From NCBI GenBank assembly GCA_905236245.1, contig CAJOPC010000026.1:1-45094 (forward strand): a stretch of DNA of 45,094 nt. Direction: 5' to 3'. This DNA comes from an uncultured Alphaproteobacteria bacterium (GTDB lineage Bacteria > Pseudomonadota > Alphaproteobacteria > CAAHEQ01 > UBA3637). Shown here piece by piece: positions 1-45,094 of this stretch (its first letter is position 1; every line of letters starts with the position of its first letter). The position numbers and the translations under genes are program-made. The notes beneath the pieces were generated by a model that was not told where the DNA came from, searched no databases, and saw only the letters and a program-made list of their open reading frames with translations.

Positions 1-1
1 G

Positions 2-193
2 TTCTTAAATAAGAACAAATACTATTTTGGAATGATATTATCAGAAGGCCGCCAACCCTCCATAGACTGTGTTCACAACCTGATACACAATATCTCCAAT
101 TTGAATGATGGACTGAATAAACGATTTTACCTTGACCGACTTTATGAAGAAGGGCAGGACATCTTGACTAAAAGACTTTTGAAATATCTTTGA
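2..193 (+). CDS. C-terminal fragment of an unidentified protein
   Basis: An open frame enters from the left edge and ends at TGA 191-193, giving 63 residues. It reads as plausible protein (for example EGRQPSIDCVHNL, then FYLDRLYEEGQDILTKRLLK) with no internal stop and ordinary charged, amphipathic composition. The start lies outside the window and I do not recognise the family. It could be the tail of any cytoplasmic helical protein. Confidence 0.45.
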   Translation, partial: FLNKNKYYFGMILSEGRQPSIDCVHNLIHNISNLNDGLNKRFYLDRLYEEGQDILTKRLLKYL

Positions 194-432
194 CAGCTGA
201 AAATTCAGTCATTTTGACATTCTTTGACATAAGCAAAATAAGACATTTTTTCCACTTAGAAAATTACCACAAAAAGACAGCAAGAAATCTGGTTATTCAT
301 CAGCCTCTATCAGGGGCGATACGCTTTTTAAAAAGTCCCCAAAATCGCCCCAAAATTCTTCAATTCTGTCTGTCGCTTATTTTTTGGTCCCCCCGCAGCC
401 CCTCCTCCGCTACCAAAGATTGATACCAAAAA
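194..432 (+). other. intergenic region with no convincing gene
   Basis: This AT-rich stretch follows the partial gene. A 77-codon frame at 190-423 exists, but it has no ribosome binding site and its translation is low-complexity and unlike a protein. Three TTGACA/TTTGACA-like hexamers occur at about 190-229, none with a good -10 at 17 bp. The C-rich end (about 372-410) finishes in CTCCGCTACCA, which resembles a tRNA 3' end, but no T-loop or body can be built. I see no function here. Confidence 0.4.
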
Positions 433-458
433 CCTCGCCTCCTCCTGGCGAGGGTTTT
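433..458 (+). terminator. rho-independent terminator
   Basis: A perfect 7-bp stem CCTCGCC (433-439) / GGCGAGG (447-453) with a 7-nt loop is followed by G then TTTT. It isolates the pilin-like gene from whatever is upstream. Confidence 0.8.
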
Positions 459-472
459 ATTTAAAAAAATCA

Positions 473-501
473 TTGACATGACAAAATATTTTTGGTAGAA
501 T
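473..501 (+). promoter_or_regulatory. sigma70 promoter of the pilin-like Cys-rich gene
   Basis: TTGACA (473-478), a 17-bp spacer and TAGAAT (496-501) form a near-consensus promoter. An AGGAGGG ribosome binding site lies at 528-534, 3 nt before ATG 538. Confidence 0.75.
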
Positions 502-537
502 GGGTACACTATTATATGTTTTTAAATAGGAGGGCCC

Positions 538-3396
538 ATGAAACAAAATAGAAAAAATGAATCCGGCCGGAGCATGTTAGAAGTTATAGCTATCGTAGCT
601 ATTGTTTTCTTTTTGACAATAGGTGGCTTAGCTGGATATTCTTATTTAATTCAAAAATTCAAACGTAATGAATCAGCCGATCAGGTTGATCAACTTGTCT
701 TGAACGTCAAAACCTCTGGGGCAGCAAACAAAATAAATGGAGCAACAGTTATTTCTCCAAACACAGTTATTGCCGGTCCTAAAATGGACAAAGGCGAAAA
801 TAAAATCTTGTTGCCAGATAGTGGTGATGCTATTGTTTATGCATTAGAAGGGTCCGCCTTTAAGCTAGACGTTAACGTCCAAGAAGATACCTGTGAAGCT
901 TTATTAAAGTTTTTTGAAGAAGGTCATCCAGACGCCGTCGTATATATGGGTGATGGTTTATTGGCCAACAACGCCTCCATTAACGAAGAAGGCGTTTTAA
1001 GACTTCTTCGCACATTAGGAAAAGATGAAAAAGAAGAATTTTGTCTTAAAGTAAAAGGACTAAGAGCTGCTTCTTTCTTCTTTGAATGTCCAGGTGGTTC
1101 TTCCTCCTACTATTACTACTATGATAACGAATGCCATATTTGTCCTCAAGACAGACCAGACTTAGATGTCGCAGGCAATTGTTGTAAATTTGCCGATCAC
1201 CCAGAATATTGCGGTGGCCGTTGTTCTGCATGTGCAGATGGCACAACATGTAGCAGCTCACATCCAGAAGATACTTCTGGCCGTTGTGTTGGTTGTTTAA
1301 AAGACTACGAGTGTATCGATAAAATGGGTTGGGCCGGTCACGTTTGCTGGAACCATGAATGTATGGAATGCACCAGTGATAGCCATTGCGTAAATAAATA
1401 TCAATATACAGACAAAGAGGGAGACAAGAAAGAAATCAGTAATCCTCATCCTGGTTATAATACTTGTTTCAGCGGTAAATGCGGCTGCAAGCGCGATAAG
1501 GACTGCTATGACGCAACAACAGGGACAGGAAACCCTTCTACTCCTATCTGTAACCAAGGAACACATACATGCACCGAATGTCCAAACGGAGTAGATGAAA
1601 ACGGCAATTGTATCCAATGTCCTTCAGGCACAATCCTTCATGATGGAGAATGTGTTGCTTGTTACGATCCAGGAGATGGTAGCAAACCACACAGAGGTTG
1701 TACAAATGACAAACCAATTTGTAATTCCTTACAAAAAACAACTATTGATGGAACAGAATATGCCGGAAAATGCGTTGAGTGTATCGTCGACAGTGATTGT
1801 CCTGCCAAAACAGACGGCGATAAATGGTGCGATGCCGATCACGCATGTCACTATTGTCCTCAAACATCTAGTGCCGCCGATCAATATAAGCTGTATCGAG
1901 ACAAAAAGGATGATTCATGTCATGCCTGTATAGATAACAAGGCTGGTGCCGGACACGATACTGGTTGTCCTTTACCAACTGATGAATCCGACCACTACTT
2001 ATGTGGAGGAACAGGATCAAATGGATCTGGGGCATATGCCGATGCTTGCTTTAAGTGCTATGACAACAATACAGACAGCACAAAGGATGATGGTTGTTCC
2101 AGCGGAAAGCCTTTATGTGAAGCAACAAGCGAAAAATTTGGTAATACTTGTCACGTGTGTAAAGGCTCTGCCGCAGGTGCAGGAACAGATTTAGGTTGTT
2201 CCTCCAGCTTGCCAATTTGTGCAGATGCTGACAAAAAGCCTGTTTCTTCCGGCACATATGGAACAATGTGTGGTAAATGTATCAATGACAGCGAAAGCGA
2301 CCAAGATACTGGTTGTACAAAATCCGCACCAAATTGTAATGGTGCATGGCAAAATGGAGTGGGGACGACCTGTTCCACCTGCCCAAGTGGTCAAGTAACC
2401 TGTTCAAAATCTTCGACCGGCTGTGCTGTTTGCTGTGATGATGAAAAAGGATTAACTATGGATCCTGGTTGTTCTGCGCAAAAAGCTATGTGCTCTGATG
2501 CCGCAGGCAGCACAAAATATCAAACCGGTGGATCACATGAACCTGGCACGGTTTGTTATGAATGTTTCAAAAACGATGATTGCAAAGATGAATCCAAGCC
2601 TTTATGTGGCAGCAATCATCTATGCACACAATGTCCTGATGCAACACCTGTTTGGGATCCTAGCTCGAAACAGTGTGTTACATGTAGAGATACGGCAAAG
2701 GGAGTAAGTAAGGATAGCGGATGCTCCTCCAGCAAAAAGCTTTGTGGCGCCGGCGAGAATACAGGCAACGGCAAAGCAGGAAGCTATTGCGGTATCTGTA
2801 TCGACGATGTCACCGGAAACGGAAAAGATACGGGTTGCACAGCGAATGCACATATTTGTGTGAAAGATGACTGCGGAGACTCAAGAGGATCTAACGGTGC
2901 CCGCAAATGTTGGCATAACCATGCTAGCAAAGAGGTGGGAACACGTTGTGTTGAATGTATTTTTGACAGCAACTGTCCTCAAGAAAAACCTCACTGCAAT
3001 CAAACCTCTTTCACATGTGAAAGTTGTGATAAAAACCATTATTGGGATGGAAAACAATGTAAATCTTGTTCAAGTTCCGGCACATCCTCTGGCGGAACAG
3101 TTTACTTGTGCCCCGGCCATTGTATCAGAACAAATTCCGACAACGATGCCAACGGCAGATTGTATGGATACGTGAAAAATGCATCCGGATCCGTTCGTTA
3201 CAGATGGCATAACATGGTTTGCGCTTGGAATACCTGCAAATGGGATGACTTCTTCTGCCCAGATGATGCAGTTACAACAGAATATAGGTTGACCAGAACC
3301 GGCGGCAGTGGTTGGTGGGTCCTAATGAGCAAGCCAAGCAAATCTTCTAGAGATAGATATAGATGTAATGGCAATGGTGGCTGCTCACCAAAATAA
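538..3396 (+). CDS. giant cysteine-rich protein with type IV pilin-like N-terminus
   Basis: This is a 952-aa protein. The N-terminus carries a class III (prepilin peptidase) signal: Gly10 is followed by R-S-M-L-E, so Glu falls at mature position +5. A hydrophobic helix (about residues 14-38) and charged FKRNESADQ follow, as in pilins and pseudopilins. Residues about 40-180 form a pilin-sized, mostly Cys-poor head. About 185-860 is very Cys-rich, with 8 units carrying a D-x-GC-(S/T)-x3-P/x-x-C core (for example DDGCSSGKPLC, DLGCSSSLPIC, DTGCTKSAPNC) mixed with SDC/NDDC-type boxes. The last 90 residues form a distinct W- and C-containing domain. A strong own promoter and terminator make it monocistronic. 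Expected location is the inner membrane/periplasm or a pilus tip or surface. The function is unknown and no pilus assembly genes lie in the window. Confidence 0.8.
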   Translation: MKQNRKNESGRSMLEVIAIVAIVFFLTIGGLAGYSYLIQKFKRNESADQVDQLVLNVKTSGAANKINGATVISPNTVIAGPKMDKGENKILLPDSGDAIVYALEGSAFKLDVNVQEDTCEALLKFFEEGHPDAVVYMGDGLLANNASINEEGVLRLLRTLGKDEKEEFCLKVKGLRAASFFFECPGGSSSYYYYYDNECHICPQDRPDLDVAGNCCKFADHPEYCGGRCSACADGTTCSSSHPEDTSGRCVGCLKDYECIDKMGWAGHVCWNHECMECTSDSHCVNKYQYTDKEGDKKEISNPHPGYNTCFSGKCGCKRDKDCYDATTGTGNPSTPICNQGTHTCTECPNGVDENGNCIQCPSGTILHDGECVACYDPGDGSKPHRGCTNDKPICNSLQKTTIDGTEYAGKCVECIVDSDCPAKTDGDKWCDADHACHYCPQTSSAADQYKLYRDKKDDSCHACIDNKAGAGHDTGCPLPTDESDHYLCGGTGSNGSGAYADACFKCYDNNTDSTKDDGCSSGKPLCEATSEKFGNTCHVCKGSAAGAGTDLGCSSSLPICADADKKPVSSGTYGTMCGKCINDSESDQDTGCTKSAPNCNGAWQNGVGTTCSTCPSGQVTCSKSSTGCAVCCDDEKGLTMDPGCSAQKAMCSDAAGSTKYQTGGSHEPGTVCYECFKNDDCKDESKPLCGSNHLCTQCPDATPVWDPSSKQCVTCRDTAKGVSKDSGCSSSKKLCGAGENTGNGKAGSYCGICIDDVTGNGKDTGCTANAHICVKDDCGDSRGSNGARKCWHNHASKEVGTRCVECIFDSNCPQEKPHCNQTSFTCESCDKNHYWDGKQCKSCSSSGTSSGGTVYLCPGHCIRTNSDNDANGRLYGYVKNASGSVRYRWHNMVCAWNTCKWDDFFCPDDAVTTEYRLTRTGGSGWWVLMSKPSKSSRDRYRCNGNGGCSPK

Positions 3397-3411
3397 TACC
3401 TGCCATTAGGT

Positions 3412-3476
3412 AAAATTATACCAAGTTTTCGATTCTAGCAAAAGCTTTAAGTTAGTATTGGAAACTTGGTAATTTT
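3412..3476 (+). terminator. hairpin terminator after pilin-like gene
   Basis: ACCAAGTTT (3420-3428) pairs with AAACTTGGT (3462-3470), with A-rich sequence before and TTTTATTT after, and a loop of about 30 nt. The long loop makes it weaker than a textbook terminator. Confidence 0.5.
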
Positions 3477-3525
3477 ATTTCTAAGTTTTTCCTCAATAAA
3501 AGCGGTGACAAATATAAAATACCTC

Positions 3526-3554
3526 TTGCATTTTATGTAAAAATATGCTATACA
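3526..3554 (+). promoter_or_regulatory. tig promoter
   Basis: TTGCAT (3526-3531), a 17-bp spacer and TATACA (3549-3554), about 37 nt before the tig start codon. Confidence 0.6.
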
Positions 3555-3591
3555 CTACATTATTGAATTAACTTTTAACAAAGGATGTAAA

Positions 3592-4908
3592 ATGTCAAAA
3601 CTTTCCCAAAAATTAGAAATTAAAATTCCAGCTGCTACTTTTGCTGCAAAAATGGCTGATAAGTTCAAAGAAATTCAAAAGAGTGCAAAAATCCCTGGCT
3701 TCCGTCCGGGCAAAGCTCCGATTGAATTTATTCAACAAAAATATGAAAATGCAGTTAAAGGGGAAGTGCTAGACACCTTGGTCAACGAGACCGTCGCTCA
3801 GGAGTTAAAGGCAAAAGATTTGCGTCCGGCAATGCGTCCCAATGTTCAAATGGGCAAATTTGAAGATGGCAAAGATATTACTTTAACCGTTGAATTTGAA
3901 AGTCTACCAAAAGTAAAAGTTAATTCATTTGATAAAATTAAAATTGAGCGGATGACTGCTGTTGCAGGAGACAAGGAAATTGACGAAGCTTTAAATCGTC
4001 TTGCAACTTCCAAAAAAACAACTGTTCTTTTGGATGAAAAACGCCCAACGAAAAAGGGAGATGTTATTGTCATTGATTTTGTCGGTTCTATTGACAATAA
4101 AGAATTCCAAGGTGGAAGTGGCAAAGGATACTACTTAGAATTAGGCTCCAACACCTTTATCCCAGGCTTCGAGGATCAATTAGCCGGAAAGAACGTAGGC
4201 GACAAAGTGGATGTAAATGTGACCTTCCCTGCTAATTATCATGCAAAAGATTTAGCCGGCAAGAAGGCTTTGTTCAAAACGGACATCAAAGAATTGCGCG
4301 CATGGAAATTGCCGGAAATTAATGATGAGTTTGCCAAACAGTTTGGCCTTGAAAATTTGCAAAAACTGAAAGACGCCATGAAGGAAGAACTCAATAAAGA
4401 ATATGCTCGGGTCGCCCGCATGCATGCAAAACGCGCTTTATTGGATGAACTGGCAAAAGAATATGATTTCGAAATTCCGGAAACAATGGTTGAAGCCGAA
4501 TTTAAAGGCATCTGGAATCAATATGAGCAAGCGAAAAAGAATAATCAGCTGGGCCCAGAAGATGCAGGAAAATCTGAAGCGGATATCAAGAAGGAATATC
4601 ATAGTATTGCCGAACGTCGCGTGCGTTTAGGATTGCTATTAGCACAAATTGCGGACGAAAACAAAGTTCAAGTGACGCAAGAAGATTTACGGAATGCAGT
4701 TTTGGCCGAAGCTCGTCGTTATCCGGGCCAAGAAGACAAGGTGTTTGATTATTATGCAAAGAATCCACAAGCTTTGGATGTTTTGCGCGCACCGGTTTTT
4801 GAAGAAAAAATCGTCGACTTTTTGTTGGAAAAAATAAATCCGAAAGAAAAGGCTGTCACTGTTAAAGAACTTTATGCCTTTGATCCGGACGAACCAAAGA
4901 AAGCATAA
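3592..4908 (+). CDS. tig: trigger factor
   Basis: Ribosome-associated chaperone and peptidyl-prolyl isomerase that meets nascent chains at the exit tunnel. At 438 aa it has the family's usual length. The N-terminal ribosome-binding signature GFRPGKAP is at about residues 37-44. A central FKBP-type domain (about 150-245) includes GDVIVIDFVGSIDNKEFQGG and the FIPGFEDQLAG segment. The C-terminal half is the helical substrate cradle. AAAGGATG precedes ATG 3592. It directly abuts clpP (TAA then ATG with no gap), the classical tig-clpP arrangement, so the two are probably co-transcribed. Confidence 0.97.
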   Translation: MSKLSQKLEIKIPAATFAAKMADKFKEIQKSAKIPGFRPGKAPIEFIQQKYENAVKGEVLDTLVNETVAQELKAKDLRPAMRPNVQMGKFEDGKDITLTVEFESLPKVKVNSFDKIKIERMTAVAGDKEIDEALNRLATSKKTTVLLDEKRPTKKGDVIVIDFVGSIDNKEFQGGSGKGYYLELGSNTFIPGFEDQLAGKNVGDKVDVNVTFPANYHAKDLAGKKALFKTDIKELRAWKLPEINDEFAKQFGLENLQKLKDAMKEELNKEYARVARMHAKRALLDELAKEYDFEIPETMVEAEFKGIWNQYEQAKKNNQLGPEDAGKSEADIKKEYHSIAERRVRLGLLLAQIADENKVQVTQEDLRNAVLAEARRYPGQEDKVFDYYAKNPQALDVLRAPVFEEKIVDFLLEKINPKEKAVTVKELYAFDPDEPKKA

Positions 4909-5514
4909 ATGGCCATGCAAATTCAAGATAACACTTTAGTTCCTACTGTTATTGAAACGACTGGTCGTGGAGAGCGGGCCTTTGATATTTACTCTCGCTT
5001 GTTAAAAGAGCGTATCGTTTTTTTAACTGGAGAGGTAAATGATGAGGTTGCAAGCTTGATTTGTGCACAACTCTTGTTCTTAGAGGCAGAAAACCCGGAA
5101 AAGGAAATTTCATTTTACATCAATTCTCCAGGTGGCGTTGTGACCGCGGGTTTAGCTATTTTGGATACCATGAATTACATAAAATGTCCCGTTTCTACTG
5201 TGTGTATGGGACAAGCTTGTAGCATGGGCTCTTTGTTATTGACATGTGGTGAAAAAGGACATCGTTTTGCTCTACCTAATGCCAGAGTCATGATTCATCA
5301 ACCTAGCGGTGGATTCCAAGGGCAAGCAACGGATATCGAGATTCACGCAAAGGAAATTTTGGCCATTAAAAAGCGTTTAAACCAAATTTATGTTGAACAA
5401 ACAGGCCAAGCGCTGAAAGTTATTGAACAAGCCATGGAACGCGATAACTTTATGACAGCAGAAGAAGCCAAAGAATTTGGTTTGATTGACATGGTCATTG
5501 CTAAAAAAGATTAA
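4909..5514 (+). CDS. clpP: ATP-dependent Clp protease proteolytic subunit
   Basis: Serine peptidase that forms the double-heptamer barrel fed by ClpX or ClpA. The 201-aa length is normal. The catalytic triad is visible: Ser105 in GQACSMGS, His130 in VMIHQPSG and Asp179 in MERDNF. It starts immediately after the tig stop; a second ATG two codons in (4915) is an equally possible start, and translational coupling to tig is likely. clpX is not the next gene, because the downstream gene is on the opposite strand. The Clp-like ATPase at 37.4 kb lacks the ClpP-binding loop and is probably not its partner. Confidence 0.97.
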
Positions 5515-5520
5515 CCTCAA

Positions 5521-6324
5521 TCAGATTTCAGGTCTTAAATCTGGCGGCAAATCCCAATAGGCCGCGTTTTCATGAATAGGCACATAAACGGATGTATATG
5601 AATCTACAGATATGCCCAAAGGATTTTCTAGTGTCTTTTTCTTGGAAAAAGATGTTCTCATCCATACTTTGGATCGGCTATGGCGCTTTGCTTTTGTCGT
5701 TTTACATTTAATACAAGCTTTTGAATTGTCCGAACAAGGACACTCAGAAATCAAATCATCTGTAATTGGCAAATCAAATGTTTCTAAAATAGCCACCCAC
5801 AAATTACTATTAAACAACTGCAAATCATAAACATGAACATCCCGGATTAAGCCCTCACCTCTTGTTTGTGCTCTAATGGTTTTATATTCTCTTTTAAATG
5901 TTTCAAAAACATCCAAGCTTGAAATTTGCGCAACCGGGCCACTATTTCCCATATTGTATTCCATCACATCAGTTGCCCAAACGGTACTGTTGCGCGTTTT
6001 CAAATACTGCATTAAATTTTCTTCAACAATGATCTGCATTGCTAAGACATTTTTGGTAATAGATTCCGAAGGTTTAAGTCGTTTTTGTTCAGGATCTATT
6101 TGATAAAATAACCATCTTCCGGGACGCCCAATAGATATATCCAAATGCGTAATTTGGTAATTCAAAAATACGCCCAAAACAATCATTAACGCCGCCAACA
6201 AAGTTGTCAGAATAGTCAGAATCCTAGTCATCTTAAAAAAACGCCGCTCCGGCAACGCCGCAACGTGCAAGCGCAAAGGATACGCCCCTAGTTCATCCTT
6301 TAAATTTTCCGGCAAATTACCCAA
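5521..6324 (-). CDS. VirB8-like inner-membrane protein
   Basis: A 267-aa protein with a short cytoplasmic N-terminus, one membrane helix (about residues 33-54) and a periplasmic domain of about 210 residues. The layout and the NPLGI-x-V-x-SY segment near the C-terminus match VirB8, the NTF2-like assembly factor of type IV secretion systems. The start is TTG at 6322-6324: AGGAGG lies 7 nt upstream, whereas the first internal ATG (codon 32) sits right before the membrane helix and would remove the cytoplasmic tail. A Cys cluster (C-P-C-x6-C-x2-C) interrupts the periplasmic domain and is not typical of VirB8. No other T4SS gene is in the window, so it is an orphan here. Family assignment rests on topology and one motif. 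Confidence 0.6.
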   Translation of the reverse strand: MGNLPENLKDELGAYPLRLHVAALPERRFFKMTRILTILTTLLAALMIVLGVFLNYQITHLDISIGRPGRWLFYQIDPEQKRLKPSESITKNVLAMQIIVEENLMQYLKTRNSTVWATDVMEYNMGNSGPVAQISSLDVFETFKREYKTIRAQTRGEGLIRDVHVYDLQLFNSNLWVAILETFDLPITDDLISECPCSDNSKACIKCKTTKAKRHSRSKVWMRTSFSKKKTLENPLGISVDSYTSVYVPIHENAAYWDLPPDLRPEI

Positions 6325-6443
6325 GACTATTCCTCCTTCTTACTTGACAGACTAATCAATTTTTACAAAAGATGCAATAAAAAAATGAAAAAAGGCTTGT
6401 AATTTAATACAAAGTGTGGCTTAATAAAGTCATGAGGTTATTC

Positions 6444-6896
6444 ATGAAACATTTTTTATGTATTTTGCTGATTTTAGGTTTTTGCCCTATATGTTTAGCT
6501 CAATCTGGAAAAGAGATAACTGATGCGGAACAGTTGGGAACTGTGGCGGGCTTAGCCGCAGCTTGCAAAGCCCAAAAACTAGATGATTTTGAATTAATTG
6601 CATCTCGCATTTTAGCCAATCAATCTGAGACAGATGAAGCCGAATTGGCAAATGTCAGGCTTTATGCCTCAACAAAATACTCTATTTTGCGGCGTCACAA
6701 AAAAAATCCACAAATGACCTGTGCGGAAATTATTGATCATTTTAACAAACTCCCGCTATTTGATTCCGTCGTATATGCCGATGGAACAGTGAAATTGTCT
6801 GATGGCACATGGTCAAAACCTAAACGGCCCTTAAAACTGCCTACGGAAAACAAAGATGCGCCCAAAAATACTCGCTCCGCTGTTCGTTCCCATTGA
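6444..6896 (+). CDS. small exported protein of unknown function
   Basis: 150 aa from ATG 6444, chosen because GAGG (6434-6437) lies 6 nt upstream. In-frame starts at GTG 6414 and ATG 6432 lack a ribosome binding site. The protein begins with KHFLCILLILGFCPICLAQ, a signal peptide ending in an Ala-x-type cleavage site (or a weak lipobox at the inner Cys). The mature part has an Ala-rich helical stretch (about 25-55) containing a lone Cys, an R-R-H-K-K segment, and a second Cys. The 3' end overlaps recG by 41 nt in another frame, so the two are translationally linked. I do not recognise the family. Confidence 0.7.
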   Translation: MKHFLCILLILGFCPICLAQSGKEITDAEQLGTVAGLAAACKAQKLDDFELIASRILANQSETDEAELANVRLYASTKYSILRRHKKNPQMTCAEIIDHFNKLPLFDSVVYADGTVKLSDGTWSKPKRPLKLPTENKDAPKNTRSAVRSH

Positions 6897-8901
6897 ACAT
6901 TTTAATGGCATTGGTCCCAAATTATCCTTATGGATTAAAAGCCTATGTGGTTCTTGTGCACTTGATGTATTGTGGCACTTGCCCAGCGGAATCAATGATC
7001 GTCCTTTATTAAAGACAAAGCCTATAATTCCACAATTGGGAACACTTTTGGTTGAAATTACGGCGCACAAAATTCCACGCACTAGAAAGCTACCTTGTAT
7101 TATTTCTGGCAATAGCGCACTCGGCTTAGTTGAGATTATTTTTTTCCATTATCACCCTTCTCTTTTGGCTAAAAAATTAGCTGTGGGGGAAAAAGTATGG
7201 ATTTCCGGACGCTTTTCTACTGAACAAGACATTATCAAAATTTCTCATCCGGATTATATGGAAAATGCTTTATTCAAAATTCCTCAACACGAAGTTGTCT
7301 ACCCATTAAAAGCCGGTGCAAACGGCAAAATTATCCACAAAATTATCGAACAAATTATCCCTACTCTACCCGATTTGCCTGAGGAAATTGATCCTGTAAT
7401 ACTGAAAGAGCGTGGTTGGCCATCGTGGCAACAAGCCATTAAAATTATGCACTTCCCACAAACTCAGGAGGATTTACGTGCTCAACAATCTGCCCACGAA
7501 CGATTGGCATTTGATGAATTGTTGACAAACCAAATTGCGCTTCATTTAACGAGACGCTATAACCACCAAAAACCAGGGCAAGCACTCCTATTCAAGAATC
7601 AATTGAAACTAGACCTGCCATTTCAACTCACCTCCGCGCAACAAAAGTGCCTTCAAGAAATTAGAAATGATATGTCCTCAAATGAATGTATGCTTCGCCT
7701 TTTACAAGGAGATGTAGGATCTGGGAAAACAATCGTCGCACTACTTGCTGCTTTACAAGCTATTGAAAACAAGACTCAGGTCGCTTTTTTGGCGCCTACT
7801 GATATTTTAGCACGGCAACATTTCGAAAAAATTAAAAATTTATGCAAAAATCTTCCTGTAAATATTGGTTTGCTAACAAGCCATGAAAAAGGCAAGATTC
7901 GCCAAGAAATTTTATCAAACCTTGCACAAGGGTACATCGATTTACTAATCGGAACACATGCCATTTTAGAGCAAAATGTTGTGTTTAAAAATTTAGGTTT
8001 TGCCATTATTGACGAACAACATCGTTTTGGCGTTAAGCAAAGACTTTCCCTTGCCAATAAAGAGCAAGGTGTCAATCTTTTATTTATGACGGCCACCCCT
8101 ATTCCCCGCACATTAGCATTGACTGCTTATGGCGATATGGACATTTCGATTTTGAATGAAAAGCCAAAAGGCCGGCAACCCATTGACACTCGCGTCATTC
8201 CATTAACTCAGGTGGAAACAGTCATCTCTCACCTTAAATCTCTTTCTTCACAAGTATATTGGGTTTGCCCTTTGGTTGAAGAATCTGAAGAATCCGATTT
8301 AATGGCCGCGCAAAAACGCTACAAATCTTTGCAAAAAATCTATGGAGATCAAGTGGGATTAATTCATGGAAAAATGAAAGCTGATGAGAAAAAAGAAGCC
8401 ATGGATAAATTTATAGCCGGCCAAACAAAAATTTTAGTTTCCACTACAGTCATAGAAGTTGGTGTAGATGTTCCATCCGCCGGCGTTATGATTGTCGAAC
8501 ACGCTGAACGCTTTGGATTGGCATCCCTACATCAATTGCGCGGTCGTGTCGGACGTGGACAAGACAAGGCTATCTGTTTATTATTGCATGCTCGTTTATC
8601 CGAAACGGGACACAAACGGTTACAAATTTTAAGAGATTTTGACGATGGTTTTAAAATTGCAGAAGCGGATTTACGCTTAAGAGGCGCCGGAGAAATCTTA
8701 GGCATTCGCCAAAGTGGTCTGCCTTTATTCCATTTAGCAAACATCGAAAAACATGCTGATTTACTATCATTGGCAAATAATCACGCTCAACAAATTTTGT
8801 CTCAAGATCCACATTTAACAACTCCCCATGGACAAGCGATCAAAAATATGCTATACCTATTTCAAAAAGATACCGTTATCAATTTATTAAATGCAGGATA
8901 A
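6856..8901 (+). CDS. recG: ATP-dependent DNA helicase RecG
   Basis: Branch-migrating helicase that remodels stalled forks, R-loops and Holliday junctions. At 681 aa it is close to the usual 690. An N-terminal wedge/OB domain comes first. Walker A GDVGSGKT is at about residue 287, the DEQH box (IIDEQHRFG) and the TATPIPRT motif follow, and the C-terminal helicase motif VGRVGRGQ-type sequence appears as LRGRVGRGQ. It overlaps the upstream exported-protein gene by 41 nt and is followed after 2 nt by an HNH-domain gene, so it is in an operon. Confidence 0.96.
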   Translation: MRPKILAPLFVPIEHFNGIGPKLSLWIKSLCGSCALDVLWHLPSGINDRPLLKTKPIIPQLGTLLVEITAHKIPRTRKLPCIISGNSALGLVEIIFFHYHPSLLAKKLAVGEKVWISGRFSTEQDIIKISHPDYMENALFKIPQHEVVYPLKAGANGKIIHKIIEQIIPTLPDLPEEIDPVILKERGWPSWQQAIKIMHFPQTQEDLRAQQSAHERLAFDELLTNQIALHLTRRYNHQKPGQALLFKNQLKLDLPFQLTSAQQKCLQEIRNDMSSNECMLRLLQGDVGSGKTIVALLAALQAIENKTQVAFLAPTDILARQHFEKIKNLCKNLPVNIGLLTSHEKGKIRQEILSNLAQGYIDLLIGTHAILEQNVVFKNLGFAIIDEQHRFGVKQRLSLANKEQGVNLLFMTATPIPRTLALTAYGDMDISILNEKPKGRQPIDTRVIPLTQVETVISHLKSLSSQVYWVCPLVEESEESDLMAAQKRYKSLQKIYGDQVGLIHGKMKADEKKEAMDKFIAGQTKILVSTTVIEVGVDVPSAGVMIVEHAERFGLASLHQLRGRVGRGQDKAICLLLHARLSETGHKRLQILRDFDDGFKIAEADLRLRGAGEILGIRQSGLPLFHLANIEKHADLLSLANNHAQQILSQDPHLTTPHGQAIKNMLYLFQKDTVINLLNAG

Positions 8902-8903
8902 AC

Positions 8904-9350
8904 ATGACAGTTAAGTTCACTTTACAGCCACCGGAAGTCACAAAGCGTTTACGAAAAGAATTTGACCATAAACGCTTGAACAAGGTCTTTGTTTTGTGGC
9001 TTTATCGCACAGGTAGATTGAATCCTTACAGTCACGAAATTGATTTAATTCGTGCCTCTCGTGGTCGTGCTCCATCCAATTTTGATGTGCACCACATCGT
9101 TCCTTTATCTGGAGGCGGCTTAAACAAATTTTCCAACATGTGTTTAATTGAACGCAGTTTGCATAAATTCATCAACAAAAAATGTTTTGATCCCGCTTTA
9201 AAAGGTATCAAAGTGGGAGAAACGGTCACTATAGATGTTCCTGATTTCCCGCGCGTTGCATTGAGGCGTGAATACAACGGTTGGATTGATAAAATCGTTC
9301 AACAATCCAAAAATCCAAGCAAATTTTATGCTTTTTTACGCAGAGATTAA
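8904..9350 (+). CDS. HNH-motif protein in the recG operon
   Basis: A 148-aa basic protein with an HNH-type core at about residues 52-90: VHHIVPLSGGG, N in SNMCLI, then LHKFINKKC. This matches the H-H...N...H spacing of HNH endonucleases, a ββα-metal nuclease fold. It lacks the paired CxxC zinc knuckles seen in some HNH families. AGGA lies upstream of the ATG, and recG ends 2 nt before. Its stop codon abuts the argS stop on the other strand. Nuclease activity is inferred from the motif. Because it is co-transcribed with a recombination helicase, a DNA repair role is possible, but it could also be a degenerate mobile HNH gene. Confidence 0.7.
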   Translation: MTVKFTLQPPEVTKRLRKEFDHKRLNKVFVLWLYRTGRLNPYSHEIDLIRASRGRAPSNFDVHHIVPLSGGGLNKFSNMCLIERSLHKFINKKCFDPALKGIKVGETVTIDVPDFPRVALRREYNGWIDKIVQQSKNPSKFYAFLRRD

Positions 9351-11090
9351 TTACATTTTATTTGGAACTTTTAATCCTAACATATCTGCACAAATCAAAG
9401 CCACTTTTAATGTATATGCGACAAGATTCAAACGGCTGTTTTTTGTCGTCTCATCTGCATCTTTGATTGGACAATCATGATAGAATAAATTAAAATCCTG
9501 GCATAATTTGTATAAATAATCGGCTATCACATGTGGGGCGCGATTATCATAAGCAATCTGAACATTTTCTGGGAAAGTGTAAAGGTTTAAGAGCAATTTA
9601 CGCTCCGCAGGATTTGTCAAAATCAAAGTATCATCTTTCGGCTCACCTAATTTTTCCAATACCGATTTCATCCGCACCATTGCATATAGGAGATAAGGCC
9701 CTGTTTTACCTTCTGTGCTAACCATCCGTTCTTCGTCAAAAATGTAGTTTTTAACTTTGTCATTCATTAAATCCATGAACTTCAAAGCAGCCACACCAAC
9801 TGTATGAGAAATTTCATCTTTTTCAGCATCTGTTAAATCACGTCCGATTTCACCTGCATCCATTTTAGTACGAGCCTTTTGAACGGCAGAATCAATTAAA
9901 AAACGCAAAGTCGGCACACCACCGTCACGTGTTTTATATGGCTTATTATCAGCCCCGTTTACCGAACCAAATGGTTGATATTCCAATTTCACATTTTCAG
10001 GACAAATCCCCGCCTTTTTAGCAGAGGCAAATACTTGAGAAAAATGTAATCCCTGACGCGCGTCTGTAAAATAGATAATTGCATCTGGTTTAAATTCCTC
10101 CTCACGAGCTTCTATTGTTGCCATATCTGAAGCGGCATACATGGATGCGCCCGCAGAATTAACTAAAATCAATGGAGGTGTATCGCCTTCTTGACGAATA
10201 ATCCAAGCGCCCTCATCCAACTCAGCCATGCCGGATTGTTTCAAACTCTCAATCATCTTAACACAACGATCATTGACCGTGCTTTCACCCCACCACAAAT
10301 CCAAATGCACATTTAATTGTTGCATCAAATCTTGCGTATCAGCTTTGGTCAAATCTACAAATTTTTTCCACAAATCACGTAAATTCTTTTTGCCTTCTTG
10401 TAGCTCGCGCGTATATTGCTTAGCTTGCTCCATATAAGCTTCATCTTCTTTTGCCTTCGCGGAAGCAATTGGATACGCCTCTACGACATCAGCCAAAGTA
10501 AAAGGAATTTGATAACCGTCATCCCCAGTATAATCCGGTTTAAAATATGGCATATCTGGCCAACGATGTTGGAGTTCTGTTAACACCAAGCCCATAGGAC
10601 GCCCCCAATCTCCCAAGTGTGCATCACCAATCGTTTTATCACCGGCAAAAGTCATTATGCGGCGTACAGCATCCCCGATGTTTCCTGAACGCAAATGACC
10701 TACATGCAATACTTTACCCACATTGGGTCCGCAATAATCTAACACCACAGTCTGCGGTTTATCGGCACGTTCATAACCGGCCTTTTCTTGTGTTAAAATC
10801 TGTGCAGCTAATTTCGTCAACTCTTCATCTTTGATTTTCATATTAATAAAGCCGGGGCCGGCCACAGAAACTTCACTAAAAAAGGAATCTTTTTTAAGTT
10901 CTTCCGAAATCTTTTCGGCTACTTCACGCGGATTTTGATGCTGACTTTTGGCCAACGCCAAAGCTCCATTTGCCTGATAATCTGCCAAATCTGGACGATC
11001 CGCCGCCCGCACCAATGTTTGCGCATCGTCAAAACCTGCCGCCTTAAATGCAGCAGATACCTTTTCATTGATAACAGTTAGCAGATTCAT
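9351..11090 (-). CDS. argS: arginyl-tRNA synthetase
   Basis: Class I synthetase charging tRNA-Arg. It is 579 aa from ATG 11090, preceded by GGAG at 6 nt; a longer frame to 11177 lacks a ribosome binding site and would extend beyond the family's N-terminus. The N-terminal additional (tRNA D-loop binding) domain covers about residues 1-110. The HIGH-type motif reads HVGH within PNVGKVLHVGHLRSGN. The C-terminal DALR anticodon-binding domain includes LLLNLYTFPENV. As is common in ArgS, KMSKS is degenerate (KPYKTRDGG region). A tRNA-Arg(ACG) gene lies at 32.3 kb. The promoter overlaps that of gltX. Confidence 0.96.
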   Translation of the reverse strand: MNLLTVINEKVSAAFKAAGFDDAQTLVRAADRPDLADYQANGALALAKSQHQNPREVAEKISEELKKDSFFSEVSVAGPGFINMKIKDEELTKLAAQILTQEKAGYERADKPQTVVLDYCGPNVGKVLHVGHLRSGNIGDAVRRIMTFAGDKTIGDAHLGDWGRPMGLVLTELQHRWPDMPYFKPDYTGDDGYQIPFTLADVVEAYPIASAKAKEDEAYMEQAKQYTRELQEGKKNLRDLWKKFVDLTKADTQDLMQQLNVHLDLWWGESTVNDRCVKMIESLKQSGMAELDEGAWIIRQEGDTPPLILVNSAGASMYAASDMATIEAREEEFKPDAIIYFTDARQGLHFSQVFASAKKAGICPENVKLEYQPFGSVNGADNKPYKTRDGGVPTLRFLIDSAVQKARTKMDAGEIGRDLTDAEKDEISHTVGVAALKFMDLMNDKVKNYIFDEERMVSTEGKTGPYLLYAMVRMKSVLEKLGEPKDDTLILTNPAERKLLLNLYTFPENVQIAYDNRAPHVIADYLYKLCQDFNLFYHDCPIKDADETTKNSRLNLVAYTLKVALICADMLGLKVPNKM

Positions 11091-11115
11091 TTCAAACTCC
11101 TTTTTTGATATGTTC

Positions 11116-11144
11116 ATTGTATCAAAATCCCCCTTGAAAATCAA
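11116..11144 (-). promoter_or_regulatory. argS promoter
   Basis: Reading the minus strand: TTGATT (complement of 11139-11144), a 17-bp spacer and TACAAT (complement of 11116-11121). The -35 shares base 11139 with the divergent gltX -35, so the two promoters are back to back and cannot easily be occupied together. Confidence 0.65.
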
Positions 11145-11162
11145 GCAAAAATGTGATATACT
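11134..11162 (+). promoter_or_regulatory. gltX-slyX promoter
   Basis: TTGAAA (11134-11139), a 17-bp spacer and TATACT (11157-11162). It lies 28 nt before the gltX ATG and overlaps the argS promoter on the other strand. Confidence 0.65.
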
Positions 11163-11190
11163 TTTCGCTAAATTCAAGAAAGGAAAAAAG

Positions 11191-12828
11191 ATGACGCCTG
11201 AAATTTTAGATTTATTGTTTCCAAATAAATTGCCAACCGTGGCTGAAATTGAATCAAAATATCCCCCGCGCCAATTGCCCGAAGGAGCGGTTGTGTCTCG
11301 TTTGGCTCCAAGCCCAACGGGTTATTTGCATATCGGTAATTTTTACCAAGGTTTTATGGCGGAACGTTTGGCCCACCAACACAATGGCGTTTTCTTTTTA
11401 CGCGTGGAAGATACTGACCAAGCACGCAAGGTAGATGGGGCCGTGGAAGTTGTTTTAAATGCCTTGGCGCACTATGGCATCCATCCAGATGAGGGTCGTA
11501 CCTTAAAGGGAGAGGTTGGAGCTTATGCACCTTATACCCAATCTGAGCGCAAAGAAATTTATCAAGCGTATGCAAAAGAACTGGTCGCCAAAGGAGCCGC
11601 TTATCCATGTTTTTGCACATCGGAGGAAATAGATATGGTGCGCAAAATCCAAAGCAAACAGGGGCTACGCACCGGATATTATGGTCACTACGCAAAATGC
11701 CGCAATTTAACAGATGATGAAATTTTGACTAATTTAAAAGCAGGGAAACCTTTTTGTATTCGTTTAAAATCCACTGGTGATTATTCAAAACGCATTGTCG
11801 TGGATGATTTATTAAAAGGTAAAGTATCTTTACCGGAATATGATGTTGATGTCCCAATTATTAAAGCCACTGACGGTTTGCCGACTTATCACTTTGCCCA
11901 TTTGATTGATGATCATTTAATGCAAACAACACACGTTGTTCGTGGCGAAGAATGGCTTTCTTCATTGCCATTACATATTCAATTATTTAATCTGATGGGA
12001 TGGCAACCACCAAAATATGCTCACCATGCTTTACTGCAAAAATTAGGTGAAGATGGTAAACGCCGCAAGATTTCCAAGCGTTTAGATCCAGAAGCAAATA
12101 TCGCTTATTTTGCAGAACACGGTTATCCGCAAGATGCTGTTTTGGAATACTTACTCAATTTAATGAATGCCAGTTTTGAAGATTGGCGCAAACAAAATCC
12201 AACAACCCCTGTTTTGGATTTTCCAATGGATATTCATAAAATTTCCAACACAGCTGGCGCTTTGTTTGATATGATTAAGTTGAACAGTATTGCCCGCGAA
12301 GTTGTGGCCCGTATGACCGCCGAAGAGGTTTATGATAAAGTACTGACATGGGCGAAAGAATATAAGCCCGAATATGCGACTTTGTTAGAAAACAACCGTG
12401 AAAAATGCATCGCTATTTTAAACATTGAACGTGGCATTGGTGCAAAATCTCGCAAAGATTTATTCAAATGGGAAGATGCCAAACACGAGATGGAATTTTT
12501 CTTTGAAGCTCCTGCCTATGACGAAAGTTTGTTAGCACCAATGACTCATGAAGATATTCAAAAAGTGGCAAGTGAATTTGCTGCCATTTATGAACCCGCG
12601 GATGACAATCAAGCCTGGTTTGCCAAAGTTAAACAGGTGGCCGAACAAAATGGTTTTGCAATTGATATGAAGGCATACAAAGTTGATCCATCCGGTTACA
12701 AAGGCTCCGTAGCAGATGTGGCCAAAATCTTGCGTGTCGCAATTACTGGTCGCACACAGAGTCCAGATTTGTGCTCCATTATGAAAATCTTGGGAAAAGA
12801 GGAAGTTGTTGAAAGGTTGAAAATATAA
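11191..12828 (+). CDS. gltX: glutamyl-tRNA synthetase, long clostridial-like form
   Basis: Class I synthetase attaching Glu to tRNA. The start ATG 11191 has AAGGA upstream and gives 545 aa, longer than the usual 465-500 of proteobacterial GltX. HIGH-type motif: APSPTGYLHIGN. KMSKS-type motif: KISKR followed by LDPEA. The opening (LFPNKLPTV..., YPPRQLPEG) and the segments PTYHFAHLIDDHLM and EYLLNLMNASFEDWR resemble, from memory, the roughly 550-aa GltX common in Clostridia rather than the alphaproteobacterial one. The stop codon overlaps the slyX start (TAATG). Function is secure; origin by transfer is an inference. Confidence 0.95.
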   Translation: MTPEILDLLFPNKLPTVAEIESKYPPRQLPEGAVVSRLAPSPTGYLHIGNFYQGFMAERLAHQHNGVFFLRVEDTDQARKVDGAVEVVLNALAHYGIHPDEGRTLKGEVGAYAPYTQSERKEIYQAYAKELVAKGAAYPCFCTSEEIDMVRKIQSKQGLRTGYYGHYAKCRNLTDDEILTNLKAGKPFCIRLKSTGDYSKRIVVDDLLKGKVSLPEYDVDVPIIKATDGLPTYHFAHLIDDHLMQTTHVVRGEEWLSSLPLHIQLFNLMGWQPPKYAHHALLQKLGEDGKRRKISKRLDPEANIAYFAEHGYPQDAVLEYLLNLMNASFEDWRKQNPTTPVLDFPMDIHKISNTAGALFDMIKLNSIAREVVARMTAEEVYDKVLTWAKEYKPEYATLLENNREKCIAILNIERGIGAKSRKDLFKWEDAKHEMEFFFEAPAYDESLLAPMTHEDIQKVASEFAAIYEPADDNQAWFAKVKQVAEQNGFAIDMKAYKVDPSGYKGSVADVAKILRVAITGRTQSPDLCSIMKILGKEEVVERLKI

Positions 12829-13025
12829 TGACCGAAGATCGTTTGACCGAAATTGAACGGCATATGGCTGATTTGGAAAAGCAAATGGACGATTTGAATT
12901 CTGTCGTTATTCAACAAGGCAAACAAATCGACCGTTTGGAAAAAGATTACCGCACTTTGCGTGACAGCATGGATGCTTCACTTGTCAAACCCTTATCGGA
13001 AGAAACACCTCCTCCGCATTATTAA
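12828..13025 (+). CDS. slyX: SlyX family protein
   Basis: A 65-aa coiled-coil protein: residues about 5-50 form heptads (RLTEIERHMADLEKQMDDL then VVIQQGKQIDRLEKDYRTL), and it ends with the family's characteristic PPHY tail. Length and tail match SlyX, whose biochemical role is not established. The ATG overlaps the gltX stop by 1 nt, indicating translational coupling. Confidence 0.88.
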   Translation: MTEDRLTEIERHMADLEKQMDDLNSVVIQQGKQIDRLEKDYRTLRDSMDASLVKPLSEETPPPHY

Positions 13026-13046
13026 ATAATACTAAACGATTTTGAA

Positions 13047-13781
13047 CTACTCACAAAGAGGAAAACATTCCCCAGATGCAGGAATTAACCGTATCGCACG
13101 CAAATGTCCGCGACGTTTTCTGTCTCTACGTAAATCCAGAACATCAATGACCCAAGCACGCGCCCTCCAATTTTTTTCTTGCACACTTTGCTGCGTCCAA
13201 AAACATGTATTATCAACTTGAGATACATCATTCAAAAATGGAAACAAGCCTTGAAGCACAGCACTTGGAACACCATCCACTTCTGGGCGATCTTTTGATG
13301 CATGTCTTAGCTCTGATAAACAACCATACTCCCTATACAAATCTTCTTCTTTTGTTTTGGGCACGATACAATCCATGCGACTACGATTAATAGTTACTAA
13401 TTTCTTCTTTTGAGATAAACACCAATTTTGTGCCGTCTTCCAATTCATTGGAGCTTTATTGGTAATCAATGAATTTTCTTTGAAGGCAAAATCTCTATTT
13501 TTTTTCATAACATGATCATATGGCCCTTTAATCGCCTTGCCTTTTTTCCCTGTCAATGGGACACAAGATCCTGTGCAATAACGACGAAATTCTTCCTCAA
13601 CAGACAAACCCGTCTGTGTCCAACTAGCGGGACAATGATATTCACAAAAATGATGAGCAGGACAATCTTCGTTTTTTTCACACTTGGAAGCGGGGGCTTC
13701 CTTTCCCGCAAAACTTTGGGCAGACCACACAACAATGCCAGCTAAGACAATAACACCCAAACCATATAAAACAGACTTCAT
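13047..13781 (-). CDS. exported Cys-rich protein with lectin-like module
   Basis: A 244-aa protein with an N-terminal hydrophobic signal (about residues 3-25, cleavage near SFA-G). Residues 34-73 carry the box C-x5-DC-x5-FC-x3-C...C-x2-C. A module starting MNWKTAQNWC-x5-KKLVTI (about 112-130) runs to the C-terminus with spaced Cys, a FWT motif and the ending GECFPLCE. The same box-plus-module pair occurs twice in the 704-aa lipoprotein at 24.4 kb. The N-W-x2-A-x2-W-C-x(n)-L pattern resembles C-type-lectin-like or formylglycine-enzyme-like folds, but this is a visual judgement. It has its own promoter and is convergent with slyX (21 nt gap). Likely periplasmic or surface; function unknown. Confidence 0.75.
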   Translation of the reverse strand: MKSVLYGLGVIVLAGIVVWSAQSFAGKEAPASKCEKNEDCPAHHFCEYHCPASWTQTGLSVEEEFRRYCTGSCVPLTGKKGKAIKGPYDHVMKKNRDFAFKENSLITNKAPMNWKTAQNWCLSQKKKLVTINRSRMDCIVPKTKEEDLYREYGCLSELRHASKDRPEVDGVPSAVLQGLFPFLNDVSQVDNTCFWTQQSVQEKNWRARAWVIDVLDLRRDRKRRGHLRAIRLIPASGECFPLCE

Positions 13782-13800
13782 TTACTACCCCTCTTAGGAG

Positions 13801-13829
13801 ATTTTATACAAAACAAAATGTTATGTCAA
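13801..13829 (-). promoter_or_regulatory. promoter of the 244-aa Cys-rich gene
   Basis: On the minus strand: TTGACA (complement of 13824-13829), 17 bp, TAAAAT (complement of 13801-13806). An overlapping TATAAA at 15 bp is an alternative -10. AGGGG-type sequence precedes the ATG. Confidence 0.65.
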
Positions 13830-13897
13830 CTGTATTTACTTTAAAAATAATCCATCTCTTTATCAGAAAAGAAATCATTGCTCTTTAAAAATATCTC

Positions 13898-13927
13898 TTG
13901 ACAACCCATTATCTTTTTTGGTTAAAT
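13898..13927 (+). promoter_or_regulatory. promoter of the DUF1189-like membrane gene
   Basis: TTGACA (13898-13903), 18 bp, TTAAAT (13922-13927). The -35 is perfect, the -10 weak. Confidence 0.45.
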
Positions 13928-13953
13928 GGTGTCAACTATACAAAGGAGGATGT

Positions 13954-14646
13954 ATGAATAAATTATCAAATTATATTAAAAATGGAAAAGGTTGCGGCAT
14001 CAGAATCGTTGTCTTATTGTCTTTGTTAATATCTGTGACATTAGGTATTATTTCGTATGTATCAGCACGAGCCATGGTCAATCAACCAGTTGTTAATGAG
14101 TTCCTTGAAACAATACCAACATTTCAAATAACAGATGGTGTTGCACAAGATAGAAATGTTCATTGGCGCCAGAATTTTCCTTTGGGCGACAATATGATTG
14201 CAATGGTTATCGATACCTCGATTGATGATATTTCTTTACCAGTGGCGGACGGCATGTATTTGACACGCAATGCCTTCTTCTTTGTTGGACAAAACGGATC
14301 TCAAGCGGAAAAATATTCTCTTCCGGATGTAGAAATTTCACCAGACTTCATTAAATCCGGGATCCGCATTTTACAAATTGTGGCCACAGTAATTGCTGTA
14401 TTTTTGGCCTTGCTCAGCGCAATCGTCTTATACTTGATTATTGTTGCAATTACAGCTCTTGTCGCTTGGGCCTTGAGAATAAAAAGACTGGGACGTGGTC
14501 TTTGGAGGCTTTGCTCATTAACATGGGCCTTGTTGGCTTTGGTTATGCTTGCGCTTTCTTTTTCAAACCTGACGATCAATCTATGGTGGCTTATATTCAG
14601 CACCGTTATTTTAAATATGATTGTCCTCAGCCGGATGGAAAAATAA
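13954..14646 (+). CDS. DUF1189-like integral membrane protein
   Basis: 230 aa from ATG 13954, which has AGGAGG 5 nt upstream; the in-frame ATG at 13924 lies within the promoter and is rejected. Topology: one N-terminal helix (about residues 17-38), an extracytoplasmic domain (about 40-135), then three or four helices at about 142-172, 188-205 and 210-226. The soluble part contains IPTFQITDG and MIAMVIDTS, a pattern I associate with DUF1189 (a P-x-F-x-I-x-G segment followed by a strand ending in I-DT). Its function is unknown. It is convergent with queA with only 3 nt between stops. Confidence 0.65.
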   Translation: MNKLSNYIKNGKGCGIRIVVLLSLLISVTLGIISYVSARAMVNQPVVNEFLETIPTFQITDGVAQDRNVHWRQNFPLGDNMIAMVIDTSIDDISLPVADGMYLTRNAFFFVGQNGSQAEKYSLPDVEISPDFIKSGIRILQIVATVIAVFLALLSAIVLYLIIVAITALVAWALRIKRLGRGLWRLCSLTWALLALVMLALSFSNLTINLWWLIFSTVILNMIVLSRMEK

Positions 14647-14649
14647 GTA

Positions 14650-15681
14650 TTAGTCTTTTTCAATCAAGCACGCGTCACCATAGGAGAAGAATCTATATTT
14701 TTCTTTGATGGCGTGTGCATATGCTTTTTGCATCGTATCAAGCCCAGCCAAAGCGCTCACCAACATAAACAAAGTAGACTTTGGCGTATGGAAGTTTGTA
14801 AATAATGCATCGGTTGCCTTAAAACGATATCCGGGCGTGATAAAAATAGCTGTTTCTTGCGCAAAGGGATGCACAATCCCTTGGTCATCTGTAGCAGATT
14901 CTAACAATCGCAAAGAAGTTGTTCCAACGGGGATAATCCGACTACCGTTTTGACGCGCAGCATTTAACCGTTCAGCAACAGCTTCTGGAATCACACCATA
15001 TTCCGCATGCATCACATGTTCATTTGTATCTTCCACTTTAACGGGCAAAAATGTTCCGCCACCAACATGCAATGTGACAAATTCCCATCGAATACCTCGT
15101 TTGGCCAACGCATCAAAAATCCTCTGTGTAAAATGCAATCCTGCGGTAGGCGCCGCCACTGCTCCTTCATGTTTAGCATACATGGTTTGATAATCTGCCT
15201 TATCAGATTCTAAACCGCCTACTTTTCGTTTAATATAAGGAGGCAAAGGCATTGTGCCAACTTTGTGCAACATTTCAAACAATGCCACACCACTTACATT
15301 AAAACGCACTACCACTAAACCAGATGACTTTTTGTCAACCACCGTTGCATAAAAGTTTTCCGAAAAAGAAATCTCATCTCCCACATGAAGACGACGTGCA
15401 TTTTTAATCAATGTATCCCATGTGGACAAATCGACTTGTTTGAATAAAGTCAACTCAATTTGCGCCTGTCCTCTCTTCCCGTATAAACGCGCCGGAATTA
15501 CCTTGGTATCATTAAAAACTAATACATCCGTCGGGCGCAGCCAATTTACCAAATCTTGCATCGTTCCATCGGTCAAAGAATTATGATCAATGTGCAACAA
15601 GCGTGCGGCATCCCTGGGCTCAATCGGAGCATTTGCGATAAGTTCAGGTGGTAAATCAAAATCGAAAAGTGATGTTTTCAT
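14650..15681 (-). CDS. queA: tRNA preQ1(34) S-adenosylmethionine ribosyltransferase-isomerase
   Basis: Catalyses the penultimate step of queuosine synthesis, transferring the ribosyl group of SAM to preQ1 at tRNA position 34. It is 343 aa from ATG 15681, the position that matches the family start (K-T-S-L-F-D-F-D-LPPELIA). Family motifs: RDAARLL, VFNDTKVIPARL, AAPTAGLHFT and the C-terminal FFSYGDACLIE. There is no Shine-Dalgarno, and the -10 box ends 7 nt before the start codon, suggesting a leaderless mRNA. tgt is not adjacent. Confidence 0.97.
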   Translation of the reverse strand: MKTSLFDFDLPPELIANAPIEPRDAARLLHIDHNSLTDGTMQDLVNWLRPTDVLVFNDTKVIPARLYGKRGQAQIELTLFKQVDLSTWDTLIKNARRLHVGDEISFSENFYATVVDKKSSGLVVVRFNVSGVALFEMLHKVGTMPLPPYIKRKVGGLESDKADYQTMYAKHEGAVAAPTAGLHFTQRIFDALAKRGIRWEFVTLHVGGGTFLPVKVEDTNEHVMHAEYGVIPEAVAERLNAARQNGSRIIPVGTTSLRLLESATDDQGIVHPFAQETAIFITPGYRFKATDALFTNFHTPKSTLFMLVSALAGLDTMQKAYAHAIKEKYRFFSYGDACLIEKD

Positions 15682-15688
15682 GGTGTAT

Positions 15689-15716
15689 ATTATACTCATA
15701 TTTCGTTTTTTTTCAA
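15689..15716 (-). promoter_or_regulatory. queA promoter, leaderless arrangement
   Basis: On the minus strand: TTGAAA (complement of 15711-15716), 16 bp, a perfect TATAAT (complement of 15689-15694), then 7 nt to the ATG at 15681. Transcription would start at or next to the start codon. Confidence 0.7.
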
Positions 15717-15734
15717 GTAAAGTCAAAAAAATAC

Positions 15735-15763
15735 TTGCCAGAGCAAAAAAACTTTTCTACAAT
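15735..15763 (+). promoter_or_regulatory. promoter of the 134-aa lipoprotein, leaderless arrangement
   Basis: TTGCCA (15735-15740), 17 bp, TACAAT (15758-15763), then 6 nt (ACAAAC) to ATG 15770. No ribosome binding site is present. Confidence 0.65.
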
Positions 15764-15769
15764 ACAAAC

Positions 15770-16174
15770 ATGATACGCACATGTGTTTTGTTTTGTATTT
15801 TATGTCTTTTATCGGCCTGCCGCATCCAAGATACTTTTCCAATCGAGGTAGAACGGTCAACAATTTATCACGGACAAACATTGGCCTCTCTATATGATAA
15901 TTTTGGTGTGCCAGACAAACAATATATTGATGCCTATGGCATTCGTGAATTACATTACAATCAACAAAGCGTCTTGAAAAAAGGTGTGGATAGCCATACA
16001 TACTTTTGTGACTTTATCGTTTACACCGATGAAGGCATTGTTATTGACTGGAAATATCGTGGGAACCGCTGTCGAATTGAAGAAGCCAAAAAGGATGTTA
16101 TAATGGGATCGGTATGCCAGGGTAAAGATTGTTGGCTTCAAGAGACAGAAAAAGAATTTTACTTAGAAGAATGA
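15770..16174 (+). CDS. small lipoprotein of unknown function
   Basis: 134 aa from ATG 15770. The N-terminus IRTCVLFCILCLLSAC has a lipobox (L-S-A-C), so Cys is lipidated and the protein is membrane anchored. The mature part includes GQTLASLYDNFGVPD, recalling the small SmpA/BamE-like pattern in which a short helix precedes G-x-P, and it ends with paired Cys (SVCQGKDCW). No SD exists. The frame is open upstream to 15590, but that part runs antisense through queA and is not credible as coding. Its last 16 nt overlap the 3' end of xerC on the other strand. Confidence 0.78.
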   Translation: MIRTCVLFCILCLLSACRIQDTFPIEVERSTIYHGQTLASLYDNFGVPDKQYIDAYGIRELHYNQQSVLKKGVDSHTYFCDFIVYTDEGIVIDWKYRGNRCRIEEAKKDVIMGSVCQGKDCWLQETEKEFYLEE

Positions 16175-17115
16175 GCTCTCGGGTGAGCTTTTTCATAAAC
16201 CCTTTCTAATTGTTCTATCGTCACTTCTGTATATCTTTGTGTAGCAGCCAAAGATTTGTGTCCTAATAATTCTTGTAATGTTCTTAGGTCGCTGCCCCCC
16301 TCCAACAAATGTGTTGCAAAACTATGACGAAGAGCATGCGGAGTTACCGTTTGAGGCAGTCCTAATCCACGCCGAATTTGACGCACATTTCTTTGAACAA
16401 CTCCGGGATTTAATCTGTCGCCCCTTGCCCCAACAAATAAAGCTTCCTTTGGCATAGGATGCGGATGATGATTCAAATATATCTGTATGGCATGATTTAC
16501 CGCGGGCAAAACGGGAACTAAACGTTCCTTATTCCCTTTTCCTCGAATAACTAAAACTTCCGGGCTTTGTGATACATCCTCTATGTTCAGAGCCAAAGCT
16601 TCACTAATACGCAAACCACACCCGTATAAAAGCGTATACAAAGCTCTATCACGATATCCTTCCCAAGGTTCTTTTGCCATTTGAAACGCCTCTTGCAAAA
16701 ACAATTTGGCATCTTCTACCGCCAAAGGATGAGGCAATGCCCGCGTCATTTTCCCGGCACGAATAGACATAATTGCATTATTTTCGGCCAAATGCTCTCG
16801 AACCAAAAAGCGAAAGAAATTCTTTAAAGATGACACTCCTCTTGCCAAACTTGTCCTGGTCACATTACGATTCGTTCGCCATGTTAAAAATGCTCTGAAA
16901 TCCGTAACAGTAAGCTGATCCAAATCAGACACATCTGCAGAACGTCCCAAATGTTCTCTTAAAAAACTAAAAAACTCTTTTATGTCCAAATAATAGGATG
17001 AAGCGGTCAAATTCGACAATCGCCGTTCCGTCAGCAAATATTTTTGCCATAAATCTACTGCATTTTGTAAATTTATAGTAATACTTTCCGATAAAGGGTT
17101 GTATTCTGATATCAT
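16159..17115 (-). CDS. xerC: tyrosine recombinase XerC/XerD-type
   Basis: A 318-aa site-specific recombinase that resolves chromosome dimers at dif. The N-terminal SAM-like core-binding domain spans about residues 18-105. The catalytic domain includes the first Arg in GCGLRISEAL, Lys in GKGNKERLVPV, HALRHSFATHL (H-x2-R), LGH, and the nucleophile Tyr in ATQRYTEV. This is the full catalytic set and the normal length. XerC rather than XerD is favoured because it faces priA divergently, but that is not decisive. It overlaps the lipoprotein gene tail by 16 nt. Confidence 0.9.
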   Translation of the reverse strand: MISEYNPLSESITINLQNAVDLWQKYLLTERRLSNLTASSYYLDIKEFFSFLREHLGRSADVSDLDQLTVTDFRAFLTWRTNRNVTRTSLARGVSSLKNFFRFLVREHLAENNAIMSIRAGKMTRALPHPLAVEDAKLFLQEAFQMAKEPWEGYRDRALYTLLYGCGLRISEALALNIEDVSQSPEVLVIRGKGNKERLVPVLPAVNHAIQIYLNHHPHPMPKEALFVGARGDRLNPGVVQRNVRQIRRGLGLPQTVTPHALRHSFATHLLEGGSDLRTLQELLGHKSLAATQRYTEVTIEQLERVYEKAHPRAHSSK

Positions 17116-17159
17116 TTCATGTATCCTTATAATACGAGTTTAAGAGAAAAAGATAAAAA

Positions 17160-19112
17160 ATGCAACGAATTCCTGTTTTATTTCCTTTGGCACTTGGTTG
17201 TTATGAATATACACATGACACGGAATTACCCATTGGAACTTTTGTGCGAGCCACATTAGGGCGTAAAAAGGTGTTAGGTGTTGTTTGGGATAAATCCCCT
17301 TCCACTCCGTGTCCTGAGGCCAAACTAAAACCAATTTTGGAAGTATTACCTTTGCCGCAACTCCCACACTCAACAATTCAATTTGTCAACTGGGTCGCAG
17401 GATATACGATGAGTTCTCTCGGTGCTGTTTTAAAAATGGCACTCCACCCGGAAATTGAAAAAGTCAGCAAAAAACCCTGTGTTTTTGAACCTCCTACTCC
17501 GGATTATCACCTATTATCTTTTTCCTCCGCGCAACAAAAAGCCATTTCAAAGCTTTTGGAATTAAAAGGATTTCAAGTTGCTCTTTTAGATGGTGTCACA
17601 GGCTCCGGCAAAACAGAGGTTTATTTCGAAACAATCGCCAGCGCCCTAAAGCAAAACAAACAAGTTTTAGTTTTACTGCCGGAAATTATTTTAACAACAG
17701 CATGGCTACAACGTTTTGAAAATCGATTTGGCGTCCAACCGGCACTTTGGCATTCATCTATCACGCCAAAAACACGCCGTGATACATGGGAGGCCGTGCG
17801 ATCCGGATCTGCTCGTGTGATTGTTGGGGCCCGTTCTGCTCTTTTTTTACCCTTTAACGATTTAGGACTTATCGTCGTGGACGAAGAACATGATGCTTCA
17901 TATAAACAAGAAGATGGCGTCCTTTATAATGCTAGAGACATGGCCATTGTCCGTGCACAACAAGCCAAATGTCCCATTATTTTGGCCAGTGCCACACCCA
18001 GTTTAGAAACATATTATAATGCTATCAGTCATCGTTATCAATACATACATTTGCCAGAACGATTTGCAGGAGCAACTTTGCCCGAAATAGAGCTCGTCGA
18101 TATGCGACAAAAAACAAAAGGCCCCGTTCGCTTTATTTCCAAACAATTGCAAGATGCTATTCAAGCTAAAATGGCAAAAGGAGAACAATCTTTACTATTC
18201 ATCAACCGTCGTGGCTATGCACCTTTGGTATTATGCCGCGCCTGTGGCACGCGTCTTCAATGTCCGCATTGCAGTGCGTGGTTGACAGAACATCGTCGCA
18301 GCGGTTTTGTCCAATGTCACCATTGTGGTTATACAAAACATATACCGGAAGCTTGTCCTTGCTGTCATGAAAAAGGTTCTTTAATCTCTTGTGGTCCAGG
18401 GGTAGAACGTGTTGCAGAAGAAGTCTTAACACTTTTCCCATCGGCAAGAATTGCAGAAATAACCTCTGACACACTTACATCACCACAAACATTTGAAAAA
18501 TTGATTGATAAAATTCTCCGTGGAGATTTGGATATTTTAATCGGCACACAAATGCTTGCTAAGGGACATCACTTCCCCAACCTGACTTTAGTTGGTATCA
18601 TTGATGCGGATATGAGTTTAAGTGGTGGCGATTTAAGGGCTGGAGAAAGAACTTTTCAACTTCTGAATCAAGTTATGGGCCGTGCTGGTCGTGAAGCCAA
18701 AAAAGGGCTGGCTCTTTTGCAAACATATAGCCCGGATAATTTAATTTTAAGTGCATTAAAAGAAAATAATCGTAATGCCTTTTTAGAGGCAGAAATAAAT
18801 GAACGACAAATCTTAAAAATGCCACCTTTTGGAAAATTAGCGGGGATTATTTTGAGCGGTAAAAACAATGCCCTTACCTATCAAATGGCAAAAACATTGG
18901 TGCAAAAATCTCCTTTCATCAAAGATGTAAATATTTTAGGCCCTGTTGTAGCCCCCATTGCTAAGCTGCGTGATAAATACCGCTATCGTATTTTGGTCCA
19001 AGCTACAAAATCCATCAAGCTACAAAATCTGTTGCAAAATTGGTTAAATCAAGTTAAAATACCACCATCTGTGGAAATTCGGATTGACATCGATCCATAT
19101 AGTTTTTTTTAA
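17160..19112 (+). CDS. priA: primosomal protein N' (replication restart helicase PriA)
   Basis: A 3'-5' helicase that reloads replisomes on abandoned forks. It is 650 aa, shorter than the 730-aa E. coli form, as in many alphaproteobacteria. The N-terminal 3' DNA-binding domain spans about residues 1-100. Walker A is GVTGSGKT and the DEEH box is VVDEEHD. The zinc-binding insertion has four CxxC-type pairs between about residues 355 and 410 (CRACG, CPHC, CHHCG, CPCC). The C-terminal domain ends in RIDIDPYSF. A long T run (8 T) sits at its extreme 3' end. A membrane protein follows after 12 nt in the same operon. Confidence 0.96.
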   Translation: MQRIPVLFPLALGCYEYTHDTELPIGTFVRATLGRKKVLGVVWDKSPSTPCPEAKLKPILEVLPLPQLPHSTIQFVNWVAGYTMSSLGAVLKMALHPEIEKVSKKPCVFEPPTPDYHLLSFSSAQQKAISKLLELKGFQVALLDGVTGSGKTEVYFETIASALKQNKQVLVLLPEIILTTAWLQRFENRFGVQPALWHSSITPKTRRDTWEAVRSGSARVIVGARSALFLPFNDLGLIVVDEEHDASYKQEDGVLYNARDMAIVRAQQAKCPIILASATPSLETYYNAISHRYQYIHLPERFAGATLPEIELVDMRQKTKGPVRFISKQLQDAIQAKMAKGEQSLLFINRRGYAPLVLCRACGTRLQCPHCSAWLTEHRRSGFVQCHHCGYTKHIPEACPCCHEKGSLISCGPGVERVAEEVLTLFPSARIAEITSDTLTSPQTFEKLIDKILRGDLDILIGTQMLAKGHHFPNLTLVGIIDADMSLSGGDLRAGERTFQLLNQVMGRAGREAKKGLALLQTYSPDNLILSALKENNRNAFLEAEINERQILKMPPFGKLAGIILSGKNNALTYQMAKTLVQKSPFIKDVNILGPVVAPIAKLRDKYRYRILVQATKSIKLQNLLQNWLNQVKIPPSVEIRIDIDPYSFF

Positions 19113-19124
19113 GAGGATAAGAAC

Positions 19125-19712
19125 ATGCATTTCAAAAAATTTATACTCTCACTCGCGCGCTTTATATGCCGAATAATTTCTTCGATTCTATGGCAGTTGG
19201 TATGGCTTTTACCCTTATGGTGTCTTCTATGGTATGGACGATTTAAGTTGCCTCAATTCATGAAGATTCACTTTGGAATTGATCAAATTCAAGATCGATT
19301 AGTTTCATTAGAACACTTTACAGAAGTGATGAAAGCAAACAGTTCTCTATCCAATCCCAGTGCTATTCTCAATTACATTTCCGCACAATTAACCAAACTA
19401 AATTTTACATTTAAACTAAACACAACGGAAATGATGGCCCACATTTTCCAATCAACAGCCCTTTGGATAATGGATGCAATATGGATTATTGCTTTGGTAT
19501 ATGCGGCTATTCGCGCCTTTCGTTTGTTCCGTACAAAATCCGGTCAATATGATATTGCCCATCAAGTTGCAAAACAAATAGCGCCAGAAATTTTTGCCCT
19601 ACGTCAAGAAATTTGCATATTGCAACAACAGGTAGCCGAATTAAAAAGAACATCTCTACCACCTATATCTGAGGATCAAAATGACCAAGTCGCAGCCTTG
19701 CCAAAAGAATAA
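19125..19712 (+). CDS. two-helix membrane protein with C-terminal coiled coil
   Basis: A 195-aa protein of unknown family. A hydrophobic stretch rich in Trp/Leu (WQLVWLLPLWCLLWYG, about residues 23-40) and a second at about 110-132 flank a domain of about 70 residues. The C-terminal part (about 148-175) is a probable coiled coil (LRQEICILQQQVAEL). AAGAGGA precedes the ATG. It lies between priA and a DUF167 gene, overlapping the latter by 32 nt, which suggests coupled translation. Confidence 0.7.
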   Translation: MHFKKFILSLARFICRIISSILWQLVWLLPLWCLLWYGRFKLPQFMKIHFGIDQIQDRLVSLEHFTEVMKANSSLSNPSAILNYISAQLTKLNFTFKLNTTEMMAHIFQSTALWIMDAIWIIALVYAAIRAFRLFRTKSGQYDIAHQVAKQIAPEIFALRQEICILQQQVAELKRTSLPPISEDQNDQVAALPKE

Positions 19713-19971
19713 TTGCTGCATAATTCAAGTGCGTGTTCTGCCTAATGCAAGACATGAAGGATGGGCAGGCATGTGGAATGAAACGCATATTAAAATTGCC
19801 TTGCGTGCCCCTGCCGTTGACGGAAAAGCAAATGACGCTTTAATTGATTTTTTATCAAAAGAAATAGATTTACCGAAACGAAATTTTACTATTACATCGG
19901 GCCATACAAATCGTTGTAAGACGATTCAAATTCAAGGTATTACTTCATTTAATCCGCCTAAAGCAGACTAA
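19681..19971 (+). CDS. DUF167/YggU family protein
   Basis: A 96-aa protein matching the DUF167 pattern: VRVLPNARHEG near the N-terminus, KIALRAPAVDGKANDALIDFLSKE in the middle (the family's conserved P-x-x-G-K-A-N block), and the closing GHTNRCKTIQIQG. Its molecular function is not established. It overlaps the upstream membrane-protein gene by 32 nt and the xth stop region on the other strand by 4 nt. The first about 13 residues, including two adjacent Cys, precede the conserved domain. Confidence 0.88.
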   Translation: MTKSQPCQKNNCCIIQVRVLPNARHEGWAGMWNETHIKIALRAPAVDGKANDALIDFLSKEIDLPKRNFTITSGHTNRCKTIQIQGITSFNPPKAD

Positions 19972-20771
19972 ATATCTTTTGATAACTCTATAAATATAGG
20001 CGCATGATCGGATGTTTTATCCCAACCTCGAACATTTTTATAAATACCAGCATTTACAATTTTTGCCTCGTCTTTTTTTGCAACAAACAAAGCATCTAAC
20101 AACATTCCCCAATCTTTTGCAAATGCATTCATTTGAAAATCCCAAAAAGAATAAGTATGTGGCTCCGGATTTTTCAAGCGAATAGCATTTACAACATCCA
20201 ACGACAAAAGATCATTGTATAAAGAACGCACCTCAGGCAGCATCAAAGCATTTTGGCGATAAACCTCTGGATTATACACATCTGAATCCCGCTCAATAAC
20301 ATTGAAATCACCACCCAAAACAAAAGCTTTTTGCTCGTCTAATAACTTCTTGACATGCTCATTTAACGCCTTCATCCATTTTAATTTATACATCAACTTT
20401 GTTTTATCCGTCGGATCTTTTTCTGGCGGATTCCCATTTGGAACATAAACTGAAATAACGGTTATACCACTTTCTGTTTCTGCCTGAATAAAACGCGCCT
20501 GAGGATTTTCTTCATTGGGTAATAAAATTGATTGAACATTCGTCAATTTTTCTTTGGATAAAATAGCTACGCCGTTGTACGATTTTTGCCCTGCAATCAC
20601 TGCATTATATCCAGCAATTTTCAAATCAAAAAATGGAAAAGTACTTTCCTCTGCCTTTATTTCTTGCAACAATACAACATCTGGATTTCCCTGTTCCAAC
20701 AATTGCAATAAGGCCGGCAATCTTGCCCGTACTGACGCAACATTCCAAGAAATAATTTTTTGTGTTTGCAT
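19968..20771 (-). CDS. xth: exodeoxyribonuclease III (AP endonuclease)
   Basis: Base-excision-repair nuclease cleaving at abasic sites. The 267-aa length is normal. Exonuclease-endonuclease-phosphatase family motifs are present: ISWNVASVRAR (Asn), VVLLQEIKAEE (metal-binding Glu), SVYVPNG (Tyr), LGGDFNVIERDSDV (Asp/Asn) and the terminal TSDHAPIFIEL (catalytic Asp-His). AAGGAT lies upstream of the start. Its end overlaps the DUF167 gene by 4 nt, tail to tail. Confidence 0.95.
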   Translation of the reverse strand: MQTQKIISWNVASVRARLPALLQLLEQGNPDVVLLQEIKAEESTFPFFDLKIAGYNAVIAGQKSYNGVAILSKEKLTNVQSILLPNEENPQARFIQAETESGITVISVYVPNGNPPEKDPTDKTKLMYKLKWMKALNEHVKKLLDEQKAFVLGGDFNVIERDSDVYNPEVYRQNALMLPEVRSLYNDLLSLDVVNAIRLKNPEPHTYSFWDFQMNAFAKDWGMLLDALFVAKKDEAKIVNAGIYKNVRGWDKTSDHAPIFIELSKDI

Positions 20772-20794
20772 TTTTAAAATCCTTGTGTTATAGT
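20766..20794 (+). promoter_or_regulatory. promoter of the 215-aa exported protein, leaderless arrangement
   Basis: TTGCAT (20766-20771), 17 bp, TATAGT (20789-20794), then 6 nt to ATG 20801. The -35 hexamer lies at the xth start codon. No SD is present. Confidence 0.6.
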
Positions 20795-20800
20795 CATGTT

Positions 20801-21448
20801 ATGAAAAAATTTTTATTGATTTTCTTTTTATTAGTATGCCCTGCTTTTGCACAAAATGCAACTCCTTTTTGTACAAGCATGACAACTCGTGTACATGTCA
20901 CTGCCCTTCCTGGAAAACCAAAATATATCACAAATTATTCACGTGAAGAGTTTTTGAAAAAAGTGAATGCGAATGTGTCTCCTTATACTTTGGGACTAAC
21001 CGTTTCGAAATTGGATGCCCATATTGAAGCAACACCTTCTATCTCCAAACAATTGGATAAATTTTGTGTCGCATTGGAAAACGTAGAAGTAGAATTAAAA
21101 AATGTTATTCTTGATGTCTATATCGATAAAAAATATCCACCATCCAGCTGTGAATACAAGACGATTTTAAGCCACGAAAATTATCACGTTGCCATTGCTC
21201 AACAGGCTCTTGCCTTTTATAAGGCAGATGTGGAAAAGGCTGTCGCGAAGGCTTTAAAGAAGCTTTCTCCACAAGTCGTCTATAATACAAATGACATCCG
21301 TAATGTGGTGCAACGTCAAGTATCTACCATAAACAATGCCATAAAACCAATTATTGCATTCATCAATAAAAAGCTAGATGAAAAAGATAAGGCAATTGAT
21401 ACGAAGGAAATGTATCAAGAAACATCTGCGAAATGTAAAAATTGGTAA
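20801..21448 (+). CDS. exported protein with HExxH motif, possible zinc metallopeptidase
   Basis: 215 aa from ATG 20801, where a classic signal peptide begins (KKFLLIFFLLVCPAFAQ, cleavage after AFA or AQ). The mature part contains ILSHENYHVAIAQQA at about residues 124-138, an H-E-x2-H zincin signature within a helix, preceded by a YPPSSCEY segment. The last third is helical and Lys-rich. The arrangement (strand-rich N-half, C-x3-T-x2-SHE-x2-H helix, coiled C-terminus) recalls DUF922-type predicted peptidases. Peptidase activity is inferred from the motif only. It is convergent with the ZntB-like gene, 1 nt apart. Confidence 0.65.
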   Translation: MKKFLLIFFLLVCPAFAQNATPFCTSMTTRVHVTALPGKPKYITNYSREEFLKKVNANVSPYTLGLTVSKLDAHIEATPSISKQLDKFCVALENVEVELKNVILDVYIDKKYPPSSCEYKTILSHENYHVAIAQQALAFYKADVEKAVAKALKKLSPQVVYNTNDIRNVVQRQVSTINNAIKPIIAFINKKLDEKDKAIDTKEMYQETSAKCKNW

Positions 21449-21449
21449 T

Positions 21450-22415
21450 TTAAAGCCAATGTACTTTCTTTAAAATCCACATCTGCACACAGGCGATCAA
21501 TACTAAAATGACGCTAATCACCAAAAAGCCATACGGATGACTTCCAAATGGAATTCCGCCAACGTTAGCACCTAATAATCCTGTGACAAAGGTAAGCGGG
21601 GTAAAAACAACCATGATTAAACTCATTAAATACATGGTCCGCCCCATTTCTATATTTGTTTGCGAATCTAGTTCTTCCTGTGTCACCGCAGAATGATCTC
21701 GTGCAAAATCCAGCTCTGACACAATCGTTGATAAATCCCGCGCGACTTCTTGCAACTGAGCTAAATTTTCATCATCAAATATCGCCTTTTCGGTGGCCAG
21801 CTTATTCATCATATCGCGTTGCGGCACCAAATACCGACGCAATCCTACAATCTTATGACGCAACACACTCAACCTTTGACGCACAGAAACATCCTCCCTA
21901 AAGGTTGTTTCACCAATTACAACATCTTCTAAATCGTCTCCTTCATCATTGATATCCACCAAAGCCTTTTCGATACGTGCATTCATTTGGCGAGCCAGTT
22001 CAACAAAACAATCTGATATAGTCTTAGGACCATGGCCTTTTTTAAAATCTTGCATAATTTGCGTAATTGTTGGCAAAGCTCTATGGGACAAGGTCAACAA
22101 TCTTTTTGGCGTCATCCACACATGCAAAGCAATCATATCATCTTGTTCACCATTGACTGGACCGACACCACGCAAAACAATTAAAGTGCCTTTTTTATCT
22201 TTAAAATAACGGGGCGTCGTATCGGAATCTAATAAGTTTTCTAACACAGCAGGAGATAATCTTTGTGTTTTCAACCATTCTTGATTTTTTTCATTCGAAT
22301 AATCAATATGCACCCATACAGGAGATTTTGTTTGATGAGAAACAGACTTTAAGGAAACAGCCTTTGCCTTTCCTTTGCCATCCAACATATAACAAAATTC
22401 TGTTGTAAAACGCAT
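21450..22415 (-). CDS. zntB: CorA/ZntB family divalent cation transporter
   Basis: A 321-aa pentameric ion-channel-type transporter. It has a large cytoplasmic N-terminal domain (about residues 1-255) with a long coiled helix (RLSVLRHKIVGLRRYLVPQRD), then two C-terminal membrane helices (about 262-282 and 293-313). The pore signature is G-A-N with VGGIP following, closer to ZntB (G-x-N-x-GGIP) than to the Mg2+ transporter CorA (GMN). Zinc is therefore the likelier substrate, though selectivity cannot be read with certainty. GGGGGAG precedes the start. It is last in a hisS / membrane protein / zntB run. Confidence 0.85.
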   Translation of the reverse strand: MRFTTEFCYMLDGKGKAKAVSLKSVSHQTKSPVWVHIDYSNEKNQEWLKTQRLSPAVLENLLDSDTTPRYFKDKKGTLIVLRGVGPVNGEQDDMIALHVWMTPKRLLTLSHRALPTITQIMQDFKKGHGPKTISDCFVELARQMNARIEKALVDINDEGDDLEDVVIGETTFREDVSVRQRLSVLRHKIVGLRRYLVPQRDMMNKLATEKAIFDDENLAQLQEVARDLSTIVSELDFARDHSAVTQEELDSQTNIEMGRTMYLMSLIMVVFTPLTFVTGLLGANVGGIPFGSHPYGFLVISVILVLIACVQMWILKKVHWL

Positions 22416-22440
22416 CTATCTCCCCCTTTATTTAGTTATT

Positions 22441-22974
22441 TTATTTCACAATAAAAATTTCCTGACAATCACACAAATTCGTTTGGCCAAAAATCCAACA
22501 CATGGCAACATCCAATAAAATAGGAATCAATACTTTTTCAAATGGAAAATGAGCATGGCCACCATTTTTCTCCTTTAACCATGCATAAATATGAACGCCT
22601 GTGATGTGGGCCGCTGCACCACATAAAGCAGCCAGCAAAAATGAATCTACATAAAGCAAATTCCAATGAAGCCCCGGATTATATGTCAAAGTATTCACAT
22701 ACACAAATCCGATAGAAGCAATAGACAAAACCATCAAAATAAAATTACGGCCTGGAAAATTCCAATTTCTTTTTTCACAAAAACGAATCATCCAATACCC
22801 AAAAATTGCCAATAGCGCACCAGACAAAACACCGACGACCTCATCTTTCACGCCCATCTTTTTTGCGATTGCTAAACCACCGCCAACAATTAAAGGACAT
22901 AATGTTGTGCAGGCAGGATTTGCCAAAACCTTCGTTGATAAAACTAAACTCATTATCCATGCAAAAAACTTCAT
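22441..22974 (-). CDS. multi-pass membrane protein of unknown function
   Basis: 177 aa. A signal-like N-terminus (residues 1-18, ending ANPA) is followed by CTTLC, then four predicted helices at about 45-64, 75-95, 104-124 and 146-165. It ends with a C-x-C near the tail (NLCDCQE). I do not recognise the family. Paired Cys near both ends could form disulfides on the periplasmic side. It starts 10 nt after hisS on the same strand and ends 25 nt before the zntB start, so co-transcription is likely. Confidence 0.68.
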   Translation of the reverse strand: MKFFAWIMSLVLSTKVLANPACTTLCPLIVGGGLAIAKKMGVKDEVVGVLSGALLAIFGYWMIRFCEKRNWNFPGRNFILMVLSIASIGFVYVNTLTYNPGLHWNLLYVDSFLLAALCGAAAHITGVHIYAWLKEKNGGHAHFPFEKVLIPILLDVAMCWIFGQTNLCDCQEIFIVK

Positions 22975-22984
22975 ATTTTCTCCT

Positions 22985-24283
22985 TTATTTATTTGGGGCC
23001 CAAGTATCAGGATCTGCTACTGTTTGCTCTCCAGTTTCCATATTTTTTAACATATTGTCAATATCAAACCAAACATAAGGGATTTTTTTATCATTAGCGT
23101 ATTTTAATTGCTTTACCAACTTTCCTCCCTCCAAATACACTTCTGTCTTAATGCCACGCGCACGCAACTTTTCAGCAACAGTCAACATTTTAGATTTATC
23201 AGTATCCTCCACATTAACAACCAAAACTTCCGTTGGTGATTTGGCACCAGTCCTCATCAACCCTAATTTCAAGCCAACACCCAAAGCACGAGAAATTCCC
23301 ATAGACATACCAACACCAGGCAATCGACTTTTGGTCATAGTCGAAGCTAAATTATCGTAACGGCCACCACCACCAATAGAATCCGCAAAATCTGTGCCAA
23401 CCAATTGCACTTCATAGGTTGTTCCCGTATAATAATCGAAACCGCGTACAAGTGACATATCAACACGATAAGGAACTTTACACAAAGATGCATACAATTT
23501 CACACATTCTGTCAATTCATTAAGGCCAAGCTCTAACATATCATTTTGGACACCTAAATTTCGAACTTTATCGGCAAAAGACAAATCCGGCGTATTGATT
23601 TTTGCAATTTTTAAACATGCAGCAATTTGCTTTTCGTTCAGTTTCAACTCAGATAACATTTCGCGAACGCCATCTTCACCAATTTTTTTCAATTTATCCA
23701 ATACGCGCAAAGTCTCCCCGACTTTTTCAACGCCTAGCCCCTCAACAAAACCCGCTAAAATCTTGCGGTTGGAAATTTGTAAAACAATATTCTTAAATCC
23801 AATTTTTTGCCATGCTTCGCACACAACAGCAGGAATCAATGCATCATACTCTGGAGCCAACTTTTCGCGAGCAATCACATCCACATCACATTGTGTAAAT
23901 TGACGATAACGCCCTAATTTAGGTCTCTCTCCACGCCAACAAGGTTGCATTTGATAACGCTTGAACGGAAATACCAAATCATTTTCATGTTGTGCTACAT
24001 AACGAGCGAATGGCACTGTTAAATCATAGCGCAATCCCATCTTGGCTTCTTCTTTTTCCTCTGCCTGAAGACGCCCTAACACATACATTTCTTTGTTTGT
24101 ATCGGCACTCTTGGAAAGAAGAACTTCCAATTTTTCTACAACAGGCGTTTCAATAGAACAAAAACCATGGCTTTCAAATACAGCACGTATGGTATCCATC
24201 ATCTGCTGTTCCAAAATACGCTCTTCCGGCAAATACTCCGGGAAACCTGTAATAACCGACGGTTTAATTATCTTTTCTGACAT
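22985..24283 (-). CDS. hisS: histidyl-tRNA synthetase
   Basis: Class II synthetase charging tRNA-His. The 432-aa length is normal. It has motif 1 region TGFPEYLPEE, motif 2 as the R-YQMQPCWRGERP-GRYRQFTQCD block, the histidine A motif LVRGFDYYTGTTYEV, and motif 3 as GVGMSMGISRALG. The C-terminal HGTP anticodon-binding domain spans about 335-415 (VLVVNVEDTD through AN DKKIPYVWF). AGGAG precedes the ATG. It leads an apparent three-gene operon with a membrane protein and zntB. Confidence 0.96.
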   Translation of the reverse strand: MSEKIIKPSVITGFPEYLPEERILEQQMMDTIRAVFESHGFCSIETPVVEKLEVLLSKSADTNKEMYVLGRLQAEEKEEAKMGLRYDLTVPFARYVAQHENDLVFPFKRYQMQPCWRGERPKLGRYRQFTQCDVDVIAREKLAPEYDALIPAVVCEAWQKIGFKNIVLQISNRKILAGFVEGLGVEKVGETLRVLDKLKKIGEDGVREMLSELKLNEKQIAACLKIAKINTPDLSFADKVRNLGVQNDMLELGLNELTECVKLYASLCKVPYRVDMSLVRGFDYYTGTTYEVQLVGTDFADSIGGGGRYDNLASTMTKSRLPGVGMSMGISRALGVGLKLGLMRTGAKSPTEVLVVNVEDTDKSKMLTVAEKLRARGIKTEVYLEGGKLVKQLKYANDKKIPYVWFDIDNMLKNMETGEQTVADPDTWAPNK

Positions 24284-24352
24284 GATAACTCCTTTTGCAA
24301 ATTATTTTACAAAAGAAAGCAACAAAAATCAAGTTATAAAATCACTTTTCTA

Positions 24353-24381
24353 TTGACAATAAAAATAAATTAGAGTAAAAA
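24353..24381 (+). promoter_or_regulatory. promoter of the 704-aa Cys-rich lipoprotein
   Basis: TTGACA (24353-24358), 17 bp, TAAAAA (24376-24381). The architecture matches the promoters of the 868-aa and 538-aa paralogues. Confidence 0.6.
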
Positions 24382-24413
24382 GTGTAGTACACATTCTGAA
24401 AAGGGGTACAAAC

Positions 24414-26528
24414 ATGCGCAAAAACAATCAATCTCAAAGCTGTAAACCACAAGTTACAAAAGAAACAACAAACTATAAACTTAACTGGAAAACCGGAACT
24501 ATACTTTCTTCGATGGTGGCCAGTTTATTCTTTTTAACGGCATTTTCATGTGGTGGTAGCAACAAGACTCAAAAGGAATCTGTTTATGAAGGCATCAGGG
24601 AGGTTACAGTTCGTTTTTCATGCGCGGAACACGAGGTTGAAGTATCCCCCGGCAAATGCGAATGTGAAGATACATATACGAGAAATGAGCTGGGATTCTG
24701 TGTTCCCAATTTGTGTTTAGAATTTACAGAAACGGCTTGCAAAATTGAATGTAAAGCCACTACTGGCGATATTACCTTCGCCGAGGAAGGTAAATCTTGC
24801 GGAACGGGGCAAATATGTGATGCCCAAGGAGAATGTGTTTGTGATGTTGACTCCGGCCATTATGGCGAACCCGGCGAATGTCTTTGCGATAATTCCAGGG
24901 GTTATTATGGCGAACCCGGCAATTGTCAAATCTGTGACGAAAGGGGCAAAGAAATTCAAAATAATGAATGTGTTTCAATTTGTCCGGAAGGATTGCTTCC
25001 AAGCCTTCGTGACGGAAGCTGCACCATTTGCGAAAATGGCAACGTTTATTTACCATACGATGAGGATCCTTGCCAATACAGTGTTGAAGGATGTTCCAGC
25101 AATGATGATTGTTCGGACCAGGAGTATTGCCATCTAGAAGGCGAAACATGTGAACATCCAACCAAGGGTACATGTAAATATTTCGGTGCCTATACAGACG
25201 CTCTACCAGGATCTGCGGCCGCAGATGCATTAGGGGTAAATCTTCGCATAAGCAGCAACAACGCTCGATTGAATTGGTGGGCTGCAGACAATTGGTGCAA
25301 AGCCCAGGGAATGGAGCTGATAGATGTAGAGAAATTTAAATGTTATCGTGACGAGTCTTCATATGTAACAGAAAGTTCGTCTTACTCTGGTGGTTGCTGT
25401 GTAGATCAAAATTCATGTTTTGGACTTGTCGGCTGTGGATACAGATGCACAACGACAAGTAGCACTCCAAGTAATTTTAGCGATCCATTAAAAGCATTAC
25501 GATCAACATTTGGCGAATCCTACTGGGTTTGGACTGCTTCAAACTCAGCGTCTAATGGTACTTGTAGTGCATTTAGTTTGGGTATGCAACCTGGATATTT
25601 ACTTGGAATGGAACGGGATGATAATTATCATTACATTGGGTATTCTTCTTACTCTCTCCAAGCGTTATGTCAATTCTCTCCGGAAAGTGAATGTGCTCCA
25701 GAAAATGAACAATACGTCGACGATATAACTGTGTGTTGCAATGCGAATAAGACACCATATTGTACACAAAGGGATTCATCTGGGGCTTGCACTGCTGCAG
25801 CTTGTTGCTCCGGTAGCGTTATGGAAGGATCTGGCACAAATGGCGGCGATTTATGCTGCGCTAGCGTTCAGACACCATACTGTTCTGTCCGTGATACAGA
25901 AGGCAAATGCACCGCTGGCAACTGTTGTCCTAAAGGAGGAAAGGTCATCCCCGGAGTTGGTCCGAATGGGGCAGGTATGTGTTACAGCGCACAAGATATG
26001 GACTGCGTAACAAATGCGGATTGTGATGATGGTTATTATTGTAACATAACAGCAACAAGTTGCTACCCGAATGCTGGAACTTGTGAACCGATTAACGATG
26101 TTGCTTTTACCACTGCGGATATTGACGGAGTTGGCACCGTTTATAAGAGCGATACTAGAATGAATTGGTGGACCGCAGATCACTTGTGTAAAGCAAAAGG
26201 AATGCATTTAATCGCAGCGGAAGATTTAAATTGTTATCCAAGCTCTTCTAATTCACAAGTTAAAGAAGGTTCTGGGTATTCAGGCCCCTGCTGCAAACAG
26301 AATACGTATTGCACTTACTATAGCAGCAACTATGCACCCGACAAAACAAAATTCAGCACAGTTTTACGTTCTATAGATGAGGCATTTAGCGGCATCAGTT
26401 TCTGGACAACATCAAATGCCTCTACTACTGATTCCTGCAAAGCATTCTCTTCCAGCCTCTATGATTATAGTTTATACGGGACTGAACGGTCTTCAGCATA
26501 TAGTTATGCCTTGTGTATAAGTGATTAG
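24414..26528 (+). CDS. modular Cys-rich lipoprotein with two lectin-like modules
   Basis: A 704-aa protein. An unusually long polar N-region (about 28 residues) leads to a hydrophobic core and LTAFSC-GG, a lipobox-like site (Cys46). Residues about 60-150 form the family's N-terminal Cys-rich domain (YTRNELGFCV, CLEFTETACKIEC, GQICDAQGEC), followed by two YYGEPG/HYGEPG repeats. A DC box (about 228) precedes a lectin-like module (RLNWWAADNWCKAQGMELI, about 283-425). Two PYC-x3-RD-x2-G-x-C-x4-CC repeats (about 445-510) follow, then a second DC box (about 532) and a second module (RMNWWTADHLCKAKGMHLI, about 580-704). GGGG precedes the ATG. Likely surface exposed, with many disulfides. Binding specificity is unknown. 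Confidence 0.8.
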   Translation: MRKNNQSQSCKPQVTKETTNYKLNWKTGTILSSMVASLFFLTAFSCGGSNKTQKESVYEGIREVTVRFSCAEHEVEVSPGKCECEDTYTRNELGFCVPNLCLEFTETACKIECKATTGDITFAEEGKSCGTGQICDAQGECVCDVDSGHYGEPGECLCDNSRGYYGEPGNCQICDERGKEIQNNECVSICPEGLLPSLRDGSCTICENGNVYLPYDEDPCQYSVEGCSSNDDCSDQEYCHLEGETCEHPTKGTCKYFGAYTDALPGSAAADALGVNLRISSNNARLNWWAADNWCKAQGMELIDVEKFKCYRDESSYVTESSSYSGGCCVDQNSCFGLVGCGYRCTTTSSTPSNFSDPLKALRSTFGESYWVWTASNSASNGTCSAFSLGMQPGYLLGMERDDNYHYIGYSSYSLQALCQFSPESECAPENEQYVDDITVCCNANKTPYCTQRDSSGACTAAACCSGSVMEGSGTNGGDLCCASVQTPYCSVRDTEGKCTAGNCCPKGGKVIPGVGPNGAGMCYSAQDMDCVTNADCDDGYYCNITATSCYPNAGTCEPINDVAFTTADIDGVGTVYKSDTRMNWWTADHLCKAKGMHLIAAEDLNCYPSSSNSQVKEGSGYSGPCCKQNTYCTYYSSNYAPDKTKFSTVLRSIDEAFSGISFWTTSNASTTDSCKAFSSSLYDYSLYGTERSSAYSYALCISD

Positions 26529-26534
26529 TTAATT

Positions 26535-26553
26535 GCGGGGACACCGTTCCCGC
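26535..26553 (+). terminator. short GC-rich hairpin after the 704-aa gene
   Basis: GCGGG (26535-26539) pairs with CCCGC (26549-26553), extendable inward by a G-T and A-T pair, followed by TTTAA. The T-tract is short, so termination may be partial. Confidence 0.5.
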
Positions 26554-26601
26554 TTTAACTAGATTGCTCGCATAAAGTCCATTGTTTGTCTTTAATTTTT
26601 A

Positions 26602-26630
26602 TTGACAACAGGTATAATTTGATATAAAAG
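26602..26630 (+). promoter_or_regulatory. promoter of the 868-aa Cys-rich protein
   Basis: TTGACA (26602-26607), 17 bp, TAAAAG (26625-26630). A TATAAA overlapping at 15 bp is an alternative -10. AGGAG lies 7 nt before ATG 26659. Confidence 0.6.
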
Positions 26631-26658
26631 ATACATATTAGAACAAAGGAGTTTTTGT

Positions 26659-29265
26659 ATGTGTAGAAATATGTCAACCAATACTGAGTGTTCACGCAAG
26701 CATTCCAAACATACGATTTGCAAAATATTATTTGTGTTTATTTTAATTATCCTTGCAGCATCTTCTGCATTTGCCTTTGGCCATGGCGGAAAGAGTCGCA
26801 AAAGATCTGTTTATCATGGTACTGGAGTTGATTCTATCGGAGTTTATCCTGGGGACTCTCGATCTGTTCCTTGCCCAGATCACAGCAAAAGAGTAAAGGG
26901 ATTATGCAAATGCGACGAAGGTTATACGCCTAATCTAGAAGGATTGTGCGTTGAAGACCAATGCCTGGACTTTGAGGAAACCGCCTGCAAACTCGAATGT
27001 AATCCACTTACTGGCAACATTAAAACGGCAAATGAAGGAACCCCTTGTGGCATCGGCCAAATTTGTGACGGACAAGGAAACTGTCTTTGTGACAATAACA
27101 ACCATTACTATGGTGAACCAGGATCTTGTCAGCTTTGTCAAGGCGAAGGAAAAATTTTCAAAAACAATACATGCATTTGCGATGATGCATATGACGCCAT
27201 CGAAAACAGTTGTTATTTAAAGTGTGACGACCATAAAATACGAAATACTGACCATACTTGTGTATGCGAAACAGGCTGGACATCTTATAACAACACCTGT
27301 ATGCCTGCCACGCGCGCCCTGTGCAAAAAAGAAGGGTTTTATTGGTGTCACACAGTGGAGGCATGCGTAACAGATGAGGCCGCTTGTTTAGCACTTTGCC
27401 CGGAAGAAAAACTTTGTGGTTCAGAGGGAAGTCAAGTTTGCTGCGGTCTTGGGAATACATGTGTCAACGGTCAGTGTTGCAATGACGAAGGACATTGCTG
27501 TTCTGCTGGATCCCCAGGATATAACTCCACGAAAAATACCTGTTGCGACACAAATTCATGGTTATCTTCTGTTGAATCTTACTCCGTAACAGGAAGTGGT
27601 TACAATAATACAATGTGTTGTCCAATTGATTCCGATGGTTTTGCGGTAGCAGAAGATCGGTGTTGTAACCCAGATGAAGTATTGATGGGCTTCTGGTGTT
27701 GTCCTTCCGGAACGACGGAATATTCTTTGGCTACAGGCTGTTGCACCCCTGACAAAAATAAACGCTATTATGATGATATGCCAATATGTTGTGATGAAGG
27801 CCAAACTCCTTACTGTGCACAACGAGACCTTGATGGTCTTTGTATCTCTGGTGGCTGTTGTAAAGGGGACGTTTCAGAAAATGCAGCCATAAACGGAGCT
27901 GACGTATGCTGTCCAACAGGACAAGTTGCACAATGTTACAAACGTGATAATGATGGTAACTGCTGGAGCATGTTCTGCTGCCCTGCTGGCCAAAAAACAT
28001 ATGTTAGCACTAAGTATGGATATGGACCAGAATATAGCTGTTGTTCTGGTACAGTTTATGAAGGCATAGGCTATGACGGCAAAGATTTATGCTGCTCTCC
28101 AGAGGCAGAAGTAGTTTTAACAAACGAGGGCTATCATGGATGTTGCACTGGAACCGTTCATAGAGGAATCGGCACAAACAACACTGATCTATGCTGTCCA
28201 AGTAACACACCACTATCCTGTGCAGATACAGATAATAATGGCAATTGCAAACTGGGTTTCTGTTGTCGATCTGGATACACAGCATATTGCTCAAAACGCG
28301 ACGAACAAGGAGAATGTTTAGACGGAGGATGTTGTGCTCCTGGCGATCTGCGCGCCTATGATAATGTGCTAGCTTGTACTAATTCTAACCAAGTTACTAC
28401 TTACTGTGCAAAAACTAATTCCCAGGGGAGGTGTATTGAGGCACGGAGTTGTGGTGCTTATAACCTCACTGATTTAGGGAACGGCATTATAGAATGTCCC
28501 GGAAGTTGGTATAAAGCTTATTGTCGCATTAGAGATAGAAGTGGGGCTTGTATAGAAGGGAACAGCTGGTGTTCGTATAACTATGATATTCGTTGTGCTG
28601 AAGAATATGATAATGGGGTATGCAGAATGAGTATCTGTTGTCCTTCCAATCAACAACCTTACTGTTGGAAATTTGACGAAAATGGCACCTGTTTAAATGC
28701 TTCTTGCGTTTCGGATGGCTATACTGTATCTTGCGTAGATGAAGATGAGAATGGAATCTGTCGACTAAAAAGGAGTTGTCAACCGAATCAACAATCATAC
28801 TGTGCACGTCGAAAAGATGGCCGATGCACTCAAGATGCTTGTTGCCCAGCAGACTACGTTATTGCTTGTGTTGATTTTGATGAAAATGGAACCTGCATAC
28901 AAAATAGCTGTTGTGCACCAGAGAATACCCCCTATATGGGATCTGACCAGGGTTATTACTGTTGCTCTGGAACCATCCAAAAGGGTGTTAGTGACTATGG
29001 TAGCGATTTATGTTGTTCTGACATTCAAACAATGTATTGTGCTCAAAAAGATAGTCAAGGAAACTGCACAAAATATTCTTGTTGTTCAGGATCTATTACG
29101 GAGCACATAGGGTGGAATGGTGCAGATTTATGCTGTGCAGAAAATCAAACAGGATACTGTTTGTATAGAGATAATAATCATCAATGCAAAGCAACTTCTT
29201 GCTGTTCACAAACAATCCGATATGGCGTTGGTTGGAATGGTGCAGATGTGTGTATAAGCAATTAA
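26659..29265 (+). CDS. 868-aa secreted protein with 13 Cys-rich CC repeats
   Basis: Hydrophobic core at residues 22-37, with cleavage expected after AFA (39). The position equivalent to the lipobox Cys of its paralogues is Phe-Gly-His, so it is predicted to be released by signal peptidase I. Residues about 45-165 match the N-terminal domain of the 704- and 538-aa proteins (GTGVDSIG, CKCDEGYTPNLEGLCV, CLDFEETACKLEC, YYGEPGSC). From about 380 on, thirteen units of YC-x3-RD-x2-G-x-C-x4-CC alternate with G-x-DLCC elements (QTPYCAQRDLDGLC, YTAYCSKRDEQGEC, QTMYCAQKDSQGNC). Vicinal CC pairs are frequent. No enzymatic motif is visible. It probably makes an extended disulfide-bonded rod at or beyond the outer membrane. 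Confidence 0.8.
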   Translation: MCRNMSTNTECSRKHSKHTICKILFVFILIILAASSAFAFGHGGKSRKRSVYHGTGVDSIGVYPGDSRSVPCPDHSKRVKGLCKCDEGYTPNLEGLCVEDQCLDFEETACKLECNPLTGNIKTANEGTPCGIGQICDGQGNCLCDNNNHYYGEPGSCQLCQGEGKIFKNNTCICDDAYDAIENSCYLKCDDHKIRNTDHTCVCETGWTSYNNTCMPATRALCKKEGFYWCHTVEACVTDEAACLALCPEEKLCGSEGSQVCCGLGNTCVNGQCCNDEGHCCSAGSPGYNSTKNTCCDTNSWLSSVESYSVTGSGYNNTMCCPIDSDGFAVAEDRCCNPDEVLMGFWCCPSGTTEYSLATGCCTPDKNKRYYDDMPICCDEGQTPYCAQRDLDGLCISGGCCKGDVSENAAINGADVCCPTGQVAQCYKRDNDGNCWSMFCCPAGQKTYVSTKYGYGPEYSCCSGTVYEGIGYDGKDLCCSPEAEVVLTNEGYHGCCTGTVHRGIGTNNTDLCCPSNTPLSCADTDNNGNCKLGFCCRSGYTAYCSKRDEQGECLDGGCCAPGDLRAYDNVLACTNSNQVTTYCAKTNSQGRCIEARSCGAYNLTDLGNGIIECPGSWYKAYCRIRDRSGACIEGNSWCSYNYDIRCAEEYDNGVCRMSICCPSNQQPYCWKFDENGTCLNASCVSDGYTVSCVDEDENGICRLKRSCQPNQQSYCARRKDGRCTQDACCPADYVIACVDFDENGTCIQNSCCAPENTPYMGSDQGYYCCSGTIQKGVSDYGSDLCCSDIQTMYCAQKDSQGNCTKYSCCSGSITEHIGWNGADLCCAENQTGYCLYRDNNHQCKATSCCSQTIRYGVGWNGADVCISN

Positions 29266-29284
29266 TTTAATACAACTCATTTAA

Positions 29285-29335
29285 CATATGCACATCATAA
29301 ATGCATATGCTAAATTCTTATTTGTTTTCAAATAA
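29285..29335 (+). terminator. two consecutive hairpins after the 868-aa gene
   Basis: CATATGCA (29285-29292) pairs with TGCATATG (29302-29309). Right after it, TTATTTG (29318-29324) pairs with CAAATAA (29329-29335) over a TTTT loop. Both are AT-rich, and a U-rich stretch follows each poorly, so the termination role is probable rather than certain. Confidence 0.45.
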
Positions 29336-29351
29336 ATACAAAATATTTTAT

Positions 29352-29384
29352 ATTTTTGTTACATTTTTGTTGCATTTTTGTTAC
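29352..29384 (+). repeat. three tandem 11-bp repeats at the aas promoter
   Basis: ATTTTTGTTAC, ATTTTTGTTGC and ATTTTTGTTAC follow one another without gaps (29352-29362, 29363-29373, 29374-29384), differing at one base. The 11-bp period is about one helical turn, and the middle/last copies contain the -35 of aas. This is a candidate regulator-binding array. Confidence 0.8.
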
Positions 29385-29397
29385 AAAGTGTTATAAT
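29370..29397 (+). promoter_or_regulatory. aas promoter
   Basis: TTGCAT (29370-29375), 16 bp, a perfect TATAAT (29392-29397). The -35 is embedded in the tandem 11-bp repeats. AAGGAGGA precedes ATG 29429. Confidence 0.65.
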
Positions 29398-29428
29398 GCC
29401 TTTTATATAGACAAAATAAGGAGGAAAT

Positions 29429-31591
29429 ATGAAAAATTTTGTTCGTTTTTTATTAAGATGTGCTTTCCGGGTTATGAAAATCCGTGTTTCTTTTCAAGTG
29501 GAGGACCCCAGTGATTGGCCCGAAAAGGGTATTTATATTTCAAACCATGTTTCTTGGTTGGATCCAGTTATTTTGTTTGCTTTCCTACCAAATAATCCTG
29601 TCTTTTTGCTCCATGCAAAACTATATCGCAACAAATGGATTCGCTTTTTCATGCACTATGCAGAAAAAAGAGAGTTTAGCTATATCAATGTGACCGACAC
29701 AAAAGATGTAATTGAAATCATCAATTCCAATCGTTATTGTGTTATGTTCCCCGAAGGCTGTATGACCGACACAGGCGATATTATGAAAATTTATGAAGCA
29801 CCTGCGGTTGTGGCCGACAGGACTGGCGCCCCCTTTATTCCTATTTGGATCAGCGGCGCGGAGTATAGTCCTTTTTCTGAAACAAAAGAAAACTTACCGC
29901 ATCGGCCTTTCCCGAAAATTAAAATCAAAGTGGGTAAACCCAACTATATTGAAATCAATGAAGAATTAAAGAAAAACCGTGACTATTTGCGTGATGTAAC
30001 CTATCACTTGCTCAACAAAATGCGTTTTTCTATGAATTTCAAACACATCACTTTATTTAAAAATTTCGTTCGAATTACTCGTATTTACGGAAAAGAAGGA
30101 TTATTTAAACGGCGTGAATTTTTAGAAGATATCAATCGCCAACCACAAACATACAAGGATGTTTTATTAAAAAGCTATGTTTTGGGCCAAAAATTTGCAC
30201 AAATTACAGAGCGAGGCGAAAATGTAGGCGTCATTTTACCGAATGCCGTCGCAACAGTTGTTTCTTTCTTTGGACTTTCTGCTTATGCACGTGTTCCAGT
30301 TATGTTGAATTTTTCGCTTGGCGCCCCCGTTGTTGTGACAATGTGTAAAACCGCTTGTGTGAAACGCATCATAACTTCAAAAGCCTTTATTATGAAGGCA
30401 AAATTAGAGGAAGTCATTGAAGCCATCAAAGCAGAACACATTAAAATTACTTACTTGGAAGATTTAGCTAAAACCATTAAACTCAGTGAAAAACTACGTG
30501 GACTTTGGTACTATAAAATCAAAAAGATACCGGTACAACAAGAAAGTTCCGATCCTGCTGTGATCTTGTTCACATCCGGTTCGGAAGGAACCCCTAAGGG
30601 CGTTGTGCTCTCTCACAGCAACATTATTGCGAACGTCAATCAAACGCGCTGTTTTGAACAGTTGACGGCTCGTGATTTATTGTTCAATTCCCTGCCTATG
30701 TTCCACTCGTTTGGATTGTGCGTTGGAACTTTCTTCGCCATTTTCTCGGGAGCTCGCTTGTTCCTGTTCCCATCTCCGCTGTTGTATCGTACAATTACTG
30801 AATTACTATATGAATTAAAAGTAACCGTTATGGCGGCAACAGATACATTCTATAAGGTCTATGCAAACATTTCACACCCACATGATTTTAGGAATGTTCG
30901 TTTATGCTATGCGGGTGCTGAAGCCGTTAAGCAAGAAACTCGCGACTTAGTTGCAGAACGTTTGGGTGTACGCTTGATGGAAGCCTATGGAACAACAGAA
31001 TGTTCCCCTGTGTTATGTGGTAACAATACACTATTCAATAAATTTGGAACATTGGGCAAGTTGCCTCCTGCCATTGATTACCGTTTAGAGCCGGTGGAAG
31101 GCATTAAGCAAGGCGGTGAATTTGTGGTACGCGGCCCCAATATTATGAAAGGCTATCTATATGCCGATAATCCTGGCGTATTAGTACCCGTCAAGGACGG
31201 ATGGTATCACACCGGAGACGTTGTTGTTGTAGATGATTTAGGCTTTGTCAAAATCGTCGATCGTGTTAAACGTTTTGCGAAAATTGCCGGAGAAATGATC
31301 TCTCTTACCGCTGTGGAAAACATTGCCGTAGAAATTTGGGGCACAGATGAATTCCGCTGTGGCGCAATAGCAATTCCTTCGGACAAAAAGGGAGAACAAA
31401 TCATTATGGTCACCAACAATAAAGAAGCTTCTCGAAGCACCTTTGCTGAAAAAGTTCGTGCTAAGGGTATGAGTGAGCTTTATATTCCTGTTGAGTTTAT
31501 GTACAAGGAAGAATTGCCATTGTTTGCTACCGGTAAAGCCGATAATATCACCTTGAAAAAATGGGTATTAAAGGAAAAAGGATTATCGTAA
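29429..31591 (+). CDS. aas: acyltransferase / acyl-ACP synthetase fusion (Aas-type)
   Basis: A 720-aa bifunctional protein, the same length as E. coli Aas, which re-acylates lysophospholipid and activates free fatty acid on acyl carrier protein at the inner membrane. The N-terminal PlsC domain (about residues 1-190) has the H-x4-D motif NHVSWLD and the FPEGCMT box. The AMP-forming synthetase domain (about 215-715) has the P-loop VILFTSGSEGTPKG, the adenylate motif YGTTECSP and GWYHTGD. Membrane association is by a short N-terminal amphipathic region. A TetR-type regulator gene follows after 54 nt on the same strand and probably controls it or the wider lipid turnover. Confidence 0.9.
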   Translation: MKNFVRFLLRCAFRVMKIRVSFQVEDPSDWPEKGIYISNHVSWLDPVILFAFLPNNPVFLLHAKLYRNKWIRFFMHYAEKREFSYINVTDTKDVIEIINSNRYCVMFPEGCMTDTGDIMKIYEAPAVVADRTGAPFIPIWISGAEYSPFSETKENLPHRPFPKIKIKVGKPNYIEINEELKKNRDYLRDVTYHLLNKMRFSMNFKHITLFKNFVRITRIYGKEGLFKRREFLEDINRQPQTYKDVLLKSYVLGQKFAQITERGENVGVILPNAVATVVSFFGLSAYARVPVMLNFSLGAPVVVTMCKTACVKRIITSKAFIMKAKLEEVIEAIKAEHIKITYLEDLAKTIKLSEKLRGLWYYKIKKIPVQQESSDPAVILFTSGSEGTPKGVVLSHSNIIANVNQTRCFEQLTARDLLFNSLPMFHSFGLCVGTFFAIFSGARLFLFPSPLLYRTITELLYELKVTVMAATDTFYKVYANISHPHDFRNVRLCYAGAEAVKQETRDLVAERLGVRLMEAYGTTECSPVLCGNNTLFNKFGTLGKLPPAIDYRLEPVEGIKQGGEFVVRGPNIMKGYLYADNPGVLVPVKDGWYHTGDVVVVDDLGFVKIVDRVKRFAKIAGEMISLTAVENIAVEIWGTDEFRCGAIAIPSDKKGEQIIMVTNNKEASRSTFAEKVRAKGMSELYIPVEFMYKEELPLFATGKADNITLKKWVLKEKGLS

Positions 31592-31645
31592 AAAACACTT
31601 GCACTTCCGCGCAAAAAGGATATCATATATCTTGAGGGTGGTAAA

Positions 31646-32269
31646 ATGAAGTCCGAAACAAAAGAAAAAATTGTAGAAACGGCCATTTATGAGTTTGCTG
31701 TCAAAGGTTATGAACCAACGGCAACTCGTGATGTGTTAGCGAAAGCAGGCGCAAATGTTGCGGCCATTAGCTACTATTTTGGCAACAAACAAGGTTTATA
31801 TGCGGAAGTTTTAAAAAGAATTTTAGTTCGCATCAATCAAAAATTTACTGATGAGATGGAAGAATATCAAAATGAACTTCCTTTAAGACCCTGCCCTCAA
31901 AAAAGCGAAGCGCTATTAAAACGATTTATTCGGGGTTTTGTGGAATTATTTTGTTCCGACAAATTGACAACAGCTATGTGTATGATTTTTGTGCGAGAAT
32001 ATGTGGAACCTTCTCCAAGCTTTAAAGAGCTTTTTCAAGGATTAAATACACATTACAGACAGATTTTTGTTGATCTATTAGTCGATGCTAATGAAGGGAA
32101 AATGAGCTATAAAGAAGCGGTTTTACAAGTGGTGATGCTTTTTTCCTCTATCTTTATGCTCGTTTCGCGCAAAAAGATCATCTTGGATGCCATGCAATGG
32201 AAAGGTTATAGCCCAAAAGCTGTTGATGAAATCTTAACCGTGTTCTATCGGGGCTTATTCAGAAAGTAA
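31646..32269 (+). CDS. TetR family regulator, CecR-like
   Basis: A 207-aa protein. The N-terminal helix-turn-helix spans about residues 5-50 (TKEKIVETAIYEFAVKG, ATRDVLAKAGANVAAISYYFGNKQGLYAEVL). The recognition helix with N-x-AAI-x-YYFG is characteristic of the CecR/YbiH subgroup, and the C-terminal part (CMIFVREYVEPSPSF) fits its ligand-binding domain. GAGGGTGG precedes the ATG. It follows aas directly, so the aas promoter repeats are an obvious candidate operator. A bidirectional terminator closes the unit. The ligand is unknown; a lipid-type effector is inference. Confidence 0.85.
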   Translation: MKSETKEKIVETAIYEFAVKGYEPTATRDVLAKAGANVAAISYYFGNKQGLYAEVLKRILVRINQKFTDEMEEYQNELPLRPCPQKSEALLKRFIRGFVELFCSDKLTTAMCMIFVREYVEPSPSFKELFQGLNTHYRQIFVDLLVDANEGKMSYKEAVLQVVMLFSSIFMLVSRKKIILDAMQWKGYSPKAVDEILTVFYRGLFRK

Positions 32270-32290
32270 TTAAAATATCTTTATAAAATA

Positions 32291-32315
32291 AAAAAGAGCC
32301 GTTTTGGCTCTTTTT
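32291..32315. terminator. bidirectional rho-independent terminator
   Basis: AAAAAGAGCC (32291-32300), loop GTTTT, GGCTCTTTTT (32306-32315): a perfect 10-bp stem with A and T tracts, serving the TetR gene on one strand and tRNA-Arg on the other. Confidence 0.85.
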
Positions 32316-32318
32316 AAA

Positions 32319-32395
32319 TGGCGCGCCCGGCGGGACTCGAACTCACAACCTTCTGATCCGTAGTCAGATGCTCTATCCAATTAAGCTACGGGCGC
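32319..32395 (-). tRNA. tRNA-Arg (anticodon ACG)
   Basis: 77 nt with encoded CCA (complement of 32319-32321). Acceptor stem GCGCCCG/CGGGCGC, D-stem GCTT/GAGC, anticodon stem TCTGA/TCAGA enclosing the loop C-T-A-C-G-G-A, so the anticodon is ACG (read as ICG after deamination, decoding CGU/CGC/CGA). The T-loop is TTCGAGT, with one mismatch in the T-stem. It is immediately upstream of the shared terminator. Confidence 0.95.
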
Positions 32396-32462
32396 AACGG
32401 GATTTATTATACAACATTTCCCACAAATTGCAAGAATTTTTTTCAATTTAGCACAAAATAAA

Positions 32463-32489
32463 ATCTCCACCCAAAAATCGGATGGAGAT
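32463..32489 (-). terminator. rpsU terminator
   Basis: Reading the minus strand: ATCTCCA, a 13-nt loop (with an inner CC/GG pair), TGGAGAT, then TTTTATTTTG. It sits 21 nt after the rpsU stop codon. Confidence 0.75.
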
Positions 32490-32509
32490 AAAAACTAATA
32501 CAGAGCGAA

Positions 32510-32716
32510 TTAAAAACCTTCTGCCCAGAAACGTTTTCTTTGTGCTTTACGGGCGCGACGAACGCACTCGGTCTTCTTACGAGCCTTCTTTTCAGATGGC
32601 TTTTCGTAATAACGACGCAACTTCATTTCACGGAAACTACCATCACGTTGCATTTTCTTTTTCAAAACACGGATAGCTTGTTCCACATTGTTATCACGCA
32701 CAACGATTGTTACCAA
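32510..32716 (-). CDS. rpsU: 30S ribosomal protein S21
   Basis: A 68-aa very basic small-subunit protein near the mRNA exit/anti-SD region. Family pattern: [38 protein letters not shown], then an Arg/Lys-rich tail. The start codon is TTG (32714-32716): only this start gives the conserved first residues (V-x-I-V-V-RDNN), with GGGG about 9 nt upstream. A strong own promoter and terminator make it monocistronic. Confidence 0.95.
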
Positions 32717-32765
32717 AGGAATTCACCCCTTTCAAATTGTTTGTCTTGTTGAACCAATTGTTGAT

Positions 32766-32794
32766 ATTATAACAAATTTTTGAGTTAAAATCAA
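32766..32794 (-). promoter_or_regulatory. rpsU promoter
   Basis: On the minus strand: TTGATT (complement of 32789-32794), 17 bp, TATAAT (complement of 32766-32771). Confidence 0.7.
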
Positions 32795-32801
32795 GCCCTT
32801 T

Positions 32802-34169
32802 TTATGCGCCAAAGAATTCTTTCAAATACTTAGGCAAATCGGCCACTGCGACACGCTCTTGTTCCATCGTGTCACGATTACGCAATGTCACTGTGGCTGG
32901 GCTTTGCTCAATGGATTCAAAATCCACCGTAATACAAAGCGGCGTTCCGATTTCATCATGACGGCGGTAAGCTTTTCCGATATTTCCGGAATCTTCCAAC
33001 ATCACACGACCGATACCAGTTTTCAAAAGATCCGCTTTAATTTGATGTGCCAAAGAAACAATTTGTTCATTATTACGTTTCAAAGGAATCACAGCTACTT
33101 TCACTGGAGCCAAATGTTTCTTTAATTTCAAAACAGTACGTGTTTCGCCATTCGGCAACTTTTCTTCTGTATAAGCTTCCGTCATTACAGCTAAGAAAGC
33201 ACGATCCACACCAATGGAGGGTTCAATCACAAAAGGCACATACCATTTTTTGTCTTCTTCATCATACACAGCCAATTTTGCTGTGGAATCCGGATTCTTA
33301 TGCACATGAGCCACCAAATTCAATTCTTCTTGATGACGGCTATGATTACCCAAATCGTAGTCTTGACGATCGGCAATACCCATCAATTCATCCAAACCGT
33401 GTGGGAATTGATATTCCAAATCGTATGTTTTCTTGGAATAATGGGCCAAATCTTCTTTTGCAATGTCATGCACATTCATTTTGCTTAAATCTAATCCTTG
33501 GGCTTCCCACCATTTCAAGCAATAATCTTTCCACTTTTCCATCCACTCTAAATCTGTGCCTGGTTTCACGAAGAACTCTAATTCCATTTGTTCAAATTCA
33601 CGTTGACGGAACATAAAGTTACGTGCAGTAATTTCATTACGGAAAGACTTACCAATCTGGGCAATACCGAACGGCACTTTACGTGAAGTAGAATCAATCA
33701 CATTTTTGAATTGAGTAAAAATGGATTGGCATGTTTCTGGACGCAAATAAACGAACACAGAACCATCATCCACCGGTCCAAAATTCGTTTTGAACATTGT
33801 GTTAAAGGAACGCACTTCCGTCAAATCTGTGGAACCGCACTCGGGACATTTCCCGTCTTTCACATGGTCAGCACGGAAACGGGCTTTACATTTTTTACAA
33901 TCTTGCAAAGGATCCGAAAAGGTGGATTCATGGCCACTGTATTGCAACACCTTACGCATTGTCAAAATGCTGGTATCCAAGCCTTCCACATCATCACGTT
34001 CATACACCATAGAACGCCACCAAGCAGCCTTGATGTTGTTCTTTAATTCCACCCCCAAAGGACCATAATCATAAACGCCCTGTAAACCACCATAAATATC
34101 GGCACTTTGGAAAGCAAATCCACGACGTTTACACAAATTGACCAATTGATCCATAGAGGTTGCGGGCAT
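32802..34169 (-). CDS. glyS: glycyl-tRNA synthetase, single-chain α2 type
   Basis: Class II synthetase charging tRNA-Gly. The 455-aa homodimeric form has its N-terminal motif 1 region [18 protein letters not shown], an insertion with two CxxC pairs (CKKC, CPEC, about residues 97-119) likely binding zinc, motif 2 around [21 protein letters not shown], and motif 3 near [14 protein letters not shown]. The C-terminal HGTP anticodon-binding domain covers about 350-450. Most proteobacteria use the unrelated α2β2 enzyme (GlyQ+GlyS), so this form is notable here. The promoter lies within the terminator of the upstream gene. Confidence 0.95.
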
Positions 34170-34195
34170 TTTATACTCCTTTTGCTAAAAATAAA

Positions 34196-34225
34196 ACAGG
34201 AGGGATTATAACCTATCCCTCCTGT
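34196..34225 (-). terminator. terminator of the Ala-rich gene, enclosing the glyS -10 box
   Basis: A perfect 11-bp inverted repeat, ACAGGAGGGAT (34196-34206) / ATCCCTCCTGT (34215-34225), with an 8-nt loop. On the minus strand it is followed by TTTTATTTTT, a textbook terminator placed 30 nt after the stop codon of the 210-aa gene. Confidence 0.85.
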
Positions 34226-34233
34226 AAAGTCAA
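34205..34233 (-). promoter_or_regulatory. glyS promoter nested in a terminator
   Basis: On the minus strand: TTGACT (complement of 34228-34233), 17 bp, TATAAT (complement of 34205-34210). The -10 covers the loop and the first bases of the 3' arm of the upstream terminator. Transcripts begun here start inside the 3' arm and cannot form the hairpin. AGGAG precedes the glyS ATG. Confidence 0.7.
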
Positions 34234-34255
34234 GTCGTTTTTTTGAAACAAAGGC

Positions 34256-34888
34256 TTAATTGCCCAGGAATTTTCCGACCACAGCTGTAGTAATTCCCAA
34301 AACTGCGCCTGTGGCATCATGCTCTATTTTCTCTTTAAGAGCTATTCCTCCTGCCGCAGCAGCATTTCCTGTGGCGACTAAATCTAAGCCTTGTCCTAAT
34401 CCAGCTTGCAAAGTTCTCCGATCTGCCTCGGCTCCAGCGGCTCGAGCCTCTCTTTCACTCGCGTCTGTCCAAGCACTGTCTCTTCTCACGGCAAATCCTG
34501 TACGAGCCATGCTAGCCGCAAGTTCCATCGCTTCTTTTCCATCCCTAAGTTCCTGCAAACCCGCGGCATTACCAGCATGCACCTGCGCCGCGCTAGCATT
34601 TCCTAAAGCGACAAAGGCCGCCGTTGCAGCCTCACCTTCTGCTTGGGCTTGTTGATAATACTCCATCCTGGTGCCATGATCAACACCGCTTGTGCGACCT
34701 ATAACTCTCACCGCTCCAGCAAAAGCATCTGAAGTTCCTAAAGCCGACAAACTCACCCCCAACAACAGAGCCCTCAGGAAATTCCCAGAAGAAGCTCTCA
34801 AGTTCATAGCAGTTTCAGCCGCTCCTTCAATAAAGCGACTTGCTCTTTCTGACCATATTGCTTTACTCATTTTTCCCATTCCAACCAT
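34256..34888 (-). CDS. Ala-rich exported protein of unknown function
   Basis: A 210-aa protein. GGAGG lies 5 nt before ATG 34888. An extended N-region of about 37 residues precedes a hydrophobic core (FLRALLLGVSLSAL) and a probable cleavage site at AFA-G (about 57). The mature part is Ala-rich and helical with many Glu/Arg, and contains a single late GNAAAAGGIAL and a C-terminal glycine-zipper-like GAVLGITTAVVGKFLG. It has no Cys, unlike the other exported proteins here. Base composition is visibly more GC-rich than its neighbours, suggesting later acquisition. It has its own consensus promoter and terminator despite lying just after mlaC. I do not recognise the family. Confidence 0.65.
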   Translation of the reverse strand: MVGMGKMSKAIWSERASRFIEGAAETAMNLRASSGNFLRALLLGVSLSALGTSDAFAGAVRVIGRTSGVDHGTRMEYYQQAQAEGEAATAAFVALGNASAAQVHAGNAAGLQELRDGKEAMELAASMARTGFAVRRDSAWTDASEREARAAGAEADRRTLQAGLGQGLDLVATGNAAAAGGIALKEKIEHDATGAVLGITTAVVGKFLGN

Positions 34889-34918
34889 GCGAACCTCCTT
34901 TTCTCATGTTACAAAGAT

Positions 34919-34947
34919 AGTATAGCATAAAATTAGTTTTTTGTCAA
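34919..34947 (-). promoter_or_regulatory. strong promoter of the Ala-rich gene
   Basis: On the minus strand: TTGACA (complement of 34942-34947, inside the last codons of mlaC), 17 bp, TATACT (complement of 34919-34924). Near-consensus. Confidence 0.7.
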
Positions 34948-35541
34948 CTCTTTTTCATTTTTTGCCCGGAACTCGGAGGTCTTTTTAATGAGCTCTTCTG
35001 CTAAAGCTGAAACATTATTTTCATTTTGTTGTAAAAAGGCCCTATAATCATTACGATATGTCGAAGCCATACTTACCCCTTCAACGATAATATCCACAAT
35101 CTTATAAGAGTCTTTAGACGGACGCAAACGCCAAATAACTTCAACGGGCTGTTTATCCTGGATTACGCTATCAACATAAATTTGCCCACGCTCGGCATTT
35201 CTGGTTCCTTGAAAAACAATTTCCTGGCCTGTATACATATCGAAGCGTCCAGCCCAGGTTTTAACCGTCAAATCTGTAAAAGCATCTAAAAACTTCTGTC
35301 TTTCTTCATCAGAAGCTTTTTTCCAGGCGGTTCCCAAAACAAACTGGCCAACGCCCTTCAAATCAACAGCTTCTGTAAAAGCATCTCTAAACAATTTTTC
35401 TTTTTCCTCAGCGCTTTTATCCGCAGTCACAACCTCTCTCAATATTTGATCCGCTAAATTATCCACGAAATCAATAGCGGGATTGGCTGCCCAAGCAACA
35501 ACTGAACACATCATTGATAAAAATAAAATAATTTTTTTCAT
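34933..35541 (-). CDS. mlaC: MlaC-family periplasmic phospholipid-binding protein
   Basis: 202 aa with a signal peptide (KKIILFLSMMCSVVAWA-A). It shuttles phospholipid between outer-membrane MlaA and the inner-membrane MlaFEDB transporter. Family features: FRDAFTEAVDLKGVGQFVLG (the R-x4-FD/L-x-GxFVLG region), W-x-A-S-DEERQKFLDAF, and VSMASTYRNDYRAFLQQN near the end. It starts directly after the mlaA stop (adjacent coordinates), so the two are translationally coupled. The mlaFED genes are not in this window. Confidence 0.93.
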   Translation of the reverse strand: MKKIILFLSMMCSVVAWAANPAIDFVDNLADQILREVVTADKSAEEKEKLFRDAFTEAVDLKGVGQFVLGTAWKKASDEERQKFLDAFTDLTVKTWAGRFDMYTGQEIVFQGTRNAERGQIYVDSVIQDKQPVEVIWRLRPSKDSYKIVDIIVEGVSMASTYRNDYRAFLQQNENNVSALAEELIKKTSEFRAKNEKELTKN

Positions 35542-36324
35542 TTAATCCTCCCATTCAATATCTGAAAAATCCGCTTCATACTCCGGTTTTTCATCAGTTT
35601 CTTGTCCACTTAAAACAGTATTTAACTTCTTTTTTCTATTCTGACGCGACATAGATCGCAATGTTGCATAATAATCCGTCGACGATTTTTCCAAATCATC
35701 CAACAAATCCAACGCACGCTCTCGCGTTGACACGGCATCAAGTGCAATTAAGCCGTAATGCAATTCTTTTTCGTTCCACAAAGCCCATCCCAACGGATTA
35801 GCTAACATATCCACACCGGTACCGATACCATCGCGAACATTCGACGGCCCCAAGAAAGGCAAAACAATGTAGGGCCCACCATCACCTTGCCAACCCCATT
35901 TAGCCAACGTTTGGCCAAAATCGTTTGCCGGGTTGGGAATACCGGCCTCTGTTGCCACATCAAACAATCCAAAGAAACCAAATGTCGTATTTGTTGCAAA
36001 ACGCCCTAAGATACTGCCCGCATCCTTAAATTGGGCCTGTAAAAGCGCATTTGCAAAATGAACAGGTTGTGTTAAGTTATCAAAAAAGCTGCTAACAGTA
36101 TCACGGAAAAAAGATGGCACAACATATCGATAACCTTTTGCGACAGGTTTTAAAACCCACTTATCTGCCACCTGATTAAAGGCATGAACTCCCCGGTTCC
36201 ATGGTTCCAAAGGATCATTATTTTCCTCGTATACCCTTAATTCTTCTGGATCTGTCGGCCGTGTTGCACAACCACAACTTAGGCTACAAACAACCAAAAA
36301 TAAAATAAACGCTTTTTTTCCCAT
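35542..36324 (-). CDS. mlaA: MlaA (VacJ) outer-membrane lipoprotein
   Basis: 260 aa from ATG 36324; an in-frame TTG seven codons upstream is also possible, as neither has a clear ribosome binding site. The lipoprotein signal KKAFILFLVVCSLSCGCATRP offers two Cys, the second in a G-C context. It removes misplaced phospholipid from the outer leaflet. Family motifs: NDPLEPWNRGVHAFN, NLTQPVHFANALLQ, GRFATNTTFGFFGLFDVATE, DFGQTLAKWG-x-GDGGPYIVLPFLGPS. The C-terminus is polar and acidic (SDIEWED). First gene of mlaAC. Confidence 0.94.
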   Translation of the reverse strand: MGKKAFILFLVVCSLSCGCATRPTDPEELRVYEENNDPLEPWNRGVHAFNQVADKWVLKPVAKGYRYVVPSFFRDTVSSFFDNLTQPVHFANALLQAQFKDAGSILGRFATNTTFGFFGLFDVATEAGIPNPANDFGQTLAKWGWQGDGGPYIVLPFLGPSNVRDGIGTGVDMLANPLGWALWNEKELHYGLIALDAVSTRERALDLLDDLEKSSTDYYATLRSMSRQNRKKKLNTVLSGQETDEKPEYEADFSDIEWED

Positions 36325-36377
36325 TTTTTTTACTTGATTTTCCAAAAGTTTTCATTTAAAAATAATATCTGAAATTT

Positions 36378-36406
36378 AGTGTACCTTCATTGTCGACAAA
36401 GGTCAA
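36378..36406 (-). promoter_or_regulatory. mlaAC promoter
   Basis: On the minus strand: TTGACC (complement of 36401-36406), 17 bp, TACACT (complement of 36378-36383). Confidence 0.6.
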
Positions 36407-36428
36407 GAAAAAAAATTAAAAGGGGAAC

Positions 36429-37430
36429 ATGAACAAAGTTATTGTCATTTTTGCTTTATTCTTACAAGGTTTGCTTTTGTCCAACCTTGCGCGGGCCGAC
36501 GATTTAGACATTCCTTTGTTTGATGATCTTCCCCCAAATTTAGGGCGCACATCCACTCCTTTGGATAGTCTTTCTTTAGCTCCGCCCCCTTTGCCAGAGG
36601 TTGTCATTCCAATTTCTAATACACCCGATTCTCAACAAGTCCCCGAGCAAACACAAGCTCCGGTTCAGCCGGATGCATTACCATCACCCAGAGCATCGGC
36701 GCCAATATCACTGCCCATACGTGAAACGCCACAAGCATATCCCGCTCCTGTGACATTTATACCGGATGAAGACGCCCCGGATACCAATGCCGACGAAACA
36801 GTTTCTCAAACCATACCGGTTCATGATGTTTCTTCTTTTGAAATTGCAAATTTAAGTTTGGGCATGACCCCTGCGGAAGTATTATCTGCTATGCGAGCCA
36901 GCAACTTTACTCTTGTTAAAACACAGGATGCAATTCCGCCTTTCTATGCCACTGACTATGCACAAGATTGCCGTGCCAAAGGAATTCGCATCCCGGAAAA
37001 ACTCCAACAATGCATTAAGCGTTATGCTTGTGACAGGAAAACTCAATATGTATCCGAGGCTACATTTAAAAGAAAAAATGAGACTTTGCAATTGTTCTTT
37101 ACATCCAACGCCACTGGCAACCTCCTATATAAGCTCATCTATTTTAACAAAGGGGATCCTTCTTTGAATTTTACACGGATCAATTATGCCAGAAAAAAAC
37201 AACGCTTAACTGAATTTTGGAACATGCTTTTTGATAAATACGGCAACCCGGACGATCCCAAAGAATATATCTGGGGAGACCTCCAAAAGGCCTATATGCA
37301 AGCCGGCATGACTGGATCATCCTATGATGGATATATTGTATTAGAGGACATTCAACTTTCAAGCGAAGATTACTTTGAAGCAGAGGATTTTCATAATGAA
37401 TTACCGCCTCGTTACAATTTTGGTTTTTAG
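36429..37430 (+). CDS. exported protein with Pro-rich linker and C-terminal domain
   Basis: A 333-aa protein of unknown family. The signal peptide NKVIVIFALFLQGLLLSNLARA ends at A-x-A (about residue 23). Residues about 25-130 are Pro-rich and low complexity (PPPLPEV, PEQTQAPVQPDALPSPRA). A folded domain from about 135 contains ANLSLGMTPAEVLSAM (a pattern seen at the start of SmpA-like or bacterial lipoprotein repeats), three Cys in about 180-205, and an aromatic C-terminus PPRYNFGF. AGGGG precedes the ATG. It is followed after 11 nt by a Clp-like ATPase gene, so they are co-transcribed, although one is exported and one cytoplasmic. Confidence 0.72.
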   Translation: MNKVIVIFALFLQGLLLSNLARADDLDIPLFDDLPPNLGRTSTPLDSLSLAPPPLPEVVIPISNTPDSQQVPEQTQAPVQPDALPSPRASAPISLPIRETPQAYPAPVTFIPDEDAPDTNADETVSQTIPVHDVSSFEIANLSLGMTPAEVLSAMRASNFTLVKTQDAIPPFYATDYAQDCRAKGIRIPEKLQQCIKRYACDRKTQYVSEATFKRKNETLQLFFTSNATGNLLYKLIYFNKGDPSLNFTRINYARKKQRLTEFWNMLFDKYGNPDDPKEYIWGDLQKAYMQAGMTGSSYDGYIVLEDIQLSSEDYFEAEDFHNELPPRYNFGF

Positions 37431-37441
37431 GGAGTGTGTAA

Positions 37442-39388
37442 ATGGCATTTGACGCAACAAAATATCTGATTAATTACACTTCCCTCGCTAAGGAAGGAAA
37501 ATTACATCCTTTAATCGGCCGAGAAAAAGAATTAGAGCGCCTTATACATATATTATTGCGTGATGAAAAAAACAATCCAGCGATTATCGGACCTGCAGGT
37601 ATAGGCAAATCTGCTCTTATTGAAGGCCTTATTCAATTCATGCTGTCCGAAAATGCCCCGGAATACATGCAAACACGGGAGGTTGTTGGATTTGATGTGG
37701 GTGCTCTCATGTTGGATGCCTCCACCAATGAAGAATATGTTTCTTTGGTTAAACAAGTTATTCAAAGCATTATTGAAACAGATGGCCAGCAGGTTTTGTA
37801 TTTAAAAGATATGAGCTTTTTAGTTTATATGGACATTTCTCCGGAAAACAAAGAACCTGCAAAATTTTTAAAACTGTCACTTATTGCCCAAAAAATTAAT
37901 TGTATTTTGGAAACAGATACACAAACATATGTTACTACTTTGGAAAAAGATGCGGCAGTCATTGGGTGTTTACAGCCCCTACTTTTGGAAGAACCGACTT
38001 TAGACGAAAGTGTCGAAATTGTTCAAGCCAGAAAAGGAAAATATGAAGAGCATTATGACATTAAAATTCCAACGGAAACGGTCAAGGCTGCCTGTCAGTT
38101 GACAGCACGTTACATAAAACAACGACACTTTCCGGAAAAGGCTTTGGATTTATTGGACGATTCTGCAAGTCTTTTGATGATGGATATTGCCAGAGGAGAG
38201 GTCAATCCGGAAGAAAACACTCTAACCCCTGAATTTTGCAATCGCACAATCGCAGATTGGACAGGCATCCCTGTTGAAAAGGTAGATGCAGAGGATAAAA
38301 ATCGTATGGCCCACGCAGAAGATATCTTAAAACTCCGCGTTGTCGGTCAAGATAATGCTGTCAAGGTTGTGGCAGACGCCATCCGGCGTTCTCGTTCAGG
38401 CATGCAAGATCCAAACCGGCCTATCGGTTCATTCCTGTTTATTGGTAGCACCGGTGTTGGTAAAACAGAATTAGCAAAATCTTTAGCAGAATTTATGTTT
38501 AACGATGAAACGGCTTTAATGCGTTTAGATATGTCCGAATATATGGAACGCACTTCGGTTGCTCGAATGATCGGACCACCTCCTGGCGCCCCCGGGTTTG
38601 AAGCCGGCGGCTTACTCACAGAATCCGTACGTTTAAAACCTTTCCAAGTGGTATTATTCGACGAAATTGAAAAGGCACATTTGGATATTTTGAACTTGAT
38701 GTTGCAATTATTGGATGAAGGTCGTTTAACTGACAGCAAAGGAACAACCGTTGATTTTAGAAATACGATTATCATTTGTACATCCAACGTCGGGGCGAAT
38801 ATGCCCAGCTATCAACGCGTGGAAAAATTAACCGATTATTTCAGACCTGAATTTTTAAACCGTTTTGATGATATTGTTTCATTCCATCAGTTAACCGAAG
38901 AAGATTTGTTGAAAATCGTGGACATCCACTTGAACAAGCTTTTAAAACGCGCGCAACTGGTTGGTTATAATGTTGTCGTACACGATAGTGCAAAACAATG
39001 GTTTGTGGATGAAGTGTTTACAAGCAAATTTGGTGTCCGTGCTTTGAAACGTTTAATTCAAGAACAAGTTGAAAATCCCCTTTCTTTATTGATTATGCAA
39101 GATAGGATACATCCCGGTCAAGAAGTGTTTTTAAATGTGGATGATTCGGGTCGTAAATTAAGGGTTTATGCAAAAGCTGGCAATAAAGAGGTTGTCCCGG
39201 AAGTCGCCCAAAATCCCGAACAAGATATGATTAAACAAGCCGCTGCGGAAGCTGCAGCCGCCGAAGATGAAGATCCAGTTCCCGACATCAAACCGCCTCA
39301 AGAAGCAGAAGAAGAATCTATTGAACCTGTAGAAAACTCAGAACAAAACCATACAGAATCTCAGCAAGATGATACAGAATCTGAGTAA
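37442..39388 (+). CDS. two-AAA Clp/Hsp100-type ATPase with degenerate first AAA module
   Basis: A 648-aa protein. It lacks the Clp N-terminal repeat domain, starting at NBD1 within 25 residues, and the ClpB coiled-coil M domain. NBD1 keeps Walker A (GPAGIGKSA, about 50-58) but Walker B reads LYLKDM instead of the family's FIDE, and the Arg-finger region (EKD-AVIGCLQ) has lost the ARRF arginines, so NBD1 probably binds but does not hydrolyse ATP. NBD2 is canonical: GSTGVGKTEL (about 336), VVLFDEIEKAH (about 403), TSNVGA, FRPEFLNRFDD. No IGF/IGL-type ClpP-docking loop is visible, so it is likely an unfoldase/disaggregase. Residues about 588-648 are an acidic, Glu/Asp-rich tail. It overlaps mutY by 20 nt. 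Confidence 0.85.
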   Translation: MAFDATKYLINYTSLAKEGKLHPLIGREKELERLIHILLRDEKNNPAIIGPAGIGKSALIEGLIQFMLSENAPEYMQTREVVGFDVGALMLDASTNEEYVSLVKQVIQSIIETDGQQVLYLKDMSFLVYMDISPENKEPAKFLKLSLIAQKINCILETDTQTYVTTLEKDAAVIGCLQPLLLEEPTLDESVEIVQARKGKYEEHYDIKIPTETVKAACQLTARYIKQRHFPEKALDLLDDSASLLMMDIARGEVNPEENTLTPEFCNRTIADWTGIPVEKVDAEDKNRMAHAEDILKLRVVGQDNAVKVVADAIRRSRSGMQDPNRPIGSFLFIGSTGVGKTELAKSLAEFMFNDETALMRLDMSEYMERTSVARMIGPPPGAPGFEAGGLLTESVRLKPFQVVLFDEIEKAHLDILNLMLQLLDEGRLTDSKGTTVDFRNTIIICTSNVGANMPSYQRVEKLTDYFRPEFLNRFDDIVSFHQLTEEDLLKIVDIHLNKLLKRAQLVGYNVVVHDSAKQWFVDEVFTSKFGVRALKRLIQEQVENPLSLLIMQDRIHPGQEVFLNVDDSGRKLRVYAKAGNKEVVPEVAQNPEQDMIKQAAAEAAAAEDEDPVPDIKPPQEAEEESIEPVENSEQNHTESQQDDTESE

Positions 39389-40343
39389 TAGTTTGTTAAC
39401 ATGGTATAAACAAAACGGACGCGACCTCCCTTGGCGCACAAAAGGAGGAGCTCATTCCAATGCTTATGCTGTTTGGATTAGTGAAATTATGCTTCAACAA
39501 ACCACAGTCGCAACCGTTTTAACCTATTTTGACAAATGGATGAAACGCTTTCCAACTGTTCGAGATTTGGCCAAAGCTGATCTACAAGATGTTCTTTTGA
39601 CTTGGCAAGGGATGGGATATTACACTCGTGCACGCAAAATTCACGAATGTGCAAAAGTTTTAATGGAAAAACATGATGGCAAAATTCCCAACAATCGTGA
39701 TGAATTATTAAAATTACCGGGAATTGGCCCCTACTCTTCATCCAGCATTTGCTGTTTTGCCTTTAATATACCGGAAACAGTAGTTGATGGAAATGTTATG
39801 CGTGTGATTGCCCGTCTTTATGGGATAACAGATGAAATTACCGCAAAAGATATTTATCCCCTAGCCGAAAAACTAACAGATCAAACTCACGGGGCTGATT
39901 ATGCTAGTGCTATTATGGATTTAGGCGCTATCATATGCACGCCGACGAATCCAAAGTGCGCCCAATGCCCATGGCAAAAATTCTGCATGGCCTATAAAAA
40001 AAAGATCCAAGAATCCATCCCAAAAATTAAAAAATTAAAAAAGAAAAATATAACAGGTCTTGTGTATCTATATCAAAATGCAAAAGGGGAATATCTGATC
40101 CGCCAACGCACTGAAAAAGGATTACTTCACGGTCTTTGGGAATTTCCATGGCATGAAGACAGTCTTCTTCCTGGGAAACATCCTACTATCACACATGTTT
40201 TTACACATTTTAAATTAACTCTTCAAGTTATATACGAAAAGCCCTCTTTTCATGTGCCAAATGCTGTTTGGATAAAACAAGCAAACTTTGGTCAATACCC
40301 TTTTTCTACCTTAATGAATAAAGTGATACGAAAAATCAAATAA
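39369..40343 (+). CDS. mutY: A/G-specific adenine DNA glycosylase
   Basis: Removes adenine mispaired with 8-oxoguanine. 324 aa against about 350 in E. coli, with a shortened C-terminal NUDIX-like 8-oxoG recognition domain. Catalytic Glu in SEIMLQQT, helix-hairpin-helix LPGIGPYSS, catalytic Asp in VDGNVMRVI, and a [4Fe-4S] site C-x6-C-x2-C-x5-C (CTPTNPKCAQCPWQKFC). The hairpin reads P instead of the usual R/K after G-I-G. The start overlaps the Clp-like gene by 20 nt, so it is in that operon. Confidence 0.95.
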   Translation: MIQNLSNSLLTWYKQNGRDLPWRTKGGAHSNAYAVWISEIMLQQTTVATVLTYFDKWMKRFPTVRDLAKADLQDVLLTWQGMGYYTRARKIHECAKVLMEKHDGKIPNNRDELLKLPGIGPYSSSSICCFAFNIPETVVDGNVMRVIARLYGITDEITAKDIYPLAEKLTDQTHGADYASAIMDLGAIICTPTNPKCAQCPWQKFCMAYKKKIQESIPKIKKLKKKNITGLVYLYQNAKGEYLIRQRTEKGLLHGLWEFPWHEDSLLPGKHPTITHVFTHFKLTLQVIYEKPSFHVPNAVWIKQANFGQYPFSTLMNKVIRKIK

Positions 40344-40357
40344 TACAATAATTCCCC

Positions 40358-40386
40358 TTGACAACGCAATAAAAGAGGTGTAAAAG
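40358..40386 (+). promoter_or_regulatory. promoter of the 538-aa Cys-rich lipoprotein
   Basis: TTGACA (40358-40363), 17 bp, TAAAAG (40381-40386). The same hexamer pair and spacing occur before the 868-aa paralogue. GAGGG (40407-40410 region) lies 5 nt before ATG 40416. Confidence 0.6.
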
Positions 40387-40415
40387 TGTGTTATAAACAA
40401 AAAAAGAGGGAATTT

Positions 40416-42032
40416 ATGTGTAAGATGACCATTCAACAAAATCAATCTCGCAATACAGAAATTAAAGAAGAGTCGGAAAGCTATAAACTACGTTTTAGAA
40501 CGGGCTTAACTCTTGTCCTAATGGTGACAAGTCTGTTTACTTTAACAGCATTTTCCTGTGGTGGAGGTAAAAGCCATAAAAGTTCCATTTATCGTGGTTT
40601 AGGTGTTGATTCCATCGGTGCACATATCGGAGGAGATGACGTAGATGATGACTGTCCAGAACACAGCGAGAAAATAGATGGTCTATGCAAATGTGTAGAG
40701 GGTTATACTCCAAAATTGGACGGCACATGTGTTGAAAATCAATGTTTGGATTTTGAACCCACCTTCTGTGCACAGGCTTGCGAACCGACAACCGGAGAAC
40801 TGGAGCCCAATCCAGATCATGATGGAGAGCCTTGCAACAACAATACAGGTCGTTGTGCCAACGGAGTTTGTGCTCCTATTTCCTGTGATCCATGCTATGT
40901 CCCATCCGGAGAAACATGCGTTCCAAAGGAATGTGGAGAAAATAGACATTGCGATCCCGACCAACAAGAGATTTGCGTATGTAATGAAAATTACGAAGAA
41001 GATGGAGATGAATGTCTAGAAATTTGCAAAGAACACGAAGTGCGTGATGAAGACAATCATTGTGTTTGCGAGCCAAATTATGAAAAATGGCAAGGATCAT
41101 GCGTTCCCGTTTGTGAAGATGGACAAATTCGCGACAGCAGTGGTGTTTGTCGGGATGATCCATGTGAAGCCGCTGGCTACGACATTTACTGCCAAACTTG
41201 CACGGTCGTCGATGGTGCGGCAAGTATCTCCAACATCAATGAAGATGGCGCTTGTGGAGCAAACAAAAATCACATTTGTATTTCCGGCGTTTGCACAAAT
41301 CCATGTGAAGGCAAAGAAGATACTGAGTGTATCGAACACGTTGCCCAAAATGGTGTTTGTGTTATTCAAGTCCACGCGGATAATGCTTGCGGAACAAGCC
41401 CTAATTTGCGTTGTGGTGATGCCGGCGATTGTTCGGCGTGCGCTGAAGGATACGAATATTGGCACGGGCAATGTCTAGAACCTTGCCCCGAAGAAGGACA
41501 ATCACGTAATGACAGCGGAGTTTGTACAAATTGTCCATCAAAAGCGTCTTTAATAACAACCGAAGAATTGTGTTTGTCTTGTTCCGATAAATACTATTGG
41601 ACTGGAACTGCCTGTTTGGCCGCCTGCCCTGAGGGAAAGTACCACAATTTATCCGGTAAGTCTTGCAACAGCTGCACATCGGATGTATGCTCCGAAGCAA
41701 CCCCACACGAATGTCTCTCTCTCTGCGGGGAAAGTCGCAAGGTTATTTATCGAGAATATGAATCCGGCATACGTTATTTTTGTTCGATTAAAGTATGCTC
41801 CGAAGGAAAATTCCACGTGACAGATGGTAAAGATGATGGTGAATGCAGAGAATGCACTATTGATAAAGGTGTAAAATCCACTCCGGAAGAATGTGCATTG
41901 TGCACGACAAACCTGCGCTACCATGATGGCATCTATTGTCGTCCATGCCCGACAAACATTAGCGAAGCCGATGTGCATAGCTGTGCAAGATGTTTTGGTG
42001 GCACCTTCAACAACGGAGTCTGCTCCCAATAA
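40416..42032 (+). CDS. Cys-rich lipoprotein of the same family, EGF-like repeats
   Basis: 538 aa from ATG 40416, chosen over GTG 40386 because of the GAGGG site. The N-terminus (YKLRFRTG, then LTAFSC-GGG, Cys48) is nearly identical in pattern to the 704-aa protein, including the long polar n-region. Then GLGVDSIG, CPEHSEKIDGLCKC, EGYTPKLDGTCVENQCLDFEPTFC as in the other two paralogues. The remainder is a run of EGF-like short Cys units (CVCEPNYEKWQGSCVPVC, CSACAEGYEYWHGQCLEPC). It has neither the lectin-like module nor the RD-CC repeat. Membrane anchored and probably surface exposed; function unknown. Confidence 0.8.
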   Translation: MCKMTIQQNQSRNTEIKEESESYKLRFRTGLTLVLMVTSLFTLTAFSCGGGKSHKSSIYRGLGVDSIGAHIGGDDVDDDCPEHSEKIDGLCKCVEGYTPKLDGTCVENQCLDFEPTFCAQACEPTTGELEPNPDHDGEPCNNNTGRCANGVCAPISCDPCYVPSGETCVPKECGENRHCDPDQQEICVCNENYEEDGDECLEICKEHEVRDEDNHCVCEPNYEKWQGSCVPVCEDGQIRDSSGVCRDDPCEAAGYDIYCQTCTVVDGAASISNINEDGACGANKNHICISGVCTNPCEGKEDTECIEHVAQNGVCVIQVHADNACGTSPNLRCGDAGDCSACAEGYEYWHGQCLEPCPEEGQSRNDSGVCTNCPSKASLITTEELCLSCSDKYYWTGTACLAACPEGKYHNLSGKSCNSCTSDVCSEATPHECLSLCGESRKVIYREYESGIRYFCSIKVCSEGKFHVTDGKDDGECRECTIDKGVKSTPEECALCTTNLRYHDGIYCRPCPTNISEADVHSCARCFGGTFNNGVCSQ

Positions 42033-42092
42033 TGCATCTTGACACGATCAGATAGGTTTAGCCAAAAAAATAAATCTATTTGAATTTTGTGC

Positions 42093-42121
42093 TTGACAAT
42101 TGGTCCAAAATCGTGTATAAA
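42093..42121 (+). promoter_or_regulatory. rplU-rpmA promoter
   Basis: TTGACA (42093-42098), 17 bp, TATAAA (42116-42121), about 36 nt before ATG 42157. Confidence 0.75.
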
Positions 42122-42156
42122 TATTGTCACTTTTAATTTTAACAAAGGGATAAAAG

Positions 42157-42456
42157 ATGTTTGCAATTATTAAAACTGGCGGAAAGCAATACCGCGTCAA
42201 GAAGGATGATGTCCTCTTGGTTGAGAAAATTGAAGGCAAAGACGGCGCAAAGATTTCTTTTGATGAAGTGTTGGCTGTGGGTGATAAAGTTGGTACACCA
42301 ACCGTAAAAGGCGCTTCCGTTGCTGCTGAAATCGTAAAACAAGCTCGTGGCGAAAAGGTTATCGTGTTCAAAAAAATTCGTCGTCATGGCTATAAACGTA
42401 AGAACGGTCATAAACAAGATTTGACCTTGGTTAAAATTGTTGATATTAAAGCATAA
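42157..42456 (+). CDS. rplU: 50S ribosomal protein L21
   Basis: 99 aa, normal length. FAIIKTGGKQYRVKKDD opening, central GAKISFDEVLAVGD, and the RRHGYKRKNGHKQDLTLVKI closing block that contacts 23S rRNA. AAAGGGA precedes the ATG. rpmA follows after 10 nt. Confidence 0.97.
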   Translation: MFAIIKTGGKQYRVKKDDVLLVEKIEGKDGAKISFDEVLAVGDKVGTPTVKGASVAAEIVKQARGEKVIVFKKIRRHGYKRKNGHKQDLTLVKIVDIKA

Positions 42457-42466
42457 GGAGTAACAG

Positions 42467-42724
42467 ATGGCACATAAAAAAGCGGGTGGTTCCGTTAGTA
42501 ATAAGCAAGACTCCGCCGGTCGTCGGTTGGGTTTAAAGAAGTCTGGTGGTCAGGCCGTTGTTGCTGGTAACATTATTGTACGTCAACGTGGCACAGTGTA
42601 TTATCCCGGCAAAAACGTTGGAATGGGCACAGACCATACCATTTTTGCAACAGTTGATGGCACAGTGCAATTTACACATGGTGCAAAGGATCGCACAACT
42701 GTAAACGTGGTGCCAGCCAAATAA
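42467..42724 (+). CDS. rpmA: 50S ribosomal protein L27
   Basis: 85 aa. The N-terminus [21 protein letters not shown] reaches the peptidyl transferase centre; the usual R-N-G-R/RNGRDS is S-N-K-Q-D-S here. The core [25 protein letters not shown] and VNVVPAK tail are as expected. AAGGAG precedes the start. A strong terminator ends the unit. Confidence 0.97.
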
Positions 42725-42746
42725 CGAAGGCAAGCAAAACCTTTTG

Positions 42747-42779
42747 AAATGTGGAGTATGATTAACCTACTCCACATTT
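42747..42779 (+). terminator. rplU-rpmA terminator
   Basis: A perfect 12-bp stem AAATGTGGAGTA (42747-42758) / TACTCCACATTT (42768-42779), 9-nt loop, with the T tract continuing to 42781. Confidence 0.85.
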
Positions 42780-42793
42780 TTATTTGACTTTTT
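42771..42793 (+). repeat. direct repeat copy 1 (promoter duplication)
   Basis: TCCACATTTTTATTTGACTT and following TTT recur at 43349-43370 with one T fewer. It spans the end of the rpmA terminator and the -35 of the GNAT gene. Confidence 0.7.
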
Positions 42794-42812
42794 CGCACAA
42801 ATGTAATAAAAA
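42784..42812 (+). promoter_or_regulatory. GNAT gene promoter
   Basis: TTGACT (42784-42789), 17 bp, TAAAAA (42807-42812). Confidence 0.5.
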
Positions 42813-42835
42813 AATTTATTAACAAAGGGGATGTG

Positions 42836-43312
42836 ATGTCAGAAATCAATGTATCAAAAGCAACAGCTAAGGATGCTTTAACCATCGGCAAAATCGCCTA
42901 TCAAGTGTCCCAAATTCATTATCAACAAACAGATAAAGAATTTAAGAAACCAATCCTAAAAAGTCAGGTTGAATATATTTCTAACAGTATTTCCGACAAG
43001 AATATTTTAGTTTTAAAAGCTCAAATTGATGATAAAATTGTGGGATATGTGGTTGTTTACTTTAATACATATCCTGCGAAACATTTCCAATTTAATAAAC
43101 GTGCTTTTATTGGAAGTATTGGCGTTGACAAGGATCATCAACGGCAAGGCATTGGAAAAGCTTTGTTAAAAGCTGTTGAAAACGAGGTTAAAAAGCATAA
43201 AATTTCAGTCATTGAAATTGACTATTATGTTTTTAATAAAGCGGCGGGCCAATTGTATAAAAAATGCGGATATAAAGAAAAAAAGAGTTATATGCACAAA
43301 TTTGTCTATTGA
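42836..43312 (+). CDS. GNAT family N-acetyltransferase
   Basis: 158 aa from ATG 42836, with AAAGGGG 5 nt upstream; a GTG one codon earlier is less likely. The fold is recognised by strand VGYVVVYFN and the acetyl-CoA loop in SIGVDKDHQRQGIGKALL (Q/R-x-x-G-x-G/A), followed by ENEV, IEIDYYVFNKAAGQLYKKCGY near the C-terminus. The substrate cannot be told; both small-molecule and protein N-terminal acetylases of this size exist. A GNAT between rpmA and obgE is a common alphaproteobacterial arrangement, but here it has its own promoter. Confidence 0.88.
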   Translation: MSEINVSKATAKDALTIGKIAYQVSQIHYQQTDKEFKKPILKSQVEYISNSISDKNILVLKAQIDDKIVGYVVVYFNTYPAKHFQFNKRAFIGSIGVDKDHQRQGIGKALLKAVENEVKKHKISVIEIDYYVFNKAAGQLYKKCGYKEKKSYMHKFVY

Positions 43313-43348
43313 ACCACAGTAAAGTATCACTTGTAAGTAAAAGCCAGA

Positions 43349-43360
43349 TCCACATTTTAT

Positions 43361-43370
<10 letters not shown>
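43349..43370 (+). repeat. direct repeat copy 2 (promoter duplication)
   Basis: Matches 42771-42793 apart from one T. It includes the TTGACT -35 box of obgE, so the GNAT gene is bracketed by the two copies. Confidence 0.7.
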
Positions 43371-44380
<1,010 letters not shown>

Positions 44381-44458
44381 ACATACAAAAACAGCGGGGA
44401 CTTTCTCCGCCATTCCTCTACTTGCAAAATAAATAGCTGTGAACATTTAAAAAAACTC

Positions 44459-44487
44459 TTGCAATTTATCAAAAAAAATGATAAAGT
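44459..44487 (+). promoter_or_regulatory. ppdK promoter with internal inverted repeat
   Basis: TTGCAA (44459-44464), 17 bp, TAAAGT (44482-44487). TTTATCA (44465-44471) and TGATAAA (44479-44485) form an inverted repeat across spacer and -10, a possible operator. The 5' untranslated region would be about 105 nt and contains a second hairpin, CCGATTT (44553-44559) / AAATCGG (44571-44577), just before the AAGGAAG ribosome binding site. Confidence 0.5.
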
Positions 44488-44599
44488 TCTCGCATCAAAA
44501 AAAGACGATTTTCCACGAAATCCAAAAGATGTGGTTTTTTGTATGACGAACTCCGATTTTTAAACCAAACAAATCGGTTATGAAAGGAAGAAAAGTTAA

Positions 44600-45094
44600 A
44601 TGACAAAATGGGTATATACATTTGGTGACGGCAAGGCTGAAGGTAATGCCGGCATGCGTAATTTATTGGGTGGTAAAGGTGCCAACTTAGCTGAAATGTC
44701 CAGCATTGGATGTCCTGTTCCTCCTGGCTTTACAATCACAACAGAGGCTTGTACATATTACTATGAAAATAACAAGTCTTATTCTGAAGAATTAAAAGAA
44801 CAAGTAAAAGCTGGGTTGGCCAGCGTGGAAGCTTTGATGGGCCGTAAATTTGGTGATCCGGAAAATCCGTTGTTGTTCTCTGTCCGTTCTGGCGCTCGCG
44901 TTTCTATGCCAGGTATGATGGACACAATTTTGAACTTGGGCTTAAACGATCAAACGGTTGAAGGTTTGGCCAAAGTTTCCAACAATCCAAAGTTTGCTTA
45001 TGACTCATATCGTCGTTTTATTCAGATGTATTCTGACACAGCTATGGGCGTTGATATCCATAAGTTTGAAGCTGTTTTGGATCGCGTTCGTGAA
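44600..45094 (+). CDS. ppdK: pyruvate, phosphate dikinase (N-terminal part, cut by window end)
   Basis: 165 codons from ATG 44600, open to the right edge; the family is about 880-900 aa. It interconverts pyruvate and phosphoenolpyruvate using ATP and Pi (or PPi in the glycolytic direction). The nucleotide-binding N-domain is recognised by [61 protein letters not shown] and SYRRFIQMY. The catalytic His domain lies outside. AAGGAAG precedes the start. Confidence 0.95.

Follow-up and report, generated by a model that had tools for sequence, protein, structure and literature searches.

The window analyzed here, the whole stretch of 45,094 nucleotides, comes from an uncultured, gut-type alphaproteobacterium and carries near its start a gene whose product opens like a type IV pilin and continues as a very long, Cys-rich protein. 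Is this protein displayed by a pilus, and if so, for what role? We consider it rather likely, from sequence comparisons, that it is a modular type IVb minor pilin showing a disulfide-rich stalk and an exchangeable tip, which is probably an adhesin. The source genome is small (1.12 Mb in 55 contigs, 85% complete). Of the four named relatives, three are MAGs that come from goat abomasum or yak rumen.

The gene and its prepilin N-terminus

The ORF is a real gene, and its features are collected in Table 1. The candidate promoter upstream of it matches 11 of the 12 consensus positions, with a TG extension, and lies directly after a terminator-like hairpin; about one weaker promoter-like match would be expected by chance in the stretch scanned.

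Table 1. Features of the prepilin gene and its upstream region (positions in the window)
Feature	Position	Strand	Basis or remark
Terminator-like hairpin 5' of the gene	433..453	+	Consensus match only
Sigma-70-like promoter, TTGACA-17-TAGAAT with TG extension	473..501	+	Consensus match only
Ribosome-binding site, AGGAGG	528..533	+	Sequence reading
Whole modular prepilin gene	538..3396	+	Single ORF, ATG start, 952 aa
Class III leader peptide, residues 1-10, last residue Gly10	538..567	+	Sequence; Gly -1, Arg +1 and Glu +5 invariant in 19 aligned heads
Pilin alpha-1 helix, residues 11-49	568..684	+	AlphaFold2 helix 10-49, low overall confidence
Pilin-like globular head, residues 50-183	685..1086	+	Head profile aligned to TcpA
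Near-identical tract common to this gene and the contig C1 paralog, head-stalk junction	1074..1246	+	Gene-conversion-like
Cys-rich stalk, residues 184-840	1087..3057	+	Sequence, comparison with relatives
Array of seven D-x-GC motifs, residues 474-767	1957..2838	+	Motif count; stalk matches elsewhere
C-terminal tip module, residues 841-952	3058..3393	+	Absent from paralog; on another prepilin in a relative

The first-pass annotation had proposed a type IV pilin-like N-terminus with a prepilin peptidase site at Gly10/RSMLE, and the sequence supports this: Gly at -1, Glu at +5 and the hydrophobic helix that follows, which together make up the class III signal of type IV prepilins, are all seen in the translation. 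Arg at +1 is atypical for a prepilin. Among the 61 plausible heads in the fetched loci (a head scan listed 63, of which two were removed as non-prepilins), the +1 residue was Arg in 60 and His in one.

No pilin or domain match above cut-off was obtained with the window protein in Pfam and NCBIfam. A profile of 17 heads, built without bridging sequences, had the type IVb pilin TcpA as its top PDB match (E=6e-4), and TcpA was the sole pilin match that extended through the F-x-(I/L)-x-V ... C-x2-L motif of the head, which sits around Cys119. With two bridging sequences included, the TcpA match reached E=2.7e-5. These bridging relatives, which a search with the window head retrieved, match both Bundlin and PilS (up to 8e-16); PilS is also matched above cut-off by another prepilin encoded in the source genome. 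A profile restricted to the six closest heads, those of the D-x-GC proteins, matched pilins only in the N-terminal helix, and it is therefore through the wider family that the globular head can be placed. These matches point to a relationship between type IVb pilins and the wider head family.

Structure prediction was of low confidence throughout. AlphaFold2, run with five sequences, gave pLDDT 44.4 for residues 1-206, with a helix at 10-49, strands at 98-103 and 107-113 and a helix at 118-127, an arrangement that is compatible with a pilin and proves nothing; the best Foldseek match in the pilin-fold check of residues 11-185 was a non-pilin and not significant (E=0.055). The model of the whole protein had pLDDT 32.8 and contained no confident rod.

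The stalk, the paralog and the end module

The size first noted for the protein, about six pilins, is correct, and so is a Cys-rich ectodomain of about 770 residues: 89 of the 92 Cys lie within about 767 residues. The count of eight D-x-GC repeats has to be lowered, as the exact motif occurs seven times (at residues 474, 517, 551, 590, 642, 726 and 764). This is above chance, since 5000 shuffles of the ectodomain gave a mean of 0.97 and a maximum of six, and relatives have conserved the motif as well. The D-x-GC stalk, at E <= 1e-15, matches only prepilin-headed proteins of the genus.

The same genome encodes a paralog of 990 residues on contig C1, whose head is 65% identical to that of the window protein. 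Gene order indicates that this C1 copy sits at the ancestral locus, which is the same in three relatives, with a rubrerythrin gene following. The window copy is found upstream of tig, whereas cstA directly precedes tig in the three genomes whose trigger factors are closest (78% identity; CstA was confirmed by Pfam in one of them, and the sequence is similar in the other two). The site of the window copy is hence probably a derived one. Prepilin-like genes also occur near the trigger factor gene in two other genomes of the genus (L089:3-1691 and L090:475-1062), which may be chance, given how numerous such genes are. About 3 kb from the C1 paralog is a gene for a DsbA-like thioredoxin protein (L007:6289-7119), a possible helper in disulfide formation. 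Contig C1 also carries, on its minus strand, a Cys-rich ORF cut by the contig end (L007:16420-17652); its C-terminal region looks C-type-lectin-like by eye, and its visible part gave no Pfam match and no prepilin head.

Identity between the paralogs is uneven along their length. Over the first 840 residues it is mostly 50-70%, with some poorer stretches, and beyond that point it falls to about 17%. At residues 163-242, third codon positions of shared residues are 85% identical, compared to mostly 40-70% elsewhere in the pair, which suggests gene conversion at the head-stalk junction; constraint on a short stretch is the alternative. The end module, for which a PDB search returned nothing, has a counterpart, 43% identical, on a prepilin of about 730 residues in relative G010, where head and stalk are different. 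The window protein has the architecture of a modular pilin, with a Cys-rich stalk and a C-terminal module after the pilin module. At L096:2911-6196, the gene that precedes the G010 prepilin has a weak TraG P-loop match; it looks VirB4-like by eye and possibly reflects a type IV secretion context.

Two further candidate features were considered and rejected. No reverse transcriptase (PF00078) of a diversity-generating retroelement was found in the genome (85% complete), and a vWA-like MIDAS pattern (DYSxS, T, SDG), noticed by eye in the conserved end region of two Cys-rich prepilins of relatives (L060:3983-6856 and L061:3582-6422), was not confirmed by Pfam or by a PDB profile search.

The end modules bear on what the N-terminus might be for. 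If a pilus machine used it and the head served only to drive export through the secretin, the protein would be a secreted or surface Cys-rich coat, as the very long, Cys-rich members of the family might suggest. Moreover, type IVb systems can export non-pilins, and TcpF is reported to interact with a minor pilin for its secretion (PMC9565799). We nevertheless judge a coat to be unlikely, as a head and stalk that stay conserved while the C-terminal modules are exchanged are more in keeping with a displayed binding end.

Pilus machinery and the distribution of heads

It had been noted that no pilus machinery is nearby, which holds for the window but not for the genome, where a prepilin peptidase is encoded on contig C34 and a type IVb cluster on contig C12. 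The genome check for a peptidase that the first-pass annotation had proposed thus found one, the single Peptidase_A24 protein of the genome, with both catalytic Asp motifs (TDFCCMLLPD and GGGD). This protein of 227 residues (L021:2167-2850) matches Peptidase_A24 only, with no match to a methyltransferase domain. The C12 cluster encodes a prepilin (GRSMVEML), TcpQ, a secretin, PilO, a T2SSE ATPase and a T2SSF platform protein, as well as a protein that occupies the PilP position but has no pilus-family match; the clustering of TcpQ, secretin, PilO, ATPase and platform protein identifies a type IVb pilus system. Matches to T2SSF above cut-off were confined to this cluster, and the genome search revealed no second assembly platform. 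The type IVb pilus region also contains a gene for a TrbC/VirB2-type pilin (L020:8298-8726, contig C12, minus strand). Two further T2SSE proteins are encoded on contigs C5 and C21, and the one on C21 adjoins a TrbI/beta-flower protein, a neighborhood that we take to resemble a Dot/Icm-type arrangement. The genome has six prepilins of this head class, the two giants and four of ordinary size.

The head is found throughout the family. The window head had matches in all 34 sampled family genomes (its own included), from 5 to at least 58 per genome, 58 being the matches scored in a genome with more candidates. PilO was detected in 30 of these genomes, one copy each (the four without a match are 63, 80, 98 and 98% complete), and the prepilin peptidase once each in 32 of the 34. 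Outside the family, the head was found in 2 of 24 genomes, both of which have PilO, compared to PilO in 1 of the 22 others; the chance of this overlap is 3/276, or about 0.01. A plasmid collection gave no match to the window head. Complete ORFs of the head class were either ordinary (123-218 aa) or long (303-1328 aa), and those above 450 aa had 7.8-13.9% Cys; the fetched loci were picked by match score and frame length, such that the proportions are no census.

These distributions speak to the possibility that the N-terminus is an uncleaved signal anchor, a prepilin lookalike in an inner membrane protein whose Cys-rich part is periplasmic. The unusual Arg at +1 in nearly all heads would agree with such an anchor, as would the peptidase without a methyltransferase domain match. 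However, a plain anchor would need neither the Gly at -1 nor the Glu at +5 found in 19 of 19 aligned heads, and the head co-occurs with PilO; we regard an anchor as improbable. Very improbable is a type II secretion pseudopilin that anchors a surface rod, as first suggested, for although pseudopilins carry the same kind of signal and some relatives gave weak, below-cut-off matches to pseudopilin models, the cluster has TcpQ and PilO, as is typical for type IVb pili, no other platform was found in the genome, the head profile favors TcpA and no confident rod was predicted.

The favored reading and comparison with known systems

We return to the modular type IVb minor pilin as our preferred reading. 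The modular prepilin identity is well supported; the prepilin signature, the link of the wider head family to type IVb pilins, the machinery in the genome, the duplication and the recurrence of the end module elsewhere are all read from sequence, and we infer from them cleavage, pilus display, tip position, disulfide pairing and adhesion. Specifically, the C34 peptidase would cut after Gly10, and the processed protein would, with its alpha-1 helix and pilin-like head (about residues 11-183), enter or cap the filament of the single C12 type IVb machine. The head would then present a disulfide-bonded stalk of about 650 residues, which would hold the terminal module (about 110 residues) at a distance from the cell, for binding to a surface or a partner cell. 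Recombination would exchange tip modules between prepilins, such that specificity changes while anchor and machine stay constant. The tip-adhesin idea of the first reading gains support from the sequence, and of the possible roles we consider adhesion at the tip of the pilus the most likely. Several points count against this explanation: the structure models have low confidence and Foldseek was uninformative, the profile of the six D-x-GC heads extends over no more than the pilin helix, the window protein has no Pfam pilin match, 952 residues is very large for a pilin subunit, and the Arg at +1 is unusual.

We also propose, tentatively and with less than even confidence, that in this small-genome alphaproteobacterial family one type IVb machine displays a large, recombining prepilin-headed repertoire, including giant Cys-rich stalked proteins with swappable tip modules, as the main means of recognizing hosts or partner cells. 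If this is true, pilus-displayed proteins can far exceed known modular pilins in size and Cys content, escape the usual pilin motif searches, and have expanded in such a family. Moreover, with a constant head and stalk and exchanged ends, the specificity of these uncultured bacteria could be tested through single end modules.

Our literature search found nothing relevant on pilins of this lineage, which is weak evidence of absence. Among known proteins, TcpA, the major pilin of the toxin-coregulated pilus (PDB 8uhf), is alike in that the head profile aligns with it from the helix through the F-x-I ... C-x2-L motif, but it is a major pilin of ordinary, small size with neither stalk nor tip module. 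CofB and TcpB resemble the window protein in being large type IVb minor pilins, although no sequence match of the window family to either was found and, to our knowledge, neither has a Cys-rich stalk. CofB has extra domains after its pilin module and is predicted to be at the pilus tip (PMC8179133).

Closer in organization is PilV of IncI-type plasmids such as TP114, a minor type IVb pilin with a constant N-terminal part and exchangeable C-terminal adhesin ends; its cassettes are inverted by a shufflon recombinase (PMC9045228), whereas the window family consists of dispersed chromosomal copies with a much longer and Cys-rich stalk. In a small-genome episymbiont of the Saccharibacteria, a thin type IV pilus contributes to host binding (PMC12206443). 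The modular pilins, more than 1,200 proteins in 264 architectures that include PilB and PilC of Streptococcus sanguinis, share with the window protein a pilin module with a class III signal joined to a large extra module, as well as presumed tip display and adhesion (PMC8179133). They were gathered through the IPR012902 motif, whereas the window protein has no N_methyl Pfam match, and their extreme case has 860 residues (PMC8179133), compared to 952 in the window protein and up to 1328 in its relatives. The window protein differs from them further in its type IVb-like head, its Cys-rich stalk and its lack of any recognized domain, and belongs to a lineage-wide set that extends the known modular pilins.
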